Shown here in pieces: positions 1 to 64,000 of a stretch of 64,000 nt of DNA. The notes beneath the pieces were generated by a model, which worked only from the letters and a program-made list of their open reading frames with translations, had not been told where the DNA came from and did no database searches. The DNA is taken from NCBI RefSeq assembly GCF_036488675.1, contig NZ_CP133152.1:1116001-1180000 (forward strand). The letters run 5' to 3'. The stretch comes from Sinorhizobium chiapasense (lineage in GTDB: Bacteria; Pseudomonadota; Alphaproteobacteria; Rhizobiales; Rhizobiaceae). Each line of letters starts with the position of its first letter. The first letter of the stretch is position 1. The translations under genes and the position numbers were made by a program.

Positions 1-170
1 GCACCATCCATTTCCGCCCCTCAGGCAATGCGCCCGAGCTGCGCTGCTACGCCGAGGCCGCGACTGAGACTGCCGCCTTGGATTTGCTGAATACCGGCCT
101 GACGCAACTGAGACTTTGGGCTGACAGAATTAGCGAGGAACCGCTTGCTCATGAGGAGCGCCCTAATTGA
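1..170 (+). CDS. phosphomannomutase, C-terminal end (5' end outside window)
   Basis: The first complete codon is at position 3 and the frame runs to TGA at 168-170. The last ~55 residues contain IHFRPSGNAPELRCYAEA, the phosphate-binding loop typical of the C-terminal domain of phosphomannomutase/phosphoglucomutase enzymes. The enzyme interconverts mannose-6-P and mannose-1-P in the cytoplasm, feeding the ManC gene that follows. The stop overlaps the TTG start of manC by four bases (TTGA), so the two are almost certainly translationally coupled. Whether this is the noeK/manB type or a general PMM/PGM cannot be decided from the fragment. Confidence 0.85.
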   Translation, partial: TIHFRPSGNAPELRCYAEAATETAALDLLNTGLTQLRLWADRISEEPLAHEERPN

Positions 171-1600
171 TCGAAAAAATTGTCCCCGTGATCATGGCAG
201 GCGGCAAGGGTACTCGACTCTGGCCACTCTCTCGATCGGCCGCACCGAAGCAGTTCATGCAGCTTATCGGTGATTACACGCTGTTCCAGGGCACCCTTCT
301 GCGCGTCTCGGATCGGGACCTCTATGAGCCTGCCGTCGTTGTTACCAATGAGCAGTTCCGGTTCCTTGTAATAGAACAGGCGCGCGACGCAGGTGTCGAC
401 TTGGGTGCGGTTGTGCTCGAGCCAGTGGCACGCAACACCGCCGCCGCAGTGGCGGCCGCCGCGACTGTCATATCCGACGTCTTCGGTGAAGATCGCGTCA
501 TGCATGTGCTGGCATCCGATCACGACATTACGGTCGATCAGTGCTACCGCGCCTGCAATTCGATCGCACTGCGGGAGGCTGCAGACGGAAAATTGGTGAC
601 CTTCGGCATCACACCATTCGAACCGGCGACCGGCTACGGCTACATAGAGGTTGGCGCGGCGCTGGCTAGCGGCGCTTACGCGATCAGGCGTTTTGTTGAA
701 AAGCCGGCTTTGGAAAACGCGCTCAAGATGTTGTCCGCGGGCGGCTTCTATTGGAACTCCGGCATGTTCATGTTCGCGATCTCCACGTTGCTTGAGGAGA
801 TCGCGGAACACGCCCCGGCGGTGCTTAAGGCAACAAACCTGGCGGTATCGAGAGCTGTCGCGGATCTCGACTTTATCCGACTTGATAGTGGCGCTTTCCA
901 AAAATGCCCTGACATTTCAATCGATTACGCGATCATGGAAAAGACGTCCAGGGCGGTGGTCGTGCCCTCGGCGTTCAAATGGTCCGATCTCGGGAGCTGG
1001 GATGCCGTCTGGAAGGCGGGTGTGCGTGATGAGCATGAGAACGTCGCCTCCGCAAACACGACAGTAACAAACACCAAAAACTCCTTGATCATGACCCGAG
1101 GCACGCACCTCGCGGTGCATGGCCTCGAAGGCATTGCCGTGGTTGCGAGCGAGGATGCAGTTTATGTCGGTCGCCTGCAGGACAGCCAGGACGTCGGCAA
1201 GGTTGTCAGGCTCCTCGCCGCCGCGCCTTCGACGTGCAGCCTCACGGAAGCGCATCCGACGACCTACCGACCATGGGGAGGCTCCACGACCATCCTTGAT
1301 GGTGACCATTTTCAAGTAAGACGGGTTGTCGTCAGGCCGGGAGAGAAGCTTTCACTGCAGCGCCACGATCATCGATCCGGGCATTGGATCGTCATTAAGG
1401 GAACCGCAGAAGTGACGATCGGCAAAACGGTGCGAATCCTCAGGGAAAATGAATCGGCCTATATTCCGACCGGCGAAGAGCACAGGCTTGCAAACCCCGG
1501 CAACGTCGTTCTCGAAATTATCGAAGTACAAACCGGCTCCTATCTGGGCGAGGACGACATCACTCCGACTAGTTGGAATGAAACTGAAAGATTCGCATGA
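167..1600 (+). CDS. manC: mannose-1-phosphate guanylyltransferase / mannose-6-phosphate isomerase
   Basis: This 477-residue protein has the usual length and two-domain plan of bifunctional ManC. The N-terminal nucleotidyltransferase half carries the GTP-binding signature GGKGTRLWPLSR (residues 12-23), FVEKP near 178 and KWSDLGSWDAVW near 271. The C-terminal cupin half (about 350-470) carries RPWG and HRSGHWIVIKGTAEV, the type II phosphomannose isomerase signature. It makes GDP-mannose from mannose-1-P and GTP for surface polysaccharide synthesis. TTG at 167 is chosen because it overlaps the upstream stop and the motif spacing from the N-terminus is right; there is no nearby in-frame ATG before MAGGKG. 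Rhizobial homologues in nodulation loci are called noeJ. Confidence 0.93.
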   Translation: MIEKIVPVIMAGGKGTRLWPLSRSAAPKQFMQLIGDYTLFQGTLLRVSDRDLYEPAVVVTNEQFRFLVIEQARDAGVDLGAVVLEPVARNTAAAVAAAATVISDVFGEDRVMHVLASDHDITVDQCYRACNSIALREAADGKLVTFGITPFEPATGYGYIEVGAALASGAYAIRRFVEKPALENALKMLSAGGFYWNSGMFMFAISTLLEEIAEHAPAVLKATNLAVSRAVADLDFIRLDSGAFQKCPDISIDYAIMEKTSRAVVVPSAFKWSDLGSWDAVWKAGVRDEHENVASANTTVTNTKNSLIMTRGTHLAVHGLEGIAVVASEDAVYVGRLQDSQDVGKVVRLLAAAPSTCSLTEAHPTTYRPWGGSTTILDGDHFQVRRVVVRPGEKLSLQRHDHRSGHWIVIKGTAEVTIGKTVRILRENESAYIPTGEEHRLANPGNVVLEIIEVQTGSYLGEDDITPTSWNETERFA

Positions 1601-1631
1601 TGCGAGGCTCTTTAGGGTCACGCTTCAATCT

Positions 1632-2525
1632 CTATGTCTTACGAAGATAGATGCCGCTTCCGGGATCATTAAGAGAGCCAAGGGGCGTCTTTTTTATTTT
1701 TTCAGTCCGACTTTTCCAAAAATAATCGTTAAAGAACAATATTTTAAAACGATTGTTATACATCAAAAAAGCGCGTAGAGCATACATCTCATTCCAAGAT
1801 CTATTATTTTCTCTTATCCAAACCTCTGGGTACTCCCAGCCTGCGAATATATCGTGGAAATGCACTATAACCCCAGGCTGGAGAGCAGGTAATATTTCAA
1901 AAAACTCGTGGCTGACATCTGACCCCGTCTTCATGATATGGGATGAGTCTATAAAAAGAATATCGTTTGCTTTCATAGACTCGAAAACGTCAGGATCAAC
2001 AGCCTGCACAGGTTTTTCGACTATTTTGCACCGCGCTGTATCCTGCTCTGTTAGCAAACTGTACAACCTCTTCGGATAGGGTTCAATAAATGTAAATTCT
2101 GTATCAATTTTAAATGTTTCAACTGTATCCAGAGCGCAAGCCGATGAGTATCCCGATCCAATTTCAACAAATTTACGAGGTTTTACCGATGCCATAATCG
2201 ATGCAAGGGTGTATGCATCACCTAGGTTGAAAAGTTCATTTGAGTCCGTGTATCTCTTGTTACTGCATTTGGAACCCAAAAAAGCCACCTTTTCAAAGAA
2301 GGTACTTATTTCTTCAAAGAAGATATCCATTTCAGAATTATTGAAATCAGGAAATTCCGACTTCTTGTTTTTTTCTCGATTTATTACAAATTCATCCACA
2401 TCTCTTGAATTTACTATTGGAGAACCGAAATGCCCAGGCGGCGCGTATAATTTCGCTCCTCCAGCGAGGCTGAGTATCCGATTCGCAAGTCTCATCGCAA
2501 TTTTTAGAACAAGACTGCTTTCCAT
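1632..2525 (-). CDS. class I SAM-dependent methyltransferase (AT-rich island gene)
   Basis: About 297 residues from the ATG at 2525; a TTG at 2579 would add 18 residues. The Rossmann SAM-binding motif is FVEIGSGYSSACALDT, followed by the acidic strand FIEPYP and the DILFIDSSH segment, matching the Methyltransf_24-like type often found in glycan or glycolipid clusters. It probably methylates a sugar or glycan intermediate in the cytoplasm; the substrate is unknown. Base composition is conspicuously AT-rich with many Lys/Asn/Ile/Phe codons, unlike the GC-rich genes on both sides, which suggests recent acquisition. It is convergent with manC (31 bases between stops). Confidence 0.8.
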   Translation of the reverse strand: MESSLVLKIAMRLANRILSLAGGAKLYAPPGHFGSPIVNSRDVDEFVINREKNKKSEFPDFNNSEMDIFFEEISTFFEKVAFLGSKCSNKRYTDSNELFNLGDAYTLASIMASVKPRKFVEIGSGYSSACALDTVETFKIDTEFTFIEPYPKRLYSLLTEQDTARCKIVEKPVQAVDPDVFESMKANDILFIDSSHIMKTGSDVSHEFFEILPALQPGVIVHFHDIFAGWEYPEVWIRENNRSWNEMYALRAFLMYNNRFKILFFNDYFWKSRTEKIKKTPLGSLNDPGSGIYLRKT

Positions 2526-2718
2526 ATCGCGCTCCGAAGTTTGCGCAGGACCGCTGCTGATCCAATATAAAGTGACCAATTTGGACCCTGCCGCTGCATA
2601 CCGCCGCAGCGGGGACAGAGTCCGGCCCGATCAAGGATGGATGGCTGAAGCCTCGATTAGGTCATCGCATTTACCTTGACATCATTGGAGTAGCTTTCTC
2701 GCCCGGCGAGCTAAACTT

Positions 2719-3450
2719 TCACGCCCTCCGGGCGGCGATCATCAAACCACTGCGTAGGTGCGGAAAGACATTCGCAGATTTGAGCAGCAGATGGGAGATA
2801 TGCGCGACCTGGGTCGCGCCCTTCCAGCCATCGTCATACTGCTCCGCGAAAATCGGCACCATTCCAGCTTTTTCCAACTGCCATATGAGTTGTGGCAGAA
2901 CATACTCCTGCTGGTGACCGAGCGATTCGCCAGGCGCCGGATAGCGGAAATTGTCCAGCACTGCCTTGCCTGCCAGCATGTACAGGATATTGCGCACACG
3001 CGAGCCGTTCGGCGTGGTCACGAACAGCAGGCCGTTCGGCTTGAGGAAGCGCATGATCCGCTGGAAAACGACATAGGGAGGCTGCGGCAAATGCTCGATC
3101 ACTTCCTGTAGCACGACGAGGTCGAACATGTCGTCGAGCGCGCCCTCATCCGACGTTAGGTCGACAAGGCGGAAATCGATACCAAAGTCCTGCACATCGG
3201 CCGCAGCGCACTCATTGACGTCTCCCACATAGGATTTGATGCCGAGTATCTTCGACAGAAGAACGGCCATGATGCCGCCGCCAATATCGATCGCAGTGAT
3301 GTGGGAGGGCAGATCCAGCATTTGAAGCTTGTCGAATGCCTTCCAGAAGCGGTCGATGGAGCGCTTGTAATAGTCCTGGTGTTCGACGAAACTGCGACCC
3401 TCTATAAGATTGCGATACTGTTTCGCAAACTCCGCGCGTGTGACTGGCAA
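2719..3450 (-). CDS. class I SAM-dependent methyltransferase
   Basis: 243 residues starting at TTG 3450, which has an AAGGAG ribosome site about 8 bases upstream. The SAM-binding motif is AIDIGGGIMAVLLSKILG, with GDVNE at the acidic position and the later motifs VVLQEVIEHLPQPP and FLKPNGLLFVTTPNGS, a clear Methyltransf_11/23-type core. It lies in the polysaccharide block between another methyltransferase and a membrane glycosyltransferase, so O- or N-methylation of a surface sugar is the likely job. Composition is normal for the window. The exact substrate cannot be read from sequence. Confidence 0.82.
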   Translation of the reverse strand: MPVTRAEFAKQYRNLIEGRSFVEHQDYYKRSIDRFWKAFDKLQMLDLPSHITAIDIGGGIMAVLLSKILGIKSYVGDVNECAAADVQDFGIDFRLVDLTSDEGALDDMFDLVVLQEVIEHLPQPPYVVFQRIMRFLKPNGLLFVTTPNGSRVRNILYMLAGKAVLDNFRYPAPGESLGHQQEYVLPQLIWQLEKAGMVPIFAEQYDDGWKGATQVAHISHLLLKSANVFPHLRSGLMIAARRA

Positions 3451-3763
3451 GACGCTACTCCTTGCTGTTCATCGAGACGGACATCAGTGTACGAGCCTCG
3501 CAAGAACTGATCCATTCTCCATTTGGGGAGTTCCGTTCCATCCATCGAAGGATAGGCGAGTCGACGATGCCAGCGCCGCGGCAGCACCGACAGGGAGCAT
3601 GGCTATGTCGAGATGGGCCGCCGGCCGCTCGAGCTCACGGTCAAGTACATGGACGTAGTCCACGCCTGAGGTTTGATGCCCTGACACGGTCGATTGTTGC
3701 AAGTTTTCAGCGTGCACGGATTGTCCAGTCGAAGGCTCATTATTACCTACGGCCGGCCTTCTC
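3451..3763. other. gene-free stretch between methyltransferase and GT2 genes
   Basis: No supported gene, RNA or repeat was seen in these 313 bases. Short open frames on both strands show no recognisable motifs. As both flanking genes read leftwards, the region may hold the promoter of the 2719-3450 methyltransferase gene. Confidence 0.5.
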
Positions 3764-4966
3764 CTAGAACTTCTTTTCGCGGTCGGTCCTGACCCAGCCC
3801 TCCTTGGCGCCGCCAAGGAAGGCACGCGGATAAAGTCGCAGTTTCCACAGGACGTAACGTAGAATCTTGCCTATGGCATTCGCGGGCAGTGCCTTGCGCC
3901 CATGGACATGCCAAGCAACGAGCGTCGCGACGAGTACCACGAGCAGGTTTGTCGCATCGATCGCAAAGGGCCAGACGGATATGCCGGCTACAGCGACGAA
4001 GCCCGCGAGCAGCATCGCTGATACAAGCAGAAGCACGAGCAGTGTCAAAGGCGGCACCATCAGGTCCAAAGTGAGTGCGAGGCGGGCCGGATTTCGGAGG
4101 ATCAGAGGGTTCACCAGAGATCGCAACTCCGAACGGATCATCTCCAGATGCCCCCCCTCCCAGCGCCGGCGCTGCGAGTTGGTCCCTTCTGTCGAGCTGG
4201 GAAATTGGCTGGTTACAAGCGCGTCCTCGCAGAACTGTGGCGCATATCCGGCGCTCGCGAGATCCAGCCCCAGTTTCATGTCTTCCACGCGGTGCGCATG
4301 GGCGACATCCGCACAGCGCAAGGCATGCCAAGGGACCGCAAGACCCGTTCCCGTAGCCTGGCACGGTAGACCCAAACGGGCCAATCCAAGCGGGCGCACG
4401 TGATTTTTGACGAGAAACGCAAATTCTGCGACTGAAAGATGGAGCCTGTTGTCGCCGGGAGCTGTCATCAGGTTGCGCGACTGAGCCGGCCTGCCGCTCG
4501 TAATAACCGCCGCAGTAAGTCTTTCCAGCGCCTTTTCTCCAAGACGGCAGTCCGCATCCACAAACACCACGATGTCGGGCGGCGCTTTTTCCAGGTATCG
4601 AATGCCGGCATCGAGAGCAAAGCCCTTGCCACGATGGTTCCTGTCAAGCCGCTCGATAACTTCTGCTCCTCCCGCCCGCGCAATCGCGGCAGTTTGGTCC
4701 GAGCAATTATCGGCCACTACGACCAACCGGTCTGCTTCGCAGAGCTGACTTGCGATGCTGGCGAGCGTGGCGGCGATGCCGCTTTCTTCGTCGTGTGCGG
4801 GCACGAGGATGCATACCGCGGCGTCCCCTCTTCGCCACCCTTCAGCGACACGCCGCCTTCGCAGGGGCAGACTGCCAATCAAGCACTGTACCGCGTAAAT
4901 TCCACTCGGCACAACAAGGGCAACGGACAACCCGAATATTGCGTAGCCCAAAGCGGCGCTCAGCAT
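3764..4966 (-). CDS. membrane-anchored family 2 glycosyltransferase
   Basis: 400 residues. An N-terminal membrane helix (about residues 5-27) precedes a GT2 catalytic domain: LVPAHDEESGIAAT near 55, VVADNCSDQT, the DxD-like VFVDADCR near 137, and the processive-type QRRRW motif near 265. Two further hydrophobic helices follow (about 300-330), then a basic tail. This layout is that of membrane GT2 enzymes which transfer a sugar from an NDP donor to a lipid-linked acceptor or growing chain on the inner face of the inner membrane. The start has a strong AAGGAGGG site. The neighbours indicate surface polysaccharide assembly; sugar specificity is unknown. Confidence 0.87.
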   Translation of the reverse strand: MLSAALGYAIFGLSVALVVPSGIYAVQCLIGSLPLRRRRVAEGWRRGDAAVCILVPAHDEESGIAATLASIASQLCEADRLVVVADNCSDQTAAIARAGGAEVIERLDRNHRGKGFALDAGIRYLEKAPPDIVVFVDADCRLGEKALERLTAAVITSGRPAQSRNLMTAPGDNRLHLSVAEFAFLVKNHVRPLGLARLGLPCQATGTGLAVPWHALRCADVAHAHRVEDMKLGLDLASAGYAPQFCEDALVTSQFPSSTEGTNSQRRRWEGGHLEMIRSELRSLVNPLILRNPARLALTLDLMVPPLTLLVLLLVSAMLLAGFVAVAGISVWPFAIDATNLLVVLVATLVAWHVHGRKALPANAIGKILRYVLWKLRLYPRAFLGGAKEGWVRTDREKKF

Positions 4967-5257
4967 TTGCCCTCCTTACTGACGAGAAGGAGTCGAGGAT
5001 AACGCAGGAAGCATGCGGGCGGTCAATATGTCTCTGGTGACGTTGAAAGTACCTCCTTCGGGCAAGAATCTGTCCTACTTGCCGCTGGCACAGAGAAAGG
5101 GCTCCCTCTCCCTACTCCAAATTGACGTCCTGACGGCTGATTTGGGCCGCTGAATTCATCGGCTAAAATTTCTGCATCCAAGCAAACCATGCGAAGCGGC
5201 TGGGGCCGAAATACTTGAAGTTGCTGCCAGTTAACGCGAGAAGAACGGGGAACGTCG

Positions 5258-6049
5258 ATGGAGGGTTCAGCTCTCTCGCCTACGATCGGCGCGCGTCACG
5301 CCGGTCGTAGATACTATTTTCTGGGCGTGCCTTTTGACTGCATTGCCAAGAAAACCGTCGTGGATCTAGTCAGCAGGTGCGGCTCGAACGTGCGATTTCG
5401 CTATGTCGTTACGCCGAATGTCGACCATGTGGTAAGACTGAACAAGAACGCGATGCTCGCCCCGTATTATGAGCACGCCTGGTTATCACTCTGCGATAGC
5501 CGGCCAATCGCAAGGCTGGCGAAGATTCTGTCGCTGGATTTGCCTCTTGTGACTGGTTCAGATCTTACAGCCGTTCTCTTCGGTTCCGTGATCCAGAGTG
5601 GGGACCGCATCACGTTGGTGGCTGCCAACGAGGGCATTGTCCGGGCTCTCGAGCGGGCATATCCCAGGGTTTGTTTCCGCGCCATAGTGCCTCCCGACGC
5701 CGTGTGGTCCAACGCCGCAGCCGTGGAGGCTTGCGTGGATTTCGCCGTACGGGAACGAGCACGCTTCATCTTCATCGCGATTGGATCGCCGCAGTCGGAG
5801 AAGATTGCGCACGCGATACTGACGCATCCGGAAGCGCGGGGCATCGGCTTCTGCATAGGCGCAAGCTTGGAGTTTCTTACGGGAGACAAGAGGCGCGCTC
5901 CGGTTTGGATGCGCGAGATGGGGCTGGAGTGGCTGCACCGACTTGCGTCAGACCCGAGAAGGTTATGGCGACGGTATGTCTTTGCAGTCCTGCCTCTCGT
6001 TCGCCTTTTCGCTGGTGAAGTTGCTCGCAGACACTATCGGCCGGGTTAA
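5258..6049 (+). CDS. WecG/TagA/CpsF family glycosyltransferase
   Basis: 263 residues, the normal length of the GT26 family. Recognisable elements are the N-terminal YYFLGVPFDCIAKKTVVDLV, VVTPNVDHVV, the DSRPIARLAK segment, LPLVTGSDLTAVLF, and the C-terminal FIFIAIGSPQSEKIA and GIGFCIGASLEFLTG. Members add ManNAcA, glucose or a similar sugar to a polyprenyl-linked intermediate (WecG, TagA, GumM). It is the only rightward gene inside the cluster and is divergent from the GT2 gene at 4966, so the ~290-base spacer should hold promoters for both. It may act early in repeat-unit assembly. Confidence 0.9.
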   Translation: MEGSALSPTIGARHAGRRYYFLGVPFDCIAKKTVVDLVSRCGSNVRFRYVVTPNVDHVVRLNKNAMLAPYYEHAWLSLCDSRPIARLAKILSLDLPLVTGSDLTAVLFGSVIQSGDRITLVAANEGIVRALERAYPRVCFRAIVPPDAVWSNAAAVEACVDFAVRERARFIFIAIGSPQSEKIAHAILTHPEARGIGFCIGASLEFLTGDKRRAPVWMREMGLEWLHRLASDPRRLWRRYVFAVLPLVRLFAGEVARRHYRPG

Positions 6050-6056
6050 GGCGTGC

Positions 6057-6071
6057 CGGCTTCGAAAGCCG
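6057..6071. terminator. short inverted repeat between convergent genes
   Basis: A perfect 6-base stem (CGGCTT / AAGCCG) with a 3-base CGA loop sits 8 bases after the stop of the WecG-family gene, in the gap before the convergent GT2 gene. There is no T-run on either side, so use as a bidirectional terminator is only a suggestion. Confidence 0.3.
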
Positions 6072-6120
6072 AAGATCCCACCGGCAACTCCGGCAAGCCA
6101 TCTGTCTTCGGCCGACGACG

Positions 6121-7044
6121 TCAGGTGGCAAGCGCACCGCGTAACGCCGCGCGATGTCTTTGACCCAGCGGGATCCTCACGGTCTCGCCAGCGATTACGC
6201 CCAAGCGGAACATCATCGTCGCCAAGGCGCCGTGGCGTCTCCGGTAATAGCGGATACGATTGGCCGACATCAGGGAGCACAAAAACGGGTTATCCTGAAA
6301 CTCGCCACCAATATGAATGGCGCGAGCGCGTGCCTCGTATAGGATCGCAAGACCGGCACGGCGCACCCTTTCCTGGTAGTCAACCTCCTCGCTGTAGAGG
6401 AAGAACGATTCGTCCCAATCCCCGACGGCCGACCGCGTCCGCGCGCCAACGGCCAGAATGGCGCCGACTGCCCATTCGACCTGACCGCCTTCTCGGTAAA
6501 CGACGGGATTGAAGACGGTCTCGCTCAGGCCAAGGCGGCCAGCAAGCTGCGAACCAATGAGCGCGTCCGCCCAAGCCGTCTTGAGCGACGGCTCGCGCCG
6601 CACGGAACGACTGACGCTGCCGTCCTCGTCCAGGACCTGCGGAACTACGATCCCAACCGATGTATCGGCCAAGCGATCATTCAGTATCCGCGCAGCGCCC
6701 GGGTACAACCGGATGTCAGGATTGAGAATCAGCACGTTCCAATCGGACCCGATCGTTGCTGTTGCCGCATTGATCCCCGCCGAGTAGCCGGCGTTTCGGG
6801 TCATTCTAATGATGCGGGCAGCAATTGGATGAGTGAGCGCGATGTCGACGCTTAGATCCTGCGAAGCGTTGTCGACGACAATCACTTGGTAGCTTTCGAG
6901 TCCTTCGAGACCGGCGGGCAACGAGTCGAGCAACCCAGGTAGGACAGACGAGCTGTTGTAGGTCACGATCACAACGGCGAGTGGCTGCTGCCGGCTAGCT
7001 GAAGCCGGTTCGTTGACCTGCTCGTTCTCAAATAATCTCAACAT
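6121..7044 (-). CDS. family 2 glycosyltransferase (rhamnosyltransferase-like)
   Basis: 307 residues, soluble GT2 fold: AVVIVTYNSSSVLPGLLDSL near the N-terminus, VIVVDNASQDLSVDIA, NAGYSAGINAA and LILNPDIRL, then FFLYSEEVDYQERVRRAG in the acceptor region. This pattern (TYNS, NPD, SEEVD) is typical of WbbL/rhamnosyltransferase-like enzymes that extend a lipid-linked oligosaccharide in the cytoplasm. The gene reads left behind the methyltransferase at 7141 (gap ~96 bases) and probably shares its transcript. Donor sugar unknown. Confidence 0.87.
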   Translation of the reverse strand: MLRLFENEQVNEPASASRQQPLAVVIVTYNSSSVLPGLLDSLPAGLEGLESYQVIVVDNASQDLSVDIALTHPIAARIIRMTRNAGYSAGINAATATIGSDWNVLILNPDIRLYPGAARILNDRLADTSVGIVVPQVLDEDGSVSRSVRREPSLKTAWADALIGSQLAGRLGLSETVFNPVVYREGGQVEWAVGAILAVGARTRSAVGDWDESFFLYSEEVDYQERVRRAGLAILYEARARAIHIGGEFQDNPFLCSLMSANRIRYYRRRHGALATMMFRLGVIAGETVRIPLGQRHRAALRGALAT

Positions 7045-7140
7045 CGCGATGGTTTTTCCGCTTCTCGGCGTCTGTAGTCGTATTCCTTCAGAGCATTTTC
7101 GTTCTCATTGCGGGTCTTGTTCACGTCCCACCGATTGTGT

Positions 7141-7806
7141 TCAAATCGACGACGAGGAGCTTTTGCGAATGACGATCATCGACTTTGGAACCCCAAAGAA
7201 TCGCTCCCAGTACAATTGCCCGTCGGGAAAGTACGATCGCATCTGCGTTGCGCCGATCAGTTCGATGGACATCACTTCTTGCAGCGTCTGTCGATCGCTC
7301 CAACCGTGCGTATGGCCCAATGGCCATCGAGAGGCGATTCTCCAGCGAATCGACAGGGGCAAGAACTGCATTCCGGGGAAGAGCCAATGCGGTTCAATCG
7401 GAAAATACCGGTACGGTGTTTGCACCAAATAACTGGGCGCCAAAGACCGAATCTGGTGCGAGAGGGCAGACCACGCCTTGTGCCCCCCGACGTGTTCAAA
7501 GAGGCTATTCGAGAATACAAGATCAAAGCTATGGCTTCCGACCAGCTTATCTGCTTGGCAGGCATCTCCTGCAATGGCTGTCAGCCAAGTTTCTTCTTCG
7601 CTCGGCTCGAGGTTGACGACTGTAACGTGCCGAGGCCGCACCGGGGCACGCAACCACCAAAGCCGCGTTCCGCCAAGATCCAGAACATTCATCTCAGCAA
7701 GCTCCGGAAGGTGCCGTCGAATCCACTCCCAACGACGAATCCGCATCCGCTCCGCTAACGAATTGTCCGCAGCGACGAACAGACCGCGCGTGCTCCCGAT
7801 ACACAT
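7141..7806 (-). CDS. class I SAM-dependent methyltransferase
   Basis: About 221 residues from ATG 7806; the frame stays open upstream to 7890 and the start is uncertain because no strong ribosome site is visible. The SAM motif reads MNVLDLGGTRLWWL, with VTVVNLEPSEEET at the acidic position, FDLVFSNSLFEHVGG and SYLVQTPYRYFPIEPHW. These are features of Methyltransf_11-type enzymes found in glycan clusters. It is the third methyltransferase in this 10-kb block, suggesting a polysaccharide with several methylated sugars. Substrate unknown. Confidence 0.78.
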   Translation of the reverse strand: MCIGSTRGLFVAADNSLAERMRIRRWEWIRRHLPELAEMNVLDLGGTRLWWLRAPVRPRHVTVVNLEPSEEETWLTAIAGDACQADKLVGSHSFDLVFSNSLFEHVGGHKAWSALSHQIRSLAPSYLVQTPYRYFPIEPHWLFPGMQFLPLSIRWRIASRWPLGHTHGWSDRQTLQEVMSIELIGATQMRSYFPDGQLYWERFFGVPKSMIVIRKSSSSSI

Positions 7807-7929
7807 GATGCGACCCAGTAAACGGTGTTGACGTCTATTTGATACACGATCGTATCTTGGGCGGCGACTGGCTATTCGACGTAGGGCCACGTCTGTTTTA
7901 AGTATACGCGAACGCTGCGGAAGATGGCA

Positions 7930-8697
7930 TTAATAACCGTACTTTTCGGGGGCAAATCGGCACTTGTTCAAAACGACACCGAGCACGTTGGTTCTCTCGG
8001 ACAATTCCTGCTCACAGACGTCCACTTCGCCAAGGGTGCTCTGCTCGGCCGCCGCGACGAGAATGACGCAATCGACGTTCGGCAGAAATGCCACAACGTC
8101 GTCATTGGAAAGCATGGGTGGCATGTCGAACAGGACGACGTCCGGACTCATTCTTTGCCGCATCTCCTGAAGCACCCTTCCCGTCTCGCGGCTTTGCAAT
8201 AGCTCCGCCGAAAACGGCACTGCCTGACTGTTGGCGCCGATTGCTAGATTGTCGCGGTGGCGCAGAAAGACGCCGGCGAGCTCGCTCTCACCTTTCAGAA
8301 AAGTCTCGATCGTTGACGGAGCCTCCACACCAAGCATCTTGGCAACCTGCGGTCGCTTCAGGTCCAGATCGACCAGCACCGTGCGACACTCCCTCTGGTT
8401 CGCCAGGCTGAACGCCAGATTCAATGCGACAAAGGTCTTGCCGCATCCGGGTGTCGGCGACGTGATGGCAACCGTCGTCCAGTTGTTCTGCTGTAACTGC
8501 TGGAGCAGTTTGGTTCGCATCATGTCGAATACCGCGTATGCCGGGTTCAGTCGGCTCGCTGTGACGATCCGGTTGCCGGCGGCGACACGTACATCGGTTC
8601 GCAATGGCGGCAACTTCTCCCAAAGTGGTTCGCTTCCCGCCCGGTTCGGTCGTTCCGACGTGCGTAGCTCCTGCAACGACACTTTACGGTGTTCCAT
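7930..8697 (-). CDS. CpsD/BY-kinase-like polysaccharide co-polymerase ATPase
   Basis: 255 residues with the P-loop fold of CpsD/CapB tyrosine kinases. The Walker A is SPTPGCGKT, Walker A' is VLVDLDLKRPQVAKMLG and Walker B is VVLFDMPPML. The C-terminus ends EKYGY with only one or two tyrosines rather than a long Tyr-rich cluster, so autophosphorylation may be limited. Such proteins bind the cytoplasmic tail of the Wzz-like partner and control chain length and export of polysaccharide. The partner is the gene immediately upstream (8751-10307), and the separate-polypeptide arrangement resembles CapA/CapB rather than the fused Wzc/ExoP form. Confidence 0.85.
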   Translation of the reverse strand: MEHRKVSLQELRTSERPNRAGSEPLWEKLPPLRTDVRVAAGNRIVTASRLNPAYAVFDMMRTKLLQQLQQNNWTTVAITSPTPGCGKTFVALNLAFSLANQRECRTVLVDLDLKRPQVAKMLGVEAPSTIETFLKGESELAGVFLRHRDNLAIGANSQAVPFSAELLQSRETGRVLQEMRQRMSPDVVLFDMPPMLSNDDVVAFLPNVDCVILVAAAEQSTLGEVDVCEQELSERTNVLGVVLNKCRFAPEKYGY

Positions 8698-8750
8698 ATC
8701 TCACGCCTCGAATTTGCATAAGCGGCACAGCTCTTTCGGGCTCTTCCTCG

Positions 8751-10307
8751 CTAAACCAGCGCGGTAAGCCACCGGTAGACATCCTGGAATAAAAGCGGCA
8801 GTGGCATATAGAAGTAATGTGCGGCAACGAGCGCCGCGGGGGCAGCGGCGGCAGAAAACACGCCTGCCACGGTTCGCCTTATGCGGGTGCGGATCTCGTC
8901 GGTCGTCGAGATATAAGGAATGGTGGCGAGCGGCTGGTGGTCGAACATCCGCACGAGTTCGACGGGCCTGCGTATCTTCCCGTTGAAAAACTCGAGCAGC
9001 CCGATAAACGCCACAGCCAAGCCCAATCCGGCAATCGCACCGAGGAGCACGATACGGCGGCGCTTGGGACTTTCCGGATATTGCGGGGGAGTCGCTCGTT
9101 CGAGCACGGAGAAGCGACCTCCGTCAGATCGTCTCTCGATCTGTTCGCCGATCATCGCCTCGGCGCGTCTGGCAATTGCGGTATTGTATTGTGTCTGCAG
9201 ATTTGTGCGGTTCCGCTCAAGCGAATACAGGACGGTTTCGCTGTCGGGCGTCGCGCTAATCGATCTCGTCAGCTCGGCGATGCGCTGCGTAATCGCAGCC
9301 TTCTCCCCGGCGATCGCGCGTAAGCGGTCGTCGATAAATGACAATTGGAGGTCGAGCGCCGACCGCTCTCGCTTATCGCCGGCCGACGAGTTTTCCGTGG
9401 CAGGTCTCGAGCGCAGTGCAGCCTGCGATGAGGCGATGCGCGCACGAAGGGCCACGATATTCGGGCTGTTTTCCGAAAAGATCGCGAGCTGCTCGGCGAG
9501 CGCCCGGTTCAGTTCCAGGAGCATCTGCTGTTCTGGCGTTGCCACGCGACCATCGACGGTCTGCCCGGTAAGGGCGTAGCTCTCGACGAGATTGCTGCGC
9601 TTGGCGCGAAGATCGGATTCTTCGCGCTCGAGCGCGATCAATCTCTCCTGTTGGCTTGTCTGCTGACTTCGCCGGAATTCAAGACTTTCGGGAAGAGTGT
9701 CCGCGTTCTCGTTCTTGTACCTCAGAATCTCGGCTTCGAGCCGATTCAAATCCGAGCCAAGTCTTGCGACCTCCTGATCGAAGAATTTCACGGTGTCGGC
9801 GGCACGGCCAGTCCGTTGCTGCTGCTGTTTGATGAGCATCAGCTCAACGAGTTCGTTGACAACCTTTGCCGCCAGATCGGGGTCGGCTGCCGTGAAACCG
9901 ACGCTTGCAACGGACGGGCCCGCATCAGCATAGGGCGAGCCAAGCCCGATTTCTTCGAAGGTGATGCGGGACCGCATGTCACTGGCGATGTCTTCATCGG
10001 TGGCTTCGTCTTTTTCCGCGCCGTAGACACCGAGCTTATCGGCAAGCGCAAGAAGATCGTCGCGCGTCGTGATCTGCTGGCGAATGATCTGCAATTGCTG
10101 GGTGACCTGTATCGGAACTGTCGATCGCGCCAGTTCGGTGGGGATTTGCGGCACCTCCACGAGAATCTTGGCGCTGGCGCGATAACGGGGCGGCAGGACG
10201 CTGGCAACAATGACGGCAAGCGCCAGCGCAGAACTGACTATCGCCACCAGATAAGGCAATCTTCCCAAAAAGATCGAAATATAAAAACGTGCATCCGCAT
10301 CATTCAT
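8751..10307 (-). CDS. Wzz/GumC-like polysaccharide chain-length determinant
   Basis: 518 residues from ATG 10307, chosen because AAGGTG lies ~8 bases upstream; the frame stays open to 10418. An N-terminal helix (about residues 14-35) is followed by YRASAKILVEVP, a Wzz signature, then a long periplasmic coiled coil rich in Glu/Arg/Leu (about 170-390). A second membrane helix comes at IVLLGAIAGLGLAVAFIGLLEF, preceded by the P-x2-P region YPESPKRR, and the C-terminus has further hydrophobic segments. It forms the inner-membrane co-polymerase that sets chain length with the downstream CpsD-like ATPase. No outer-membrane export (Wza) gene lies in this block. Confidence 0.88.
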   Translation of the reverse strand: MNDADARFYISIFLGRLPYLVAIVSSALALAVIVASVLPPRYRASAKILVEVPQIPTELARSTVPIQVTQQLQIIRQQITTRDDLLALADKLGVYGAEKDEATDEDIASDMRSRITFEEIGLGSPYADAGPSVASVGFTAADPDLAAKVVNELVELMLIKQQQQRTGRAADTVKFFDQEVARLGSDLNRLEAEILRYKNENADTLPESLEFRRSQQTSQQERLIALEREESDLRAKRSNLVESYALTGQTVDGRVATPEQQMLLELNRALAEQLAIFSENSPNIVALRARIASSQAALRSRPATENSSAGDKRERSALDLQLSFIDDRLRAIAGEKAAITQRIAELTRSISATPDSETVLYSLERNRTNLQTQYNTAIARRAEAMIGEQIERRSDGGRFSVLERATPPQYPESPKRRRIVLLGAIAGLGLAVAFIGLLEFFNGKIRRPVELVRMFDHQPLATIPYISTTDEIRTRIRRTVAGVFSAAAAPAALVAAHYFYMPLPLLFQDVYRWLTALV

Positions 10308-10951
10308 CCGAACACACCTTAAAGCTGAAAACCAGATTGCAGACCGCGCAGCGTTATTGTCGAGTGATTGTGGCCGGGACGATAGATCGTCAATGGTGGA
10401 TGACCTGTACCCGTCCACGTCCAGAGCTAGTTCTTTCGGCTAGGACATACTTCTTTGAATTCGAGGAATTCGGCGGGGGCCGGCGGGGCCGGCGGAGTGT
10501 TCGGGGGCGGCAGACGATGCTCCGACCCCCATTCACGCAAGAACGTCGAGCCACTGTCGTGTCGCCGGCTCCCGTGGCAGGCCGGTGCACGACGACCAAG
10601 GCGTGAGCCCAGTGGCTCCGTTGAGTTTTGCAGATTGAGTTCGGCGCAGGCCGCGCCGCGTCGTCAAATGCCACACGCGAGGCGTCGCAGGTCTCGCCTC
10701 CACTGAGAGAGCGTCGACGACAACAGGAGGCTGTGGCAGCGCTCGTTGACGGCTGATCGGGCCGATGGTCGGGAGCTGCCGCCGTAGACACGGTAACTAT
10801 ATCGGTGGAGGGAGTGCCTCTGCGGCTACCAACTATAGCAGAGGGTACACCACCGATTGGTGTCGTTCATTGAGAGCCAAAAGCTGGCAGGATCAGCTTT
10901 TGCAAACACTTAGGTCCATTCGATCGCGAAGGGCAATCGGGGCGGTGCGCG
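10308..10951. promoter_or_regulatory. divergent intergenic region, with G/C-rich tract
   Basis: About 640 bases separate the leftward chain-length gene from the rightward giant exoprotein gene. No convincing gene was seen. A strongly skewed GGC/GGG tract lies at 10471-10496. Both flanking transcription units must be driven from here, but no -35/-10 or operator could be recognised. Confidence 0.45.
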
Positions 10952-13900
10952 ATGTTCAGGATGCATCTCAGAAACCATGAATATCTAACCGTATTCAGCG
11001 GTGCGAGCAGGGTCTACACGACATCCGCCGCGTATCATGCAAACTTGGATGTTGCGCCCGACATCTCCATAACTGTGGTACCCGGCATCAGCGTTGATGT
11101 CGAACGTGACGGTCCGTCGCGCCGACGGAAAAAGCGCGACACGGATTCTACACAGGATGCCGGTGGGCGTGAGATGCACCCGCAGGGTGCACTCAATGCA
11201 CCACAGGACACCGGGCACATCCAGCCTCACCAAGACCGCGAGGGAGATGAAAGCCCGCAAGAGACCGGCGATGCGAACGAATTCTCGCAAGATGGCGGTG
11301 GACTGGGCGATTTTCCAAGGGACGACCATGATCCGAGCGAGTGTCGCCACGACGGCGACAGGCTCCGCAAAGATCGGCGCGACACCGGCCTCGGCGATGT
11401 CCCGCAAGACACAGGCGGCCTCGGTAAATTGCTTGGTGATAGTATCGCGACGGGCGTCGCAGTGGAGAAGTCGGTTTCCGGGACCGACGGTGGCATCTCG
11501 CAACCCTCGCCGACCCTCTACCCATCATGGACGGTGGGAGCGGTATCCAATGTGACAACGGGAGGATGGCTGGTGGGTGGCGGATCCAGCCTCTCGCCAA
11601 ACACGTTGTCCAATGCGACCACGACCGCCCCTACGACGACGGCTCTCGCCGCGACGCCGAACAAGATCGTTCTCGAAAACATGAAGCAGGGAAACCCCAT
11701 CAGCGAATGGGGCATCGTCGGCGACGGTGACGGCAATATTCAAGGTTTCGCGACGCAGATCAGCACCAATCTCGGGCAGACGGTCGATTTCAAGATCGCC
11801 ACCGACTCGACCGATTATCGGATCGAAATCTATCGGTTGGGCTACTATAGCGGGGACGGCGCCCGCAAGGTGGCGACGATCGACGTGAACCTGGCACAGG
11901 CGCAAGTGCAGCCGCATCCGATCGTGGACATGTCGCGCGGGCTGATCGACTGCGGCAACTGGTCGGTTTCGGCAAGCTGGACGATCCCCGACGACATGGT
12001 GTCGGGCGTCTACATCGCAAAGCTCGTCCGCGAGGATGGAACCGCGGGCTCAAGCCATATCCCGTTCATCGTACGCGACGACAGCTCCACCAGCGACATA
12101 GTCTTCCAGACGTCCGATACGACCTGGCAGGCCTATAACGCCTGGGGCGGCGCGAGCTTGTATTATGGACAGGTGCCGGTCGACCCCAACGATATCATCG
12201 GCTACATGCCCCCCAACTGCAATTGCGGCCTGACTGCGATCGGTCGAGCTTCTGCCGTGAGTTATAATCGGCCCTTCATCACCAATACGAGCCCCGCCGG
12301 CGGCACCCACGACTTTATCTTCGGGGCTGAGCATTCGGCGATCCGCTGGCTTGAGCAGAACGGCTACGATGTCTCCTACATCTCCGGCGTCGATGCGTCG
12401 CGAAACGGCAGCCTAATACTCAATCATGAGGCCTTCCTTTCGGTCGGTCATGACGAATACTGGTCGGCCGAACAGCGGGGTAACGTCGAGGCCGCGCGGG
12501 ACTCGGGCGTCGATCTCGCCTTCTGGAGCGGTAACGAATGCTACTGGAAGGTTCGATGGGAAACGAGCATCGACGGCAACGGCACGCCCTACCGAACGAT
12601 GGTCTGTTACAAGGAGACCTGGGGCACCAGCACCGACCCAAGCGATACTGGCACGGGCACATGGCGCGATCCGCGTTTTGCGGATCCGGGACAGGAGCCG
12701 GAAAACTCGCTGACCGGCACCATGTTCACGGTCGACAGTTACCGTCAGGACACGATCACCATTCCCTATGACTATTCCAACCTGCGCTTTTGGCGCAACA
12801 CGGATGTCGCGAACCTTCAGCCGGGGCAGACTTACTCCCTAGTCCAGAACCTGCTCGGATATGAGTGGGACTCCGACGTCGAAAACGGTTTCAGACCCAA
12901 CGGATTGATCAACCTATCGCTGTCGACCGTGTCGGTGGACACCTACCTGCGCGACTACGGCACGTCCATCGGTTCTGCCGACGTCACGCACAGCCTGACC
13001 ATGTACCGGGCGGATAGTGGCGCGCTCGTCTTCGGAGCTGGAACGGTTTTCTGGTCCTGGGGTCTCGATTCCAATCACGAAGGGGCAGCGACACCCACCG
13101 ACCCGAATGTCCAGCAGGCGATGGTGAACATGTTCGCCGACATGGGCATTCAGCCCCAGACACTCGATGCCAGCCTGATCCTGGCGACGCAATCGACCGA
13201 TCTGCTCAAGCCGACCTCGATGATCACCTCTCCAAATGTGGGGGCGACTTTCGTGGAAGGGCAGCGGGTCACGGTCACAGGCACGGCGCAGGATTTCGGC
13301 GGCGGCATCATAGCCGGCGTCGAGATCTCCACAGACGGCGGGTTGCATTGGTTCAAGGCGACTGGCAGGGAGAATTGGACATACAACTGGGTCGTACAGG
13401 CAAGCGGTACCTACACGATCATGTCGCGCGCTGTCGACGATAGCCTCAATCTCGAGACCCCGTCGACCGGCAAACAGGTCACCGTATCGCTGCCCTCGAC
13501 GACGAGCCTATGGACGATGGCCGCGAAGCCCGCTGTCGAGACGGCGGTCGATCGGGATGGAGTGGAACTTGGTGTACGCTTCCAGACTACGACCAACGGC
13601 CTTGTAGAGGGGATTCGCTTCTACAAAGGGTTCTACAATGTCGGCCAACATGTTGTGAGTCTTTGGACCGCCGATGGCGCGCGTCTTGCCACCGGCGTGT
13701 CAACAGGAGAACCGATTTCGGGATGGCAGACTGTGACCTTCTCGAACCCTATCCAGATTACCGCAGGGACGACCTATGTCGCTTCCTATCACGCCGGTGG
13801 CTACTATTCGGTGAGCGATGGGTATTTCAATACCGCCTATTCTAACGGTCCCCTGAGGGTCGCTCCGGGCGGAGGCGTCTATGCCTACAGCTCGACTGCC

Positions 13901-16333
13901 GGGACCTTCCCAGGAAACAACGTCAACGGCGCCAACTATTGGGTGGACGTCGTCTTCAATGCAGGCCCGAATATTGTTCCGGTGGCCGTCGACGACAGTG
14001 GCTTTACAGTTTTCCGCGATGGAACCATGACCATACCGATTGCTGCTCTGGTCGCGAACGACACCGATGGCAATAACGATGCATTGACGATCACGGCTGT
14101 CGGCAATGCCGAGAACGGCACCGTAACGTTGGACACTCAGACGGGCCATGTCATCTTCAAGCCGACAGCCGGTTTTGTCGGCCCAGCGAGTTTCAGCTAT
14201 ACGATCGCCGACGGTCGCGGCGGAACGGATCAAGGCACCGTCAGCTTGACGGTCGAGGAGACCCCCGTCGGAGTATCGCTCTTCCAGCCGAACGAGGGAC
14301 CGACGAGCGGTAGCTTTAACGACAACAGCGGCCTCGAACTCGGTATGAAATTCGTTGCTTCCAGCAGCGGCACGATTACCGGTATCCGCTTCTACAAGGC
14401 GTCCGGCGATATCGGTTCTCATACCGGTTCTCTCTGGACGGCAAGCGGCACGCTGCTGGGAACGGTGACCTTCACCAATGAATCGTTGAGCGGCTGGCAG
14501 ACAGCCAAGTTCTCCAGCCCGATCCAGATCGCGGCGGGCACGACCTACGTCGCCTCCTACCACACGACGGGTACCTATGTGGCAAGCGCGAACTATTTTA
14601 CGACCGCGCATACCAACGGTCCACTGACGGCCCCTTCGTCGACGACGAGCGGCGGCAACGGCGTCTATGCCTATAGCGCAGGGACGGTCTTCCCAACGTC
14701 CAGCTATCAGGCGTCGAACTACTGGGTCGACGTCGTCTTCGATTATGCGACGGGCAACATCGCACCGGTCGCCGCCAACGATAACGGGATTATTGTCTAT
14801 CACGAAACGCCGTTGTGGATCGCCGCATCGACCGTGCTTGCCAATGATACCGATGCCAATGGCGACGTCCTCTCTATTACGGGTGTGAGCGGGGCGACGA
14901 ACGGAACCGTGACCTTTGACGGCCAGGCCAACGCGCTCATCTTCACGCCAGCGGCCGGCTATAGCGGGCCAGCCAGCTTCTCCTACAGCGTATCGGACGG
15001 CCGCGGCGGGACATCATCGGCCACCGTAAATCTGACGGTGAAACCTCCCTCCACCGCGACCACTCTCTTTGCTTCATCCGATACGCCGAGCATCGCTGCA
15101 GTCAACGACCCGAGCTCGATCGAACTCGGTGTCAAATTCACGGCTTCCTCTCGCGGCACCATCGTTGGCCTGCGCTACTACAAGAGTGCGCAGGATACGG
15201 GTACGCATGTCGGCTCGCTTTGGAGTAGCACGGGCACGCTGCTTGCCTCCGCAACCTTTACGAACGAATCCCCCAGCGGCTGGCAGACGGTGACCTTCAC
15301 TCAGCCGGTCAACATATCGGCTGGCACGACATACGTCGCGAGCTATCATTCCAATGGCTTCTATGCGGCAAGCCCGAACTACTTTACCAGCAGCCATTCG
15401 AACGGCGCTCTGACTGCGCCGTCGAGCGCATCGAGCAGCGGGAACGGCGTCTATGCCTATGGAACGGGCAGCCTCTTTCCAACGTCAAGCTTCAACGCGA
15501 CCAACTACTGGGTCGACGTCCTCTACGACCAACCGACGCAGAACACGGCACCGGTGGCCAACAACGATTCGGGCTTTGTCGCGAGCAATAACAGCCCATA
15601 CGCGATCCCGGCATCGGCCTTGCTTGCCAATGACAATGATCCGGACGGCGATCCGATATCCATCGCGGGTGTCGGCAATGCGGTCAACGGATCCGTGACT
15701 TTCGACAGCCAGTCGAACGCTATCACTTTCACTCCCACAAACGGCTATTCCGGCCCGGCAAGCTTCTCCTACACCATTGCAGACGGCCTGGGCCAGACCG
15801 CTTCGGCCCAGGTGTCGCTTGACGTCATTCAGCAAGGCAGCGACCAGAACGTATTCGCTGCAAATAGTACGCCCGCGGTCGCTTCCGTGAACGATCCGAA
15901 TGCGGTCAATCTCGGCATGAAGTTCCAGGCAGATGTGGCCGGCTGGATCACCGGGTTCCGCTTCTACAAAGGAGCGGACAACACAGGCCCGCATACCGGC
16001 TACCTGTGGACATCGACCGGCACGTTGCTCGGAAGCGCCACCTTCACGAATGAAACCGCGAGCGGCTGGCAATCGGTCGATCTCGCCCAGCAGGTCGCGA
16101 TCCAGCCGAATACGACCTACGTCGTCTCCTACAGCACCAACGGGTTCTATTCGGCGACCAGCAACTTCTTCGGTTCCGAGGTTACCAACAATAACCTGCA
16201 TGCGCTGTCGTCGGCGCTGAGCGGCGGCAATGGCGTGTACCGGTATGGCGCAAGCGGGCTGTTCCCGACCAGCAGCTTCAACAGCACCAACTACTACGTG
16301 GATGTGGCTTTCAGGCCGCAACTGGCGGCGTAG
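10952..16333 (+). CDS. giant type I-secreted exoprotein: DMFase-like domain plus four DUF4082/cadherin-like repeats
   Basis: 1,793 residues. Residues 1-230 are hydrophilic with degenerate Q-D-T-G/G motifs. Residues ~242-725 match the N,N-dimethylformamidase beta-subunit-like domain ([28 protein letters not shown]). An Ig-like segment follows at ~760-845. From ~850 to the end comes a unit repeated four times with a ~261-residue period: a DUF4082 module ([28 protein letters not shown]), with a cadherin-like module ([33 protein letters not shown]) between copies. No Sec signal and no RTX nonapeptides were seen. The ABC and HlyD genes three and four genes downstream suggest type I export. ATG 10952 or 10961 are both possible starts. 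Surface or matrix location is inferred; enzymatic activity of the DMFase-like part is unproven. Confidence 0.85.
13501..16330 (+). repeat. four in-frame ~783-bp tandem repeats within the exoprotein gene
   Basis: Equivalent positions of the DUF4082 module begin near 13501, 14275, 15060 and 15842, a period of ~775-785 bases. Short stretches such as GGCGTCTATGCCTA recur at matching places. The copies are diverged rather than identical, so the array is old but could still recombine. Three cadherin-like modules separate the four DUF4082 modules, so the last repeat is a half unit. Confidence 0.8.
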
Positions 16334-16335
16334 AG

Positions 16336-17568
16336 ATGGACATGGAGACTCGGACAACACGCGACGATCGACTGCCGGTGACGGTGCTGGCGGGTTTCCT
16401 CGGAGCAGGCAAGACGACGCTCCTGAACCATATTCTGCGCAACCGCGAGGGCTATCGCGTCGCCGTGATCGTCAATGACATGAGCGAGATCAGCATTGAT
16501 GCGGACCTCGTTCGCGACGGAGGGGCCGACCTTTCGCGCACCGACGAGACGCTGGTCGAACTGACCAACGGATGCATATGCTGCACGCTTCGCGCGGACC
16601 TGCTTGCCGAGGTTCGCCGCCTGGCCACGGAAGGACGCTTCGACTACATGCTGATCGAGGGCACGGGTATTGCCGAGCCTTTGCCGATCGCCGCGACGTT
16701 CTCCTTCAGGGATGAAACAGGCGCAGCACTTTGTGACGTCGCCCGGCTCGATACGATGGTCTCGGTGGTCGATGCGGTGAACCTGCTCACCGACTACTCG
16801 AGCACGGATTTTCTCGCCGACCGCGGCGAGGCCCGCGACGAGGACGACACGCGCACCCTGATCGACCTTCTCGTCGAGCAGATCGAATTCGCCGATGTCG
16901 TGGTAATCAACAAGATCTCGGACGTGAGCGTCGAAACGCGAACGACGGTGCGCCGGATCATCGCGGCACTTAATCCGGATGCACGTGTCATCGAAACCGA
17001 TTTCGGCCGCCTGCCGCTTGCCGCGGTCCTCGATACCGACCTTTTCAGCGAGGAGAAGTCGGCGCGACACCCGCTGTGGCACAAGGAACTCCATGGCTGG
17101 GGCGACCATGTCCCCGAGACCGAAGAATACGGGATCACGAGTTTCGTCTACCGGGCACGGCGTCCCTTCGATCCCGCGAAATTCCGGGATTTCCTCGCGA
17201 AAGAATGGACGGGCCTCATTCGCGCCAAGGGGCATTTCTGGCTGGCGACGCGCCCCGACTGGATCGGCCAGCTATCGATCGCGGGGACGCAATGCCGCAC
17301 CGAGGCAAAGGGCGTTTGGTGGGCGTCGGTGCCGAAAGCGCACTGGCCCCGTTTTCCGCAATTCCGCGAATTGCTCGATCGGCATTGGAGCGCCGTCTGG
17401 GGCGATCGCCGGCAGGAACTCGTCTTCATCGGGGCGGGCCTTGCCGAGGCTGCGATCCGCGCCGCGCTCGACGACTGTCTGATCGGCGCGGAAACCGGCT
17501 TCGATCCGCAGCTTGCGCGCGGTCTGCGTGATCCGTTTCCACCATGGCAGCACGCGCCTGCCGCATGA
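16336..17568 (+). CDS. CobW/COG0523-family GTP-binding metallochaperone
   Basis: 410 residues. The Walker A is [15 protein letters not shown] (about 17-31), followed by [16 protein letters not shown], the metal-binding CxCC motif in NGCICCTLR (about residues 79-86) and [12 protein letters not shown]. The C-terminal CobW_C domain holds WDAD-like replacements and the FWLATRP segment, as in the ZigA/YeiR-type branch. Family members use GTP hydrolysis to deliver a metal (often Zn or Co) to a client. The gene starts 2 bases after the exoprotein stop and sits upstream of the exporter, so it should be co-transcribed. That placement is unusual and is listed as a finding. Confidence 0.88.
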
Positions 17569-17593
17569 CCAGCTCAAAAGTAGGGAGTAGAAG

Positions 17594-17899
17594 ATGAGCA
17601 CGGAACTTTATGCAGACGGCATCGGCGAGATCACCGTCACCGGAACGATCGTCAGGATCGACCTGATGTCGCTCTCCGCCACCGAGCGGGATGAGAAGAA
17701 CAACCCGAAGCCGGTGTTCCGGCAGCGGATCATCATGCCGGTAGATGCGTTCGCCAATGCGGTGGACCTCATGCAGAAGGCGCTTGCCGGCCTCGTCGAA
17801 GCGGGCGCGGTTCGGCGGATCGGCGATATCCAGAAACTTCCGACGGGCGACACCCAACAGGGGCAGATGGCGGCCAACGCGTCACCGAACTTCAATTGA
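17594..17899 (+). CDS. small conserved-looking protein of the secretion operon (DUF3467-like?)
   Basis: 101 residues with a good GGGAG site before ATG 17594. It has no signal peptide or membrane helix. The pattern IVRIDLMSL...VFRQRIIMPVDAFANAVDLMQ loosely resembles DUF3467 proteins (RIDFG...RVVMSP.HAK.L), but the match is by eye and weak. It lies between the CobW gene and the ABC exporter in the same direction, 25 bases after CobW, so it is probably part of the secretion operon. It could be a chaperone, an exporter accessory factor or unrelated; function unknown. Confidence 0.7.
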   Translation: MSTELYADGIGEITVTGTIVRIDLMSLSATERDEKNNPKPVFRQRIIMPVDAFANAVDLMQKALAGLVEAGAVRRIGDIQKLPTGDTQQGQMAANASPNFN

Positions 17900-17929
17900 T
17901 CAAAGGCGCAGCTATTCCTGGGGCGGGTG

Positions 17930-20074
17930 ATGAGTACCAATCCGCATACCAGTCTTCAGTGTCTGGTCCTTGTCGCCCGTCACCATGGCATCGACCTTTC
18001 GCCCGAACGGCTGCTGCATGACTACGCATTAGCGGACCAGCCAGTCGCGACCCGGCAGCTCCTGCGCATGGCGAAGGATGCCGGCTTGCGTGCCCGGCAC
18101 GTGCATCTCACCTGGCGGTCGCTCTTTCAGATGGGCGGCGCCTATCCCGCGCTTGCCGAACTCGAGAACGGCAATTGGGTCGTCATCGCCGGCGTTGCGA
18201 CCGACAGCGAGGAAGAGGCGATCCGGATTCTCGATCCGCTGGCGGCGCGGCCCGAATTCATCGTCCTCAATGAAAGCCAGTTTTCCAAGGCGTGGCGCGG
18301 CTCCGCGGTCCTCCTGAAGCGCAACTACCGTCTCGGCGACGATGACCAGCCGTTCGGCTTTCGCTGGTTCTTGCCGGAGATCATACGCCAACGCGGGCTT
18401 TTCCGGGACGTCGCGCTGGCAGCCATCGCCCTTTACGGACTTGGCCTCACCACGCCGATCTTTTTCCAGCTCGTCATCGACAAGGTGCTGGTGCACCAGA
18501 GCTACGCAACGCTGACGGTTCTCACCATCGGCATCGCGGTTGCACTGGTCTTCGATGCCGCCTTCTCCTTTCTGCGGCGCTATCTCCTGCTCTACGCGAC
18601 CAACAAGATCGATATCAGGATAGCGACGCGCACCTTCGGGCATCTCCTGAACCTGCCGATCGCGCTCTTCGAACAGGCGTCCGCCGGTGTCCTCGTGAAG
18701 CACATGCAGCAGACCGGGCGCATTCGCGAATTTCTGACCGGCAGGCTCTTTCTCACCCTGCTCGACGGGCTTTCGCTCCTGGTGTTCGTGCCGATCCTCG
18801 CCCTCTACAGCGTCAAGCTCACCTTCGTGGTGCTTGGCTTTGCCGCGCTGGTGGGCCTCGTGGTCATGATGCTGGTGGGGCCATTCCAGCAACGGCTCCA
18901 GGCTCTCTACCAGGCTGAGGGCGACCGACAGGCGATGCTCGTGGAGACGGTCCACGGCATGCGCACGGTCAAGTCGCTGGCGCTCGAGCCGCGTCAGCGC
19001 CGGGTGTGGGACGACCATTCGGCCCGGTCGATCTCCGTGCGCTTCCGGGTCGAGAAGATTTCGACATTCGCGCAGGCCATAACGGGGCTCCTGGAAAAAC
19101 TGATGAGCGTCGCGATCGTCGGACTGGGCGCATTGGACGTTTTCAGCGGGTCCATGACAATCGGCGCGCTCGTCGCATTCAACATGCTGGCCGGCCGGGT
19201 TTCCGGGCCGCTCGTCCAGATCGTCACCATGATCCATGAATATCAGGAGGTAGCGCTTTCCGTGCGCATGCTCGGCGAGATCATGAACCAGCGCCCGGAA
19301 CAATTCGGGCGCGGACGCGGGCTCAGGCCCGACCTGAAGGGACTGATCGAGTTCGACAGGGTGACTTTCCGATACGGGCCCGACGGCGCCCCTGCACTCG
19401 ACGATGTCTCCTTCACGGTTCCCGCAGGCTCCGTCTTCGGCATCGTCGGCAAGAGCGGCTCGGGAAAGACGACCGTCACCCGGCTCATCCAGGGCCTCTA
19501 TCAGAACCAGCAGGGGCTCGTGCGCATAGACGGCCACGACAGCCGGGAGATCGATCTCGTTCACCTGAGAAAGAGCATCGGCGTCGTGTTGCAGGACAAT
19601 TTCCTGTTCCGGGGAACGGTTCGCGAAAACATCGCAGCGGCAAGGACGGATGCGAGCATCGAGGAGATCGCCGCCGCCGCACGCATTGCCGGCGCCGAGG
19701 AGTTCATCGAGCGACTGCCGCGCGGCTTCGAAACCCTGCTCGAGGAAAATGCCTCCAATCTCTCCGGTGGCCAGAAGCAGCGCCTTGCCATCGCCCGCGC
19801 GTTGATCACCGATCCCAGATTGCTCATTCTCGACGAGGCGACGAGTGCTCTCGACCCCGACAGCGAGGCGATCGTCAGGCAGAACCTCTCCAAGATCGCC
19901 GAGGGGCGCACGGTCATCATCGTCTCGCATCGTCTGTCCACCCTCGTCGATGCCGATGCGATCCTCGTCATCGAGCGCGGCAAGATCGCCGACATCGGCC
20001 GTCACGACCAGCTCGTTTCACGCTGCATGACCTATCGCCACCTCTGGTCGCAGCAGACAAGGCAGTCCGCATGA
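17930..20074 (+). CDS. type I secretion ABC exporter with degenerate C39 peptidase-like domain
   Basis: 714 residues from ATG 17930; GTG 17927 is equally possible. Residues ~5-130 form a C39-like domain (SLQCLVLVARHHGI, VVIAGV, ILDPLAA), but Cys and His of the peptidase site are not at the expected places. It is therefore the non-cleaving HlyB-type substrate-docking domain. Six membrane helices span ~155-430. The nucleotide-binding domain has Walker A GIVGKSGSGKTT (~503), signature NLSGGQKQRLAIARAL (~609) and Walker B LLILDEATSALD (~631). It drives one-step export of an unfolded substrate, most likely the giant exoprotein upstream. The stop overlaps the HlyD start by four bases. Confidence 0.92.
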   Translation: MSTNPHTSLQCLVLVARHHGIDLSPERLLHDYALADQPVATRQLLRMAKDAGLRARHVHLTWRSLFQMGGAYPALAELENGNWVVIAGVATDSEEEAIRILDPLAARPEFIVLNESQFSKAWRGSAVLLKRNYRLGDDDQPFGFRWFLPEIIRQRGLFRDVALAAIALYGLGLTTPIFFQLVIDKVLVHQSYATLTVLTIGIAVALVFDAAFSFLRRYLLLYATNKIDIRIATRTFGHLLNLPIALFEQASAGVLVKHMQQTGRIREFLTGRLFLTLLDGLSLLVFVPILALYSVKLTFVVLGFAALVGLVVMMLVGPFQQRLQALYQAEGDRQAMLVETVHGMRTVKSLALEPRQRRVWDDHSARSISVRFRVEKISTFAQAITGLLEKLMSVAIVGLGALDVFSGSMTIGALVAFNMLAGRVSGPLVQIVTMIHEYQEVALSVRMLGEIMNQRPEQFGRGRGLRPDLKGLIEFDRVTFRYGPDGAPALDDVSFTVPAGSVFGIVGKSGSGKTTVTRLIQGLYQNQQGLVRIDGHDSREIDLVHLRKSIGVVLQDNFLFRGTVRENIAAARTDASIEEIAAAARIAGAEEFIERLPRGFETLLEENASNLSGGQKQRLAIARALITDPRLLILDEATSALDPDSEAIVRQNLSKIAEGRTVIIVSHRLSTLVDADAILVIERGKIADIGRHDQLVSRCMTYRHLWSQQTRQSA

Positions 20075-21462
20075 GCGCGCGCAACCCGCACTCCCCAAAT
20101 GTCGTCTCCGACGGCGACCTCATGGGAAGACGCCCGCTGCCACCCGTCATTGCGGAGTTTCAGTCCGACGCGGTGGAACTGGAGGAACGCGCGCCGCCGA
20201 AGATCGCTCGGCTGACGCTCTACGGCGTTGCGGCCCTTATTGCCGCCGCGGTACTGTGGGCCTCGATCTCATTGATCGACGAAGTCGTCGTTGCTCCCGG
20301 CAAGCTGGTGACGACCCGGCCGACCATCATCCTGCAACCGCTGGAGACCTCCATCGTTCGTTCGATCGATGTGACGACCGGAGAGGTGGTTCGCGAGGGC
20401 CAAGCGCTCGTGATGCTTGATGCGACATTCAGCCAGTCGGACTTCGACCAGCAGCGGGTAAAACTCGCGGCATTCGATGCGCAGATAAAGCGCATCGAAG
20501 CGGAACTCGACTACGCCGATTATTCCTTGATCGCGGGCAATTCACCCGAGGAACGGCTGCAACTGCGGCTCTTTGGTCAGCGGCGCGCATTTTATGTCGC
20601 TCAACTTCAGAATTTCGAGCAGCAGATCGCCGGACAGCGCGCCGCAATCGAGGCCGGCAAGAACCAGGAGATTATCCTGCTCGACCGGCGCGAGAGCCTC
20701 ACGCGGATCGAGAACGCACGCGAGACGCTCTACAAAAAGGAGAAAGGTTCGCTCATCAATTTCCTCAGCTCGCGCGATGCGCGTCTCGACGTCGATGCCA
20801 ATCTGTCGCAGCTGCGCGGCAAGTCAGCCGAAGGCGAACATGCCCTGGCAAGGCTCAGAGCCGATCGGCAGGCGTTCATCGAGGACTTCCGTCGCACATC
20901 GACGGAGCAGCTCGTAGAGTTGCGCGGCCAGCGCGATACGGCGAGCACGGAATTGAACAAGATGGAGTTGCGCCGGGAAATGGTGGCCTTGACGGCGCCC
21001 GCCGACGCGGTCGTTCTCGATCTTGCGCAACGCTCGGTCGGCTCCGTCGTGCGCGAGGCGGAACCGATCGTCACGCTCGTGCCGCTCAACGTGCCCCTGG
21101 AAGCCGAGGTCGAGATCAATTCCCGCGATATCGGTCGTGTGACGGTCAACGAGGAGGTCCGCATCAAATTCGATGCCTATCCATTCCAGAAATACGGCAC
21201 CGCATCCGGTTCGATCCGCACCATCAGCCGCGACGCCTTCACCCCGAACCAGCAGGAGGCGGCAACGGGCCAGGCAGCCGCGCCCTTCTTCAAAGCGCGC
21301 GTTTCGCTTGGCGACAGCGAGCTCCGTGCACCGCCTGGGACCGTGCGCCTTCTGCCCGGCATGACGGTGTCTGCTGAGGTCAAGGTCGGGCGACGAACCG
21401 TTATTTCCTACTTCCTCTATCCGCTGCTGCGAGGGCTCGACGACGCGATCCGCGAGCCTTGA
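20071..21462 (+). CDS. HlyD-family type I secretion periplasmic adaptor
   Basis: 463 residues. A cytoplasmic N-terminus leads to one membrane helix at ~50-72 (LYGVAALIAAAVLWASISLI), then the lipoyl-like half VVAPGKLVTTRPTIILQPLE. A long coiled-coil hairpin spans ~115-300, and the second lipoyl half and beta barrel contain LTAPADAVVLDLAQRSVGSVV and MTVSAEVKVGRRTVISYFLYPL. It couples the inner-membrane ABC exporter to a TolC channel. The ATG overlaps the ABC stop (ATGA), showing translational coupling. No TolC-type gene is present in the window, so the outer-membrane part must come from elsewhere. Confidence 0.92.
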   Translation: MSARNPHSPNVVSDGDLMGRRPLPPVIAEFQSDAVELEERAPPKIARLTLYGVAALIAAAVLWASISLIDEVVVAPGKLVTTRPTIILQPLETSIVRSIDVTTGEVVREGQALVMLDATFSQSDFDQQRVKLAAFDAQIKRIEAELDYADYSLIAGNSPEERLQLRLFGQRRAFYVAQLQNFEQQIAGQRAAIEAGKNQEIILLDRRESLTRIENARETLYKKEKGSLINFLSSRDARLDVDANLSQLRGKSAEGEHALARLRADRQAFIEDFRRTSTEQLVELRGQRDTASTELNKMELRREMVALTAPADAVVLDLAQRSVGSVVREAEPIVTLVPLNVPLEAEVEINSRDIGRVTVNEEVRIKFDAYPFQKYGTASGSIRTISRDAFTPNQQEAATGQAAAPFFKARVSLGDSELRAPPGTVRLLPGMTVSAEVKVGRRTVISYFLYPLLRGLDDAIREP

Positions 21463-21602
21463 CCACGGCTTGTGTCGACAAAGAACCGCTTCGCGACACC
21501 GAAGAAGCGTGCGCGATGCAAGAATGGCGGCCATGGCGGATCGCCCGCGCTGAGACCCTGCAAATGGGGAAGCGCGTATCTCGCACGATTGTATGAGCCG
21601 CA

Positions 21603-21830
21603 CCAGTCGTTCACCGGTTCGAAGCATCAGCACGATTTAGGGAGCGAAAACTGAGAGAGCTGTCGGAGCTCTGCGCGAAGTTTCCGACATGCATCGTCTT
21701 AGCGGAGAGCCGCGCGTCGCTGCCCGAGGAATTGGTCGTCACTGCCGACGCCCTCATCGAGGTCCCAAAGCCGGAAGCTCGACATCTCCAGACCGCGCGA
21801 AAGCTGCTCGGCAGAAAGCCGCTGCCCTGA
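21603..21830 (+). pseudogene. orphan C-terminal reading frame, possible gene remnant
   Basis: A frame without a start near the beginning reads ELSELCAKFPTCIVLAESRA, then LPEELVVTADALIEVPKPEA, and ends at TGA 21828. Its composition and lack of Arg/Ser runs look like real protein, unlike the other frames here. It may be the 3' end of a gene (an AAA-type ATPase is one guess) lost by deletion. The remaining bases between HlyD and the inositol monophosphatase show nothing else. Confidence 0.3.
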
Positions 21831-21835
21831 GGTGG

Positions 21836-22633
21836 TCAGTGACTGTGGATCGCCACCAAGTCAGCATAGGCCGTTGGATTGCTCGCTAGCACTGGGTGGC
21901 CCTTAAACAAGGCTTCGCGCTCTGTCGGAAAGGACAGATAGTCGCCACCGGCCTCCTTGACGAGGCAGTAACCAGCCATGCAGTCCCAAGCGTGCATGTG
22001 CGGCTCGTAATAGCCGACGAGACGGCCGGCGGCGACATAGGCCAGCATCAGCGCACCGGAGCCATTGCGAATGAAGTTGCCGCCAATGCCGAGCAGAGCG
22101 GCGATGATCTGACCCACCCGCTCCGGCTCGACATAGGTGTTGCAGCCGATGCCGGTCATACCGTTCTGGATCGTGCGAGACGGATCGAGGTTCAACTTTA
22201 TCCCATTGAGGCTGGCACCCTTGCCAGCGGCCGAGGCATAGAGTTCTCCATCACAGGGCACATGGATCACGCCGACCACCGGCAGGCCGCCATGCAGCAC
22301 GGCGATCGACACGCACCACGTCGACATGCCATTGATGAACGGCGCGGTACCGTCGATCGGGTCCACAACCCAAGTATAGCCCGAGGCGTCCTCCACGTAG
22401 CCAAATTCCTCGCCCAGGAACCCGTCGTCTGGAAGTTCGGCGGCGACGCGCTCCCGAATCAGCACCTCGACATTACGGTCGGCGATCGAGACAACATCCT
22501 GTAGGTCGCGCTTGGTCTCGATCACCAGGGTGTCGCGCTTGTTGAAGTAGTCGAGCGCGAGCGCCCCCGCCTCCTCGGCAACTGATTTCGCTAGGGCAAA
22601 ACGCCGATCGAGACCCTCTTCATGCATGCTCAT
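21836..22633 (-). CDS. inositol monophosphatase family protein
   Basis: 265 residues, normal for the IMPase/FIG superfamily. The metal-binding signatures are GEEFGY (about residue 71) and WVVDPIDGTAPFINGMSTW (about 90-108), and MHAWDCMAGYCLVKEAGGD is the C-terminal metal and substrate motif. It hydrolyses a phosphate monoester such as inositol-1-P, histidinol-P or a nucleotide with Mg2+. The start is supported by AAGGAAA about 8 bases upstream. The sulfatase remnant lies upstream on the same strand, so the two may once have formed an operon. Exact substrate unknown. Confidence 0.88.
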   Translation of the reverse strand: MSMHEEGLDRRFALAKSVAEEAGALALDYFNKRDTLVIETKRDLQDVVSIADRNVEVLIRERVAAELPDDGFLGEEFGYVEDASGYTWVVDPIDGTAPFINGMSTWCVSIAVLHGGLPVVGVIHVPCDGELYASAAGKGASLNGIKLNLDPSRTIQNGMTGIGCNTYVEPERVGQIIAALLGIGGNFIRNGSGALMLAYVAAGRLVGYYEPHMHAWDCMAGYCLVKEAGGDYLSFPTEREALFKGHPVLASNPTAYADLVAIHSH

Positions 22634-22701
22634 GGTTTTTCCTTTTCATAATGAGAGAAGATACGTCGCGATCGGCGCACACTGTCGGAAAGGCAACTCA
22701 C

Positions 22702-23484
22702 TTAGCTTTCAATAGCAATACGGGTGTAAGCTTCCGGCGGAGCATCGTTGGCGCGCATGAGATCCTGCAGGAGGCGCGTCATTGCGTGCTCGATATCCGG
22801 CAAGATAAGGGGTGTATTCTGCCCTGGATCGTCAGCGAGATCATAGAGCCGGGTTTCACTCTCAAGGAGCGCGCCGGGACCGTAGTTGTCGAACATTGGC
22901 GACCGGTCGATCACCGGTATCTTGAGAACCGGCGCGCCCTTGGTGAAGGGCATCGGATGCGCAAGCGAGGCTCCGGCGAGTTCCTCAGGCGTGAACGGCT
23001 CCCAGATATGCGTTGGCATCAGTGTATATTGGTAAAGCTCCTGCGACCTAGGGTCGGGCGGGAAGCGGTGATAGGTATAGCGTCCGTCCGTCACATTGAT
23101 CGCACCGCCGAAATAGCCGAACAGAGCACCATGCCGCAGCTTGCGATCGGCGTCGAGCAGCGGCAGGAGCGAATGCCCCTGCATCTCGGGAGCGGCCGGC
23201 ACGTCGAACAGATCGAGGAACGTCGGCGCGAGATCGATGGTCTGGGTCAGGGCCGACCGCCGGACGCCGGCGCCTGCCGGCCGGCGCGGATCGTGCACGA
23301 AGAGCGGAACGTGCACGATCTCCTCGTACATGTTCATGCGGTTCTTCGCCCAGAAATCGTGCTCGCCGAGAAGAAAGCCGTGATCGGTGGTGACGACGAG
23401 CGCGGTGTCGCGCCAAAGGTCGTGCGCATCGAAATAATCAAGAAGCTGGCCGATGAGGAAATCGCAAAGCGCGACGACGGCGTA
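22702..23484 (-). pseudogene. sulfatase, 5'-truncated remnant
   Basis: About 260 residues match the C-terminal half of type I sulfatases: DTALVVTTDHGFLLGEHD (the metal-binding His region), VPLFVHDPR, TIDLAPTFLDLFDVP, GHSLLPLL, ending ETRLYDLADDPGQNTPLI. The N-terminal half with the formylglycine motif C-x-P-S-R is missing. Homology stops at about 23484, where the sequence turns into unrelated residues, so a deletion or rearrangement removed the front of the gene. It cannot be catalytically active. No other part of the gene was found in the window. Confidence 0.82.
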
Positions 23485-24165
23485 TGGGGTACAAAATCTT
23501 CCGTTGCGATGTGACCGGGAGCTAAGATGACGCGGGGACAACCGGGCCGCAGAATTTGCGTACAAATGTCTGCAATTGCGCTATTAAGCCCGTCGGCGGA
23601 ACGACGCCGAATGGCTGTTTCCCACCCACCTGTGCCGCTGACGGCGACACCTGGAAGGACCGGATTGGCGTCCGAGCCGCCCTTCGCCGCAGGTGACCTG
23701 GGTGACTGTCTTGCGCCCCATTTCGGACTTACACGGTCTTGGATGCACGCCTGAAAGCGGACGCTATGGTTTTAGATTTCCAAGGTCAGCAAGGCGGACT
23801 TTCAAGACGTTCGGATTGGCGGCTGGTAGGGACGAGTTCGACCCGACTGCGACGTAATCTGAACCGGAAGGATCGACCCGTTGCTGCCATTCCCTATAAC
23901 GCTGGGAATTTCCGGTGCGGGCCGTTCTGCGGCGATGGGAACGGGAATTTGAAAAGATCGACACTCTGCGGACTTTCGTTCGGCCGCCCGAGCGGGATGC
24001 CAGCAATTGCGTCTGCAGGCTCAGACGCGCATGGCTGTGCGGTCACCTCGTCACAACTGATCAGATGGAGTATCCTAGCCAGTCTGGCAGGCATACCGGC
24101 CATGGGATTGGATGTGGGGCGCACCCCGTGGTGGAGGACGGTAGCACTCGACGCAAACTGATTGC
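23485..24165. other. gene-free stretch with a recurring short sequence
   Basis: No gene is supported. The stretch contains at 23843-23879 a sequence that recurs, slightly changed, at 36216-36250 (see repeats). It joins the truncated sulfatase to the GAF/cyclase remnant, so at least one rearrangement junction probably lies here. Confidence 0.45.
23843..23879 (+). repeat. dispersed ~36-bp sequence, copy 1
   Basis: This copy shares GAACCGGAA-x-GATCGACCC and the preceding CACTGCGACG-like segment with 36216-36250, in the same orientation. Two small differences and one 2-base length change separate the copies. Both are in gene-free DNA. The nature of the repeat is unknown. Confidence 0.45.
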
Positions 24166-25757
24166 ATGGGGGATACTGCAGTGGAGGGGCGCGAGGCGGA
24201 TGATTCAAGCGTCAGTCTCAGACAACAGGTCGAACTGCTGAAGCGCGAGCTTGCCGAGGCGATTGAACGGCAGGCGGCGACGAGCGAAATCCTGCGTGTG
24301 ATCTCAACCTCACCCGACGACGTGCAACCGGTGTTCGACGCAATAGCGGAGAGCGCAGCAAGGCTCTGCGCGGCAGAATTCTGTTTCGTATTTTGGTTCG
24401 ACGGAGCGTTGCTGCATCCGGCTGCTTATCACGGCATTTCGCGCGAGGGCATCGAAGCCGTACGTGCCAAGTTTCCGCAGCAACCAAATAGAGGCAATGT
24501 CACGGGCCGAGCCTTTATCGGCGGCGTCGTCGAACAGATCCCCGACGTCTTTACCGACCCCGATTATCAGATGCTCCCGCTCGCCAAAATCGTGGCATAC
24601 CGCAGCGCCATTGGCGTGCCGCTCTTGTGGAAGGGACGTCCGATCGGATCGATCGCCGTCACTCGGCGCGAGGTCGGCTTCTTTCCAGAGCGGCAGGTCG
24701 AGCTCCTACGAACATTCGCCGATCAGGCGGTGATAGCCATCGAGAATGTCCGGCTGTTCGACGAAGCGAAAGCGCACAACCGAGACCTCACCGAGGCGCT
24801 CGAACAGCAGACGGCGACGAGCGAAATACTTCGCGTCATCTCGACCTCACCGACCGATGCGCAGCCCGTGTTCGACACGATCGCGCAGCGTGCCGCCCGG
24901 CTTTGCGGCGCGCAATTCTGCCACGTGTTTCGCTATGATGGCGAACTGTTGCATTTCGTGGCGCATCACCGGCTGGAACCCGAGGGCGCGATGCTTCCAT
25001 CCCCACCCGGTCGAGGCAGTGCGGCCGGGCGTTCAATCCTCAGCCGATCGGTGGAACAGATAGAGGACCGGCTCGTCGATCCAGAATACGAGGCCCACCC
25101 CGCCCTTAGCGCACAATCCTCGAACTACCGGAGCCTGGTGGCCGTACCTATCTTGCGCGGCGGTGCGACGCACTCCACATACTGTTCGGCGCACCGGTCG
25201 ATCAGCCGGACCATGCCAGTCGCGCGATCGCCTGTTCATTCGCACTTGACGCCTTCGCTCGGTCTTTCCGTGAACACTGGTGCGGGAACGGAATAGCCCT
25301 TGGCCATACCCGGATTGGTGCGCATGCCGGCACGGCTGTGGTCGGCAACTTCGGCGGAGGAAAGTTCTTCGACTACAGCGCCTACGGCGACACCATCAAC
25401 GTTGCCGCGCGCCTGGAAGCGGCCAACAAGTCGCTTGGCACACGCATTTGCGTCAGTGGCAGCCTCGCAGCAAACATGCAGGGATTCTGCGGTCGCCCTG
25501 TTGGCGACCTCCTGCTCAGAGGCAGGGCGGAGCCGATCCGCGCTTTCGAGCCGCTTGAGGCCGAAAGCTATGCCAGCGGCGCAACGCAGGCGTACATGGC
25601 GGCCTTCAAAGAGCTGGAGGCCGGCGATCCTCGTGCCGTGGCTTCATTCGCTGCGCTGGTTGGTCGCAATCCCGAGGACCCGCTCGCTGGCTTTCACCTG
25701 AAGCGACTGATGAACGGCGAATTCAGCACAACCATCAACCTCAGGAATTTCCACTGA
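24166..25757 (+). pseudogene. GAF-GAF / class III adenylate cyclase remnant with frame change
   Basis: From ATG 24166 one frame encodes two GAF domains, each introduced by the repeated linker TSEILRVISTSP, the second ending at VAVPILRGG near 25163. The reading frame then changes. From 25167 another frame reads DALHILFGAPVDQPDHA, GHTRIGAHAGTAVVGNFGGG and FFDYSAYGDTINVAARLEA, the C-terminal half of a class III nucleotide cyclase, to the stop at 25757. The end of GAF 2 and the beginning of the cyclase domain, including the first metal-binding Asp, are missing. This is therefore a deletion fusion of what were probably one or two signalling genes. Neither part should be active as a cyclase. Confidence 0.75.
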
Positions 25758-26179
25758 TCGTCTAGCCCTTCGGATCCGGTCGGGAGCGGTTGGAAGGACC
25801 AGACCCTCCTGCTCCACGCCGAGCATCTGCTGCTGGACGGACGAAGCTCCCTCGGTGCTACGAAGGTGATGACGCTGAAAGGGCCCTGAGCGAAAGGCGA
25901 GACGGGGGACCACGCTTCGACCGACGCCGTTCGAGCGCATCCGATACCTTTCCCCATGTGGGACGGACGCAGTTGGATCGATGCCTCCAAGCAGCAGTCC
26001 GCCATCGTCCTGCCCCGGAACCTGGATGCGCGCAATGCCAATGTCCGCAAGTGGCGCGGAAGCTGCGCTACGGCATCTGCGCATTGGACTTCGGCTTTCC
26101 ACCCCTTGCAGCCGTTCCTTCGGAGAAGTTGAAGGGGAGACCTGACCCGAAACCGACTTTTGCGAAGGCAGCCCTCCAA
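25758..26179. other. gene-free stretch
   Basis: No gene, RNA or clear repeat was recognised between the two cyclase loci. Short open frames on both strands are Arg/Ser/Pro-rich without motifs. Confidence 0.5.
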
Positions 26180-27994
26180 CTACTTCTCGGGTAAGCCAGC
26201 CTGCCGCAGACCTTCCAGAGCCTGCCTGAAAAACCGCGGCACCTGGCTCGTCGGAGCGACACTCTTGAACTGTTCGATCGATGCGTTGGGTTGACCGGCT
26301 AATAGCTCTCGTACCGCTCGCCGGGCGGTCTTCGAATCGCCGGCGATCGCAGACGAATAGGCAAGGATTCGGTAGGCCCACGTGACCCTTGGGTTCTGGT
26401 CGATGACTTCGCGCGCCAGACGTGCCGCTCCGGCCCAGTCACCGCCCATTGCCAACGCCTGCGCAATGCCAAGCCTGCTGTTGAATGCCAGTGGATCAAA
26501 GGGACTGAGCGTGAGGGCCCGCTCAAATCGTTCCCTCGCGCGAACGGGTTCATCGCGGTAGTTCGCAACCCACCCGTATCGCGCCCAAGCCCACGCGTTG
26601 TTCGGATCGAGTGCCAGCGCCCTTTCGATATAGGCCGCCGCCCGGACCTGGTCGAAAAGTAGGCTCAGTGCAGCTCCGGCGGCGGTCAGAGCAGTCGGAT
26701 CATCATCGATCGAAGCTGACGCGGCTTTGACAGCTTTCAGCGCGCACGCCCGGTCATGCTCAACATCGGACGACCAGATGTACACGACCTCCTGGGCATG
26801 ACACCAAGCCAACAGCGCATGCGCACGCCCATACCCTTCATCGAGGGCGATCGCCTGCCGGAGAATCGAGATAGCCTCCTTGTTGTCCTTGGCATTGTGG
26901 CCCCAAAGCTTGGGGTATGCGCGAAGCACCTGGTCATAGGCCCGGAGACTGCTTGGCGGCTTGCGCGTCGACAACTCTATCTCGGCACTGCGAATGGCTG
27001 GATGGATAGCGCCGGCGACGTGGGCCGCGATACGATCCTGGAACTCGAAGATGTCCTTGGTCGCGCCCTCGTAGCGGTCGGACCAGAGCTGGGACCGCGT
27101 CTCGGCGTCGACCAGTTGGACCGAAATGCGCAGCCGATCCCCGCCGCGCCGCACGGTACCCTCGACGACGTAGGTCACGCCGAGTTCTCTGCCGACGTCG
27201 CGAACGTCGACGAAACGGCCCTTGTAGGTGAACGCGGATTGGCGGGCGATCACGAAGAACTCGCGTACGCGCGACAAGGTGGAGGTGATCTCCTCCACCA
27301 CCCCGTCCACGAAATACTCGTCGCCGCTGCCGCTCAGGTTGTCGAACGGCATGATGACGACCGACGGCTGATCTTTGTCGCGGCGGGCAGCCGAAATGGC
27401 CGCTGGCATGGCTTTTCCCGAAGCCGGCGCTGCAGGCATCGCCGCAATGGTCGCGGCGCTCATGGCAAAAACGCCGATCGGCCGGTCGATGTTCTTCACT
27501 CTCTGCTCTCCGAGATCGGTGAGTGAAAGTTGCAGCTTGTCCTGGATGTGGTCTCGCACCGTGCGGGCGAGACAAATGCCGCCCGGCTCCGAGAGCGCCT
27601 CCAGACGGGCCGCGACATTGACGCCGTCGCCATAGAGGTCGCCGGCTTCGACGATCATGTCACCCAAGTTGACGCCTATGCGGAACTCGATCCGCTTCTC
27701 CGGCGCTACTTCGGCATTACGTGCGACCATGCCCCCCTGGATATCGAGGGCGCAACGCACCGCCTCGACAATACTGGGAAATTCGACCAGCATCCCGTCA
27801 CCTGTGAGTTTCACGATCCGGCCGCGGTGCTCGGCGACGGTGCGGTCGATCAACTCGCGCCGATGCGCCTGGAGGCGCGCGAGCGTGCCCTCCTCGTCAG
27901 CACCCATGAGGCGGGAATAGCCAGCGACATCAGCCACAAGAATTGCAGCCAATCTACGCTCGACCATTTGCCGGTCGCTGGCACCCGTTGGCAT
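26180..27994 (-). CDS. class III adenylate/guanylate cyclase with TPR repeats
   Basis: About 604 residues. The N-terminal cyclase domain (about 10-185) begins VERRLAAILVADVAGYSRLM, with metal-binding Asp in VADVAGYS and a second acidic site in KLTGDGMLVEF, then FRIGVNLGDMIVE and GDGVNVAARLEALSEPGG. The middle part (~220-370) is the FlgO/TolB-like module VVIMPFDNLSGSGDEYFVDG, followed by VVEGTVRRGGDRLRI and QLWSDRYEG. The C-terminus (~390-600) has TPR units such as ALALDPNNAWAWARYGWV. Such proteins make cAMP (or cGMP) in the cytoplasm in response to unknown cues; rhizobia carry many. ATG 27994 is chosen; an internal ATG at 27967 is possible. Confidence 0.87.
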   Translation of the reverse strand: MPTGASDRQMVERRLAAILVADVAGYSRLMGADEEGTLARLQAHRRELIDRTVAEHRGRIVKLTGDGMLVEFPSIVEAVRCALDIQGGMVARNAEVAPEKRIEFRIGVNLGDMIVEAGDLYGDGVNVAARLEALSEPGGICLARTVRDHIQDKLQLSLTDLGEQRVKNIDRPIGVFAMSAATIAAMPAAPASGKAMPAAISAARRDKDQPSVVIMPFDNLSGSGDEYFVDGVVEEITSTLSRVREFFVIARQSAFTYKGRFVDVRDVGRELGVTYVVEGTVRRGGDRLRISVQLVDAETRSQLWSDRYEGATKDIFEFQDRIAAHVAGAIHPAIRSAEIELSTRKPPSSLRAYDQVLRAYPKLWGHNAKDNKEAISILRQAIALDEGYGRAHALLAWCHAQEVVYIWSSDVEHDRACALKAVKAASASIDDDPTALTAAGAALSLLFDQVRAAAYIERALALDPNNAWAWARYGWVANYRDEPVRARERFERALTLSPFDPLAFNSRLGIAQALAMGGDWAGAARLAREVIDQNPRVTWAYRILAYSSAIAGDSKTARRAVRELLAGQPNASIEQFKSVAPTSQVPRFFRQALEGLRQAGLPEK

Positions 27995-28213
27995 CACTCC
28001 GGCCCCTCGATAGCGCGCAGCGAAACCCTAACACATCCTGTCACGCTCCGCATGTCTGCTGAGTGATCGCCCGGATGGAGTAAGGAGCATTTCATCAAGG
28101 GGTACCTGCAGGCGGGACTTCGATAACCTCGCGCCTCGGCGACCACCAGAGCCGAGATCCTGCTACCAGACTTCGGGCCGCCTTACCTGCGTTCGCTCAG
28201 ATAACTGAACTTT

Positions 28214-28231
28214 TGTCCTTTTATTTGGACA
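28214..28231. promoter_or_regulatory. TGTCC-N8-GGACA inverted repeat upstream of nucleotidyltransferase gene
   Basis: TGTCC at 28214-28218 and GGACA at 28227-28231 form a dyad centred about 57 bases before the ATG at 28280, and another GTCC lies at 28235-28238. The downstream protein has an N-terminal helix-turn-helix, so an autoregulatory operator is plausible. The surrounding 282-base gap holds nothing else recognised. Confidence 0.35.
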
Positions 28232-28279
28232 TACGTCCTGATATGTGATGCTGAAATTTGCTCTCAAGGTGATCTCCCA

Positions 28280-28960
28280 ATGGCGCGCCCGACCCCAGAT
28301 AGTTCGCTCCGACACCCCCTGAACTCGGTCTTGGGGGCGGAGTCGAATGTACGTCTCCTGCGGGAACTCTGCCTGCATGGAGGATACATTTCAGCCCCGC
28401 AACTTACCGGGAGGACCGGACTGGTCAGGAACAGCACCTGGAATGCGCTGAAGAGCCTGCGGCAGTATGGTCTCGTAGTCGAGGAAGGCACGGACAGGTC
28501 GCGCTTGTTCCGAATCAACTGGGAGCATCCTCTGGCTGATCTGATCGGCCAGCTCTTCAGGGCGGAAAGCGAAAGGCTTCACAACATCTTCGAAGAGATA
28601 AAGGCCGGCGGCAAAAAGCTGAACGATCGTATTGCCAGCATGTGGCTGTACGGAAGCGTCGCCCGTCGAGAAGACCGCGCCGACAGCGACGTCGATATCG
28701 GTTTGATCGCAAGACCGGACGATCTGGCGGAGGTCGTGGAGGCAGTTCGAGAACTCCTCCGGGAGGCGGGGGAGCGTCTTTTCTTCCTGCCGAATGTTGT
28801 CGGGCTCGACTTTGACGATGTCGAGAGAATGGCTCGCGATGACGATCCATGGTGGAAAAGTTGCATTGGAGATGCGGTTGTTCTGTCAGGGAAGCGTCCG
28901 GAAGATGTGGCGAAGGAGCTATTGAGAAGGAGCGGCGATGGTCAGAAAAGGGCCGAGTAA
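28280..28960 (+). CDS. HTH-fused MNT-type nucleotidyltransferase (toxin-antitoxin-like)
   Basis: 226 residues. Residues ~15-85 form a winged helix (VRLLRELCLHGGYISAPQLT, NALKSLRQYGLVVEEG). The nucleotidyltransferase core has GSVARRE at 125-131 and SDVDIGL at ~136-142, the GSx10DxD signature. In MNT-HEPN systems the nucleotidyltransferase neutralises the HEPN toxin by AMPylation; here the added HTH could make it a regulator. The next gene overlaps its 3' end by 23 bases and looks like a HEPN-like partner cut short. Function as antitoxin is inferred from family and context. Confidence 0.83.
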   Translation: MARPTPDSSLRHPLNSVLGAESNVRLLRELCLHGGYISAPQLTGRTGLVRNSTWNALKSLRQYGLVVEEGTDRSRLFRINWEHPLADLIGQLFRAESERLHNIFEEIKAGGKKLNDRIASMWLYGSVARREDRADSDVDIGLIARPDDLAEVVEAVRELLREAGERLFFLPNVVGLDFDDVERMARDDDPWWKSCIGDAVVLSGKRPEDVAKELLRRSGDGQKRAE

Positions 28961-29276
28961 GAAGCGCGACGAAACGTTCGTCAGGGGGAGGCTCGTCATA
29001 GCCAGAGGCTTTTTGAAGGATGCGAGAAACAGTAACGCCGTGGCGGATCCTGGCGACATAGGCAATCCGTCCATGTCGACGATCATCAATTGCGCCATCC
29101 CATTCACCGACGTCATCACCGCCAAGTACATCGGCGAGACTAACAAGGATGATCACCAGGCAGTGGTGAAGCTGCTCCGGCGTAAAGGTGCGCGTAGGCC
29201 ATCGCCGCCGCGGCGTAGGCGCGTCCATAGGCGGGGTCGAGCGCAGTCGCCTGCTCGTAATAAGGCACGGCCTTGA
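28938..29276 (+). pseudogene. HEPN-like partner of the nucleotidyltransferase, 3'-truncated
   Basis: The frame starts at ATG 28938 inside the end of the nucleotidyltransferase gene. Residues ~20-80 (VIARGFLKDARNSNAVAD, ending DDHQAVVKLLRR) have the helical pattern of small HEPN-like proteins paired with MNT genes. After about 29182 the sequence becomes the antisense side of a cyclase remnant and the frame turns Arg/Pro-rich until its stop. The C-terminal third of the protein has therefore been replaced by foreign sequence. Activity is doubtful. Confidence 0.5.
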
Positions 29277-30409
29277 CGGAATCCTCGGGCGTCATGCGCC
29301 GATAGTGCTCCCAGCCGCGCAGGAACGCATCGAAAGCCGCCGGGACCGTCGTTTCCTTGCGACCAAGGGCCATCTGCTCGTCGGGTTGCAATCGAAGCGC
29401 CAGCGCATCGGCAATGCCGCCTGTCACCTCGTCCTGCAGCGCAAAGGCATCGGCGAGCGTACCGTCGAACTTTCCAGCCCATACGTGTCCTCCGCTGAAT
29501 GAGTCGATGAGCTGGGCATTGATGCGGAGTTGCTCTCCGGCGCGCTGCACACTGCCTTCGAGGACATATCTAACACCAAGCTCCTCCGACACTTGCTGCG
29601 GCGACACCACCTTGCCCTTGTAGGTGAAGGTCGAGTTGCGCGATGACGAACAAACCGGATATCTGCGCCAGCTCCGTGACGAGGGCGTCGGTCATGCCAT
29701 CCGCGAAATACTCCTGTTTTGGATAGTCGGTTACATTGGCAAATGGAAGCACTGCGATCGATGGCCGGCAGAGTCAGGTCCGCGCGGGGAATCGAGGACG
29801 GTTCGGCGACCCGCTCCCATGGCCGCCACCAGGTCGCAGCGGCAGCGATCCCCAGCGTGTTGCGCGACCTCCCGCGACGCCTGTGTTCTCGCTGTGAGCT
29901 ACATCCAGCAAAAGGCGGTAGGTCCGCACCGGCTGGTCGATATGCTTCAGACGCTTTTCGCCGAGGAAGACAAGGCCGACATCGAGGCGCTTCTCAACCT
30001 GATCGTATGCCGTGCCCGAGATCACTATCCCGCCCGGTTCGGCCAGGCCCTGCAGACGATCGGCGATGATGACTCCGTTGCCATGGATGTCGTCGCCCTC
30101 GACGATCACGTCGCCCAGATTGATGCCGATCCGGAACTCAAGCCGATGTCCATCGGCGCCGCGGTCCGCGGACTTCGCACGCTGCACCTCCACCGCACAA
30201 CGAACTCCCTCAACGACACTGTGGAACTCGACGAGAAGCCCGTCGCCCATGGTCTTGACTAAACGCCGGACGTGCGCCGCGATCCTTTGTTCGAACAGCT
30301 CGTGCAGATCGGCCTGAAAGTGCACACGCGTGCCTTCCGCGTCGGCTTGGCTGAACAGGCCATAACCGACAACGTCGGCAATCATGACGGCGGCAAGCCT
30401 GCGCTCCAT
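29183..30409 (-). pseudogene. TPR-type class III cyclase, frameshifted and truncated
   Basis: An N-terminal cyclase domain starts at ATG 30409 (MERRLAAVMIADVVGYGLFS) and continues through FRIGINLGDVIVEGDDIHG and RLQGLAEPGGIVISGTA. The frame is then lost near 29870. The TolB-like module continues in another frame (MLPFANVTDYPKQEYFADGM near 29750) and in a third (VSEELGVRYVLEGSVQRAGE from ~29600), followed by the start of a TPR (ALDPAYGRAYAAAA) that ends abruptly at about 29183. At least two frameshifts and a 3' deletion make this a pseudogene. It is divergent from the intact cyclase at 30648. Confidence 0.8.
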
Positions 30410-30647
30410 TTGCCCTTCCGAATGGACGAGGTCATTCGGCCGGCATTCTATCGCAATACCTCTCATTGCTAAAACAAGGTCTCGTTCGCGGGAGGCGTGA
30501 CCCGTGCGCAAGCGATCACCCTTCGGATGCGTGACTTTCGCCAAGGACATTCAGGACGCCCAGCGTGCATGGCTTGCGGTGCCTGCGGCCCCTCGACGTG
30601 GTAGGATACACTGCGCGGTCGCTAACATCGAGAGAGTGAGCAGAGAC

Positions 30648-32825
30648 ATGGAGAGGCGGCTCGCCGCGATACTCGCTGCCGATGTGGTCGGCTACAGCCG
30701 CCTCATGGGAGTGGATGAGGTCGGCACGCTGGCCCGGCTGAAGGCCTGCCGCCGGGAGTCGGTCGATCCCGCCATAGAGGAATTCCACGGCCGAATCATC
30801 AAGCTCATGGGCGATGGTGCGCTCGTCGAGTTCGCGAGCGTTGTCGACGCTGTTCAGTGCGCCGCCGCGTTCCAGCGGAAAATGGCCAGTCGCGACCAGG
30901 GCGTCACCGCGGCACAGCGAATTCAGTTCCGTATCGGCATCAATCTCGGCGACGTCATTGTCGAAGGCGATGACATCTACGGCGACGGCGTCAACATAGC
31001 GGCGCGACTGCAAACTCTGGCCCAGCCCGGCGGCATATGCATATCCGGTACGGCGTTCGACCATGCCGTGCACAAGGCCGATGTCGGTTTCTCAGCTCTC
31101 GGTGAGCAGCACCTGAAGAATATTGCCGATCCGGTCCGCGTCTACCGCGTTTTGCTTGATCCTTCCAAGGCGGGAAAGGTCATCGCCCCTCCGCGCCGGG
31201 TTGGAAGGCGGGGTATCGCCGCCCTCGCAACGGTCGCGACCCTGCTGATCGCGGCCGCCGCGATTTTCTTCGCGTGGCCATTACCCTTTGCGCCACAGCG
31301 GCCATCCATCGCGGTGCTGCCGTTCGGCGCTACTAGCGAGGACGCTGGACAGGACTATTTTGCGGAGGGGCTTACGAACGATCTCATCGCTGATCTGTCG
31401 AAGATTTCCGGGCTGCTTGTTATCGCCCGCAATTCCGCTTTCTCGTTTAAGGACACATCCATGAACGTCCAGCAGGTCGCCAAGCAATTGAACGTCCGCT
31501 ACGTGCTGGAGGGCAGCGTCCGGCGTGCGGGAGTCGCGGTACGCATCAATGTGCAGCTCATCGATGGGAACACCGGAAGAACCGTGTGGGCCGAACGGTA
31601 TGACCGCGACTACTCCGATATCTTTGCGCTGCAAGACGAAGTGATCGAGCACATTGTGGACGCGCTCGCGGTGCGCCTGACGGAAAGAGAGCGAACCCAG
31701 ATTGCCCGCCTGCCAACCCGGAATCTCGAAGCCTACGACTCCTACACTCGAGCCGAACAGAAGGTGTACTCCATAGACTACCGATCTCTCGGAGAGGCTC
31801 TCTCCCTCTACGAGAAGGCAATCAAGCTCGACCCCGAATTCGCTGACGCCCATACAGGCTACGCCCGAGCCATCGTCGACGTCCTTGGCTTCGACTACCA
31901 GCCACTGATTTTGAGTGCGGTCGCCCGGCAGCGTGCCTATGAAGCGGCGGGGCGAGGCCTGGAACTGAACCCGCAGTCTCCGCGAGCCTATGCCGTCCTC
32001 GGCATCCTGCAAATGCTTGACGGCGAAATCGATGAGGCCATCGCGTCGGTCAATAAGGCCGTGGCGCTCGATCCGAATGGCGCTGAGGCGGAACTCAACC
32101 GCGCGATCGTCCTGACCTATGCGGGGCAGAACCCGGAAGCACTCACAGCCATGGAGCGTGTGCTGCGACTGGACCCCAAACCGCGAGCCCAAGTCTACGA
32201 CTATTACGGTCTCGTGCTTTACATGAATCATCAATATGAGGACGCAATCGGGGCAGTGCGGACAGTCCGGCCGGAGGAACCGAGCGACCTGGGCCTTGAA
32301 ATCCTGGCCATGGCCAACGCGCGATTGGGTCGAGAGGCAGAAGCGCACAACTCGGTCAAAGCAATGCTCGAGAGGTCGCCCGGCCATTGCCTTGCCACAC
32401 TGCGAGTTGTGTATGCCCACCATCGTCGGCAGGAGGACCTCGACCATCGGCTCGATGCTTTGCGCTTAGCGAAGCTCCCGGAATGGAGCTTCGATTTCCG
32501 TGGACGGCCAGAAGACCGCCTGGATGCCAAGGCAATCCGTGACCTGGCGCTCGACAAGACCTGGACCGGGCATCGGCACAACGGTGCAGGCTTCTTCATG
32601 GAGCTCGGCGCAAACGGTGATTTTGCCTTGCGCGCTGAAAACAGCATGATCGTCGGCAAGTTCACTCTCGAGCGCGATTTCTTTTGCACGCGAACCTCAT
32701 CGGCTCTGCTCGGCCGCAAAATCTGCAGCCCTGTGTATCGCAACCCAGGAGGAAGTACGGAGAAACACGACGAGTATGTTCTGCCGGAAGGCTCGAGCGT
32801 CTGGTATTTCTCGGCGGCTCCGTGA
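30648..32825 (+). CDS. class III adenylate/guanylate cyclase with membrane helix and TPR repeats
   Basis: 725 residues from ATG 30648; the open frame extends upstream but homology begins here. The cyclase domain spans ~1-175 (MERRLAAILAADVVGYSRLM, KLMGDGALVEF, GDGVNIAARLQTLAQPGG). One membrane helix follows at ~190-212 (IAALATVATLLIAAAAIFFA), then a TolB/FlgO-like module (IAVLPFGATSEDAGQDYFAE, YVLEGSVRRAG, RTVWAERYD), TPR units (~360-600) and a Cys-containing tail. The layout places the catalytic domain in the cytoplasm and the TPR part in the periplasm. It presumably makes cAMP. It is one of four cyclase loci in 9 kb. Confidence 0.87.
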   Translation: MERRLAAILAADVVGYSRLMGVDEVGTLARLKACRRESVDPAIEEFHGRIIKLMGDGALVEFASVVDAVQCAAAFQRKMASRDQGVTAAQRIQFRIGINLGDVIVEGDDIYGDGVNIAARLQTLAQPGGICISGTAFDHAVHKADVGFSALGEQHLKNIADPVRVYRVLLDPSKAGKVIAPPRRVGRRGIAALATVATLLIAAAAIFFAWPLPFAPQRPSIAVLPFGATSEDAGQDYFAEGLTNDLIADLSKISGLLVIARNSAFSFKDTSMNVQQVAKQLNVRYVLEGSVRRAGVAVRINVQLIDGNTGRTVWAERYDRDYSDIFALQDEVIEHIVDALAVRLTERERTQIARLPTRNLEAYDSYTRAEQKVYSIDYRSLGEALSLYEKAIKLDPEFADAHTGYARAIVDVLGFDYQPLILSAVARQRAYEAAGRGLELNPQSPRAYAVLGILQMLDGEIDEAIASVNKAVALDPNGAEAELNRAIVLTYAGQNPEALTAMERVLRLDPKPRAQVYDYYGLVLYMNHQYEDAIGAVRTVRPEEPSDLGLEILAMANARLGREAEAHNSVKAMLERSPGHCLATLRVVYAHHRRQEDLDHRLDALRLAKLPEWSFDFRGRPEDRLDAKAIRDLALDKTWTGHRHNGAGFFMELGANGDFALRAENSMIVGKFTLERDFFCTRTSSALLGRKICSPVYRNPGGSTEKHDEYVLPEGSSVWYFSAAP

Positions 32826-32846
32826 TGCCGTCCCCGTCGCAACGAC

Positions 32847-33305
32847 TCAGCCAGGCGGAAGACCCATTATCTCGAGTCCAAACTGGTCCGCCGCGACGGT
32901 CGCAATCTCGTCCAGGTTCTTGTCCCCCAAACGGCGCTCTGCAACTACTTCGAAGAAGTGTTCAAAGCCTGCGGGTAGGATGACGGTCAAGAGGCGGCCG
33001 GGGACCGTACCCGTGTTCTTGAAAGAGTGGACCTGATGGCGGGGTAACAATGCGATACCGCCAGGGCCGATGTCGAACACCTCATCGCCACGCCAGATTC
33101 GAAACGTCCCTTCGATTGCATACGAGACTTCATCCTCCCGGCTATGGCGGTGCAGCGGTGCCGCCACGTCTGGCGGTACGATCTCCTCGATCACCGATGC
33201 GTCGAGCCCGCCGGCTGGATCGCGACGAATGATCACTGTCTCGCCGAACACCTCGAGTGTGCAGTCCGCTTGCGCTTGGGGTGCATTGCTCCCCGGTTCC
33301 GCCAT
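32847..33305 (-). CDS. cupin-domain protein
   Basis: 152 residues with a GGAGGAG site before ATG 33305. A single cupin fold is seen: PLHRHSREDEVSYAIEGTFRIW (metal-binding HxH...E) and LPRHQVHSFKNTG for the second motif with its His. Residues ~120-150 form a small C-terminal helix region. Such small cupins are sensors, isomerases or dioxygenases; nothing narrows this one down. It is convergent with the cyclase at 30648 (22 bases between stops) and separate from the YHS gene upstream. Confidence 0.82.
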   Translation of the reverse strand: MAEPGSNAPQAQADCTLEVFGETVIIRRDPAGGLDASVIEEIVPPDVAAPLHRHSREDEVSYAIEGTFRIWRGDEVFDIGPGGIALLPRHQVHSFKNTGTVPGRLLTVILPAGFEHFFEVVAERRLGDKNLDEIATVAADQFGLEIMGLPPG

Positions 33306-33389
33306 CTCGCTCCTCCATCAGTCTCACTCGGCAGGATAAACCTATGCCAGGCTGGCCGACGTGTCAGGGCTCAACATGGCCAGTTTGAT

Positions 33390-33902
33390 TCAGTTGTGTT
33401 CCGCCCTGGTCTTGAACTCCTTCGCCTCGACCCCCGGCCATTTAGCGTCGGCCTTCGCTGTGACAGCCGCCGGGGCCGCATCGAAGTCTTCCTCCAGGCC
33501 CTCCTTTCCGGAGAAAAGGTAAAGCTTGCCGTCGACGATGCGCCAGGCTTCCGGGTCGATGTTCACAGATGCCTCCTCCGCTGCCGTGCCCAGCGCGCAG
33601 AAGCCGCCATACTGAGGAGCGTAGCGGATCGGCTCGGAAGCAAACGCGTCACGGTGCTTCACGCTGGCGAAGTACCATGTCGCGCCGAGCCATTTCTTTG
33701 TGAACTCCGGCGAACCCTTTGTCGCACGGCCATCGGTGAAATACGCCACGGGATCGTACCCGAGGATCGCGACGTTGCCGAAATACCCGGTATTTACCAC
33801 CTCGGCAGCGCAGGATTCACCAGAGCCCATGGCGGTGAGGGAGACGACTGCGGCGGTTGCAAGAGCCAAATGGCCTCGCATTGCGGGACATTTCTTCGCC
33901 AT
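33390..33902 (-). CDS. exported YHS-domain protein
   Basis: 170 residues. A Sec-type signal peptide covers ~1-32 (GHLALATAAVVSLTAMG, then a small-residue cut region GESCAAE). The YHS-like core follows: VAILGYDPVAYFTDGRATKG, EFTKKWLGATWYFAS, AFASEPIRYAPQYGGFCA, ending KLYLFSGKEG. YHS proteins are linked to heavy-metal handling, and many alphaproteobacteria have this periplasmic form. The strong GGAGGAG site supports the start. It lies 29 bases after the ankyrin gene on the same strand and is probably co-transcribed with it. Confidence 0.85.
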   Translation of the reverse strand: MAKKCPAMRGHLALATAAVVSLTAMGSGESCAAEVVNTGYFGNVAILGYDPVAYFTDGRATKGSPEFTKKWLGATWYFASVKHRDAFASEPIRYAPQYGGFCALGTAAEEASVNIDPEAWRIVDGKLYLFSGKEGLEEDFDAAPAAVTAKADAKWPGVEAKEFKTRAEHN

Positions 33903-33931
33903 GTCGTCTCCTCCGATATTGGCGCGGTCGG

Positions 33932-34711
33932 TCAGTTACCGACGGCAACGCAGGCTGCGTACGACGCGCCGATCTTCTCCTTGGGTTGGCACTTGGCACC
34001 GTGCTTCTTCAGCAAGGCCATCACCTGAGCGCTCTTCATGAACGTCGCGCGGCTCAGCGGCGTATAGCCGTAAGCCTGGATTGCCTCGACCTTGGCCCCA
34101 CGGGCAATCAACAGTTCGGCCACCGCCGCCTGGTTCTCTTCGGCGGCCACGTGCAATGGCGTGATCTTCTGCTTGCTCAAGGCGTCGACTTCAGCGCCGT
34201 GGTCCAGCAAAAGCGTGGCGATCTCAACACTTCCGGAATACGCCGCCGCGTGCAACGCGGTGAAGCCGCGGTCATTGCGGGCTTCGGTGTCGGCGTTGGC
34301 CTCGATCAACATGGCGGCGATCCTGGTCTGGCCGGAAAGAGCAGCTTCGATCAGGGCCGTCTCGCGACTCTCGTCGCGGCCATTGACATCAACGCCTTGA
34401 GACAAGAGCTGGCTGATTACGTCGAGATCGCCCTCGCGCGCCGCATCGTGTAGGGACTCTGCGTTGACTGCGCTTGCCGAAATCCCAAGACAAAGAATGA
34501 CTGCAACCAGAGGAACGACGCTGAAGAGCTGTTTTAGGTCTCTTGCGAAGGGATCCTGGCACAACTGCAGTTCATGACAAGGAGCGTCTTGCACGCTCCT
34601 GTCCGAAGTTTGGACAAGCAAATCCAAGTATTGCTGCGTATGCGACCAGAGTGGCAGGCATAGTGACACACCTGCGGACGCGGCAGTCAACTCTCGCTTG
34701 GAAACGGGCAT
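33932..34711 (-). CDS. ankyrin-repeat protein with N-terminal hydrophobic segment
   Basis: 259 residues from ATG 34711 (GAGGG about 8 bases upstream); the frame extends to 34831. A hydrophobic segment LFSVVPLVAVILCLGISASA followed by VNA lies near residues 62-85 and looks like a signal peptide, so the true start may be a later non-ATG codon. Four to five ankyrin repeats follow (ESLHDAAREGDLDVISQLLS, RGFTALHAAAYSGSVEIATL, ITPLHVAAEENQAAVAELL), and the tail has two cysteines. It probably mediates protein binding in the periplasm together with the YHS protein. Confidence 0.82.
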   Translation of the reverse strand: MPVSKRELTAASAGVSLCLPLWSHTQQYLDLLVQTSDRSVQDAPCHELQLCQDPFARDLKQLFSVVPLVAVILCLGISASAVNAESLHDAAREGDLDVISQLLSQGVDVNGRDESRETALIEAALSGQTRIAAMLIEANADTEARNDRGFTALHAAAYSGSVEIATLLLDHGAEVDALSKQKITPLHVAAEENQAAVAELLIARGAKVEAIQAYGYTPLSRATFMKSAQVMALLKKHGAKCQPKEKIGASYAACVAVGN

Positions 34712-34908
34712 CGTCCAACCCTCGCGTTGCGCACGTGGACGGATTAGCTGAAAGTCTACCGCAATCGACACGCTGATGCCATGGTGCCCTGGTCGGCACC
34801 TGAAAGTTGGTAGCAGATGCCACCAGGCCATTTGATCACGCGATCGGCACTTTGCGCCAGGAGCGGCCGCCTGCCATCGCTGCTTCTGCCGCCGCGGCGG
34901 CTCTCCGG

Positions 34909-35973
34909 CTACGCTCGTTTGGACAACACCACGGCGGCCATGTAGGGTTCATGGGGTCTGGGACATTCAGACAGTCGGCGCTCAAAGCGGGCAAACAGCT
35001 CAGCTACGAATGCGGCTGGTTCGCGAGATGGCTCAATCAAGCTGGCGATCATCGGACCGCACCAAGCTTGCGTCATGTCCGCGTGATCCTTGGCGAACGC
35101 CAATACATCGCCGCTCGTTTCGAATTGCTCCCAGCAAGGATCGGTGATTTTGACGAGATCAAGATGCTCGAGTACAAGGTCGGCGAAAGTTTCAGCTTGT
35201 ATAAATGGCTCCCGAATCTGTTCCAAGGTTCGAAGACCGATCGGTATCGTGAGGTGGTTCTTTTCTCGTTCCGAAAGCCAGCCATCCATCCTCATGTCGC
35301 ATACTGCCGACCGCAGCTCGCCGAGGAGCCATTCCCAGCCAGTGACGTCCGCTGTCCGGGCCGTAAACCCCGCCACGAGTTTCGCGCCAGGCCTCATTTC
35401 CCGCGACCGTAGCGTTAGGAAGCGTTCCCAATCTCGCGCTTGTTGCTTTGTCACCGCAGAAACCACAGTTGGCGCGGTACTCATTCCAGCGAGAATATGG
35501 TCGGGCGCTTCGATCGTGCTGGCACTCATCCACTGCAATGCCCAGGTCGACCAGCCGAGATTCACGCGCTGAGGCGGGAGCAACGGCTCGAAATACGATC
35601 TGCCGATCGCAGAAGGAAAGACATCGGAAGCTTCGCTCATGTAGCTGTCCGGGTCTGAAACAAGTGCTTCAAACAGGGCCGAAAAATCATTCGATGGAAG
35701 GTCAGTATGGACGACTTCGATTGGCACGGATGGGCTCGATCGGAACCGCAGCCCCTTTATCGCCACGCGCATGGGGGTCATCGAATTGCGGCCTTGCGAA
35801 GAACCATAATCAACGATGGTCAAGGGACCTTCGCCAATCACGACCGTTCGGCACGCGGTTTCCAACAATGAAAGGAGTGCGGCAATGCCGGTCGCCTGCA
35901 TTGAGGAATGACGGTTGTAGAAGCCGTCCCCCTTCATCGCCGCCAGATGAGATCGCGTTGGATCGTTTGGCAT
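34909..35973 (-). CDS. SABATH-like (Methyltransf_7) SAM-dependent carboxyl methyltransferase
   Basis: 354 residues from ATG 35973, the length of plant SABATH enzymes; the open frame upstream is not conserved-looking. The family landmarks are MKGDGFYNRHSSMQ (SAM and substrate loop), TIVDYGSSQGRNSM (SAM motif), VVHTDLPSNDFSALF (the acidic D-L-P-x-N-D-F motif) and NLGWSTWALQWMS (the W-L-S region). Plant members methylate carboxyl groups of salicylate, jasmonate, indole-3-acetate or gibberellins. Bacterial homologues exist, but their substrates are mostly unknown. No neighbouring gene identifies its pathway. Confidence 0.8.
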   Translation of the reverse strand: MPNDPTRSHLAAMKGDGFYNRHSSMQATGIAALLSLLETACRTVVIGEGPLTIVDYGSSQGRNSMTPMRVAIKGLRFRSSPSVPIEVVHTDLPSNDFSALFEALVSDPDSYMSEASDVFPSAIGRSYFEPLLPPQRVNLGWSTWALQWMSASTIEAPDHILAGMSTAPTVVSAVTKQQARDWERFLTLRSREMRPGAKLVAGFTARTADVTGWEWLLGELRSAVCDMRMDGWLSEREKNHLTIPIGLRTLEQIREPFIQAETFADLVLEHLDLVKITDPCWEQFETSGDVLAFAKDHADMTQAWCGPMIASLIEPSREPAAFVAELFARFERRLSECPRPHEPYMAAVVLSKRA

Positions 35974-36731
35974 ACCATCGCCTCGCTCGGCATAGGTTAA
36001 CAAACCAACTCCGGCTTGGCGAGCCAGTGTGACCAAGGCGAACCAAGAGGACAAGCGGATGGCATTTGCTACACAATACAGGTCTTTTTCACCTTCTCGC
36101 CGGCACCGGATTGAACTGAAGAACGAACCTGCTTGCCTCCCTGCACTGTCCTTCGACTTCCGCTCTTGGCGCAACGTGCTCGTTCTGCCAGATGAGCCGG
36201 ACGGCAACTTCCCACCCACTGCGACGGATCTGAACCGGAAAGATCGACCCCAAGCGGTCCTTGGCAGCGAACACGACAAACGCGCACGATTGAGTGCATC
36301 CCGGACATTGGCTCGGACGATCCGCCACGTCCGGCACCCGCCAGCGAAGAAAGAGCAATCGCCGCCATCAAGAGATACGTCTGCAATCGGCCGTTAAGAA
36401 TAATGCCGCTTGCGCACCGCAATATCTCCTTCACGACCGGATCGCCCTCCGCAGCTCGGGAGACAACGGGGAACATGATTGGCTCGATCTGCGGATCCGC
36501 CATGACCGAAACCAAAGACCCGGACTCGAGCTGCGATCGGACCAAAGATTTTGGGGTAAGCGCAAATCCGCCCGCCCCTCGTGACTGCGTCGATCACCGT
36601 GCGGACATTGATGCAGAGATTGATCCGAGTCCGCACTACCTAGGGCTGAACAACCGTAGACTGGGATACGGTTAACCCATATAATTGTCCTTTCAGAAAC
36701 CGCTCGTAGATCTTACGAGGAGGTACCGGCA
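35974..36731. other. gene-poor stretch
   Basis: About 760 bases without a supported gene. A second copy of the dispersed sequence described at 23843 lies at 36216-36250. The region may contain the promoter of the small gene at 36732 and the upstream region of the SABATH-like gene. No terminator or RNA was recognised. Confidence 0.45.
36216..36250 (+). repeat. dispersed ~36-bp sequence, copy 2
   Basis: This copy matches 23843-23879 in the same orientation (shared core GAACCGGAA-x-GATCGACCC and an upstream CACTGCGACG-like segment). Confidence 0.45.
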
Positions 36732-36986
36732 ATGGCCTGGAAGACATGCGAGGTCACGTGGGCTGGTCCAACAGAGACCGGTGGTATTTTCATCGCTTTG
36801 AAGGCCACCGATGGTTCGTTCGAACGTTGGTTTCAAGCCTTCCCCGGCATGCAGAAAGAGATGCTAGCAACGGCGCTCTGCGCGATGAGCACTGGGATGC
36901 GTGTTGAAGCTGCTCTGCCGGACAGTTTACAAGAATATGGTGTAATTGAACGTCTGTACGTCCGCCAGTGGGTGCCGCCGGCATAG
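36732..36986 (+). CDS. small hypothetical protein
   Basis: 84 residues. A near-perfect ribosome site (GAGGAGGT) lies 8 bases before ATG 36732, which is the best evidence that this is a gene. The protein begins MAWKTCEVTWAGPTETG and contains GSFERWFQAFPGMQKEML and a C-terminal VRQWVPPA. It has no signal peptide or membrane helix and may be a small beta-barrel-like fold. No family was recognised. The peptidase gene follows 150 bases later in the same direction and could be linked. Confidence 0.65.
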   Translation: MAWKTCEVTWAGPTETGGIFIALKATDGSFERWFQAFPGMQKEMLATALCAMSTGMRVEAALPDSLQEYGVIERLYVRQWVPPA

Positions 36987-37137
36987 CGGTGCGCAGCAAA
37001 GGCCGGTGCAGTGGCGCAGAGGGGGACGCCAAGTGTGCCGGCTGCCAACCGTTCCCTATCCGGCTCCGGCACCCGGCCACCGGTGAGTGGGCGTTGACCC
37101 GGAATCTACGGGGGTCTGGCGCAGGAGGACGCTTGAG

Positions 37138-38928
37138 ATGAGGAAAACCCGCAAAGAAGATCGCCAAAATCCTCGCGCATCGCGGCCGAACGTTCGCGCG
37201 CAGGTCAGCGAGACCGCGCCGGAAAGGACGGAAACAATGTCCAACCTAGAAGACCCACCCCTCGGGCCTCGTGTCGGCGGTGCAGGACTCCCGAACCCAC
37301 CCCTCGGACCTGGTGTCGGCGGTGCGGGACCACAGAACCCACTCCTCGGGCCTCGTGTCGGCGGTGCAGGACTCCAGAACCCACCCCTCGGACCTGGTGT
37401 CGGCGGTGCGGGACCACAGAACCCACTCCTCGGGCCTCGTATCGGCGGTGCAGGACTCCAGAACCCACCCCTCGGACCTGGTGTCGGCGGTGCGGGACCA
37501 CAGAACCCACCCCTCGGGCCTGGTGTCGGCGGTACAGGACGCTCGGGAGCCGAGCGCGTGCGCGTGCTAATCGAGATGCGTGTCCCGGTCGGCCAGGGCA
37601 TGGCCGCAGTACGGCGGGTTGCATTTGGCCTTGCCGTACCGAGCCTCACGGTCGACCCAAACTATGAGCCGGTTCCCGTCAGCCCTTCCCCAGACATCGC
37701 AGTGCGGATGGCGGCGGCGGGCGAACAGGTGGTCGTGGTGCGCGGCACAATCGAATCAGACAAGATTCCAGAGCTTGAGGCCCAAGCCGAGGTCCTCAAA
37801 GCATGGAGGGATACCGAGATCCAGCCGTTCACGCCCGTCGCGGAGTCCATGCCGACGGCCCTCCTGGAAGCGATGCCGCAATCGGCGAATTTGTTGCAGC
37901 TCTCCGGCGATGGACCGGCGATGGGCCCATGCCCCATCGGAACATGCGACTGCGAGCCGGAAACTGCCAAGGGCACGATCGCCGACGTCGCCCACTATCT
38001 CGGCGTGGACCAAATCTGGGCCGCTGGCTATCGGGGGGACGGTATCGTCGTAGCGGTCGTCGATGGCGGTATCACCGCCCTAGGCCGCACGCCACAGCCC
38101 AACGAGACGGCTAAGATCTCGCGGGTAATCGGGGGATTCCCGGCCGACTGGGGCACGACCGCAGCGGCATGGGGCGATCACGGCAACATGTGCGCCACTG
38201 ACGTCCTCGGCATGGCGCCAAATGCGCAGATCTATGACATAAGGATCGCTTCAGACACCTCAACGGGCACGATTTCGAATGCACTTGCCGGGTATGACTG
38301 GGCGATCAATCAGCACCGCGCGACTGGCACGCCGCAGGTCATTACGAACAGTTGGGGCATCTACCAGCAGAGCTGGGACGGCGTCTATGCCTGCGACGCC
38401 AATCATCTCTTCACTCGCAAGGTGGTCGACGCGCTCAATGAGGGCATCCTCGTCCTGTTTTCGGCCGGCAATTGCGGCGACACATGCCCAGACAGTCGAT
38501 GCGGCAACGATACGGGTCCAGGCAAGAGCATCTGGGGCGCGAATGGCCATCCCAGGGTCATGACTGTCGGCGCCGTGAACAAGAATGAGCAGTTTGTCGG
38601 TTACAGTAGTCGGGGTCCGGCCTGCCTTGATTCCAACAAGCCCGACTTCTGTTCCGTCACGCATTTCACAGGCTACTTTGCGAGCGACAGCGGCACCTCG
38701 GCTGCAACACCGATCGCGGCGGGTGTGGTCGCGCTTCTTAAGCAGGCCAACCCCGTGCTCACTCAAGACCAGGCGAAGACCGCGCTGAGATCGACCGCCA
38801 AGGACATTGGCCCCGCCGGGTGGGACCAGCACTCCGGAGCCGGAATCGTTCGTGCCAAGGCGGCCTACGACCAGGTCCCAAGGCCACGTGGCTTGGCGGC
38901 TGTCTTCGAGCTGCTGCTGTTACATTGA
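37138..38928 (+). CDS. S8-family (subtilisin-like) serine peptidase with N-terminal Pro/Gly repeats
   Basis: 596 residues from ATG 37138, with GGAGGA about 9 bases upstream; a GTG at 37087 is the alternative. Residues ~40-137 are seven 14-residue repeats (consensus NPPLGPGVGGAGPQ). The peptidase domain (~285-590) has all three catalytic residues: Asp309 in VVDGGI, His348 in WGDHGN and Ser521 in SGTSAATP. Unusual features are the HGNMCATDVLG substitution for the usual HGTHVAG, and many cysteines (CPIGTCDCE, NCGDTCPDSRCGNDTG). No classical signal peptide is visible; the first 30 residues are Arg/Lys-rich. Location and substrate are unknown. Confidence 0.87.
   Translation: MRKTRKEDRQNPRASRPNVRAQVSETAPERTETMSNLEDPPLGPRVGGAGLPNPPLGPGVGGAGPQNPLLGPRVGGAGLQNPPLGPGVGGAGPQNPLLGPRIGGAGLQNPPLGPGVGGAGPQNPPLGPGVGGTGRSGAERVRVLIEMRVPVGQGMAAVRRVAFGLAVPSLTVDPNYEPVPVSPSPDIAVRMAAAGEQVVVVRGTIESDKIPELEAQAEVLKAWRDTEIQPFTPVAESMPTALLEAMPQSANLLQLSGDGPAMGPCPIGTCDCEPETAKGTIADVAHYLGVDQIWAAGYRGDGIVVAVVDGGITALGRTPQPNETAKISRVIGGFPADWGTTAAAWGDHGNMCATDVLGMAPNAQIYDIRIASDTSTGTISNALAGYDWAINQHRATGTPQVITNSWGIYQQSWDGVYACDANHLFTRKVVDALNEGILVLFSAGNCGDTCPDSRCGNDTGPGKSIWGANGHPRVMTVGAVNKNEQFVGYSSRGPACLDSNKPDFCSVTHFTGYFASDSGTSAATPIAAGVVALLKQANPVLTQDQAKTALRSTAKDIGPAGWDQHSGAGIVRAKAAYDQVPRPRGLAAVFELLLLH
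37255..37548 (+). repeat. seven 42-bp in-frame tandem repeats in the peptidase gene
   Basis: Unit boundaries fall at 37255, 37297, 37339, 37381, 37423, 37465 and 37507. Two versions alternate: one encodes PRVGGAGLQ (or LPN) and the other PGVGGAGPQ. Copies 3-6 are almost identical in DNA, pointing to recent expansion by an 84-bp double unit. The last copy decays into GTGRSG. Confidence 0.9.
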
Positions 38929-39239
38929 CCTGTGCCTATCGGAACCGCATGTGCGGGGAAAACGCCAGGGTTAGCCGGGGCAAAGACGTTTAACGACTTC
39001 TATTGTTTGCTTGCCTCTGCGTTAGGGCATCGGACATTTAATCGAACGCATATCCGGCTTCCTTGAGGTAGTTCCAGCATTTGCTTCTGCTGAAGAGGTC
39101 GCAGATGTTGCCGATTGCCTGCCAAAGCGTCGAAGATCTTGGCTGCGGCGGCCTGATTGCGCACAACATGGTCTCGGCTTGGATCGTTTTCAAAGCATCT
39201 CAGCAGATCTCTCGTGCCGCAGCGACAGCGTGAACGCCC
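38929..39239. other. gene-free stretch
   Basis: No gene was supported between the peptidase and the broken SRAP gene; the distal end of the SRAP remnant may lie here but is too decayed to follow. Confidence 0.45.
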
Positions 39240-39670
39240 CAAATTCGCGGGCGTCACCAATGAATGGCGGCTTCGTCCCGCCTAGCGGACGCCCAGGGAT
39301 CTTCTTCTGGACGTCTGTTCACAGCGTGAACCGATGCTTGGCCTTCGCGTACTTTGCATCGGTGAACTCGAAAAGGCCGACGCCGGTATGAGGCATCGCC
39401 TGCTCTCGGCAAAGCTGCGCCCCTCGCTCCGGAGTTGAAGACCGGTCCGCCCTTGCGTCCTTCAGGCGGCGGGAAGCCGAACCTCATCGGCACGAGTTCG
39501 ACCACGTTACCATCTGCAACTCTCATTACAGGTCCGGTATCACCAATCCGGACGTCGTCCGCTTGTGGCAAGTTGAGTTCCGTTTGATGTGAAGGGATGC
39601 CGAGCGCGAGGTCCTGCATCATCTTGCAGTACTCGGCATATCTGATGTGCTGCTCATAATCGTTACACAT
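39240..39670 (-). pseudogene. SRAP (YedK/HMCES-like) gene, frameshifted
   Basis: The gene starts properly with MCNDYEQHIRYAEY, giving the catalytic Cys2 used for covalent capture of abasic DNA. It continues through ELVPMRFGFPPPEGRKGGPV and FN. After that the conserved sequence moves to another frame (RSEGRSFAESRRCLIPASAF), then again (FFEFT, KAKHRFTL) and reaches a stop. At least two single-base-type frameshifts are therefore present, and the C-terminal half with the catalytic His is missing. SRAP proteins protect single-stranded abasic sites; this copy cannot work. Confidence 0.75.
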
Positions 39671-40307
39671 GCGGCATCAACGTAGCGCTCACGATCCGAA
39701 CTTCCACTGCCGTGACACAAGGATGCTCGAACATGCATGCAGCGCGACGACAACGGACGAGCGCCTCGCGCGGTGTAGGCTCGGACGCGAAGGCGTTCCT
39801 TGCGAAGGCACTATCCGACAGAGCGTCGTCGCGTCTGTGGGGCTCGAGCCGAAAGCTGCGATTAGATTATTTGAAATCGCCGCCGCGCTAATAGCGCGTT
39901 CGGCGGATGTTTCACAATGCCGTAGCCATAGCGATCGCGCTCATTCTCAACTCGATGCAGAGCGGCGTGGACTCTTGACCAGATTGCGGCGGGGAAGTCC
40001 CGCCTTCCAGACAGGAGCCCGTTCGCCTAAGCAAGAACCGACTCGCTTTTCTATTCAACCTATGAGAGCATCAGTGGCAACGCGTGGGTTGGTAGGTGCC
40101 GACGGTCAACGTCCTGGGAATCTGGCTGAATGCTAGTTGGACTCATCAGCTAGCCACTCTTCGTTGAAGTTCGAATGCTTCAAAGAATGGGCCGTGATCT
40201 TCTCTACAGGCGACCGTCTAGCCGCCTACCTCAAGCTCTGCCCCATGGACGCTTCAGCGACAAGCGAAATCAGAAACCCAGCCGGCTTTGAAAAAGAGGG
40301 AAATCGC
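39671..40307. other. gene-poor stretch
   Basis: About 640 bases with no recognised gene. One 155-residue open frame (39669-40136, plus strand) exists, but it has no ribosome site and no motif, so it is not called. Confidence 0.4.
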
Positions 40308-40865
40308 ATGACAAACATAGCTTGGCACGCCGATCCACTCACCTGGGGCACCGGTCCGCGCCTGTTCGAGGTCTTTCTGGAACCGACCGATCCTTACTCG
40401 GCTAAGGCATTTAACAAGCTTGACCTTCTTCTCGATCAGGCCGGCGAGGACAAGGTCACCATTAAGATCCGCCTGCAGTCGCAGCCCTGGCATATGTATT
40501 CCGGCGTCATCGTTCGCTGCATCATCGCGGCCTCGACACTTGAGGGTGGCAAGGAGACCGCGAAGAAAGTCATCGCCGCAGTCGCGGCGCATCGGGAAGA
40601 GTTCGAATTCATCGATCATGCCGGCGGACCGAATATGGACGTTACGCCCAACCAGGTCATCGAGCGCGTGGAAAGCCGTAGCGGTGTCAGGCTAAAGGAC
40701 GCGTTCGCAATCCCGGATCTCGACCGGGAAATCAAATGGCATTGCAAATATGCTCGACAGAACGGCATCCACGTTTCGCCGACCTTCATGATCGACGGGA
40801 TCGTGCGGCCGGACGTGAGCAGCGGCGATGATGTTTCGGCCTGGGCGAAGAAGTTGTTCGGTTGA
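40308..40865 (+). CDS. DsbA-family thioredoxin-like protein lacking the CxxC motif
   Basis: 185 residues from ATG 40308 with AGAGGG upstream; an in-frame extension to 40137 exists but looks non-coding. The thioredoxin-like start LFEVFLEPTDPYSAKAFNKL has DPYS where a redox C-x-x-C would be. The helical insert (~60-140) and the cis-Pro region VSPTFMIDGIV match the DSBA/thioredoxin-like fold. It is probably not an oxidoreductase; it may be a glutathione-transferase-like or chaperone-type member. No signal peptide is seen, so it is cytoplasmic. It stands alone between two broken or gene-poor regions. Confidence 0.75.
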   Translation: MTNIAWHADPLTWGTGPRLFEVFLEPTDPYSAKAFNKLDLLLDQAGEDKVTIKIRLQSQPWHMYSGVIVRCIIAASTLEGGKETAKKVIAAVAAHREEFEFIDHAGGPNMDVTPNQVIERVESRSGVRLKDAFAIPDLDREIKWHCKYARQNGIHVSPTFMIDGIVRPDVSSGDDVSAWAKKLFG

Positions 40866-41071
40866 TGAAGGTTGCCGTGAAACCTTGCTGGCTTATCCGC
40901 AGCACGCAGTAGACGACGCCCAGCATACGAGACCATCCGGCCTTCGGGATAGAGATCGATATAGCCCCGCTTCCTAGGGTACGCCTTGATTCCGAAGCGG
41001 ACGTGCCGAGGGTCGGAAACCCCTGCTCAAAGAGAAGCCTTTATCCCAGGTCACGAACAGAAGATCGAGTA

Positions 41072-41725
41072 TTAATACAAACAGTTTGTACGGACCAACA
41101 CTGTGAAGGGATCAAGCCCGAACTCCGCCTCGAGGTCGCTGCCGAACAGACCAAGCCATCGTTTCTGCGCTTCGAACGCTGTTTTCTCGCGTTCCTCGGC
41201 GCATGCAAACTTCAATCCTGCCACGTTCTGAATGTGGTGGACCATTTCGTGCACAAGCACGGAGAACTCCCCCGGCGTCTTCCCCGTCCACCCGTCCGGC
41301 AGATAGACCGTTCTTGCCTCATCATCGTAAACAGCCATGACGTCGGCTCCGTTCGCTAGGCGTGTCCAGATGGGCAGAGCCTCTCTCCATCGATCCAACG
41401 GCACGTCCCGATAGCGCAGACGGATCATGCGCTTGGCGGACGCGAATTCGATCGCAGGCGGTTCGTCGATGAGCGGAAGACCGAATTCCGACGAAAGCCA
41501 CGCCGCGATCACCTTCACCGCAGCCTGCCGCGAATGGTTGGGCTCTGACCCGAAAACGAAGGCATTGGGCTCGACAATGAGTCTGGTGCCCGGCAAGACT
41601 ATCTGTTTCGACGCGCCGCCAGAATTGACGTCGGGCTGTACCGGCTGTCCTGCTGATGCCGCCAGGGTCGTCGATGCGATTGCGCTGAAAATCCAGGGCA
41701 CAATTTGCTTCGTGAACGCGTGCAT
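41072..41725 (-). CDS. exported protein with HExxH metallopeptidase-like motif (DUF6647-like)
   Basis: 217 residues from ATG 41725. Residues 1-25 form a signal peptide (VPWIFSAIASTTLAASA). The central part has RLRYRDVPLDRW and VYDDEARTVYLPDGWTGKTP, followed by VLVHEMVHHIQN, a zinc-peptidase HExxH helix. A conserved-looking C-terminal ACAEEREKTAFEAQKRWL could supply the third ligand (Glu). The layout resembles the DUF6647 group of putative metallopeptidases. It is probably periplasmic; substrate unknown. It is isolated, with no operon partner. Confidence 0.68.
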   Translation of the reverse strand: MHAFTKQIVPWIFSAIASTTLAASAGQPVQPDVNSGGASKQIVLPGTRLIVEPNAFVFGSEPNHSRQAAVKVIAAWLSSEFGLPLIDEPPAIEFASAKRMIRLRYRDVPLDRWREALPIWTRLANGADVMAVYDDEARTVYLPDGWTGKTPGEFSVLVHEMVHHIQNVAGLKFACAEEREKTAFEAQKRWLGLFGSDLEAEFGLDPFTVLVRTNCLY

Positions 41726-42033
41726 GGGCGCGAACCTCTCTCGCCGGCGCTCGGATCGACACGCCGTGACAAATGGCTGGTCGGTCACAGAAAGGCTTCA
41801 GCTCCGCGTCAGAGTCAGCGAGCCCACGGGTCGTAACCGGCAGTCCATTCCCATGGCGGCAGGCTCACGCTACGCGCCGACCCGGTCGAGCGCATCGGTA
41901 CGGCTCCCCCAATTTCCCCACATCGCCTTCCGCAGGACTACCTAGATTTCGTGGGCTTACCGTCCATCTGCGACTGGGCGTGGCTAGGGCTCGCCTCGCA
42001 GGCGCGGGAGCACTTCCTTCCGGTTGGTAAGCA
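41726..42033. other. gene-free stretch upstream of the HU region
   Basis: No feature was recognised. It separates the leftward HExxH gene from the rightward HU locus, so it should hold their promoters. Confidence 0.4.
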
Positions 42034-42297
42034 TTGAACCCGTCGGTAACGCGAAAACCTGCTGTTCGATTTTCCGCGAGGTTGTTCGTGGTGGCGGATT
42101 TCGTCTCCGCCCCTCTGACCCACGTCCGCAGGCTGCAGGCGGTCCATCAATCCGACAACCCCGAATGGATTCTCAACCGGCAGGGCGATTCAAAAGCACC
42201 TGTGGAAATCCTATTCTTTCAGACCTTGAAGCAGGTCGGCCCGGTGACAAAGGATTTCAAACTGACAAGTATCGCGGTCGTCAAAAAAGAGGGGTAA
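42034..42297 (+). CDS. possible small protein immediately upstream of HU
   Basis: An 87-residue frame ends TAA three bases before the HU ATG. Its second half (SAPLTHVRRLQAVHQSDNPE, then VEILFFQTLKQVGPVTKDFK) has ordinary protein composition, while the first ~25 residues look non-coding; a GTG near 42089 could be the real start. Tight spacing suggests coupling with HU. No family was recognised, and it could be a remnant. Confidence 0.35.
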   Translation: MNPSVTRKPAVRFSARLFVVADFVSAPLTHVRRLQAVHQSDNPEWILNRQGDSKAPVEILFFQTLKQVGPVTKDFKLTSIAVVKKEG

Positions 42298-42300
42298 ACC

Positions 42301-44813
42301 ATGACTACAACCAACGAAATTGCAGACAAGATCGCAGCCGATCACAGCCTGACCAAGGCACAAAGTAAGGCGATCGTCGAGGCCGTCTTTGCCGCCATCA
42401 CCGCAGCCGCGACGTCCGGTGCCGAGACATCGATTCCAGGATTCGGGAAGTTCAGGGTCAGTGCGACGTGATAGTCGCCTAAGTAATTGTTTGTACAGGA
42501 GTTATATTCTGGGACAAACCTGATGTTCCGTCATCAGTAGCCTACCGGCACATGCGGGACTGGTAACGGTCCGGTGTGAAGCTGCCGGGACAATGTAGCC
42601 GGGCTTTCGGGCCATGCCGAGACCGTGAGGCGTAGGTATCTTCTGCGAGCATCAGCGCGGATGGGGCGCTAGGCTGGGTGGTATTGATCAATGGAAATGA
42701 ACTGCTGATAAACGTCGTGAAATTTGACAAGCCAAAGATGCTGACAGGCTTGGACCAAAAGGTGCGCGGTCGGATGTCTCCCTTGATTTTGGAGGCACAC
42801 GGACAACAGGACCGCCGGCGGATAGGCAGGATCTAACCCGCCCACGTTATCTAGGTGAAACACGGTAAACCCGTATCTCCGCCCCGCAGCGGGCAGGCCG
42901 ACCGCAAGGAAAGCTGTTGGGGGTGCGGGCAGAGGATGTCGGAGAAAGCGAACGCCGGGCTGTAATGATCCGGATAGGGGTTGCGGCTTGCCAACATCAC
43001 CCCGCCCGAAAGGGAGCAGACTTCTGACGGGTCTCTCGTCGCGAGAGAATGTGCAGAACCCTCGGAGGAGGACAGGCAAATGGCGGTCACAACAGTGACT
43101 GGTGCGGCCTCCCGCGAAACGGTGAGTTGGGGCCAGATCGACTGGCGCAAGGCTTACCAACACGTGCGACGGCTGCAGATGCGTATTGCGAAGGCAGTTC
43201 GGGAAGGTCGCTGGGGCAAGGTGCAAGCCTTGCAGCGGCTACTGACCCACTCGTTCAGCGGCAAGGCGCTTGCTGTGAAACGGGTTACCGAAAATCAGGG
43301 CAAGAGGACACCCGGAGTGGACCGGATCATCTGGGACACACCGGATAAGTGCGTCAGAGGATTATTGTCGCTCAAACGGCGTGGGTACCGCCCTCTGCCG
43401 TTGAGGCGGGTATATATCCCGAAGGCAAACAGCGAGAAGCTCCGTCCGCTGGGTATTCCGACGATGAAGGACAGAGCCATGCAGGCACTTCACCTGCTCG
43501 CCCTGCTACCTGTTGCGGAAACCACGGCAGACCCAAACTCGTACGGCTTCCGTCCGTTTCGAGCGACCCGTGATGCGGCTCGTCAGTGCTACATTGCACT
43601 GCGCGGGCGTGGTACGGCGGAATGGGTCTTGGACGCAGACATTGCTGGCTGCTTCGACGAAATCAGCAAGGACTGGCTCATCGCCAACATCCCTACGGAC
43701 AAGGCGGTGCTCCGGAAATGGCTGGACTCCGGCTACATGCAGGATGGTGATTGGTACGCGACACGAGCGGGAACGCCGCAAGGTGGAATAATCTCGCCCA
43801 CGCTCGCCAACATGGCCTTGGACGGAATGGAAAAGATGCTACGGGACCACTATGGCCCGCGACGCCGAAACATTCGGACCAAGGTGCACTTGATACGTTA
43901 CGCCGATGACTTCGTCGTCACTGGTGCTTCGAAAGAAGTGCTGGAAGAGGCGAAGTCTCTGGTCGAGGAATTTCTGTCAGAACGAGGTCTGTCTCTGTCT
44001 GAGGAAAAGACTCGCATCGTGCGGGTCGAGGAAGGCTTCGACTTCCTCGGTTGGAACGTGCGTAGATATGATGGACACACCCATATCAAGCCCGCCAAGA
44101 AGAACGTGGCGGCGTTCATGCGCAAGATCCGAACGATCATCAAGGCCGCCGCCGATGCGAAGCAGGAGCATCTGATAATGCGGCTCAACCCGGTCATCGG
44201 GGGATGGACCAATTATCATCACAACCAGGTGGCGAAGGAGACCTTCCGCAAGGTCGAGCATCTCATCTGGAAGTGTCTCTGGCAGTGGGCATGTCGCAGG
44301 CACCCAGATAAGCCACGTCGGTGGGTGAAGCATCGCTACTTCGCCCGCGAAGGCACGCGAGACTGGGTATTCCGCGCAGCAGTGAAGGATCGTGCCGGAA
44401 ACATCACGTTCCGGCGGCTACTCCATGCATCCGACGTTCCTATTCGTCGTCACTGCAAAATCCGAGCCGAAGCGAATCCGTTCAATCCGATGTGGGACCG
44501 CTACTTCGCCGCAAGGCGTGGTCTGCCGTCGGAAACTACGGATCGGCCTGGGGAAACCGCACACTCTGCCGATAGACAGGAACTGGCGGCTCTGGTCAAA
44601 CAGGGCTTAGTGGAGGCTTGAGCCGTATGCGGGGAAACTCGCACGTACGGTTCTTAGGGAGGAGCGACCCGGCAACGGGTCGTTCCTACCCGACAGGACA
44701 CGCCGGAGCGAGAGGCGCGCAATCCCGCGACGGGCGCGATAATCAAGGTGGCCGCCGCAAAGAAGCTGACCTTCGGGTCGGCGAAGGCACTCAAGGACGC
44801 ATTGAACAGGTAA
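42301..44813 (+). CDS. HU-family DNA-binding protein, split by a group II intron (exons 42301-42460 and 44695-44813)
   Basis: Exon 1 encodes 53 residues plus one base (start MTTTNEIADKIAADHSLTKA, end IPGFGKFRV). Exon 2 supplies AG to complete a Lys codon and continues DTPEREARNPATGAIIKVAA to the stop at 44811-44813. The joined product is 92 residues, exactly the length and sequence pattern of HU/IHF-like histone-like proteins. This includes the beta-arm RNPATG with its conserved Pro that intercalates in DNA. HU is a homodimer or heterodimer that bends DNA and compacts the nucleoid. Without splicing, translation stops two codons into the intron. GAGGGG precedes the ATG. Confidence 0.9.
43080..44621 (+). 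CDS. ltrA: group II intron-encoded reverse transcriptase/maturase
   Basis: 513 residues from ATG 43080, preceded by GGAGGAGGAC. RT blocks are visible: VDRIIWDTPDK, LRRVYIPKANSEKLRPLGIP, SYGFRPFRATRDAAR, VLDADIAGCFDEI, GTPQGGIISPTLANM and the catalytic LIRYADDFVV (Y274-A-D276-D277). The maturase X domain follows (NPVIGGWTNYHH, FRKVEHLIWKCLWQWA). The protein ends soon after IRRHCKIRAEANPFNPMWDR, with no HNH cysteine or histidine pairs, so it lacks the C-terminal endonuclease domain. The stop lies at the first bases of intron domain V. Confidence 0.93.
   Translation: MAVTTVTGAASRETVSWGQIDWRKAYQHVRRLQMRIAKAVREGRWGKVQALQRLLTHSFSGKALAVKRVTENQGKRTPGVDRIIWDTPDKCVRGLLSLKRRGYRPLPLRRVYIPKANSEKLRPLGIPTMKDRAMQALHLLALLPVAETTADPNSYGFRPFRATRDAARQCYIALRGRGTAEWVLDADIAGCFDEISKDWLIANIPTDKAVLRKWLDSGYMQDGDWYATRAGTPQGGIISPTLANMALDGMEKMLRDHYGPRRRNIRTKVHLIRYADDFVVTGASKEVLEEAKSLVEEFLSERGLSLSEEKTRIVRVEEGFDFLGWNVRRYDGHTHIKPAKKNVAAFMRKIRTIIKAAADAKQEHLIMRLNPVIGGWTNYHHNQVAKETFRKVEHLIWKCLWQWACRRHPDKPRRWVKHRYFAREGTRDWVFRAAVKDRAGNITFRRLLHASDVPIRRHCKIRAEANPFNPMWDRYFAARRGLPSETTDRPGETAHSADRQELAALVKQGLVEA
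44620..44653 (+). ncRNA. group II intron domain V catalytic hairpin
   Basis: This is a 34-nt hairpin: GAGCCGTATGCGGGG, a GAAA tetraloop, then CTCGCACGTACGGTTC. It is the most conserved part of group II ribozymes and binds the catalytic metals. It starts at the stop codon of the maturase gene. Confidence 0.9.
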
Positions 44814-44823
44814 TTCGATTGCA

Positions 44824-44853
44824 GGAGAAGCCTTGTCCTTTCAAGGCTTCTCC
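44824..44853 (+). terminator. 12-bp perfect hairpin after HU exon 2
   Basis: GGAGAAGCCTTG and CAAGGCTTCTCC pair perfectly around a 6-base loop, 10 bases after the HU stop. There is no T-run after the stem (CAGAGCG follows), so it may act as a weak or Rho-assisted terminator or protect the mRNA 3' end. Confidence 0.6.
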
Positions 44854-45275
44854 CAGAGCGACGACGATCCCCCGACAGCATCCAGTCGCGGCGCGCAGTG
44901 CGTGCGCGGAACATCCCGCCGAATATTCTTGATCCAATTGAACCCACATGAACACGCGGCGTTTGGTCGTCAGACAGCCGGTTCCGCCCTCGACTGCCAA
45001 GCTGAACCACCTTTCGCCACACAGCGAGCGACCGACCGATCGCGTCCAAAGATCCCCATCTCGCCGCTGACGCGGATGCAATGACGGCACGAGGGTCGGG
45101 CAGCCCGCCCTTTCTGTACCCATTTGAGATCTTCTAGGACTTTTGTCCGACATAGAAATGGGCCAGAAGTCTTAGCCCAATTTGCCCTTATCCCATTGAG
45201 CATACTCCGTAATCCTTGACTGCAACCCATGCTGTGAGAGCCTCAATCTTGTGGTTGTAATGCGCAGGGAGGGCA
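44854..45275. other. gene-free stretch
   Basis: No gene, repeat or RNA was recognised between the HU terminator and the small gene at 45276. Confidence 0.45.
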
Positions 45276-45473
45276 ATGCTCTTCGACGATGACGTTGAGT
45301 TGGCGCTCGCTTTGGCCTGCGAAGAACTGCAGATGACCCGAGACGAGGCAATCCGCCTACTCGTTCGCGAGTGGCTTCAGAACTATGGCTTTCTGCCAAT
45401 CTGCGGGGCTGATAAAAATATCTGGTCGTATGATGCTGCGTCGCCGGACGAGGCAGCGCCAGGCAATAAGTAA
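45276..45473 (+). CDS. small hypothetical protein
   Basis: 65 residues with a strong GGGAGGG site before ATG 45276. The first 40 residues (LALACEELQMTRDEAIRLLV, REWLQNYGFLP) look like a helix-turn-helix or ribbon-helix-helix type DNA-binding segment, as in small antitoxin-like regulators, followed by an acidic tail. No toxin partner is seen beside it. Function unknown. Confidence 0.6.
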   Translation: MLFDDDVELALALACEELQMTRDEAIRLLVREWLQNYGFLPICGADKNIWSYDAASPDEAAPGNK

Positions 45474-45545
45474 TACTTAGTTTATTCCTCGCTTTATTAG
45501 GCTTTGGTAGCATAGTCTGACGCCCATCGCTTTGGGAGGAGCAAG

Positions 45546-45836
45546 ATGGTTGAGCGCGTAGAAGGCGAAAAACTTTCCAAGCAAACCGCCACGAAAGTGT
45601 GGTCGATCCGCGAGTTCTGCCGACGGCAGCGCTTGTGCCAGGAGGAAGAACGACGCTTGACGCAGATATTCGGCGGGTTCGCCACATCCAGCGAGCTACT
45701 GCACAATGCGAAACGCACTCCTAGGTGGAGATATATCAGTCATAGCATCGACCTCAGTGACATCCCGGAAGCAGACATCTCAGTGGATCAGCGAGGCGGC
45801 CTCTGTGCGCCGACTGCAGACGATGGCCCAGGCTGA
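45546..45836 (+). CDS. small hypothetical protein of rhizobial type
   Basis: 96 residues with GGGAGGAG before ATG 45546. The core VWSIREFCRRQRLCQEEERR and IFGGFATSSELLHNAKRTPR looks like a small conserved rhizobial protein of unknown function; a helical, possibly nucleic-acid-binding fold is suggested by the basic helices. The last ~25 residues are less protein-like and may differ from relatives. It follows the 45276 gene by 72 bases. Confidence 0.58.
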   Translation: MVERVEGEKLSKQTATKVWSIREFCRRQRLCQEEERRLTQIFGGFATSSELLHNAKRTPRWRYISHSIDLSDIPEADISVDQRGGLCAPTADDGPG

Positions 45837-46096
45837 TAACTTGAGACCTGACTGAGGTCTCCTGATCGTGACGGACTCTCTCACGCGACCGGATCGGTGT
45901 TCTCGCGTGCGCCTTTGCAGCTACTTCCTCGCGATCGCGAGGGGGTTGAGAGGTCTCCAGCGAATCGAGCAACTCGCGGGCGCATGCGGCGATCGAACTG
46001 ACCGCGCGCTCGAATGCGGCCTCGTTGCGCGCAGCACATCGTTTCTGGCAGCGGAGGTTCGATCCGCTGCCAGCGATGTTTCAACCAGTGGTCTGC

Positions 46097-46429
46097 TTAT
46101 TTTGCCGGGGGCTTGTAGGAAGATGCGATTTTGCCCGCCTTTTCTTGGGCCGCCTTGAATTCCGCGCCCGTATATGCTCGTACGGTTTTGATATTCGATG
46201 CTGCCCCCGATGCGGCGACGACGAGAAGCGGCGGGATCAGGTCAGCACCGTCGTCGAATTCCGTGATTGCCATCCAGTCGGTTTCGCCGGTCGTGAGATA
46301 GAAAGAATGCAGTTTCCCGCCTGCCGCTTCCATGATGGCACGGGCCGCCTTTTCTCGGTTCGTTGGATTGTCAATCATTCCCTTCGCAGATGTGGCTGAA
46401 TAGCACCCTGTGGTTATGAACAGTGGCAT
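46097..46429 (-). CDS. GYD-domain protein
   Basis: 110 residues, the full GYD family length, with GGGAGGAT before ATG 46429. The start MPLFITTGCYSATSAKGMID, AGGKLHSFYLTTGETDWMAI (the position of the family G-x-Y/D motif) and the end VRAYTGAEF match this ferredoxin-like fold. Biochemical function is unknown; relatives are common in soil alphaproteobacteria. It is a single gene. Confidence 0.82.
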   Translation of the reverse strand: MPLFITTGCYSATSAKGMIDNPTNREKAARAIMEAAGGKLHSFYLTTGETDWMAITEFDDGADLIPPLLVVAASGAASNIKTVRAYTGAEFKAAQEKAGKIASSYKPPAK

Positions 46430-46529
46430 AGGACATCCTCCCTCAATAATTGGGTAGATCGGGCGATCTGCCGAATACTCAATATCTCAAAAAACTTGGC
46501 GTTAGACGAGCGTCGAACCGCAGAGCGCT

Positions 46530-46895
46530 AGATTGGTCGCCGCCTATCTCGGCGCTGTCATGGGGGCTGGCCCCGATGACCTGCTTGGCGCAGCGATCTG
46601 CTTAGTCGCGATCTCTCTGCCTGGATTCTTGCTGCTCTTGGGCGCGTTGCCGTTCTGGGACAGCCTACGGAAGCGCCCGGTGGCTCAAGCCGCCATGGGT
46701 GGCGCGAACGCTGCCGTAGTCGGCATTCTCGGCGCGCCTCTTTATAACCCACGTGTGGACCAGCGCGGTGCTCAATTTCAGACGGTTTTGCGCTCGCGTT
46801 GACTGGGTTCATCGTGTTGGCTGTCTGGGAGGCTCAGCCGTGGATTGTTGTGTTCTCGATGGCGATGGGTGGCATCGTACTTCCACGTTGGCCGC
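46530..46895 (+). pseudogene. chromate transporter (chrA) 3'-part remnant
   Basis: One frame gives AAYLGAVMGAGPDDLLGAAI, LPGFLLLLGALPFWDSLRKR and QAAMGGANAAVVGILGAPLY, the second half of ChrA. The match continues after frame changes as VWTSAV and then DGFALALTGFIVLAVWEAQP. At least two frameshifts and the loss of the N-terminal half make it non-functional. ChrA exports chromate across the inner membrane. The IS110-family transposase lies just downstream and may have contributed to the decay. Confidence 0.75.
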
Positions 46896-47144
46896 TTCTC
46901 TAATCGGGCATTTGGGTCAAGCTCTTTCTGATCTTCGTTGGCCTGATCGTTCACGCGGGTCACGCTTCTCTTCGCAGTCTGTTTGCCCCTCGCGTTTGGA
47001 GCCGCTGCACGCATGCATGGGATCAGGGTCTGGAGAGCCTCGCTTTGGGGCGCGCTCGAAGCGCAGCAGTCATACTCGGCTTCATCCATCCCGTCGTCCG
47101 CATGGGACGATCCGGCCAGGGTCGGTTTCGAGGGCGGTGTTAAA

Positions 47145-48179
47145 TCATGCTGCAGCCTCCGATCCGAACCGGAACTCTGTACCGTCAATCCACATGCGAT
47201 GCAGAACGACGGCAATCTTTCGGGCGACGGCTACGATGGCTCGTCGGCGTCCCTTGGTCTTCATCAGCCGCACGCCCCAGGCCTTCAAGCTATTCCAGGC
47301 AATCGAGCGCATGAGCATCGCATTGGCGGCGGCATAAAGTGTCGCCCGCACGTCGGCGTCTCCGGCGTGAGAGATGCGACCAGGGTTGTCCTTCTCGCCA
47401 GACTGGAACCTTCGCGGCGTCAATCCGAAGTGAGCGCCGACGGTACGCGAACTTCTGAAGCGCGCGGGATCATCAACCGCAGCCTTGAAGCTCAAGGCCG
47501 TTACGTACCCAACACCAGGAACACTCATAAACCGCGCGGTGACGGCGTCTCGCTTCGCGACCCTTCGGACTCGTCGATCGAGTTCGAGGAAGATTTCCAG
47601 GAGCATTTGCCTAGCTTCCAGCAGCGGGAGTAACGCGTGGCTCAACGCCGGATCGCCTTCGATTGTGCCGCGGACAGCCGTTTCGAATGCGCCACCTCGC
47701 AGCCGCATCGGCAGCTTGACGCCGAAGACTTTGAGGAGGCCGCGAATCTCGTTTTCAAGATCAATGCATTTCCTTTGCATGACCTTGCGGCTGGAGAGGA
47801 GTGCACGGATGTAATGGCTTTCGACACTCTTCACAAGCACCCGGCTGTACCAACCCGATCGCAGCAGTTGGGCTATGCCACGGGCGTCGTTCTTGTCAGT
47901 CTTGTTCCGCATGGCCGAAAGAGCGGCATTGACTTGACGCGCCTCCATGCGCACGACATCGAAACTAGCCTCCGTCAAGCCGTAGGTTAAGTGCTGAGTG
48001 AGCGTACCAGCCTCAAGCCCGACTTGATGAATCTGTTCGCCGAAATCGTTCAGGCAGCGAACAAGGTCTGGCAAGTCAGATGGCACCGACCGCTCAAGTC
48101 TGACTTTCCCGGTTTCGTCAATAATGCAGATCGCCACTGAGCGCAGTGACACGTCCAACGCAGCATAGAACATCGTCAT
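47145..48179 (-). mobile_element. IS110-family transposase gene
   Basis: 344 residues. The N-terminal RuvC-like DEDD site is visible at Asp9 (ALDVS), Glu56 (GLEAG), Asp95 and Asp98 (KTDKNDARG). The C-terminal Transposase_20 domain contains SVPGVGYVTALSF and TVGAHFGLTPRRFQSGEKDN, the region with the conserved Ser. The reading frame appears intact, so the element may still move. IS110 elements lack ordinary inverted repeats and use an end-derived bridge RNA, so the boundaries and the guide RNA could not be fixed by eye. It lies between a broken chrA and a broken recombinase. Confidence 0.93.
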
Positions 48180-48487
48180 CTCCCTTCATCTCGGTTGCAC
48201 CGGGACTGTACTGGGAGCTTGCCCCTCGTGGGACCGCCCGATTACGCATGCTTCGGGCCGTTTCCAGGCGCTAGGGCCGAGTACTCAGATGTCCGCTTTA
48301 CGCATCGCGGATCCTTTCAGCGGACAGTCTGCTGCCGGCCCGGAACACGTCATTCGGCGATCAGCTTGGTGACGACCGCTTCTGGGTGCAATTCAGCCGT
48401 TTCAAGTGCCAGCCTTGGGTGACTGCTCACCACCCGCTCCAGTCCTTTGCATCTGACCGCCGAGTGGCGGGAATCCGAACAATTGCG
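48180..48487. other. flank of the IS110-family element
   Basis: The upstream non-coding end of the IS110-family element probably lies here. TGTCCGCT (48290-48297) and AGCGGACA (48319-48326) form a perfect 8-base inverted repeat. No gene is supported. Confidence 0.4.
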
Positions 48488-48718
48488 TCATTCGCCGCTC
48501 GCGCGATCGCGCTTGGCGATATCAGCAACCGTAGTCTTGCTGATCGCCAGATCGCGGGCGATCCAGCGAGGGCTGCGTCCTTTCGCGATGAGTGCCTGTA
48601 CCTTCGGTGCGAGCCTGTCCGACTTTGGCCGTCGGCCATGCTGTCGCCCAAGCTTTCTGCCGCGCGCCTTGGCAGCGGCGAGCCCGGATTTGACGCGTTC
48701 GCCGATCAGGTCGCGCTC
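48488..48718 (-). pseudogene. serine recombinase (resolvase/invertase) C-terminal remnant
   Basis: A start-less frame of 76 codons reads ERDLIGERVKSGLAAAKARG, GRRPKSDRLAPKVQALIAKG and RSPRWIARDLAISKTTVADI, ending at 48488. The first part is the end of the long E-helix and the second the C-terminal helix-turn-helix of resolvase/invertase proteins. The catalytic N-terminal domain is absent. Its front end abuts the stop of the VOC gene, showing an illegitimate junction. Confidence 0.78.
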
Positions 48719-49166
48719 AGCCCATCATGCTTTCCATCGCCTTCATCATCTCGTCTTCGGGTACGTCGCGGACGTGAGTGGCGAAGGTCCAGTTGTAGCC
48801 GAACGGGTCGTTGACGACGGCCGTGCGGTCGCCCCAGAACATGTCCATCGGCTCGGACTGCGACGTCATGCCCGCATCGACCGCCTTCTTGTAGGCGGCG
48901 TCGGCATCATCGACGTAGAGATAGAACGCGCAGGAATCGGTTCCCTTCGGAGCCTTTCGCGGAAACTGTTCGAGCTCGTCAGTTACAAAAAGGACAGAAG
49001 TCCCGATTTTTAGTGCGGAATGCACGACCTTGTCGCTGCCAGGCACCGTCATGACGCCCATGCTCTGGGCGCCGAGTGCCTTCTGGTAAAGATCGATTGC
49101 CTTCTTGGCGTCCGAGACCACGATTTGCGGCGTGATGGTGGAAAATCCTTCGGGAATGCGCGCCAT
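48717..49166 (-). CDS. VOC-family (PhnB/glyoxalase-like) protein
   Basis: 149 residues with AAGGGAGGAAAG before ATG 49166. The VOC fold is indicated by ITPQIVVSDAKKAIDLYQKA at the start, CAFYLYVDDADAAYKKAVDAG in the second half and EPMDMFWGDRTAVVNDPFGY near the end, as in PhnB-like proteins. Some members bind metals or confer resistance to small molecules; the function of this one is unknown. The stop codon overlaps the recombinase remnant. Confidence 0.85.
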   Translation of the reverse strand: MARIPEGFSTITPQIVVSDAKKAIDLYQKALGAQSMGVMTVPGSDKVVHSALKIGTSVLFVTDELEQFPRKAPKGTDSCAFYLYVDDADAAYKKAVDAGMTSQSEPMDMFWGDRTAVVNDPFGYNWTFATHVRDVPEDEMMKAMESMMG

Positions 49167-49259
49167 GATTCTTTCCTCCCTTGTTTGGAGTGAATTTTAG
49201 CGGCCCGAGCGTTCGGTTTTATGACGCCCGTTCGGGCTGTCTCTGACATTCACCCAGGC

Positions 49260-49419
49260 CCCATCGGCCACCGAACATATCGGGGAAGAGGCGCCCGTTA
49301 AGAAGCAGCGCGCGATCGATCCCCTTCCCTTCCGCATGGGCCTCCGCCTTGTCGAGCAGCGCCGAGAGCGTATTGAGACCGATCGCGAATGCCGGAATTG
49401 ATGCGTTGGACATCGACAT
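49260..49419 (-). pseudogene. DUF1993 protein, N-terminal remnant
   Basis: MSMSNASIPAFAIGLNTLSA, LLDKAEAHAEGKGID and LLNGRLFPDMF are the typical start of DUF1993 proteins (~170 residues). After FPDMF the frame diverges into unrelated residues and ends at 49219, so about two thirds of the gene is missing. It reads in the same direction as the VOC gene. Confidence 0.72.
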
Positions 49420-49695
49420 GATCGGAATCTCAATCCGATGGTGGGACGTCATCAGGTCAAACCGGCGCGGCTGCGATAAACAGCAAGGCGCTCACATACT
49501 GGATTCCGCGCCTCGCGCCGGTGACCAGCGTTTTCAGTTGATTCTAAATAAGCCAATTGTGATACTCCTGTGACAAGCGCCGCGCCACACGCGGGGCGCG
49601 GCAGTATCCGTCTGAAAACGACGACGAAGCCAACGGGGGCTCGCGTTTCACTGATCACCACGGACGCGTTTCAGGGGCGCATAGGGAGACCTAAC

Positions 49696-50037
49696 ATGGC
49701 GATACTCGAAGACGCTTTTAAGGCAAACGTAGTCACTGGCGTTGCCATCGGCGTTGGAGCACTCGTGCTGAGGCCGATCATTGTTCCTATCGTGCGGCCG
49801 ATGATCAAGACCGTCTTGAAGGCCGGACTGGTTGCCTATCATCAAGGCCGGGTCGCGGTCGCGGAACTGGGTGAAGGCTACGAGGATCTCGTGGCCGAGG
49901 CGCGCGCCGAGATGGCGGCCACTAACAGACGTGTTGAGCTTGCTGAAGCGGCTAAGCCTGCCGGATCGGTTGAGCCGGTTGCTCGCCGACCGGCGTCGAA
50001 AGCGTCAACTTCTCGCGACGAAGATCAACATAAATAA
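49696..50037 (+). CDS. DUF5132-like protein
   Basis: 113 residues from ATG 49696 (GGGAGACC upstream). Residues ~10-50 are hydrophobic with Pro and Arg (VVTGVAIGVGALVLRPIIVP, VLKAGLVAYHQG), followed by a helical acidic segment AVAELGEGYEDLVAEARAEM and a Lys/Arg-rich tail. This matches the DUF5132 pattern. The protein may be membrane-associated. Function unknown. Confidence 0.72.
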   Translation: MAILEDAFKANVVTGVAIGVGALVLRPIIVPIVRPMIKTVLKAGLVAYHQGRVAVAELGEGYEDLVAEARAEMAATNRRVELAEAAKPAGSVEPVARRPASKASTSRDEDQHK

Positions 50038-50196
50038 GTGCTTCATCACATCGCCGGCAGCGTCAAGGCTGCCGGCGAGGGTTGGCGGGATCGTGTCTTG
50101 CGCGGCCTTGCGAAACTGCCACGGTCGGCGCTCTGTGCAACGATTTCTTGTTGCCGTGCTGGCTGCAACCATCCGCCACCATGAAAGGGTTTCGAT

Positions 50197-50519
50197 ATGG
50201 GTTCGACGCGGAGAAAAGTATACGAAGCCTTGGTCGAAGGAGCGACGTGGTGCCGTTCCGACGACGAACTTTACGGTCTCGTCCGGAGGCAATCCCCGAA
50301 AACTCCAGCAAGACGCTTGTCCGAGCCTCGCTGCTGGCCTTGACTGACCTTGATCTCAACAATGCCAACGCGCTCTGCACGATCTATGCACTGGCGATCA
50401 AGCATCGCCTGGACGGGACGCAAACTGATGAGATCGATGATGTGGGCGACGATGGTCCGCTCGAACTGATCCCTTCCATCTGCACTAATCAGAGTGGTCA
50501 ATCCGGGAAGGGAAGGTAG
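50197..50519 (+). pseudogene. frameshifted small hypothetical gene
   Basis: The frame from ATG 50197 (MGSTRRKVYEALVEGATWCR, SDDELYGLVRRQSPKT) ends early. The adjacent frame takes over near 50305 with KTLVRASLLALTDLDLNNAN and ALCTIYALAIKHRLDG to 50519. Both halves have coding-like composition and would form a ~107-residue protein if one base were corrected. No family was identified. A sequencing error is also possible. Confidence 0.45.
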
Positions 50520-50647
50520 CGTGAACACGCGCCCTGATTCTCAAGGGAATAAAGCGCGCACGCATTAGTTGGGTTCGATGGTCTGGCGCTTACGAACTGG
50601 TCCCTACACCTACCTATTGATCAGTCGGCGCGGAGCGGAGATGCCTC

Positions 50648-51040
50648 TTGGAACGATCGTTATTTCTCGCCAGACTCCTGGGGCCGACATTCGTCGCGGT
50701 CGCGATCGGGATGCTGATCAATCTCGGCATGTACGAGACCATGATCGCGGAGGCGCTGCGCCCCGGCACCCTGTTCTATCTGTCCGGATTGCTTTCGCTG
50801 CTGGCTGGCCTCGCAATCGTCAACCTGCACAATAGATGGCAAATGGACTGGCGCGTGATCATCACCGTGCTGGGCTGGCTGATGACAATCGGTGGCATCA
50901 TGCGTATCGCCTTGCCGCAGGTCGCGATTGCGGTTGGCTCGACCATCTATGGCGGCCGCGCCTCTACCATAGTCGCCGCGCTGCTAACCGGTGCGTTGGG
51001 CGCTTTCCTGAGCTTCAAGGGTTACATGCGGCGTGATTGA
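50648..51040 (+). CDS. four-helix membrane protein of unknown function
   Basis: 130 residues from TTG 50648, with GGAG ~9 bases upstream. Four hydrophobic helices are visible at about 8-28, 42-60, 69-90 and 100-122 (LGPTFVAVAIGMLINLGMYE, GTLFYLSGLLSLLAGLAIV, VIITVLGWLMTIGGIMRIAL, TIVAALLTGALGAFLSFKGY). It ends MRRD. It is probably a small inner-membrane protein. No family was named with confidence. Confidence 0.68.
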   Translation: MERSLFLARLLGPTFVAVAIGMLINLGMYETMIAEALRPGTLFYLSGLLSLLAGLAIVNLHNRWQMDWRVIITVLGWLMTIGGIMRIALPQVAIAVGSTIYGGRASTIVAALLTGALGAFLSFKGYMRRD

Positions 51041-51159
51041 GACCACGGAATTACTGGGCTGTTCCCCAGCAGTTGCGATGGTAGGTTCGGCCGTTACGCC
51101 ATTGTCAGGAATCGGTCGCACTGGATACATGAGCTGAAGCTACTGGATGCAGAAGCTGA

Positions 51160-51630
51160 TGTCAGCACCTTTTCGACACGGCGGTAGGAGTCTTCCGTAC
51201 CGCCGACCATGATCGACGGACCATGACGGGCGCCCTCCTCACCACCAGAGACACCCATGCCGATGAAGGTAAGACCGGAGTCCTTCAGCGCCTCGAAACG
51301 GCGCATCGTGTCGCGGAAATTGGCGTTGCCGGCGTCGATCATGATGTCGCCCTTGGCAAGATAGGGCTTCAGGATTTCCATCTGCTGGTCGACCGCTTCG
51401 CCGGCCTTGATCATGATGATGATCGGCCGCGGCGGGCGGATGGCGGCGACAAATTCCTCGATCGTCTCGCAGGGAACGATCTGCTCCTTGGGCGCGTCGG
51501 CTTCCGCATAGAACTTGCGCGTCGCCTCGACCGTGCGGTTGAAGACCGCGATCCTGTTGCCCTTTTCCGCGATGTTGAGCGCGAGGTTCGACCCCATGAC
51601 GCCGAGGCCGATAAGCCCGATTTCCGCGTC
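51160..51630 (-). pseudogene. 6-phosphogluconate dehydrogenase (gnd) fragment
   Basis: The sequence runs AEIGLIGLGVMGSNLALNIA, NRIAVFNRT, IIIMIKAGEAVDQQ, KGDIMIDAGNANFRDTMRR and GVSGGEEGARHGPSIMVGG to VEKVLTS, where homology stops. This is the NADP-binding N-terminal third of Gnd. The native start is missing and the remaining two thirds are absent, so it is a remnant with both ends lost. An intact gnd presumably exists elsewhere in the genome. Confidence 0.85.
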
Positions 51631-51733
51631 TGCATTACAAACTCCGGCAAATGCGATGTCTGGTCGCCGGCGCCTTGGCCGAATTCGCTCCTTTTCACTT
51701 GCTCACCAGTCACTCAGAAGGCGAGCTGAACCT

Positions 51734-51811
51734 TCATCGAACGGCTCCGGTCGCCTCAAACGCCTTCACGGCATCATCGATCGGAAACACCGAAGTCAGC
51801 AATGGCTTCAA
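51734..51811 (-). pseudogene. zinc-type alcohol dehydrogenase, C-terminal tail remnant
   Basis: The 25 codons before a TGA at 51734-51736 read LKPLLTSVFPIDDAVKAFEA, the usual last residues of medium-chain dehydrogenases (FPIDDAVKAFE). Too short to name the enzyme. Confidence 0.4.
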
Positions 51812-51825
51812 GTCACGGCTCCTAT

Positions 51826-52035
51826 GGCACTCGGCTCTACCTCTGCGGACCAGAAAACCTCACGCATTTCAAACGCATGCTGTTTCGCGATTGGCTCCGT
51901 GCTCACCCGGACGACACTGCCGAATATGCCGCGCTGAAGCGCAAACTGGCAGCGGAGGCAACCGGCGACTGGAAATTCTACACTGGCGGCGAACCTGACT
52001 TCGTCGCGAGGATCGTGCAACAAGCATCCGCCTAA
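51826..52035 (+). pseudogene. GrpB/UPF0157 family C-terminal remnant
   Basis: The frame reads TRLYLCGPENLTHFKRMLFR, DWLRAHPDDTAEYAALKRKL and YTGGEPDFVARIVQQ, the C-terminal ~70 residues of GrpB-type (nucleotidyltransferase-fold) proteins. The N-terminal ~100 residues are missing; the upstream DNA is a dehydrogenase tail on the opposite strand, so the junction is at about 51820. Confidence 0.65.
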
Positions 52036-52356
52036 TGGGTTACCAGAAGTCGGCTGTCCGCCGGACCCCGTCGTCCTATAGGGGGCCATCTGAAGCCGAC
52101 CCGCTGAAGCGTCGGATTGCCTCAGGCGCGCCACTGGCGACACCGGTCACGTGCCGCGGGCAAACGGCCGCGTCGGCATTGTGCATTTCCCACGGCAAAC
52201 TTCGTGTCTGCCACGCGGCCGACGCGGCCGTTCCAGGGGCAGCGGTAACCGGCCCTTGATCTTTCCACGCCATCGACGATCGCCGGGGGGCACACGCTCC
52301 TGCGGGAGCGGCCCATCACCCATTGCACGATGGCATGACAGGTCTATCATGCGAGC
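52036..52356. other. gene-free stretch
   Basis: No gene, RNA or repeat was recognised. It should contain the promoter of the radical SAM gene at 52357. Confidence 0.45.
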
Positions 52357-53499
52357 ATGTCCGCAATCCCCAACGCCACAACCTCTGCCCGCCCGGATCT
52401 GCAGCCGCCGGACGCGTCGATTGTGCCGGGCCGCTATTGGCACGCGCTCGGCGATGGGCGCATTCAGTGCGACCTCTGTCCGCGACTTTGCAAGTTGCAT
52501 GAGGGGCAACAGGGGCTCTGCTTCGTCCGCGCCCGCCAGGGCGACCGGATGGTGCTGACGACCTACGGCCGCTCCAGCGGCTTCTGCGCGGATCCGATCG
52601 AGAAAAAGCCGCTCAACCATTTTCTGCCGCGAACCGCCGTCCTGTCGTTCGGCACGGCCGGCTGCAATCTCGCCTGCCGGTTCTGCCAGAATTGGGACAT
52701 CAGCAAGTCTCGCGCGATCGACACGCTTGCCGACGCCGCTTCCCCCGCGGCGATCGCCCGTGCGGCGGCAGATCTCGGCTGCCGCAGCGTTGCCTTCACC
52801 TACAACGACCCCGTCATCTTCCATGAATACGCCATCGACGTGGCCGATGCCTGCCATGAGCGGGGGATCAAAAGCGTCGCGGTTACGGCCGGCTATGTCT
52901 GCGCCGAACCACGCATCGAATTCTACCGCCACATGGATGCGGCCAATGTCGATCTCAAGGCTTTCACCGAGCGCTTTTACCAGCGCGTCTGCAGCGGCCA
53001 TCTCCAGGCGGTGCTCGACACTCTTGTTTATCTCAAGCGTGAGACCTCCGTCTGGTTCGAGATCACGACGCTGCTCATTCCCGGCGAGAACGATTCCGAG
53101 ACGGAGATCGAGGCGCTGGCACAATGGATCATGGAAGAACTTGGCCCGGATGTGCCGCTTCACTTCACGGCCTTCCATCCCGACTGGAAGATGATGGACA
53201 AACCGCCCACCGCGCCCGCAACGCTGGCACGGGCGCGCCGCATCGGCCTCCGGAACGGGCTGCGTTACGTGTACTGCGGTAACGTGCACGACGACGTCGG
53301 CGGCAGCACCTGGTGTCATGCCTGCGGCGCATGCCTGATCGCCCGCGACTGGTACAGCTTGCTATCCTGGGCTCTCGACGCAGAGGGTCGCTGCCACCGC
53401 TGCGGCACGCGTTGCTCAGGCGTGTTCGAGCCGCACCCGGGTGACTGGGGCGCCTATCGTCGGCCGGTGCGTATCACGCCGATGACGGCACCGGCTTGA
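52357..53499 (+). CDS. amrS: AmmeMemoRadiSam system radical SAM enzyme
   Basis: 380 residues. The N-terminal CDLCPRLCKLHEGQQGLCFV is the cysteine-rich start of AmrS. The radical SAM cluster motif is CNLACRFC (Cys103, Cys107, Cys110), followed by VAFTYNDPVIFHEYAID, VDLKAFTERFY and HFTAFHPDWKMMDKPPT. A C-terminal Cys-rich part (CHACGACLI, CHRCGTRCSG) probably binds another metal site. The family is usually found with AMMECR1 and Memo proteins. Neither is encoded in this window, so the gene is an orphan here. The enzyme is cytoplasmic; its reaction is poorly defined. Confidence 0.9.
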   Translation: MSAIPNATTSARPDLQPPDASIVPGRYWHALGDGRIQCDLCPRLCKLHEGQQGLCFVRARQGDRMVLTTYGRSSGFCADPIEKKPLNHFLPRTAVLSFGTAGCNLACRFCQNWDISKSRAIDTLADAASPAAIARAAADLGCRSVAFTYNDPVIFHEYAIDVADACHERGIKSVAVTAGYVCAEPRIEFYRHMDAANVDLKAFTERFYQRVCSGHLQAVLDTLVYLKRETSVWFEITTLLIPGENDSETEIEALAQWIMEELGPDVPLHFTAFHPDWKMMDKPPTAPATLARARRIGLRNGLRYVYCGNVHDDVGGSTWCHACGACLIARDWYSLLSWALDAEGRCHRCGTRCSGVFEPHPGDWGAYRRPVRITPMTAPA

Positions 53500-53685
53500 C
53501 CGGGCGACGGCTGTGCGCAAAAGGGCTAAAGGCCGCATCAAAGGAGGTACGGCGCCGATTTCCAGCGTAGATTTCCAAACGCAGGGTCTGTGGGTCGCCG
53601 TAACCTTTCAAGTATTCTTCGGTGGGTGGTTCTCCGGAGGCGCCTTTGGCCCGTCCCTTTTCTGGCACCGGCGAGGAGGCTCAAT

Positions 53686-54261
53686 GTGTCAGTACCCGCA
53701 ACATGCCCGTTCCTCACGCTCCTTCTTGTTTGGATGCTGCTGAGCAACGCGACGGCGGCGCAGCCGGGCGCCGGTCGTGACGATCGACGCAATGCGCCTG
53801 CGCATGAAGTCTACGACCCCGCCAACGACACTTGGTCGAACCGTGCGGCTCTTCCGACCCCGCGCGACCATCTCGCGATCGCCGTGGTCGGCCGGCGGCT
53901 TTATGCAATCGGTGGCCGCATCGACGGCAGCTATGCCAGCAACCTGGCCGCCAACGAGGTCTATGATCCGGCAAGCGACCGTTGGGAACGCCGCTCCGAC
54001 TTGCCGACGCCGCGCAGCGGGATCGCGGCGGCCGTTATCGACGGACGCATCGTTGTGGTCGGCGGCGAAGCGCCCGAGGCTACCTTCGACACGGTCGAGG
54101 CTTACGACCCCGTGAGCGACGCCTGGCAACGCCTTGCAGCTATGCCGACGGCGCGGCACGGCTTGGGGGCGGCCGTGGTCGATGGCCGGATATTCGTTGT
54201 CGGCGGCGGACCGACGCCAGGCGGTTCGGCTTCCACCGCCAACGAGGTCTTTACCCCCTAG
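53686..54261 (+). CDS. exported Kelch-repeat protein, short form
   Basis: 191 residues from GTG 53686, which has GAGGAGG about 6 bases upstream. A signal peptide spans ~1-26 (FLTLLLVWMLLSNATAAQ). Three Kelch units follow (EVYDPANDTWSNRAALPTPR, YAIGGRIDG, EVYDPASDRWERRSDLPTPR, VVVGGEAPE, EAYDPVSDAWQRLAAMPTAR, FVVGGG). Six or so units make a full propeller, so this is about half of one, and the jump from signal peptide into the middle of a blade suggests an internal deletion. It may be periplasmic or degraded. Confidence 0.7.
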   Translation: MSVPATCPFLTLLLVWMLLSNATAAQPGAGRDDRRNAPAHEVYDPANDTWSNRAALPTPRDHLAIAVVGRRLYAIGGRIDGSYASNLAANEVYDPASDRWERRSDLPTPRSGIAAAVIDGRIVVVGGEAPEATFDTVEAYDPVSDAWQRLAAMPTARHGLGAAVVDGRIFVVGGGPTPGGSASTANEVFTP

Positions 54262-54591
54262 ACGCGCGGGAGGTAGCACCCCCAGGGTTCCATGCGGACG
54301 TGCGAGATCGGAGGCCGCGCGAATATTGGAGATCGCGCCCGGCAACTCGCCGGATGCCCTCGAATCTACGGCCGACGAAGCCGAGTTCGTCGCGCTTCAC
54401 ACGGCGATCGACGAGTGGTGTCGCCATCCTTACGATTAGGAACTTCGCCTGTGTCTGCGCCTACCGCTGTGTTGGTCGATCCGCGAGGAAGCCGAGGCGG
54501 CAGCGGGGGGAATCGGCCGCATGTGGCGGCTTGAAATCACCTTGCGTGGGCCTACCTACCATTGCGTTGCCTACGTTGAAGGAGCGCAGCG
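54262..54591. other. gene-free stretch
   Basis: No gene is supported. A short frame near 54350-54440 (ADEAEFVALHTAIDEWCRHP) has protein-like composition but no start and no known family; it may be a remnant. Confidence 0.35.
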
Positions 54592-55077
54592 ATGGAACTC
54601 ACTGTCGTGCCCATCGTCAAGCCGGACGCCGCCAACTTCATTTTTGGCCAGTCGCATTTCATCAAGACTGTGGAAGACCTTCACGAGGCGCTGGTGGGTG
54701 CGGTCCCCGGGATCCGCTTCGGGCTGGCGTTCTGCGAGGCCTCCGGCAAGCGGCTGGTGCGCTGCTCGGGTAATGACGAAGCGGTGCTCGCCCTCGCACG
54801 CGATAACGCATTGGCCATTGGCGCCGGCCATACTTTCCTGATCTTCCTGGGCGACGGATTCTTTCCCGTCAACGTGCTGGCTGCGGTGCGTGTGGTGCCA
54901 GAGGTCTGCCGCATTTTCTGCGCGACGGCGAACCCGACACAGGTGATCGTCGCGCAAACGGAACTGGGCCGCGGTGTGCTCGGCGTGGTGGATGGCGCTA
55001 CACCGCTAGGTGTCGAAACCGACGCAGACATTGCGTGGCGGAAAGACCTGCTGCGAAAGATCGGCTACAAGCTGTAG
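54592..55077 (+). CDS. adenosine-specific kinase family protein
   Basis: 161 residues, exactly the family size, with GAAGGAGCG before ATG 54592. The sequence MELTVVPIVKPDAANFIFGQ, SHFIKTVEDLHEALVGAVPG, LAFCEASGKRLVRCSGND, PEVCRIFCATANPTQVIVAQ and VVDGATPLGVET follows the adenosine-specific kinase (PF04008) pattern closely. Archaeal members have been reported to bind adenosine and AMP; the bacterial role is not established. It is cytoplasmic and stands alone. Confidence 0.88.
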   Translation: MELTVVPIVKPDAANFIFGQSHFIKTVEDLHEALVGAVPGIRFGLAFCEASGKRLVRCSGNDEAVLALARDNALAIGAGHTFLIFLGDGFFPVNVLAAVRVVPEVCRIFCATANPTQVIVAQTELGRGVLGVVDGATPLGVETDADIAWRKDLLRKIGYKL

Positions 55078-55411
55078 TGTCTGGATAAGGCCGATGTCGA
55101 CGCGCCTGCATGGACAATACCGTCAAGCCCCTAAATCCAGAAGCCCGCACCATTTCACGCAACGCCGGCGGTGATGGCGCGTGCCATCGCCGCGCGCCGC
55201 GGCTCTGGCAGCGCTCTCGTTGCCCCGTCACGAGGACTTGCGACGCAACACGAGGGAACGGCGTCGGTGCGCACACGAGCAGCTAAAACACTGAATCGGC
55301 GCGCGACAGATTGGGGATTCGCCGTGCCTACCCCTCGCCTCGTCTGGTTCCATCTCGCCGGCCGCGACGTCCTCTCTTTGGAAAGGCCGAACATCGGCTT
55401 AGAAGGCGCAA
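55078..55411. other. gene-free stretch before palindromic repeat
   Basis: No gene was recognised; the stretch leads into the bipartite palindrome at 55412. Confidence 0.45.
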
Positions 55412-55517
55412 CTACAGCGCCGCGCGTCTTATTAGACGCGCAAAGGTCGCTGTAGCACTTTGAATTACTGCACGTCTTTGTCCTTAAATCGAGGTCGATT
55501 TAAGGAGACATGCAGTA
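55412..55517. repeat. bipartite palindromic intergenic repeat of rhizobial type
   Basis: Two adjacent long hairpins are present. The first (55412-55455) pairs CTACAGCG with CGCTGTAG outside and GCGCGTCT with AGACGCGC inside around TATT. The second (55466-55517) pairs TACTGCACGTC with GACATGCAGTA (one mismatch) and TCCTTAAATCG with CGATTTAAGGA around AGGT. The text resembles intergenic palindromes that recur in Rhizobiaceae genomes (recalled, not searched). It lies just after the 3' end of the leftward patatin gene and may terminate or stabilise its mRNA. Confidence 0.7.
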
Positions 55518-55554
55518 GTGGACGGTCTCCTCGTCGACTTGTAGAAGCCCTCGA

Positions 55555-57393
55555 TCATAGATCAGACGTGACGCCGAGCACGGCTCGAAGCTTTGGGTCG
55601 TTCTCGCGTAGATGTTCCTTGATCCATCGAGTCGTGCTGGCGTAGGCGTTCGAAAACAACTCTGAGTGTCGGCTCCAATCCATGAAGCTGACCGTACTCG
55701 AAGCCTGCGGGCAGACCAGGACATCCTCTTCGCCTACCGCGACATCCTGTGGCCGGTGTGCCAGCATACTTGCCGCAATGACCTGAAGCATGCTGGGGAC
55801 CTGTGGCCGGCGGACACGACCAAAAGGACTCAGCAAGCCGACCACCAGTTCGGTTGCCCCGGGAATGCGGTCATAGTCGATGTAGTATTTCTGCGTTCCA
55901 CTGGACCCGAGGCTGACGACGAGATTGGGGCCGGCCTTGAGCGCCCTCATCTGTTCCAGCGGTAGATTGTTCATGATGGCGCCGTCCACGAGCATGTCGC
56001 CGTCGGCTGTGAAAAACGGCGGCAGGACGCCCGGGATCGAGCCGGACGCCCGAACGGCCTGCCAGAGCTTGCCGCGACAGTGGACATGCGGCTGACGGCT
56101 GCTGAGATTCGTGGAGAGCGCAAAAAACGGAAGCCAGAGATCCTCGATCAAAATCTCGCCGTATTCCTCCCGAAGGGCCCGATCGAACGCCTTGTGGTCC
56201 AGAAGCGCGAAATGCGGCAAGGTCGGACGGCGAAACGCCCGACTCTTGATAAAAATGTTGTGCGTGCCCTGGTCGATCTGCTCCGCGTTCAACCCGCTTG
56301 CGAAGCCGGCCATCATCGCCGCGCCGGAGCTTGTCCCGCCGAGATAGTCGAAGCTCGCGCCCGCTTCGATGAAGGCCTTGTAGACGCCCAGATGGGCGCT
56401 ACCGAGGGACCCCCCACCTTCCGCCACGAAGCCGAGTGCCTTGCCGGAAACAAATCGGACTAGGCGCTGGATGTCAGCTCCGTTCTCCAGTGCGACATGA
56501 TGGTGTTGGCCAATATGGGGACGCTCATCAAGCCAGGCAGGGGTGCCGACGACAGCCGCCGATCTCCTGTCGTGAATGAGGACCAGACGGCTGGCCGATG
56601 GTGGATGGACCGACAGCGCCAGCTTCTCGGACGGGTTCGGGCAAGGCGAGCAGGACGCGTTGGCAACGAGCAGCACGGCATCGGCCTGACGAATGCAGAC
56701 TTGTGTCCACTCGTTGAGCTCGTCATCGGCGACATAGACGATGAACTCAGCTTCCGCCTCCAGTTCGTTCAGCCAATTAAGGATCGGCTGATCGTCGATC
56801 GGACGACCCGCGAACTTTTCCTGTATGTCAAACCGGAAAAGGAACCGAGTGCGCGCGACTGCGTCGAACGCTTGCTGCAGTTCCCGGATGAATAGCGGTG
56901 AAGTGCCACTTCCGCCGGCTGCAACGAGCGCCAGCGTCCGGTTCTTGGCGGCTTTCTTGAGACGCGACAGGCTCGGAGATTGGGTGGCGAACCGGCGCGC
57001 CAGGAAAACCGTGACCGACTCTCTCAGACTCGGTAGGGTCTCGGCGGCCCTCTCGAAATTGTCGCGACTGATTTCTAGGACGATCGAATCGCGTGCTGCA
57101 ATGACGGTGGCCGTGCGCGGCAGTCCTGCAAAAAACCCGACCTCACCGACGAGTTCACCCTGCGCGATCTCGGCGATCAAGTCCGCGGAAACGACCTTGT
57201 GCACCGTAAAGCGACCGGACAGCACGATGAAAAACATGTCCGATGGATCACCTTCGCGAAGCAGAACCTCACCGCGTCTCAAGACCCGACGGTCGGACTC
57301 GGCAGCTAATGCCTCAAGCGCTTCCAAAGACGTTCGATCGAACATCAATGTTGCCGATAGTAATTTCGCCGCGACAGAATCGACGGAGGACAT
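55555..57393 (-). CDS. NTE-type patatin-like phospholipase with cyclic-nucleotide-binding domain
   Basis: 612 residues. The N-terminal cNMP-binding domain (~20-135) includes VLLREGDPSDMFFIVLSGRF and GELVGEVGFFAGLPRTATVI; the phosphate-cassette residues G-E-x6-R-x-A are visible. A middle region (~150-305) has a Rossmann-like LALVAAGGSGTSPLF. The patatin domain (~310-500) has the oxyanion loop EGGGSLGSAHLG, the nucleophile Ser in GGTSSGA and the Asp of DGAIMNN, so the catalytic dyad is intact. It should cleave phospholipids or lysophospholipids at the membrane, possibly under cAMP control. AGGGGTG precedes ATG 57393. Confidence 0.9.
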   Translation of the reverse strand: MSSVDSVAAKLLSATLMFDRTSLEALEALAAESDRRVLRRGEVLLREGDPSDMFFIVLSGRFTVHKVVSADLIAEIAQGELVGEVGFFAGLPRTATVIAARDSIVLEISRDNFERAAETLPSLRESVTVFLARRFATQSPSLSRLKKAAKNRTLALVAAGGSGTSPLFIRELQQAFDAVARTRFLFRFDIQEKFAGRPIDDQPILNWLNELEAEAEFIVYVADDELNEWTQVCIRQADAVLLVANASCSPCPNPSEKLALSVHPPSASRLVLIHDRRSAAVVGTPAWLDERPHIGQHHHVALENGADIQRLVRFVSGKALGFVAEGGGSLGSAHLGVYKAFIEAGASFDYLGGTSSGAAMMAGFASGLNAEQIDQGTHNIFIKSRAFRRPTLPHFALLDHKAFDRALREEYGEILIEDLWLPFFALSTNLSSRQPHVHCRGKLWQAVRASGSIPGVLPPFFTADGDMLVDGAIMNNLPLEQMRALKAGPNLVVSLGSSGTQKYYIDYDRIPGATELVVGLLSPFGRVRRPQVPSMLQVIAASMLAHRPQDVAVGEEDVLVCPQASSTVSFMDWSRHSELFSNAYASTTRWIKEHLRENDPKLRAVLGVTSDL

Positions 57394-58134
57394 CTGGCAC
57401 CCCTAAGACGCGTTCTCTCAGGTAGTTGTAACCCGTGCTGCTCGTGTTTGCAGCGTCTCGCGGCTAGCGAAGGTCGTGTGCGAAACGCTCGATTTGGTTC
57501 GTGCCTCTGCAGTGGCCTCTCGCGCATTCCGTGGCTTGGTGTCGGTACGATCACACCATGTTCGAACGATTCGGCAGACTCGCGGTGTCCCGCACAGCGG
57601 AACTTGGCCCCCCCCGCTTTCGAGGGCGTCACCCGACCCCGGAGGCCGCCGAACTGACGCCGAGAAAGCTGCGTCCATTGCGTCTAATCGCCGTCGAACC
57701 CGACACGCCACATCTAAGCGTCATGCAACACACGGAGAACACAAATCCAATCGGCCGTCACGACGTGGGCTGCCATGTGAGGCGTACGCGGGATAAAAAG
57801 CTCCCGAGTTCCGGCAACCCGGCCAGGGCGACCGCTTTCGGAAAAATCGAGAAGCCTGTGTACAGCGCTGACGATCTCTTCGTCGCGTGGATCGCCACCC
57901 GCGGATTCTCTTTTTTTGAGCACGGAACGGGAAGCAGCCGCGCGGACTCCGTCCGCGAGTGAGACCTTGTTTTGATGTCTCCTTGGTGCGCCAGCAAGCT
58001 GAACTGCAACGCCTGCGCCCGCGGCACCGACTCGCTTTGTCCTAAGTCTTAAGCTGGAGAGCAGCAGAAAGCGAGTTTGTTCAAAATTGCCACCGTCGCC
58101 ACTATACTCTTGCGTTATAGCCGGGAGGGAGTTC
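57394..58134. other. gene-poor stretch between divergent genes
   Basis: About 740 bases between the leftward patatin and the rightward isoaspartate methyltransferase. Open frames on both strands have no ribosome site or recognised family. A run of eight C occurs near 57609. Promoters for both genes should lie here. Confidence 0.45.
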
Positions 58135-58887
58135 ATGCGTCCTCTAGCCCAGTGCCAAGCGTTACTGGCCGCGGTTCTGGCGAGCGCTGCCGCTGTGGTT
58201 TCGACATCCGCGCCCGCACAGGATCGTCCCAGCGAGCGTGCAGCGATGATCGAAACGATCAAATCGCACGCCCGTTCAGCGCCGTCAGCGGTCGAGGGTC
58301 AGGGCATCGATCCGGCGGTGCTGGAGACGATGGCGAAGGTACCGCGCCACTTGTTTGTACCCGAGGAGCTGCGCGGTGCGGCCTATCGAGATCGGCCACT
58401 GCCGATTGGATACGGTCAGACCATCTCGCAACCCTTCATCGTCGCGCTGATGACCGACCTGATCAACGTCGGGTCTGGCGATGTTGTCCTCGAGATCGGC
58501 ACCGGCTCGGGTTATCAGGCAGCCGTCCTGTCGCCGCACGCGGCAAAGGTTTACTCGATCGAGATCATACCGGAACTGGGCAAAAGGGCGGCCGCCCGTC
58601 TCGCGGAGCTCCGCTTCGGCAATGTCGAGGTGAAGGTAGGCGACGGTTACTATGGTTGGCCCGCGCACGCGCCTTACGACGGCATCCTGGTGACTGCCGC
58701 TGCCAGTCACATCCCGCCGCCGCTTGTCGAGCAGCTCGCCAAAGGCGGCCGGATGGTCGTCCCCGTGGGAGGCCCCTTCGCGACCCAGTTTCTCATGCTG
58801 GTCGAGAAGCGACGGGATGGAAGCATCACGACCCGGCAGCTGCTGCCGGTGGGCTTTGTGCCGCTGAGGGGCGGTAGGGCCCGATGA
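58135..58887 (+). CDS. pcm: exported protein-L-isoaspartate O-methyltransferase
   Basis: 250 residues from ATG 58135, with GGGAGGGAG upstream; a frame extension to 58087 is disregarded. Residues 1-27 are a signal peptide (LLAAVLASAAAVVSTSAPAQ). The PCMT core follows: MAKVPRHLFVPEELRGAAYR, PLPIGYGQTISQPFIVALMT, the SAM motif VLEIGTGSGYQAAVLS (near 121) and GDGYYGWPAHAPYDGILVTA. It methylates isoaspartyl residues as the first step of repair, here probably in the periplasm, which is unusual as SAM is cytoplasmic. The stop overlaps the next gene (ATGA). Confidence 0.9.
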   Translation: MRPLAQCQALLAAVLASAAAVVSTSAPAQDRPSERAAMIETIKSHARSAPSAVEGQGIDPAVLETMAKVPRHLFVPEELRGAAYRDRPLPIGYGQTISQPFIVALMTDLINVGSGDVVLEIGTGSGYQAAVLSPHAAKVYSIEIIPELGKRAAARLAELRFGNVEVKVGDGYYGWPAHAPYDGILVTAAASHIPPPLVEQLAKGGRMVVPVGGPFATQFLMLVEKRRDGSITTRQLLPVGFVPLRGGRAR

Positions 58888-61337
58888 GAGCGGGGCGCCT
58901 GCTGCCGGTTGGTCTCATATCGGCGGCAACCCTTGCCCACGAAGTGCTGCTGATGCGGCTCTTGTCGATCATTCAGTGGCATCAATTTGCCTATATGATC
59001 ATAAGCATCGCGCTCTTGGGCTTCGGCGCGAGCGGTACATTCGTTGCGCTGGCCCGCCGCCCCCTTGTGCAACGGTACCCGGCCGCCTTCGCAGCATCGG
59101 CAGCGCTGTTCGGCATTACCGCGGTTGCAAGCTTCGCCGGTGCCGAACGCCTGCCCTTCAACGCGCTCGAGATTGTCTGGAATCCGGGGCAGCTCGGTTG
59201 GCTCGCGGCCAGCTATGCTCTCCTGATCCTGCCGTTCTTTTTTGGGGCAACCTGTATCGGCCTTGCCTTCAGCCGCCATCCTGGCCAGATCGGACGCGTC
59301 TATGCCTTCGATCTGGTCGGCGCCGGGATCGGTGCGCTGGGCATCGTCGGGCTCTTGTTCCTGGTCTTTCCCTCTGCCGCACTGCGCTTCGTCGCAGCGC
59401 TGGGATTTGCGGCGGCTGCCCTCGCCGCGAAGGGCACGGCTCGCCATCGGCGGCTCGCCGCGGGCAGCCTCGGGCTTGCAGCCGCGGTCATCGCGGTGTG
59501 GCTGCCACCGTCCTTTACGGCCACCGGCCCGCACATGTCCGAGTACAAGGGCCTCCGCATGGCTCTCGAAGTCCCGAACGCGCGGGTGATCGAGGAGCGA
59601 TCGAGCCCGCTCGGACTGCTGACGGTCGTCGAGAGCCCGACCGTCCCTTTCCGCTACGCGCCGGGCCTCAGCCTCGCCAACGTGCAAGAGCCGCCCGCGC
59701 AACTCGCCGTCTTCAGCGATGGCGACAGTATTACGGCGATGAGCGCCTATGGCGGCGATCCGGCGACGGTCGCTTATCTCGACCGGACAACGGCGGCGCT
59801 CCCGTACCGGCTGCTTGCGCGGCCGCGAATGCTGGTCCTCGGTGCTGGTGGCGGCGAGCAGGTGCTGCTGGCGCTCAGCGCCGGAGCCGATATCGTGGAC
59901 GCGGTAGAGGTCAATCCGCAGATGATCGACCTCACTCGCAATCGCTTCGCAAGCTTCGTCGGCGGCATCTTCAGCCGACCGAACGTCAAGCTGCATCTGG
60001 CCGAGGCGCGCGCCTTCGCTGCGACCACTGGCGAGCGTTACGACCTGATCCAGATGCCGCTCCTCGACTCCTTCAGCGCGGCCGCGGCCGGCGTGCAAAG
60101 CATGCATGAGAACTACACCTACACCGTCGAGGCACTGCGGGATTACCTGGCGGTACTGAGACCGGATGGCGTCGTCGCCATCACGCGATGGCTGCGGGTG
60201 CCGCCGCGCGACATCCTCAAGCTGTTCGCCACTGCGATCGCAGCGCTCGAAGCGGATGGCGTGTCCCAGCCCGGTCGGCACCTAGCGCTGATCCGGAGCT
60301 GGAACACCGCGACCCTCATCGTCGCCAAGTCGCCGTTCACAGGCGAGGACGTCGCCGCCATCCGCGGCTTCGCGGGCGAGAATTTCTTTGACATCTCCTG
60401 GGTGCCGGGCATCTCGGCGACCGACGTGAACCTCTACAATCAACTCGACCAGGAATATCTCTACGAGGGCGCCCTCGCCCTCCTCGGCCCCGAGCGAGCC
60501 GACTTCACCGAGCGCTACAAATTCGATATCGCACCGGCTACTGACAATCGGCCCTATTTCTTCGACTTTTTCCGTTGGCGCGCCCTGCCCGAACTCCTGA
60601 CGCTGCGCACCCAAGGTGGAGCGGCGATGCTCGACTGGGGCTACCTGATCCTGGTGACGACGCTCGCCCAGGCCGCGATCCTCAGTGCCGTCCTGATCCT
60701 GCTGCCGCTCTGGCTTCGCCGGCGCGCACTCGGGAAAGCCGTGCCCCGGCTGCGCTTCGGGCTTTATTTCCTGGCCCTGGGCCTCGCCTTCCTCTTCATC
60801 GAGATCGCCTTCATCCAGCGCTTCATGCTGTTCCTCGGCCACCCGCTCTATGCTGTCGCTGTCGTGCTTGCGGGTTTCCTCGCCTTCGCAGGTCTCGGCA
60901 GCGCGGTCGCGGCACGCTGGATGGCGGCGGTCGGAGGCGGATCGGCGGTGCGCGCCATCACACTCGCCGTCGTGGTGATCGCGTTCCTGGCTGGCACCTA
61001 CCTGCTCGCCCTGCCCTTGATATTCGAACGGCTGCTGGCACTCCCGGATGCCGCGAAGATCGCAATCGCACTCCTCCTGATAGCGCCGCTCGCCGTCTTC
61101 ATGGGCATGCCTTTCCCCCTCGGCCTTGGCCACGTCGGCGCACGCTCGCAGGAGTTTCTTCCCTGGGCGTGGGGGATCAATGGCTGTGCGTCGGTGCTGA
61201 GCGCGATCCTCGCCGCACTGCTTGCAATGCATGTCGGGTTCACTGGCGTCGTGACGATCGCGACCATCCTCTATCTTGCCGCCCCGGCCTTACTTGCCGG
61301 GTCGCGGGATCGATACGATCGGCGGATGAGCGGATGA
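58884..61337 (+). CDS. membrane-embedded spermidine synthase-like protein
   Basis: 817 residues. N-terminal membrane helices (~10-230) are followed by a soluble aminopropyltransferase/methyltransferase-like Rossmann domain (RMLVLGAGGGEQVLLALSAG, VDAVEVNPQMIDLTRNRF, VKLHLAEARAFAATTGERYD, then MHENYTYTVEALRDYLAVLR). Another set of helices follows (~585-810; FLFIEIAFIQRFMLFLGHPL, GMPFPLGL). The gene overlaps the exported isoaspartate methyltransferase by four bases, so the two form an operon. Whether it makes polyamines is doubtful; these fused forms have no established reaction. Confidence 0.85.
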   Translation: MRAGRLLPVGLISAATLAHEVLLMRLLSIIQWHQFAYMIISIALLGFGASGTFVALARRPLVQRYPAAFAASAALFGITAVASFAGAERLPFNALEIVWNPGQLGWLAASYALLILPFFFGATCIGLAFSRHPGQIGRVYAFDLVGAGIGALGIVGLLFLVFPSAALRFVAALGFAAAALAAKGTARHRRLAAGSLGLAAAVIAVWLPPSFTATGPHMSEYKGLRMALEVPNARVIEERSSPLGLLTVVESPTVPFRYAPGLSLANVQEPPAQLAVFSDGDSITAMSAYGGDPATVAYLDRTTAALPYRLLARPRMLVLGAGGGEQVLLALSAGADIVDAVEVNPQMIDLTRNRFASFVGGIFSRPNVKLHLAEARAFAATTGERYDLIQMPLLDSFSAAAAGVQSMHENYTYTVEALRDYLAVLRPDGVVAITRWLRVPPRDILKLFATAIAALEADGVSQPGRHLALIRSWNTATLIVAKSPFTGEDVAAIRGFAGENFFDISWVPGISATDVNLYNQLDQEYLYEGALALLGPERADFTERYKFDIAPATDNRPYFFDFFRWRALPELLTLRTQGGAAMLDWGYLILVTTLAQAAILSAVLILLPLWLRRRALGKAVPRLRFGLYFLALGLAFLFIEIAFIQRFMLFLGHPLYAVAVVLAGFLAFAGLGSAVAARWMAAVGGGSAVRAITLAVVVIAFLAGTYLLALPLIFERLLALPDAAKIAIALLLIAPLAVFMGMPFPLGLGHVGARSQEFLPWAWGINGCASVLSAILAALLAMHVGFTGVVTIATILYLAAPALLAGSRDRYDRRMSG

Positions 61338-61689
61338 TCGATGTTGCGTCGCTGTTCGGGGCTCGGTCAGGGAGAATATCTATCTCATCGGGCTTCTCCG
61401 CGGACCTTACTGATACGATTGAGCTTGGTATCGGCCGCCCCGTTGATACAGACATGGACGGAACATCGAGCCGTTTAAAGGCAACTGCAAGCTCAAGAGC
61501 AAACTCGGCATGTAGGCTCTTCAGATCGCCAATACAGAGGCGCAGAACGTTCTTTGATTGTTCAGGTAGCGTCGCCCCTTCATTGAGCCGCTCGGCGGGG
61601 CGACTGAACGCGTCACGCGATTGTCACGCGACCGTCACGATTGAAGGCTGAAGGCCGCCTATTTCGGCGTTGAGTCTAATTCGCGCGTA
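61338..61689. other. gene-free stretch
   Basis: No gene or RNA was recognised between the spermidine synthase-like gene and the integrase remnant. Confidence 0.45.
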
Positions 61690-61815
61690 GACATCTGGCG
61701 CAAGACCTGCGCGCCGTCCAGCTCTTGCTCGGCCACAAGAAACTGGAGCGCACCGTGCAGTGCCTCGGAACAGAGGTGGACAACGCCTAGCCATTTCTGA
61801 GCAAGTGGAGCTGTA
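61690..61815 (+). pseudogene. tyrosine recombinase (integrase) C-terminal remnant
   Basis: The frame reads RHLAQDLRAVQLLLGHKKLE, RTVQCLGTEVDNA and then a stop; one base further on, LAISEQVEL continues to TAG. This is the LLLGH...TVxYLG...EVDDALAISEQ end of phage-type integrases. The LGH box is kept, but the catalytic Tyr is Cys (TVQCLG) and a frameshift is present, so it is dead. About 250 further bases to the next gene hold nothing recognised. Confidence 0.72.
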
Positions 61816-62069
61816 GCGCTCAATAGCGGCGCTTCTTCGAAGCGCCGCCCGCTCGCCTGCTGAGGCGAAGTTCGACCCACTACAGACAGTGGCGATAGTC
61901 ACAAACTGACCCATGCAAGACGTCCGCACCCAGACCAGCCAGAGGTCTGCTGCTGGCGTGGGCTCCGGCCGCTCAGCTAGAGCTGTCTTCGCATGCATGC
62001 GCGGGATGTCGCGTCGCGCCAAGCCTATACGAAGCACACTCCCTCGCGCCACAGCAACGCGGCGATGTG

Positions 62070-63176
62070 TCAGCGTATCAGTCCTGCCGAACGCAGTGCC
62101 CTTTCAATCACCGCCTGAATTTCTCTCGGCCGACCCGGCTGCGATCGGCTGGCTGCCTGAGCTGATCGGGTGGACTTGACGTAGTCAGCTCTTTCCCGCC
62201 TGCGCTGTAACGACGGCGTCAGGCCCCAAAAGCGCGCTGTGTGGAGGGTAGAGGAGACTCCTGCGTCGAGCATGTACGGCGCAGTGTGCCCGTAGCCCGA
62301 TGCGACGTCGAGTGGCGTCCCATGGCTCATGCCTTCTATGAGGTAGAGCTCAATCGCGTCCCTGCCGGATCGATCTCGCCAGACCAGCCTTTTGTGCCCG
62401 TCGACCGTTTCCGCCGACGAGGGGCTGGATGGGACGCCATGGGCGCCGCTCCACTGAGCGATAATCGCATTGGCATTCGCCTGTGCGACGGTCCGGTCAT
62501 TCGTGCCATGCCACACCGATATTGTCGGCCAAGGACCGGAATGAGGCGATGCCCCGGACAGCCGCTTTTGCAGGCTGTCCGCATTGGGGATGCCGTGTCC
62601 GCGCATGCGATCGAAGGCTTCCGGTACTGAAGTAGCAGCAGCATAGGGAAGACCGGCGATGATTGCGCCGCCGGCGAAAATCTCGGGATAGGCGCAAAGG
62701 GCGGCGTTCGCCATCGCACCGCCCGCCGACAGTCCCGTGATGTAAACCCGGCGATGGTCGATGCCATGGTCGGCGATCATGGCATCGACCATCTGCCGTA
62801 TCGATTGGACCTCTCCCTCGCTGCGGCGAATATCGCTCAGGTTGAACCAGTTGAAGCACAGGTTGGGGTTGTTGGCGTGGACCTGCTCCGGATAAAGGAC
62901 CGCGAAACCAAAATCCTCAGCGAGTTTGGACCACCCGGATGCGTGATCATAACCGGCAGCATTCTGCGTACATCCATGGAGGACCACGACCAACGCCGGC
63001 GCGTCCGTCAGGCCCACGGGAACATGGTACCATGCTTGCAAAGCTCCGGGATTTGGGCCGATGCGTTGCAGCCGAGACAGCGTTGAGGTTGCCGCAGTGA
63101 CGTCGTCCCTCTTACCTGTACGAAATCTGGTACGAAATCTGGCAAGTCGCTCCAGTGTATCGGAAAGGGATCGCAT
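62070..63176 (-). CDS. PHB depolymerase/esterase family alpha-beta hydrolase
   Basis: 368 residues with GCGAGGAGGCG before ATG 63176. The alpha/beta-hydrolase core has ALVVVLHGCTQNAAGYDHAS (oxyanion hole), the nucleophile in YITGLSAGGAMA (G-x-S-x-G), a likely Asp in WHGTNDRTV and His in EGMSHGTPLD. This is the pattern of the PHB_depo esterase domain (LpqC-like). There is no clear signal peptide; the N-terminus is Arg-rich. Possible substrates are short-chain polyhydroxyalkanoate or other esters such as feruloyl esters. It stands alone. Confidence 0.88.
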   Translation of the reverse strand: MRSLSDTLERLARFRTRFRTGKRDDVTAATSTLSRLQRIGPNPGALQAWYHVPVGLTDAPALVVVLHGCTQNAAGYDHASGWSKLAEDFGFAVLYPEQVHANNPNLCFNWFNLSDIRRSEGEVQSIRQMVDAMIADHGIDHRRVYITGLSAGGAMANAALCAYPEIFAGGAIIAGLPYAAATSVPEAFDRMRGHGIPNADSLQKRLSGASPHSGPWPTISVWHGTNDRTVAQANANAIIAQWSGAHGVPSSPSSAETVDGHKRLVWRDRSGRDAIELYLIEGMSHGTPLDVASGYGHTAPYMLDAGVSSTLHTARFWGLTPSLQRRRERADYVKSTRSAQAASRSQPGRPREIQAVIERALRSAGLIR

Positions 63177-63487
63177 CTCGCCTCCTCGCTGTCACCATCA
63201 GGCGATCATGGGTGCTACGCGGCAGCTTGCCTTCTGCTGCACTGCACAATATTCTAGTTCGGCTGCCTTGTCCTTTAAAACGACGTGCTTTGCACATTTC
63301 TGTCGAAACTCGGCTGAATGGACGCTGAGTACGCTAAGACGGCCTGGTTCCAAAGCCTGTGAGCCCTTGCTTGTGCGCCGAGCGTTCGTCAGCCTCCCGG
63401 TTCCGAACAGTCGATTGATAAGAAGGTCGTTGCTGCTGATGCGGCAAACAGAGTACCCTCCTGATGCCGGGCACCTTGGAGGAAGCC
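63177..63487. other. gene-free divergent spacer
   Basis: 311 bases between the leftward esterase and the rightward methyltransferase. No specific promoter or operator was recognised. Confidence 0.45.
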
Positions 63488-64000
63488 ATGCAACGGGAGC
63501 AAATCCGCCTCACCGGCGCAAGGGAGACCCTGCTGATCACGCTCCAAGCCAAGGCAGCCGAAAGCGCCATGCCGGATTCGCTGCTGCGTGACCGCTTCGC
63601 CGCGGATGCGTTGCGCCGTATCGATCAGGGTAGTCGGCACCTTAAGGTTGGTCACGACATGACCATCGGCATCGCGCTGCGCGCGTATATGCTTGATCGC
63701 TGGACGGAGGCGTTCCTTCAGCGCTACCCGGAGGCCACCGTTGTCCATCTCGGCTGTGGTCTCGACAGTCGTATCTTCCGCATAGATCCTGGGCCGGGAG
63801 TTCGCTGGTTCGAACTGGATTTCCCCGATGTCATCTCCTTGCGTCAGCAGATCTATCCCGACCGTGCGGACTGCGCGATGATTGGCTGCTCGATCGTCGA
63901 GCACGGCTGGATTGCGAAACTTCCCGCCGACAAGCCGGCCATGATCGTCGCCGAGGGCGTTCTGCCTTATCTGAAGGAACACCAGGTTGCGCAGGTTTTG
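63488..64000 (+). CDS. LCM/PPM1-type class I SAM methyltransferase (3' end outside window)
   Basis: The first 171 residues from ATG 63488, with GGAGGA six bases upstream. The sequence MQREQIRLTGARETLLITLQ, SLLRDRFAADALRRID, the SAM motif VVHLGCGLDSRIFRID, the acidic WFELDFPDVISLRQ and MIVAEGVLPYL follows the leucine carboxyl methyltransferase (PF04072, Tcmp/PPM1) family. Bacterial members are often in polyketide or unknown methylation pathways; substrate unknown. The frame is open to the end of the window. Confidence 0.87.
   Translation, partial: MQREQIRLTGARETLLITLQAKAAESAMPDSLLRDRFAADALRRIDQGSRHLKVGHDMTIGIALRAYMLDRWTEAFLQRYPEATVVHLGCGLDSRIFRIDPGPGVRWFELDFPDVISLRQQIYPDRADCAMIGCSIVEHGWIAKLPADKPAMIVAEGVLPYLKEHQVAQVL

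Follow-up and report, generated by a model that had tools for sequence, protein, structure and literature searches.

A predicted group IIB, CL-like intron in an HU-family gene of Sinorhizobium chiapasense, from a lineage that looks specialised for this target

A group II intron interrupts an HU-family gene

Within the stretch of Sinorhizobium chiapasense DNA analysed here (64,000 nucleotides, hereafter the window), a gene of the HU family is interrupted by a group II intron of 2,234 bp. The features of the locus, in window coordinates, are as follows (a slash marks the exon junction throughout).

42301..42460, + strand: 5' exon of the HU-family gene, 160 nt; codons 1-53 and the first base of codon 54
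42447..42452, + strand: IBS2, 5' exon -14 to -9; 5/6 positions pair with EBS2
42455..42460, + strand: IBS1, 5' exon -6 to -1, GGGTCA; 6/6 positions pair with EBS1, three as G-U
42461..44694, + strand: group II intron, 2,234 bp; starts GTGCGACG, ends CCTACCCGAC
42519..42668, + strand: 5' ribozyme part; Rfam RF02012 (D1-D4-7), 126.5 bits
42721..42726, + strand: EBS2 (AATTTG), intron 261-266; placed by covariation
42784..42789, + strand: EBS1 (TGATTT), intron 324-329; placed by covariation
42823..42823, + strand: EBS3 (T); pairs with A at exon +1
43080..44621, + strand: intron-encoded protein (IEP), 513 aa; RVT_N, RVT_1 (YADD) and maturase GIIM domains, HNH absent
44620..44653, + strand: domain V hairpin; Rfam match, D5-D6 fold z = -8.6
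44657..44691, + strand: domain VI hairpin; a lone bulged A, 44688, lies 7 nt from the 3' end
44695..44813, + strand: 3' exon of the HU-family gene, 119 nt; remainder of codon 54 through the stop; first base is IBS3

Removal of the intron joins the exons in frame into a 92-aa protein, with a Lys codon (A/AG) spanning the junction AGGGTCA/AGGACACG (GTCA/AGGA); the unspliced gene would encode just a 56-aa truncated HU. Residues 3-91 of the 92 in the joined product match Pfam PF00216 (86.4 bits), whereas its scores against the NCBIfam models of HU-alpha, HU-beta and the IHF subunits stay below their cut-offs. It is an HU-family protein, and assignment to any one of these types is unsupported. The original prediction of a complete intron, cleanly inserted at an exact in-frame junction, holds in its boundaries, exons and frame, and Rfam ribozyme models match at both ends. 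In this genome's uninterrupted paralog (L005) the sequence continues across the insertion site (GKFKVKDTPEREARN), and the junction in relatives is identical, not different. Because of this intact paralog, the same junction at 14 other loci (including L009, of which only the 3' half is on its contig), and the pairing of EBS1, EBS2 and EBS3 with the exon ends, the junction is not coincidental. An intact terminator had also been claimed, but a consensus scan of the + strand found no intrinsic terminator downstream of the HU gene. Near 44823-44852 there is, as judged by eye, an inverted repeat without a T-run.

The intron carries the ribozyme domains of a mobile group II intron, including domain V and a domain VI with a bulged A. 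The matches to RF02012 and to RF00029 (44618-44694, 66.1 bits) both exceed the gathering scores, and 16 relatives match intron positions 1-2234 at full length as a single blastn piece. In group II introns generally, the bulged A of domain VI serves as the branch point, and A44688 is likely to do so here.

The IEP contains Pfam domains PF00078, PF13655 and PF08388 and matches TIGR04416 (358 bits, cut-off 300). Its best match of solved structure is PDB 6me0, from a Thermosynechococcus elongatus intron (631 bits over residues 1-483; LtrA, 128 bits); 6me0 leads the other solved structures by 500 bits, and the tentative class call is made from this lead. E. coli EcI5 is presumably a relative among the CL-type group IIB mobile introns. 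Neither Pfam nor comparison of the C-terminus with those of relatives revealed an HNH endonuclease domain in the window IEP. In that comparison, which covers the HU-clade members named here (L037 was left out), an HNH-like C-terminal motif is present in L021, L024, L025, L027-L032, L034, L035 and L050, and missing from the window, from L009-L016, L022 and L105-L109 of the HU clade, and from L017-L020, L111 and L112. HNH is usual but not universal in class CL, and passages in PMC4424553 describe some CL introns without En. Additionally, a third contact of the EBS3-IBS3 type was found (column 374), and EBS3 is given as a IIB trait in part of PMC3898094. The IEP is accordingly best described as a reverse transcriptase/maturase that is putatively CL-like and lacks HNH, and the element as, in predicted mechanism, a standard group IIB retrohoming intron.

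Exon recognition is supported by covariation

EBS1, EBS2 and EBS3 were placed by intron-exon covariation across 18 introns with HU and non-HU targets. Candidates chosen by eye around intron position 230 (TTGATC and GAACT) gave way to 324-329 for EBS1 and 261-266 for EBS2 once the covariation scan pointed there. For EBS1, 102/108 positions pair (permutation mean 69.0), and for EBS2, 95/108 (permutation mean 71.2). In each case 0 of 20,000 permutations was as good, a count that is optimistic for EBS2, the register of which was picked after the scan. EBS3 is the top column of all those scanned, with Watson-Crick pairing to exon +1 in 17 of the 18 introns; the sole failure is L018, one of three introns (L018-L020) whose 3' ends, placed one base past the blastn match, carry a one-base uncertainty.

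Related introns recur at one HU site across genera

The same HU site is occupied at 15 loci including the window, representing 11 distinct HU genes in Rhizobium, Ensifer, Bradyrhizobium, Agrobacterium and Sphingobium, with introns 85.6-99.5% identical to the window intron. The joined HU frame is open in all 14 loci, window included, that have both exons on one contig. Loci with this HU site occupied make up 8 of the 80 kept from the IEP scan of genome contigs (the best 80 of 572 relatives) and six of the eight plasmid loci examined. The latter (H1, H5-H11) were taken from 1,632 plasmid records; H2-H4 were left out, being of the same genus as H1, within 40 bases in length and within 0.1% in identity. 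At two further loci (L172 and L173, the latter belonging to G462), 5' intron relics lie at the same HU site with the remainder of the intron missing; the partial matches inspected were stretches of G462 and G634. In the intron tree, 12 of 22 introns form one clade (100/100), and 11 of those 12 are in HU. The closely related intron L010 is not in HU; the frame there runs on the opposite strand and is named by its resemblance to ABC-transporter ATPases. With close relatives of the intron at this one codon in HU genes from rhizobia, bradyrhizobia, agrobacteria and sphingomonads, the lineage looks specialised for the HU gene, not like a one-off accident.

The arrangement is rare in broader samples. 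Intron DNA has any match in 11 of 397 genomes of the order sample and in 34 of 394 of the family sample, at full length only in its own genome, and the junction pattern occurs in one of 385 class-level genomes (the window's own) and in no viral contigs. Five phage matches were seen in the prevalence searches. The finding may also bear on annotation: the gene tables for L105-L110, which omit pseudogenes, show no HU gene where the split lies, and the original records may carry the HU exons as pseudogenes.

The split gene is an accessory copy

The original prediction also called for a genome search for other HU genes, and this recovered five further intact HU/IHF-family genes in the window genome, the uninterrupted paralog among them; each of the seven other genomes searched, G771-G777, which do not include the hosts of the plasmid copies, holds 2-6. 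The split HU is an accessory, plasmid-type gene, not the sole or core copy. The claim that HU output depends on splicing could therefore hold for the split copy, but not generally. Similarly, the insertion had been seen as lying outside the usual mobile DNA: the gene is indeed of a conserved type, but this is still mobile-element territory, as six related split HU genes sit on plasmids typed as conjugative.

Sequence constraint and decay

In the orthologous pair L107/L109, the exons differ at 2/279 positions and the flanks at 41/876 (Fisher p = 0.0009), the pattern that continued constraint on the split gene would produce; exon and intron divergence (2/279 versus 42/2230) do not differ significantly (p = 0.22). 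An orthologous Bradyrhizobium pair shows 23 synonymous and 10 nonsynonymous changes (omega 0.11), part of which may predate the insertion. Across the split HU genes, dN/dS is 0.04-0.22, but because the introns are far more alike than the exons, this reflects mostly time before insertion and was set aside as proof of later selection.

Some copies have deteriorated. L110 lacks 371 nt of intron and has a broken IEP, and in L107 the IEP frame ends after 107 codons; the HU exons are intact in both, and these genes may not splice unless maturase is supplied in trans. In the Bradyrhizobium oropedii copy, CTG replaces the ATG start and the usual stop is lost, a hint of decay. The L106 copy, on plasmid pRtrCIAT899b of Rhizobium tropici CIAT 899, has an IEP frame of 506 codons.

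Origin and maintenance of the split gene

Very probably, the element is a complete retrohoming intron, group IIB and CL-like, whose lineage has settled in the HU gene of conjugative plasmids of the rhizobial type, and which would splice to restore HU. The parts of this reading that sequence supports are the exact junction, the recurrent site, the exon-intron covariation and recent movement between divergent HU genes. The ribozyme would recognise the sequence encoding the HU motif G-F-G-K-F-K-V/K via EBS1, EBS2 and EBS3 and reverse-splice into it, after which the reverse transcriptase would copy the intron, probably priming on nascent strands because an HNH endonuclease is absent. From the transcript, the intron would splice out with maturase help to leave a normal 92-aa HU mRNA, so that the carrier gene would still work and the intron would be tolerated.

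A chance retrotransposition into an HU gene would be rare, as the arrangement is in the class-level sample, and would make in-frame rejoining trivial, since removal of any precise insertion rejoins the frame; yet 11 distinct HU genes, two relics at the same site and a well-supported clade almost wholly in HU make such an accident barely credible. Slightly less improbable, but still very unlikely, is a single ancient insertion into an ancestral plasmid HU gene that was then carried with the plasmid. Shared descent is evident in places: L012, L013 and L014 are 99.98-100% identical to L106 over 5.0-7.5 kb including flanks, and L107/L109 have flanks in common, as does the Bradyrhizobium pair. Against descent alone, intron identity far exceeds exon identity between the window and L110 (99.5% versus 78.9%), between the Sphingobium loci L015 and L016 (100% versus 69.6%), and between L011 and L013, distinct HU genes within the single genome of Rhizobium freirei PRF 81 (100% versus 75.3%). 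Plasmids also commonly carry uninterrupted HU genes of the split-gene type. These identities, the R. freirei pair and the uninterrupted plasmid genes require movement between HU genes, and the comparison supports retrohoming to a defined site. Because introns 99.5-100% identical reside in HU genes just 70-79% identical, homing appears to be recent, and the earlier suggestion of either working splicing or a recent insertion was well founded, its second part now backed by sequence comparison.

A different possibility is that the intron homes to HU genes as a parasite and splices poorly or not at all, being tolerated only since the split HU is a redundant gene of the plasmid type, with in-frame exons that are young rather than functional. 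Recent homing would leave little time for exon decay, the other intact HU/IHF genes are kept, and the broken IEPs of L110 and L107, the lost B. oropedii start and the two relics all fit. However, the exons are open wherever they could be joined and are more conserved than the flanks in L107/L109, synonymous changes predominate in the Bradyrhizobium pair (with the reservation given above), and the ribozyme ends and maturase of the window intron are intact, which leaves this account unlikely. It overlaps with the favoured one, in that homing is common to both and the quality of splicing differs, so confidence in the two is not additive to 1.

Comparison with known introns

The CL-type group IIB intron of 6me0 is like the window intron in its reverse transcriptase and maturase domains, EBS1/EBS2/EBS3 recognition and D5/D6. 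RmInt1, a rhizobial IIB-type mobile intron that also uses EBS1/2/3 recognition and is not known to have an endonuclease domain, homes to an insertion sequence, whereas the window clade targets HU genes. Ll.LtrB, like the window lineage, resides in a gene of conjugative plasmids, but it is a group IIA/ML-type intron with an endonuclease and a relaxase target, in contrast to a IIB/CL-like intron without HNH in HU. A.v.I1 of Azotobacter is a CL intron and, like the CL-like window intron, lies in a proteobacterial gene that encodes a conserved protein; its site is at the stop codon of groEL, an essential gene, whereas the window lineage recurrently targets an accessory HU gene, mid-codon, in several genera. 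In the portions of the sources consulted, A.v.I1 is classed as CL1A (PMC3552965), Ll.LtrB lies in a conjugative relaxase gene and affects its expression (PMC6003770), and RmInt1 of Sinorhizobium meliloti is linked to single-stranded target DNA at replication (PMC3898094). Bacterial group II introns are described in parts of PMC4424553 and PMC6003770 as lying mostly outside housekeeping genes. Among the matches listed from the open-licence PMC literature, no title or abstract opening describes an intron in an HU gene, and to that extent the HU target is undescribed.

A synonymous base at the target site

At 11 of 12 occupied sites, EBS1 pairs with the synonymous third base of a Val codon (GTC/GTG); the corresponding base would pair with the intron in three of eight empty accessory HU genes from these genomes or plasmids (Fisher p = 0.02), in a post hoc test on related sequences that gives 10/11 and p = 0.04 when L009 is excluded. 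"Accessory" is defined here by a GKF motif in the protein. It is possible, although doubtful, that the lineage is dedicated to HU genes of conjugative plasmids, that the Val wobble base acts as a lock by which a silent change can shield an HU paralog, and that splicing of the intron may thereby come to control a nucleoid protein of the plasmid. If so, an intron occupying one HU paralog would be kept from another by a silent change. The clade offers a natural setting in which to ask whether one synonymous base can decide a target and whether splicing is linked to the dosage of a plasmid nucleoid protein.

Target sites were scored in 37 intact HU/IHF genes (five from the window genome and 32 others; L190 has no motif), with the Bradyrhizobium genes of G771, none of them accessory, scored against the EBS1 of L105 and not that of L009 (TGACCT). 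Elsewhere in these genomes or plasmids, 28 further HU/IHF genes pair at 2-11 of 13 contact positions, the motif rule probably fitting badly in the two that score only 2, and occupied sites (n = 10) pair at 11-13. A clade that recurs at one exact place within a conserved coding motif, keeps the frame and pairs badly with the cell's other HU/IHF genes illustrates how a bacterial intron can persist within protein genes at little cost.

Structure of the split HU gene and its intron

The original prediction that a complete group II intron cleanly divides an HU gene proved exact. The flanks of the intron join to MTTTNEIADKIAADHSLTKAQSKAIVEAVFAAITAAATSGAETSIPGFGKFRVKDTPEREARNPATGAIIKVAAAKKLTFGSAKALKDALNR, a protein of 92 aa in which the Lys codon 54 (A/AG) spans the junction, and without splicing the HU frame ends within the intron after 56 codons. 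The joined protein is of the HU family (PF00216, 86.4 bits), and scores under the NCBIfam cut-offs for HU-alpha, HU-beta, and the IHF subunits.

Features of the intron
42461-44694: group II intron, 2,234 bp, starting GTGCGACG and ending CCTACCCGAC
43080-44621: intron-encoded protein (IEP), 513 aa, with RVT_N, RVT_1, and GIIM domains

Both ribozyme ends are matched by Rfam, and the fold of domains V and VI (z = -8.6) leaves one A bulged, seven bases before the 3' end. The IEP matches the group II reverse transcriptase/maturase equivalog (358 bits); its match to the solved maturase 6me0 (631 bits) is much stronger than its match to LtrA (128 bits). No HNH domain was found in it by domain search or by comparison of C-termini. 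HNH-like motifs were seen in the relative L021 and the more distant L024, L025, L027-L032, L034, L035, and L050, and were found neither in the members compared of the clade that occupies HU genes (the HU clade) nor in L017-L020, L111, and L112; from this distribution, the HU clade probably originated after the domain had been lost.

Other HU genes of the host

The intron occurs once in the 6.87 Mb host genome, whose five contigs include C1 (4.34 Mb) and C5 (1.63 Mb; the window is C5:1116001-1180000). The search for further HU genes that had been proposed returned five intact PF00216 genes besides the split one. By sequence resemblance, four are HupB-like (L001), IHF-beta-like (L002 and L003), and IHF-alpha-like (L004); the fifth, L005 (also L176, on the 279-kb contig C3), is a close paralog that provides the intron-free comparison, an empty site with uninterrupted GKFKVKDTPEREARN. 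Adjoining it is an ORF that we take to be DUF736-like. In a plasmid collection, 616 of 72,556 records had 80% or more of the joined protein covered at one place, and many of the 60 matches listed are labelled "HU family DNA-binding protein". Given the intact paralog and the many plasmid relatives, the split gene is best seen as an accessory, plasmid-type HU. The earlier proposal that HU output depends on splicing can thus apply to a single accessory copy at most, and not to the five other intact HU/IHF-family genes.

Recurrence at the same HU site

HU halves at intron ends were sought with a six-frame HU profile in the best 80 of 572 relatives from the IEP scan, and were present in eight loci (L009, L011-L016, and L022; L009 has only the 3' half, the 5' half lying on a separate contig, L178). 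Six of eight plasmid loci examined (L105-L110) are also in HU. Including the window, this gives 15 loci and 11 distinct HU genes (L012, L013, L014, and L106 counted as one, likewise L107 and L109), all 11 with the identical insertion point, in named carriers from Rhizobium, Ensifer, Bradyrhizobium, Agrobacterium, and Sphingobium. Identity to the intron of the window is 85.6-99.5% (L009 measured over its 2,020 nt), and wherever both halves lie on the same contig (14 loci), joining yields an open 91- or 92-aa HU. Nonetheless, the arrangement is rare: the junction pattern occurred in 1 of 385 class-level genomes, the window's own, and in a family-level sample of 394 genomes the full-length intron was again confined to this genome, with one relic among the partial matches inspected. 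Within the open-licence literature searched, the HU target and its recurrence are new.

Two truncated relics at the same HU site retain intron nt 1-131 and 1-68. The former (L172 2091-2384, A. vitis pRvVAR0630b) lies in a second HU gene of the plasmid, whose annotation gives an HU family protein (174 nt, 57 aa), and the match ends after those 131 nt.

All eight plasmids examined are typed as conjugative in PLSDB, and five (L105-L109) share the order WGR, split HU, DUF736. Neither WGR nor DUF736 was found among seven ORFs scanned near the split HU of the window, where three neighbours are as follows.

41072-41788 (-): DUF6647 protein
46097-46429 (-): GYD-domain protein
47145-48179 (-): IS110-type transposase

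Homing history

Mechanistically, the case is one of ordinary group IIB retrohoming. Divergence of introns and of exons does not run in parallel, with identities of 99.5% and 78.9%, respectively, between the window and L110, 100% and 75.3% between L011 and L013, both HU genes of R. freirei PRF 81, and 100% and 69.6% between L015 and L016, a pattern that points to recent homing. A tree built from 22 introns, without the duplicates L012, L013, L015, and L106, places 12 in one clade with support of 100/100, and 11 of these are in HU. The sole exception, L010 (Rhizobium sp. 18055), is nested within the clade; at its location the opposite strand carries an ABC-transporter-ATPase-like frame, and the EBS1 of L010 pairs 5/6 with the new site. 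On neighbouring branches, L018-L020 are at the 3' end of genes that we take to be tonB-like, a second conserved-gene target of the lineage; their hosts are Komagataeibacter, a Porticoccus MAG, and Sphingobium, with a common motif VPVEF[FY] at the site. L017 (antisense) and L111 are in presumed IS66-transposase-like genes, and L112 is antisense to an annotated strawberry-notch gene. The HU habit therefore marks one clade of a lineage with other targets.

Exon recognition and target specificity

The first 640 nt of 18 introns were scanned for covariation with their 5' exons. EBS1 formed 102 of 108 pairs with its exon site (permutation mean 69) and 84 of 90 on the 15 unique combinations (mean 53.7), and EBS2 formed 95 of 108 (mean 71); in each case none of 20,000 permutations was as good, counts that serve as a guide rather than a probability, as the sequences are related and the sites were located on the same 18 introns. 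EBS3 is Watson-Crick paired in 17 of 18. Since unrelated targets are among the 18, the 5' and 3' boundaries gain support from these covariations without recourse to the reading frame.

Within the HU clade, the EBS1 base opposite the third position of a Val codon covaries with it: C-G in the window, L110, L022, L105, L108, and L009; G-C in L011 and L014; G-U in L015, L016, and L107; and mismatched only in L109. In the paralog L005 the codon is GTG, and the window's EBS1 leaves this base unpaired. Over 13 contact positions, target scores were 11-13 at 10 occupied sites, 11-12 in eight empty accessory HU genes (GKF motif) of the same genomes or plasmids, and 2-11 in 28 other HU/IHF genes. EBS1 pairing was complete at 10 of 12 occupied sites versus 2 of 8 empty accessory genes, and the wobble base was paired at 11 of 12 versus 3 of 8 (each p = 0.02; L107 and L109 separate), in a post hoc comparison of a small, partly related sample. 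Two empty genes (L183 and L188) are fully matched at the EBS1 site, yet remain unoccupied. We put forward, as a hypothesis to be tested, that the wobble match may steer occupancy.

Is the split gene still in use?

We infer from sequence that the HU exons are spliced, and functional splicing is quite likely for copies with an intact IEP. In favor of use are the uniformly open exons (14/14), the orthologous pair L107/L109, which differs at 2 of 279 exon and 41 of 876 flank positions (p = 0.0009), and an orthologous Bradyrhizobium pair with 23 synonymous versus 10 nonsynonymous changes (omega 0.11). However, the Bradyrhizobium introns are more alike (96.0% over 2,020 nt; 91.2% over 216 nt) than the exons (86-89%), and part of the exon divergence may thus predate insertion. 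Also against use, the split HU of B. oropedii (L178, G771:C31, together with L009) has CTG for ATG and has lost the usual stop, reflecting either decay or an unusual start, and the IEPs of L110 and L107 are broken.

In L107 (2501-4732, A. vitis CG957 pUnnamed2), the IEP frame ends after 107 codons, no ltrA is listed in the gene table, and the HU exons are intact. In L110 (2501-4363, Rhizobium sp. CB3090 pCB3090_2), the intron, otherwise 99.5% identical to that of the window, is without 371 nt, which breaks the IEP and leaves the HU exons intact; it is a naturally occurring copy that has no maturase of its own.
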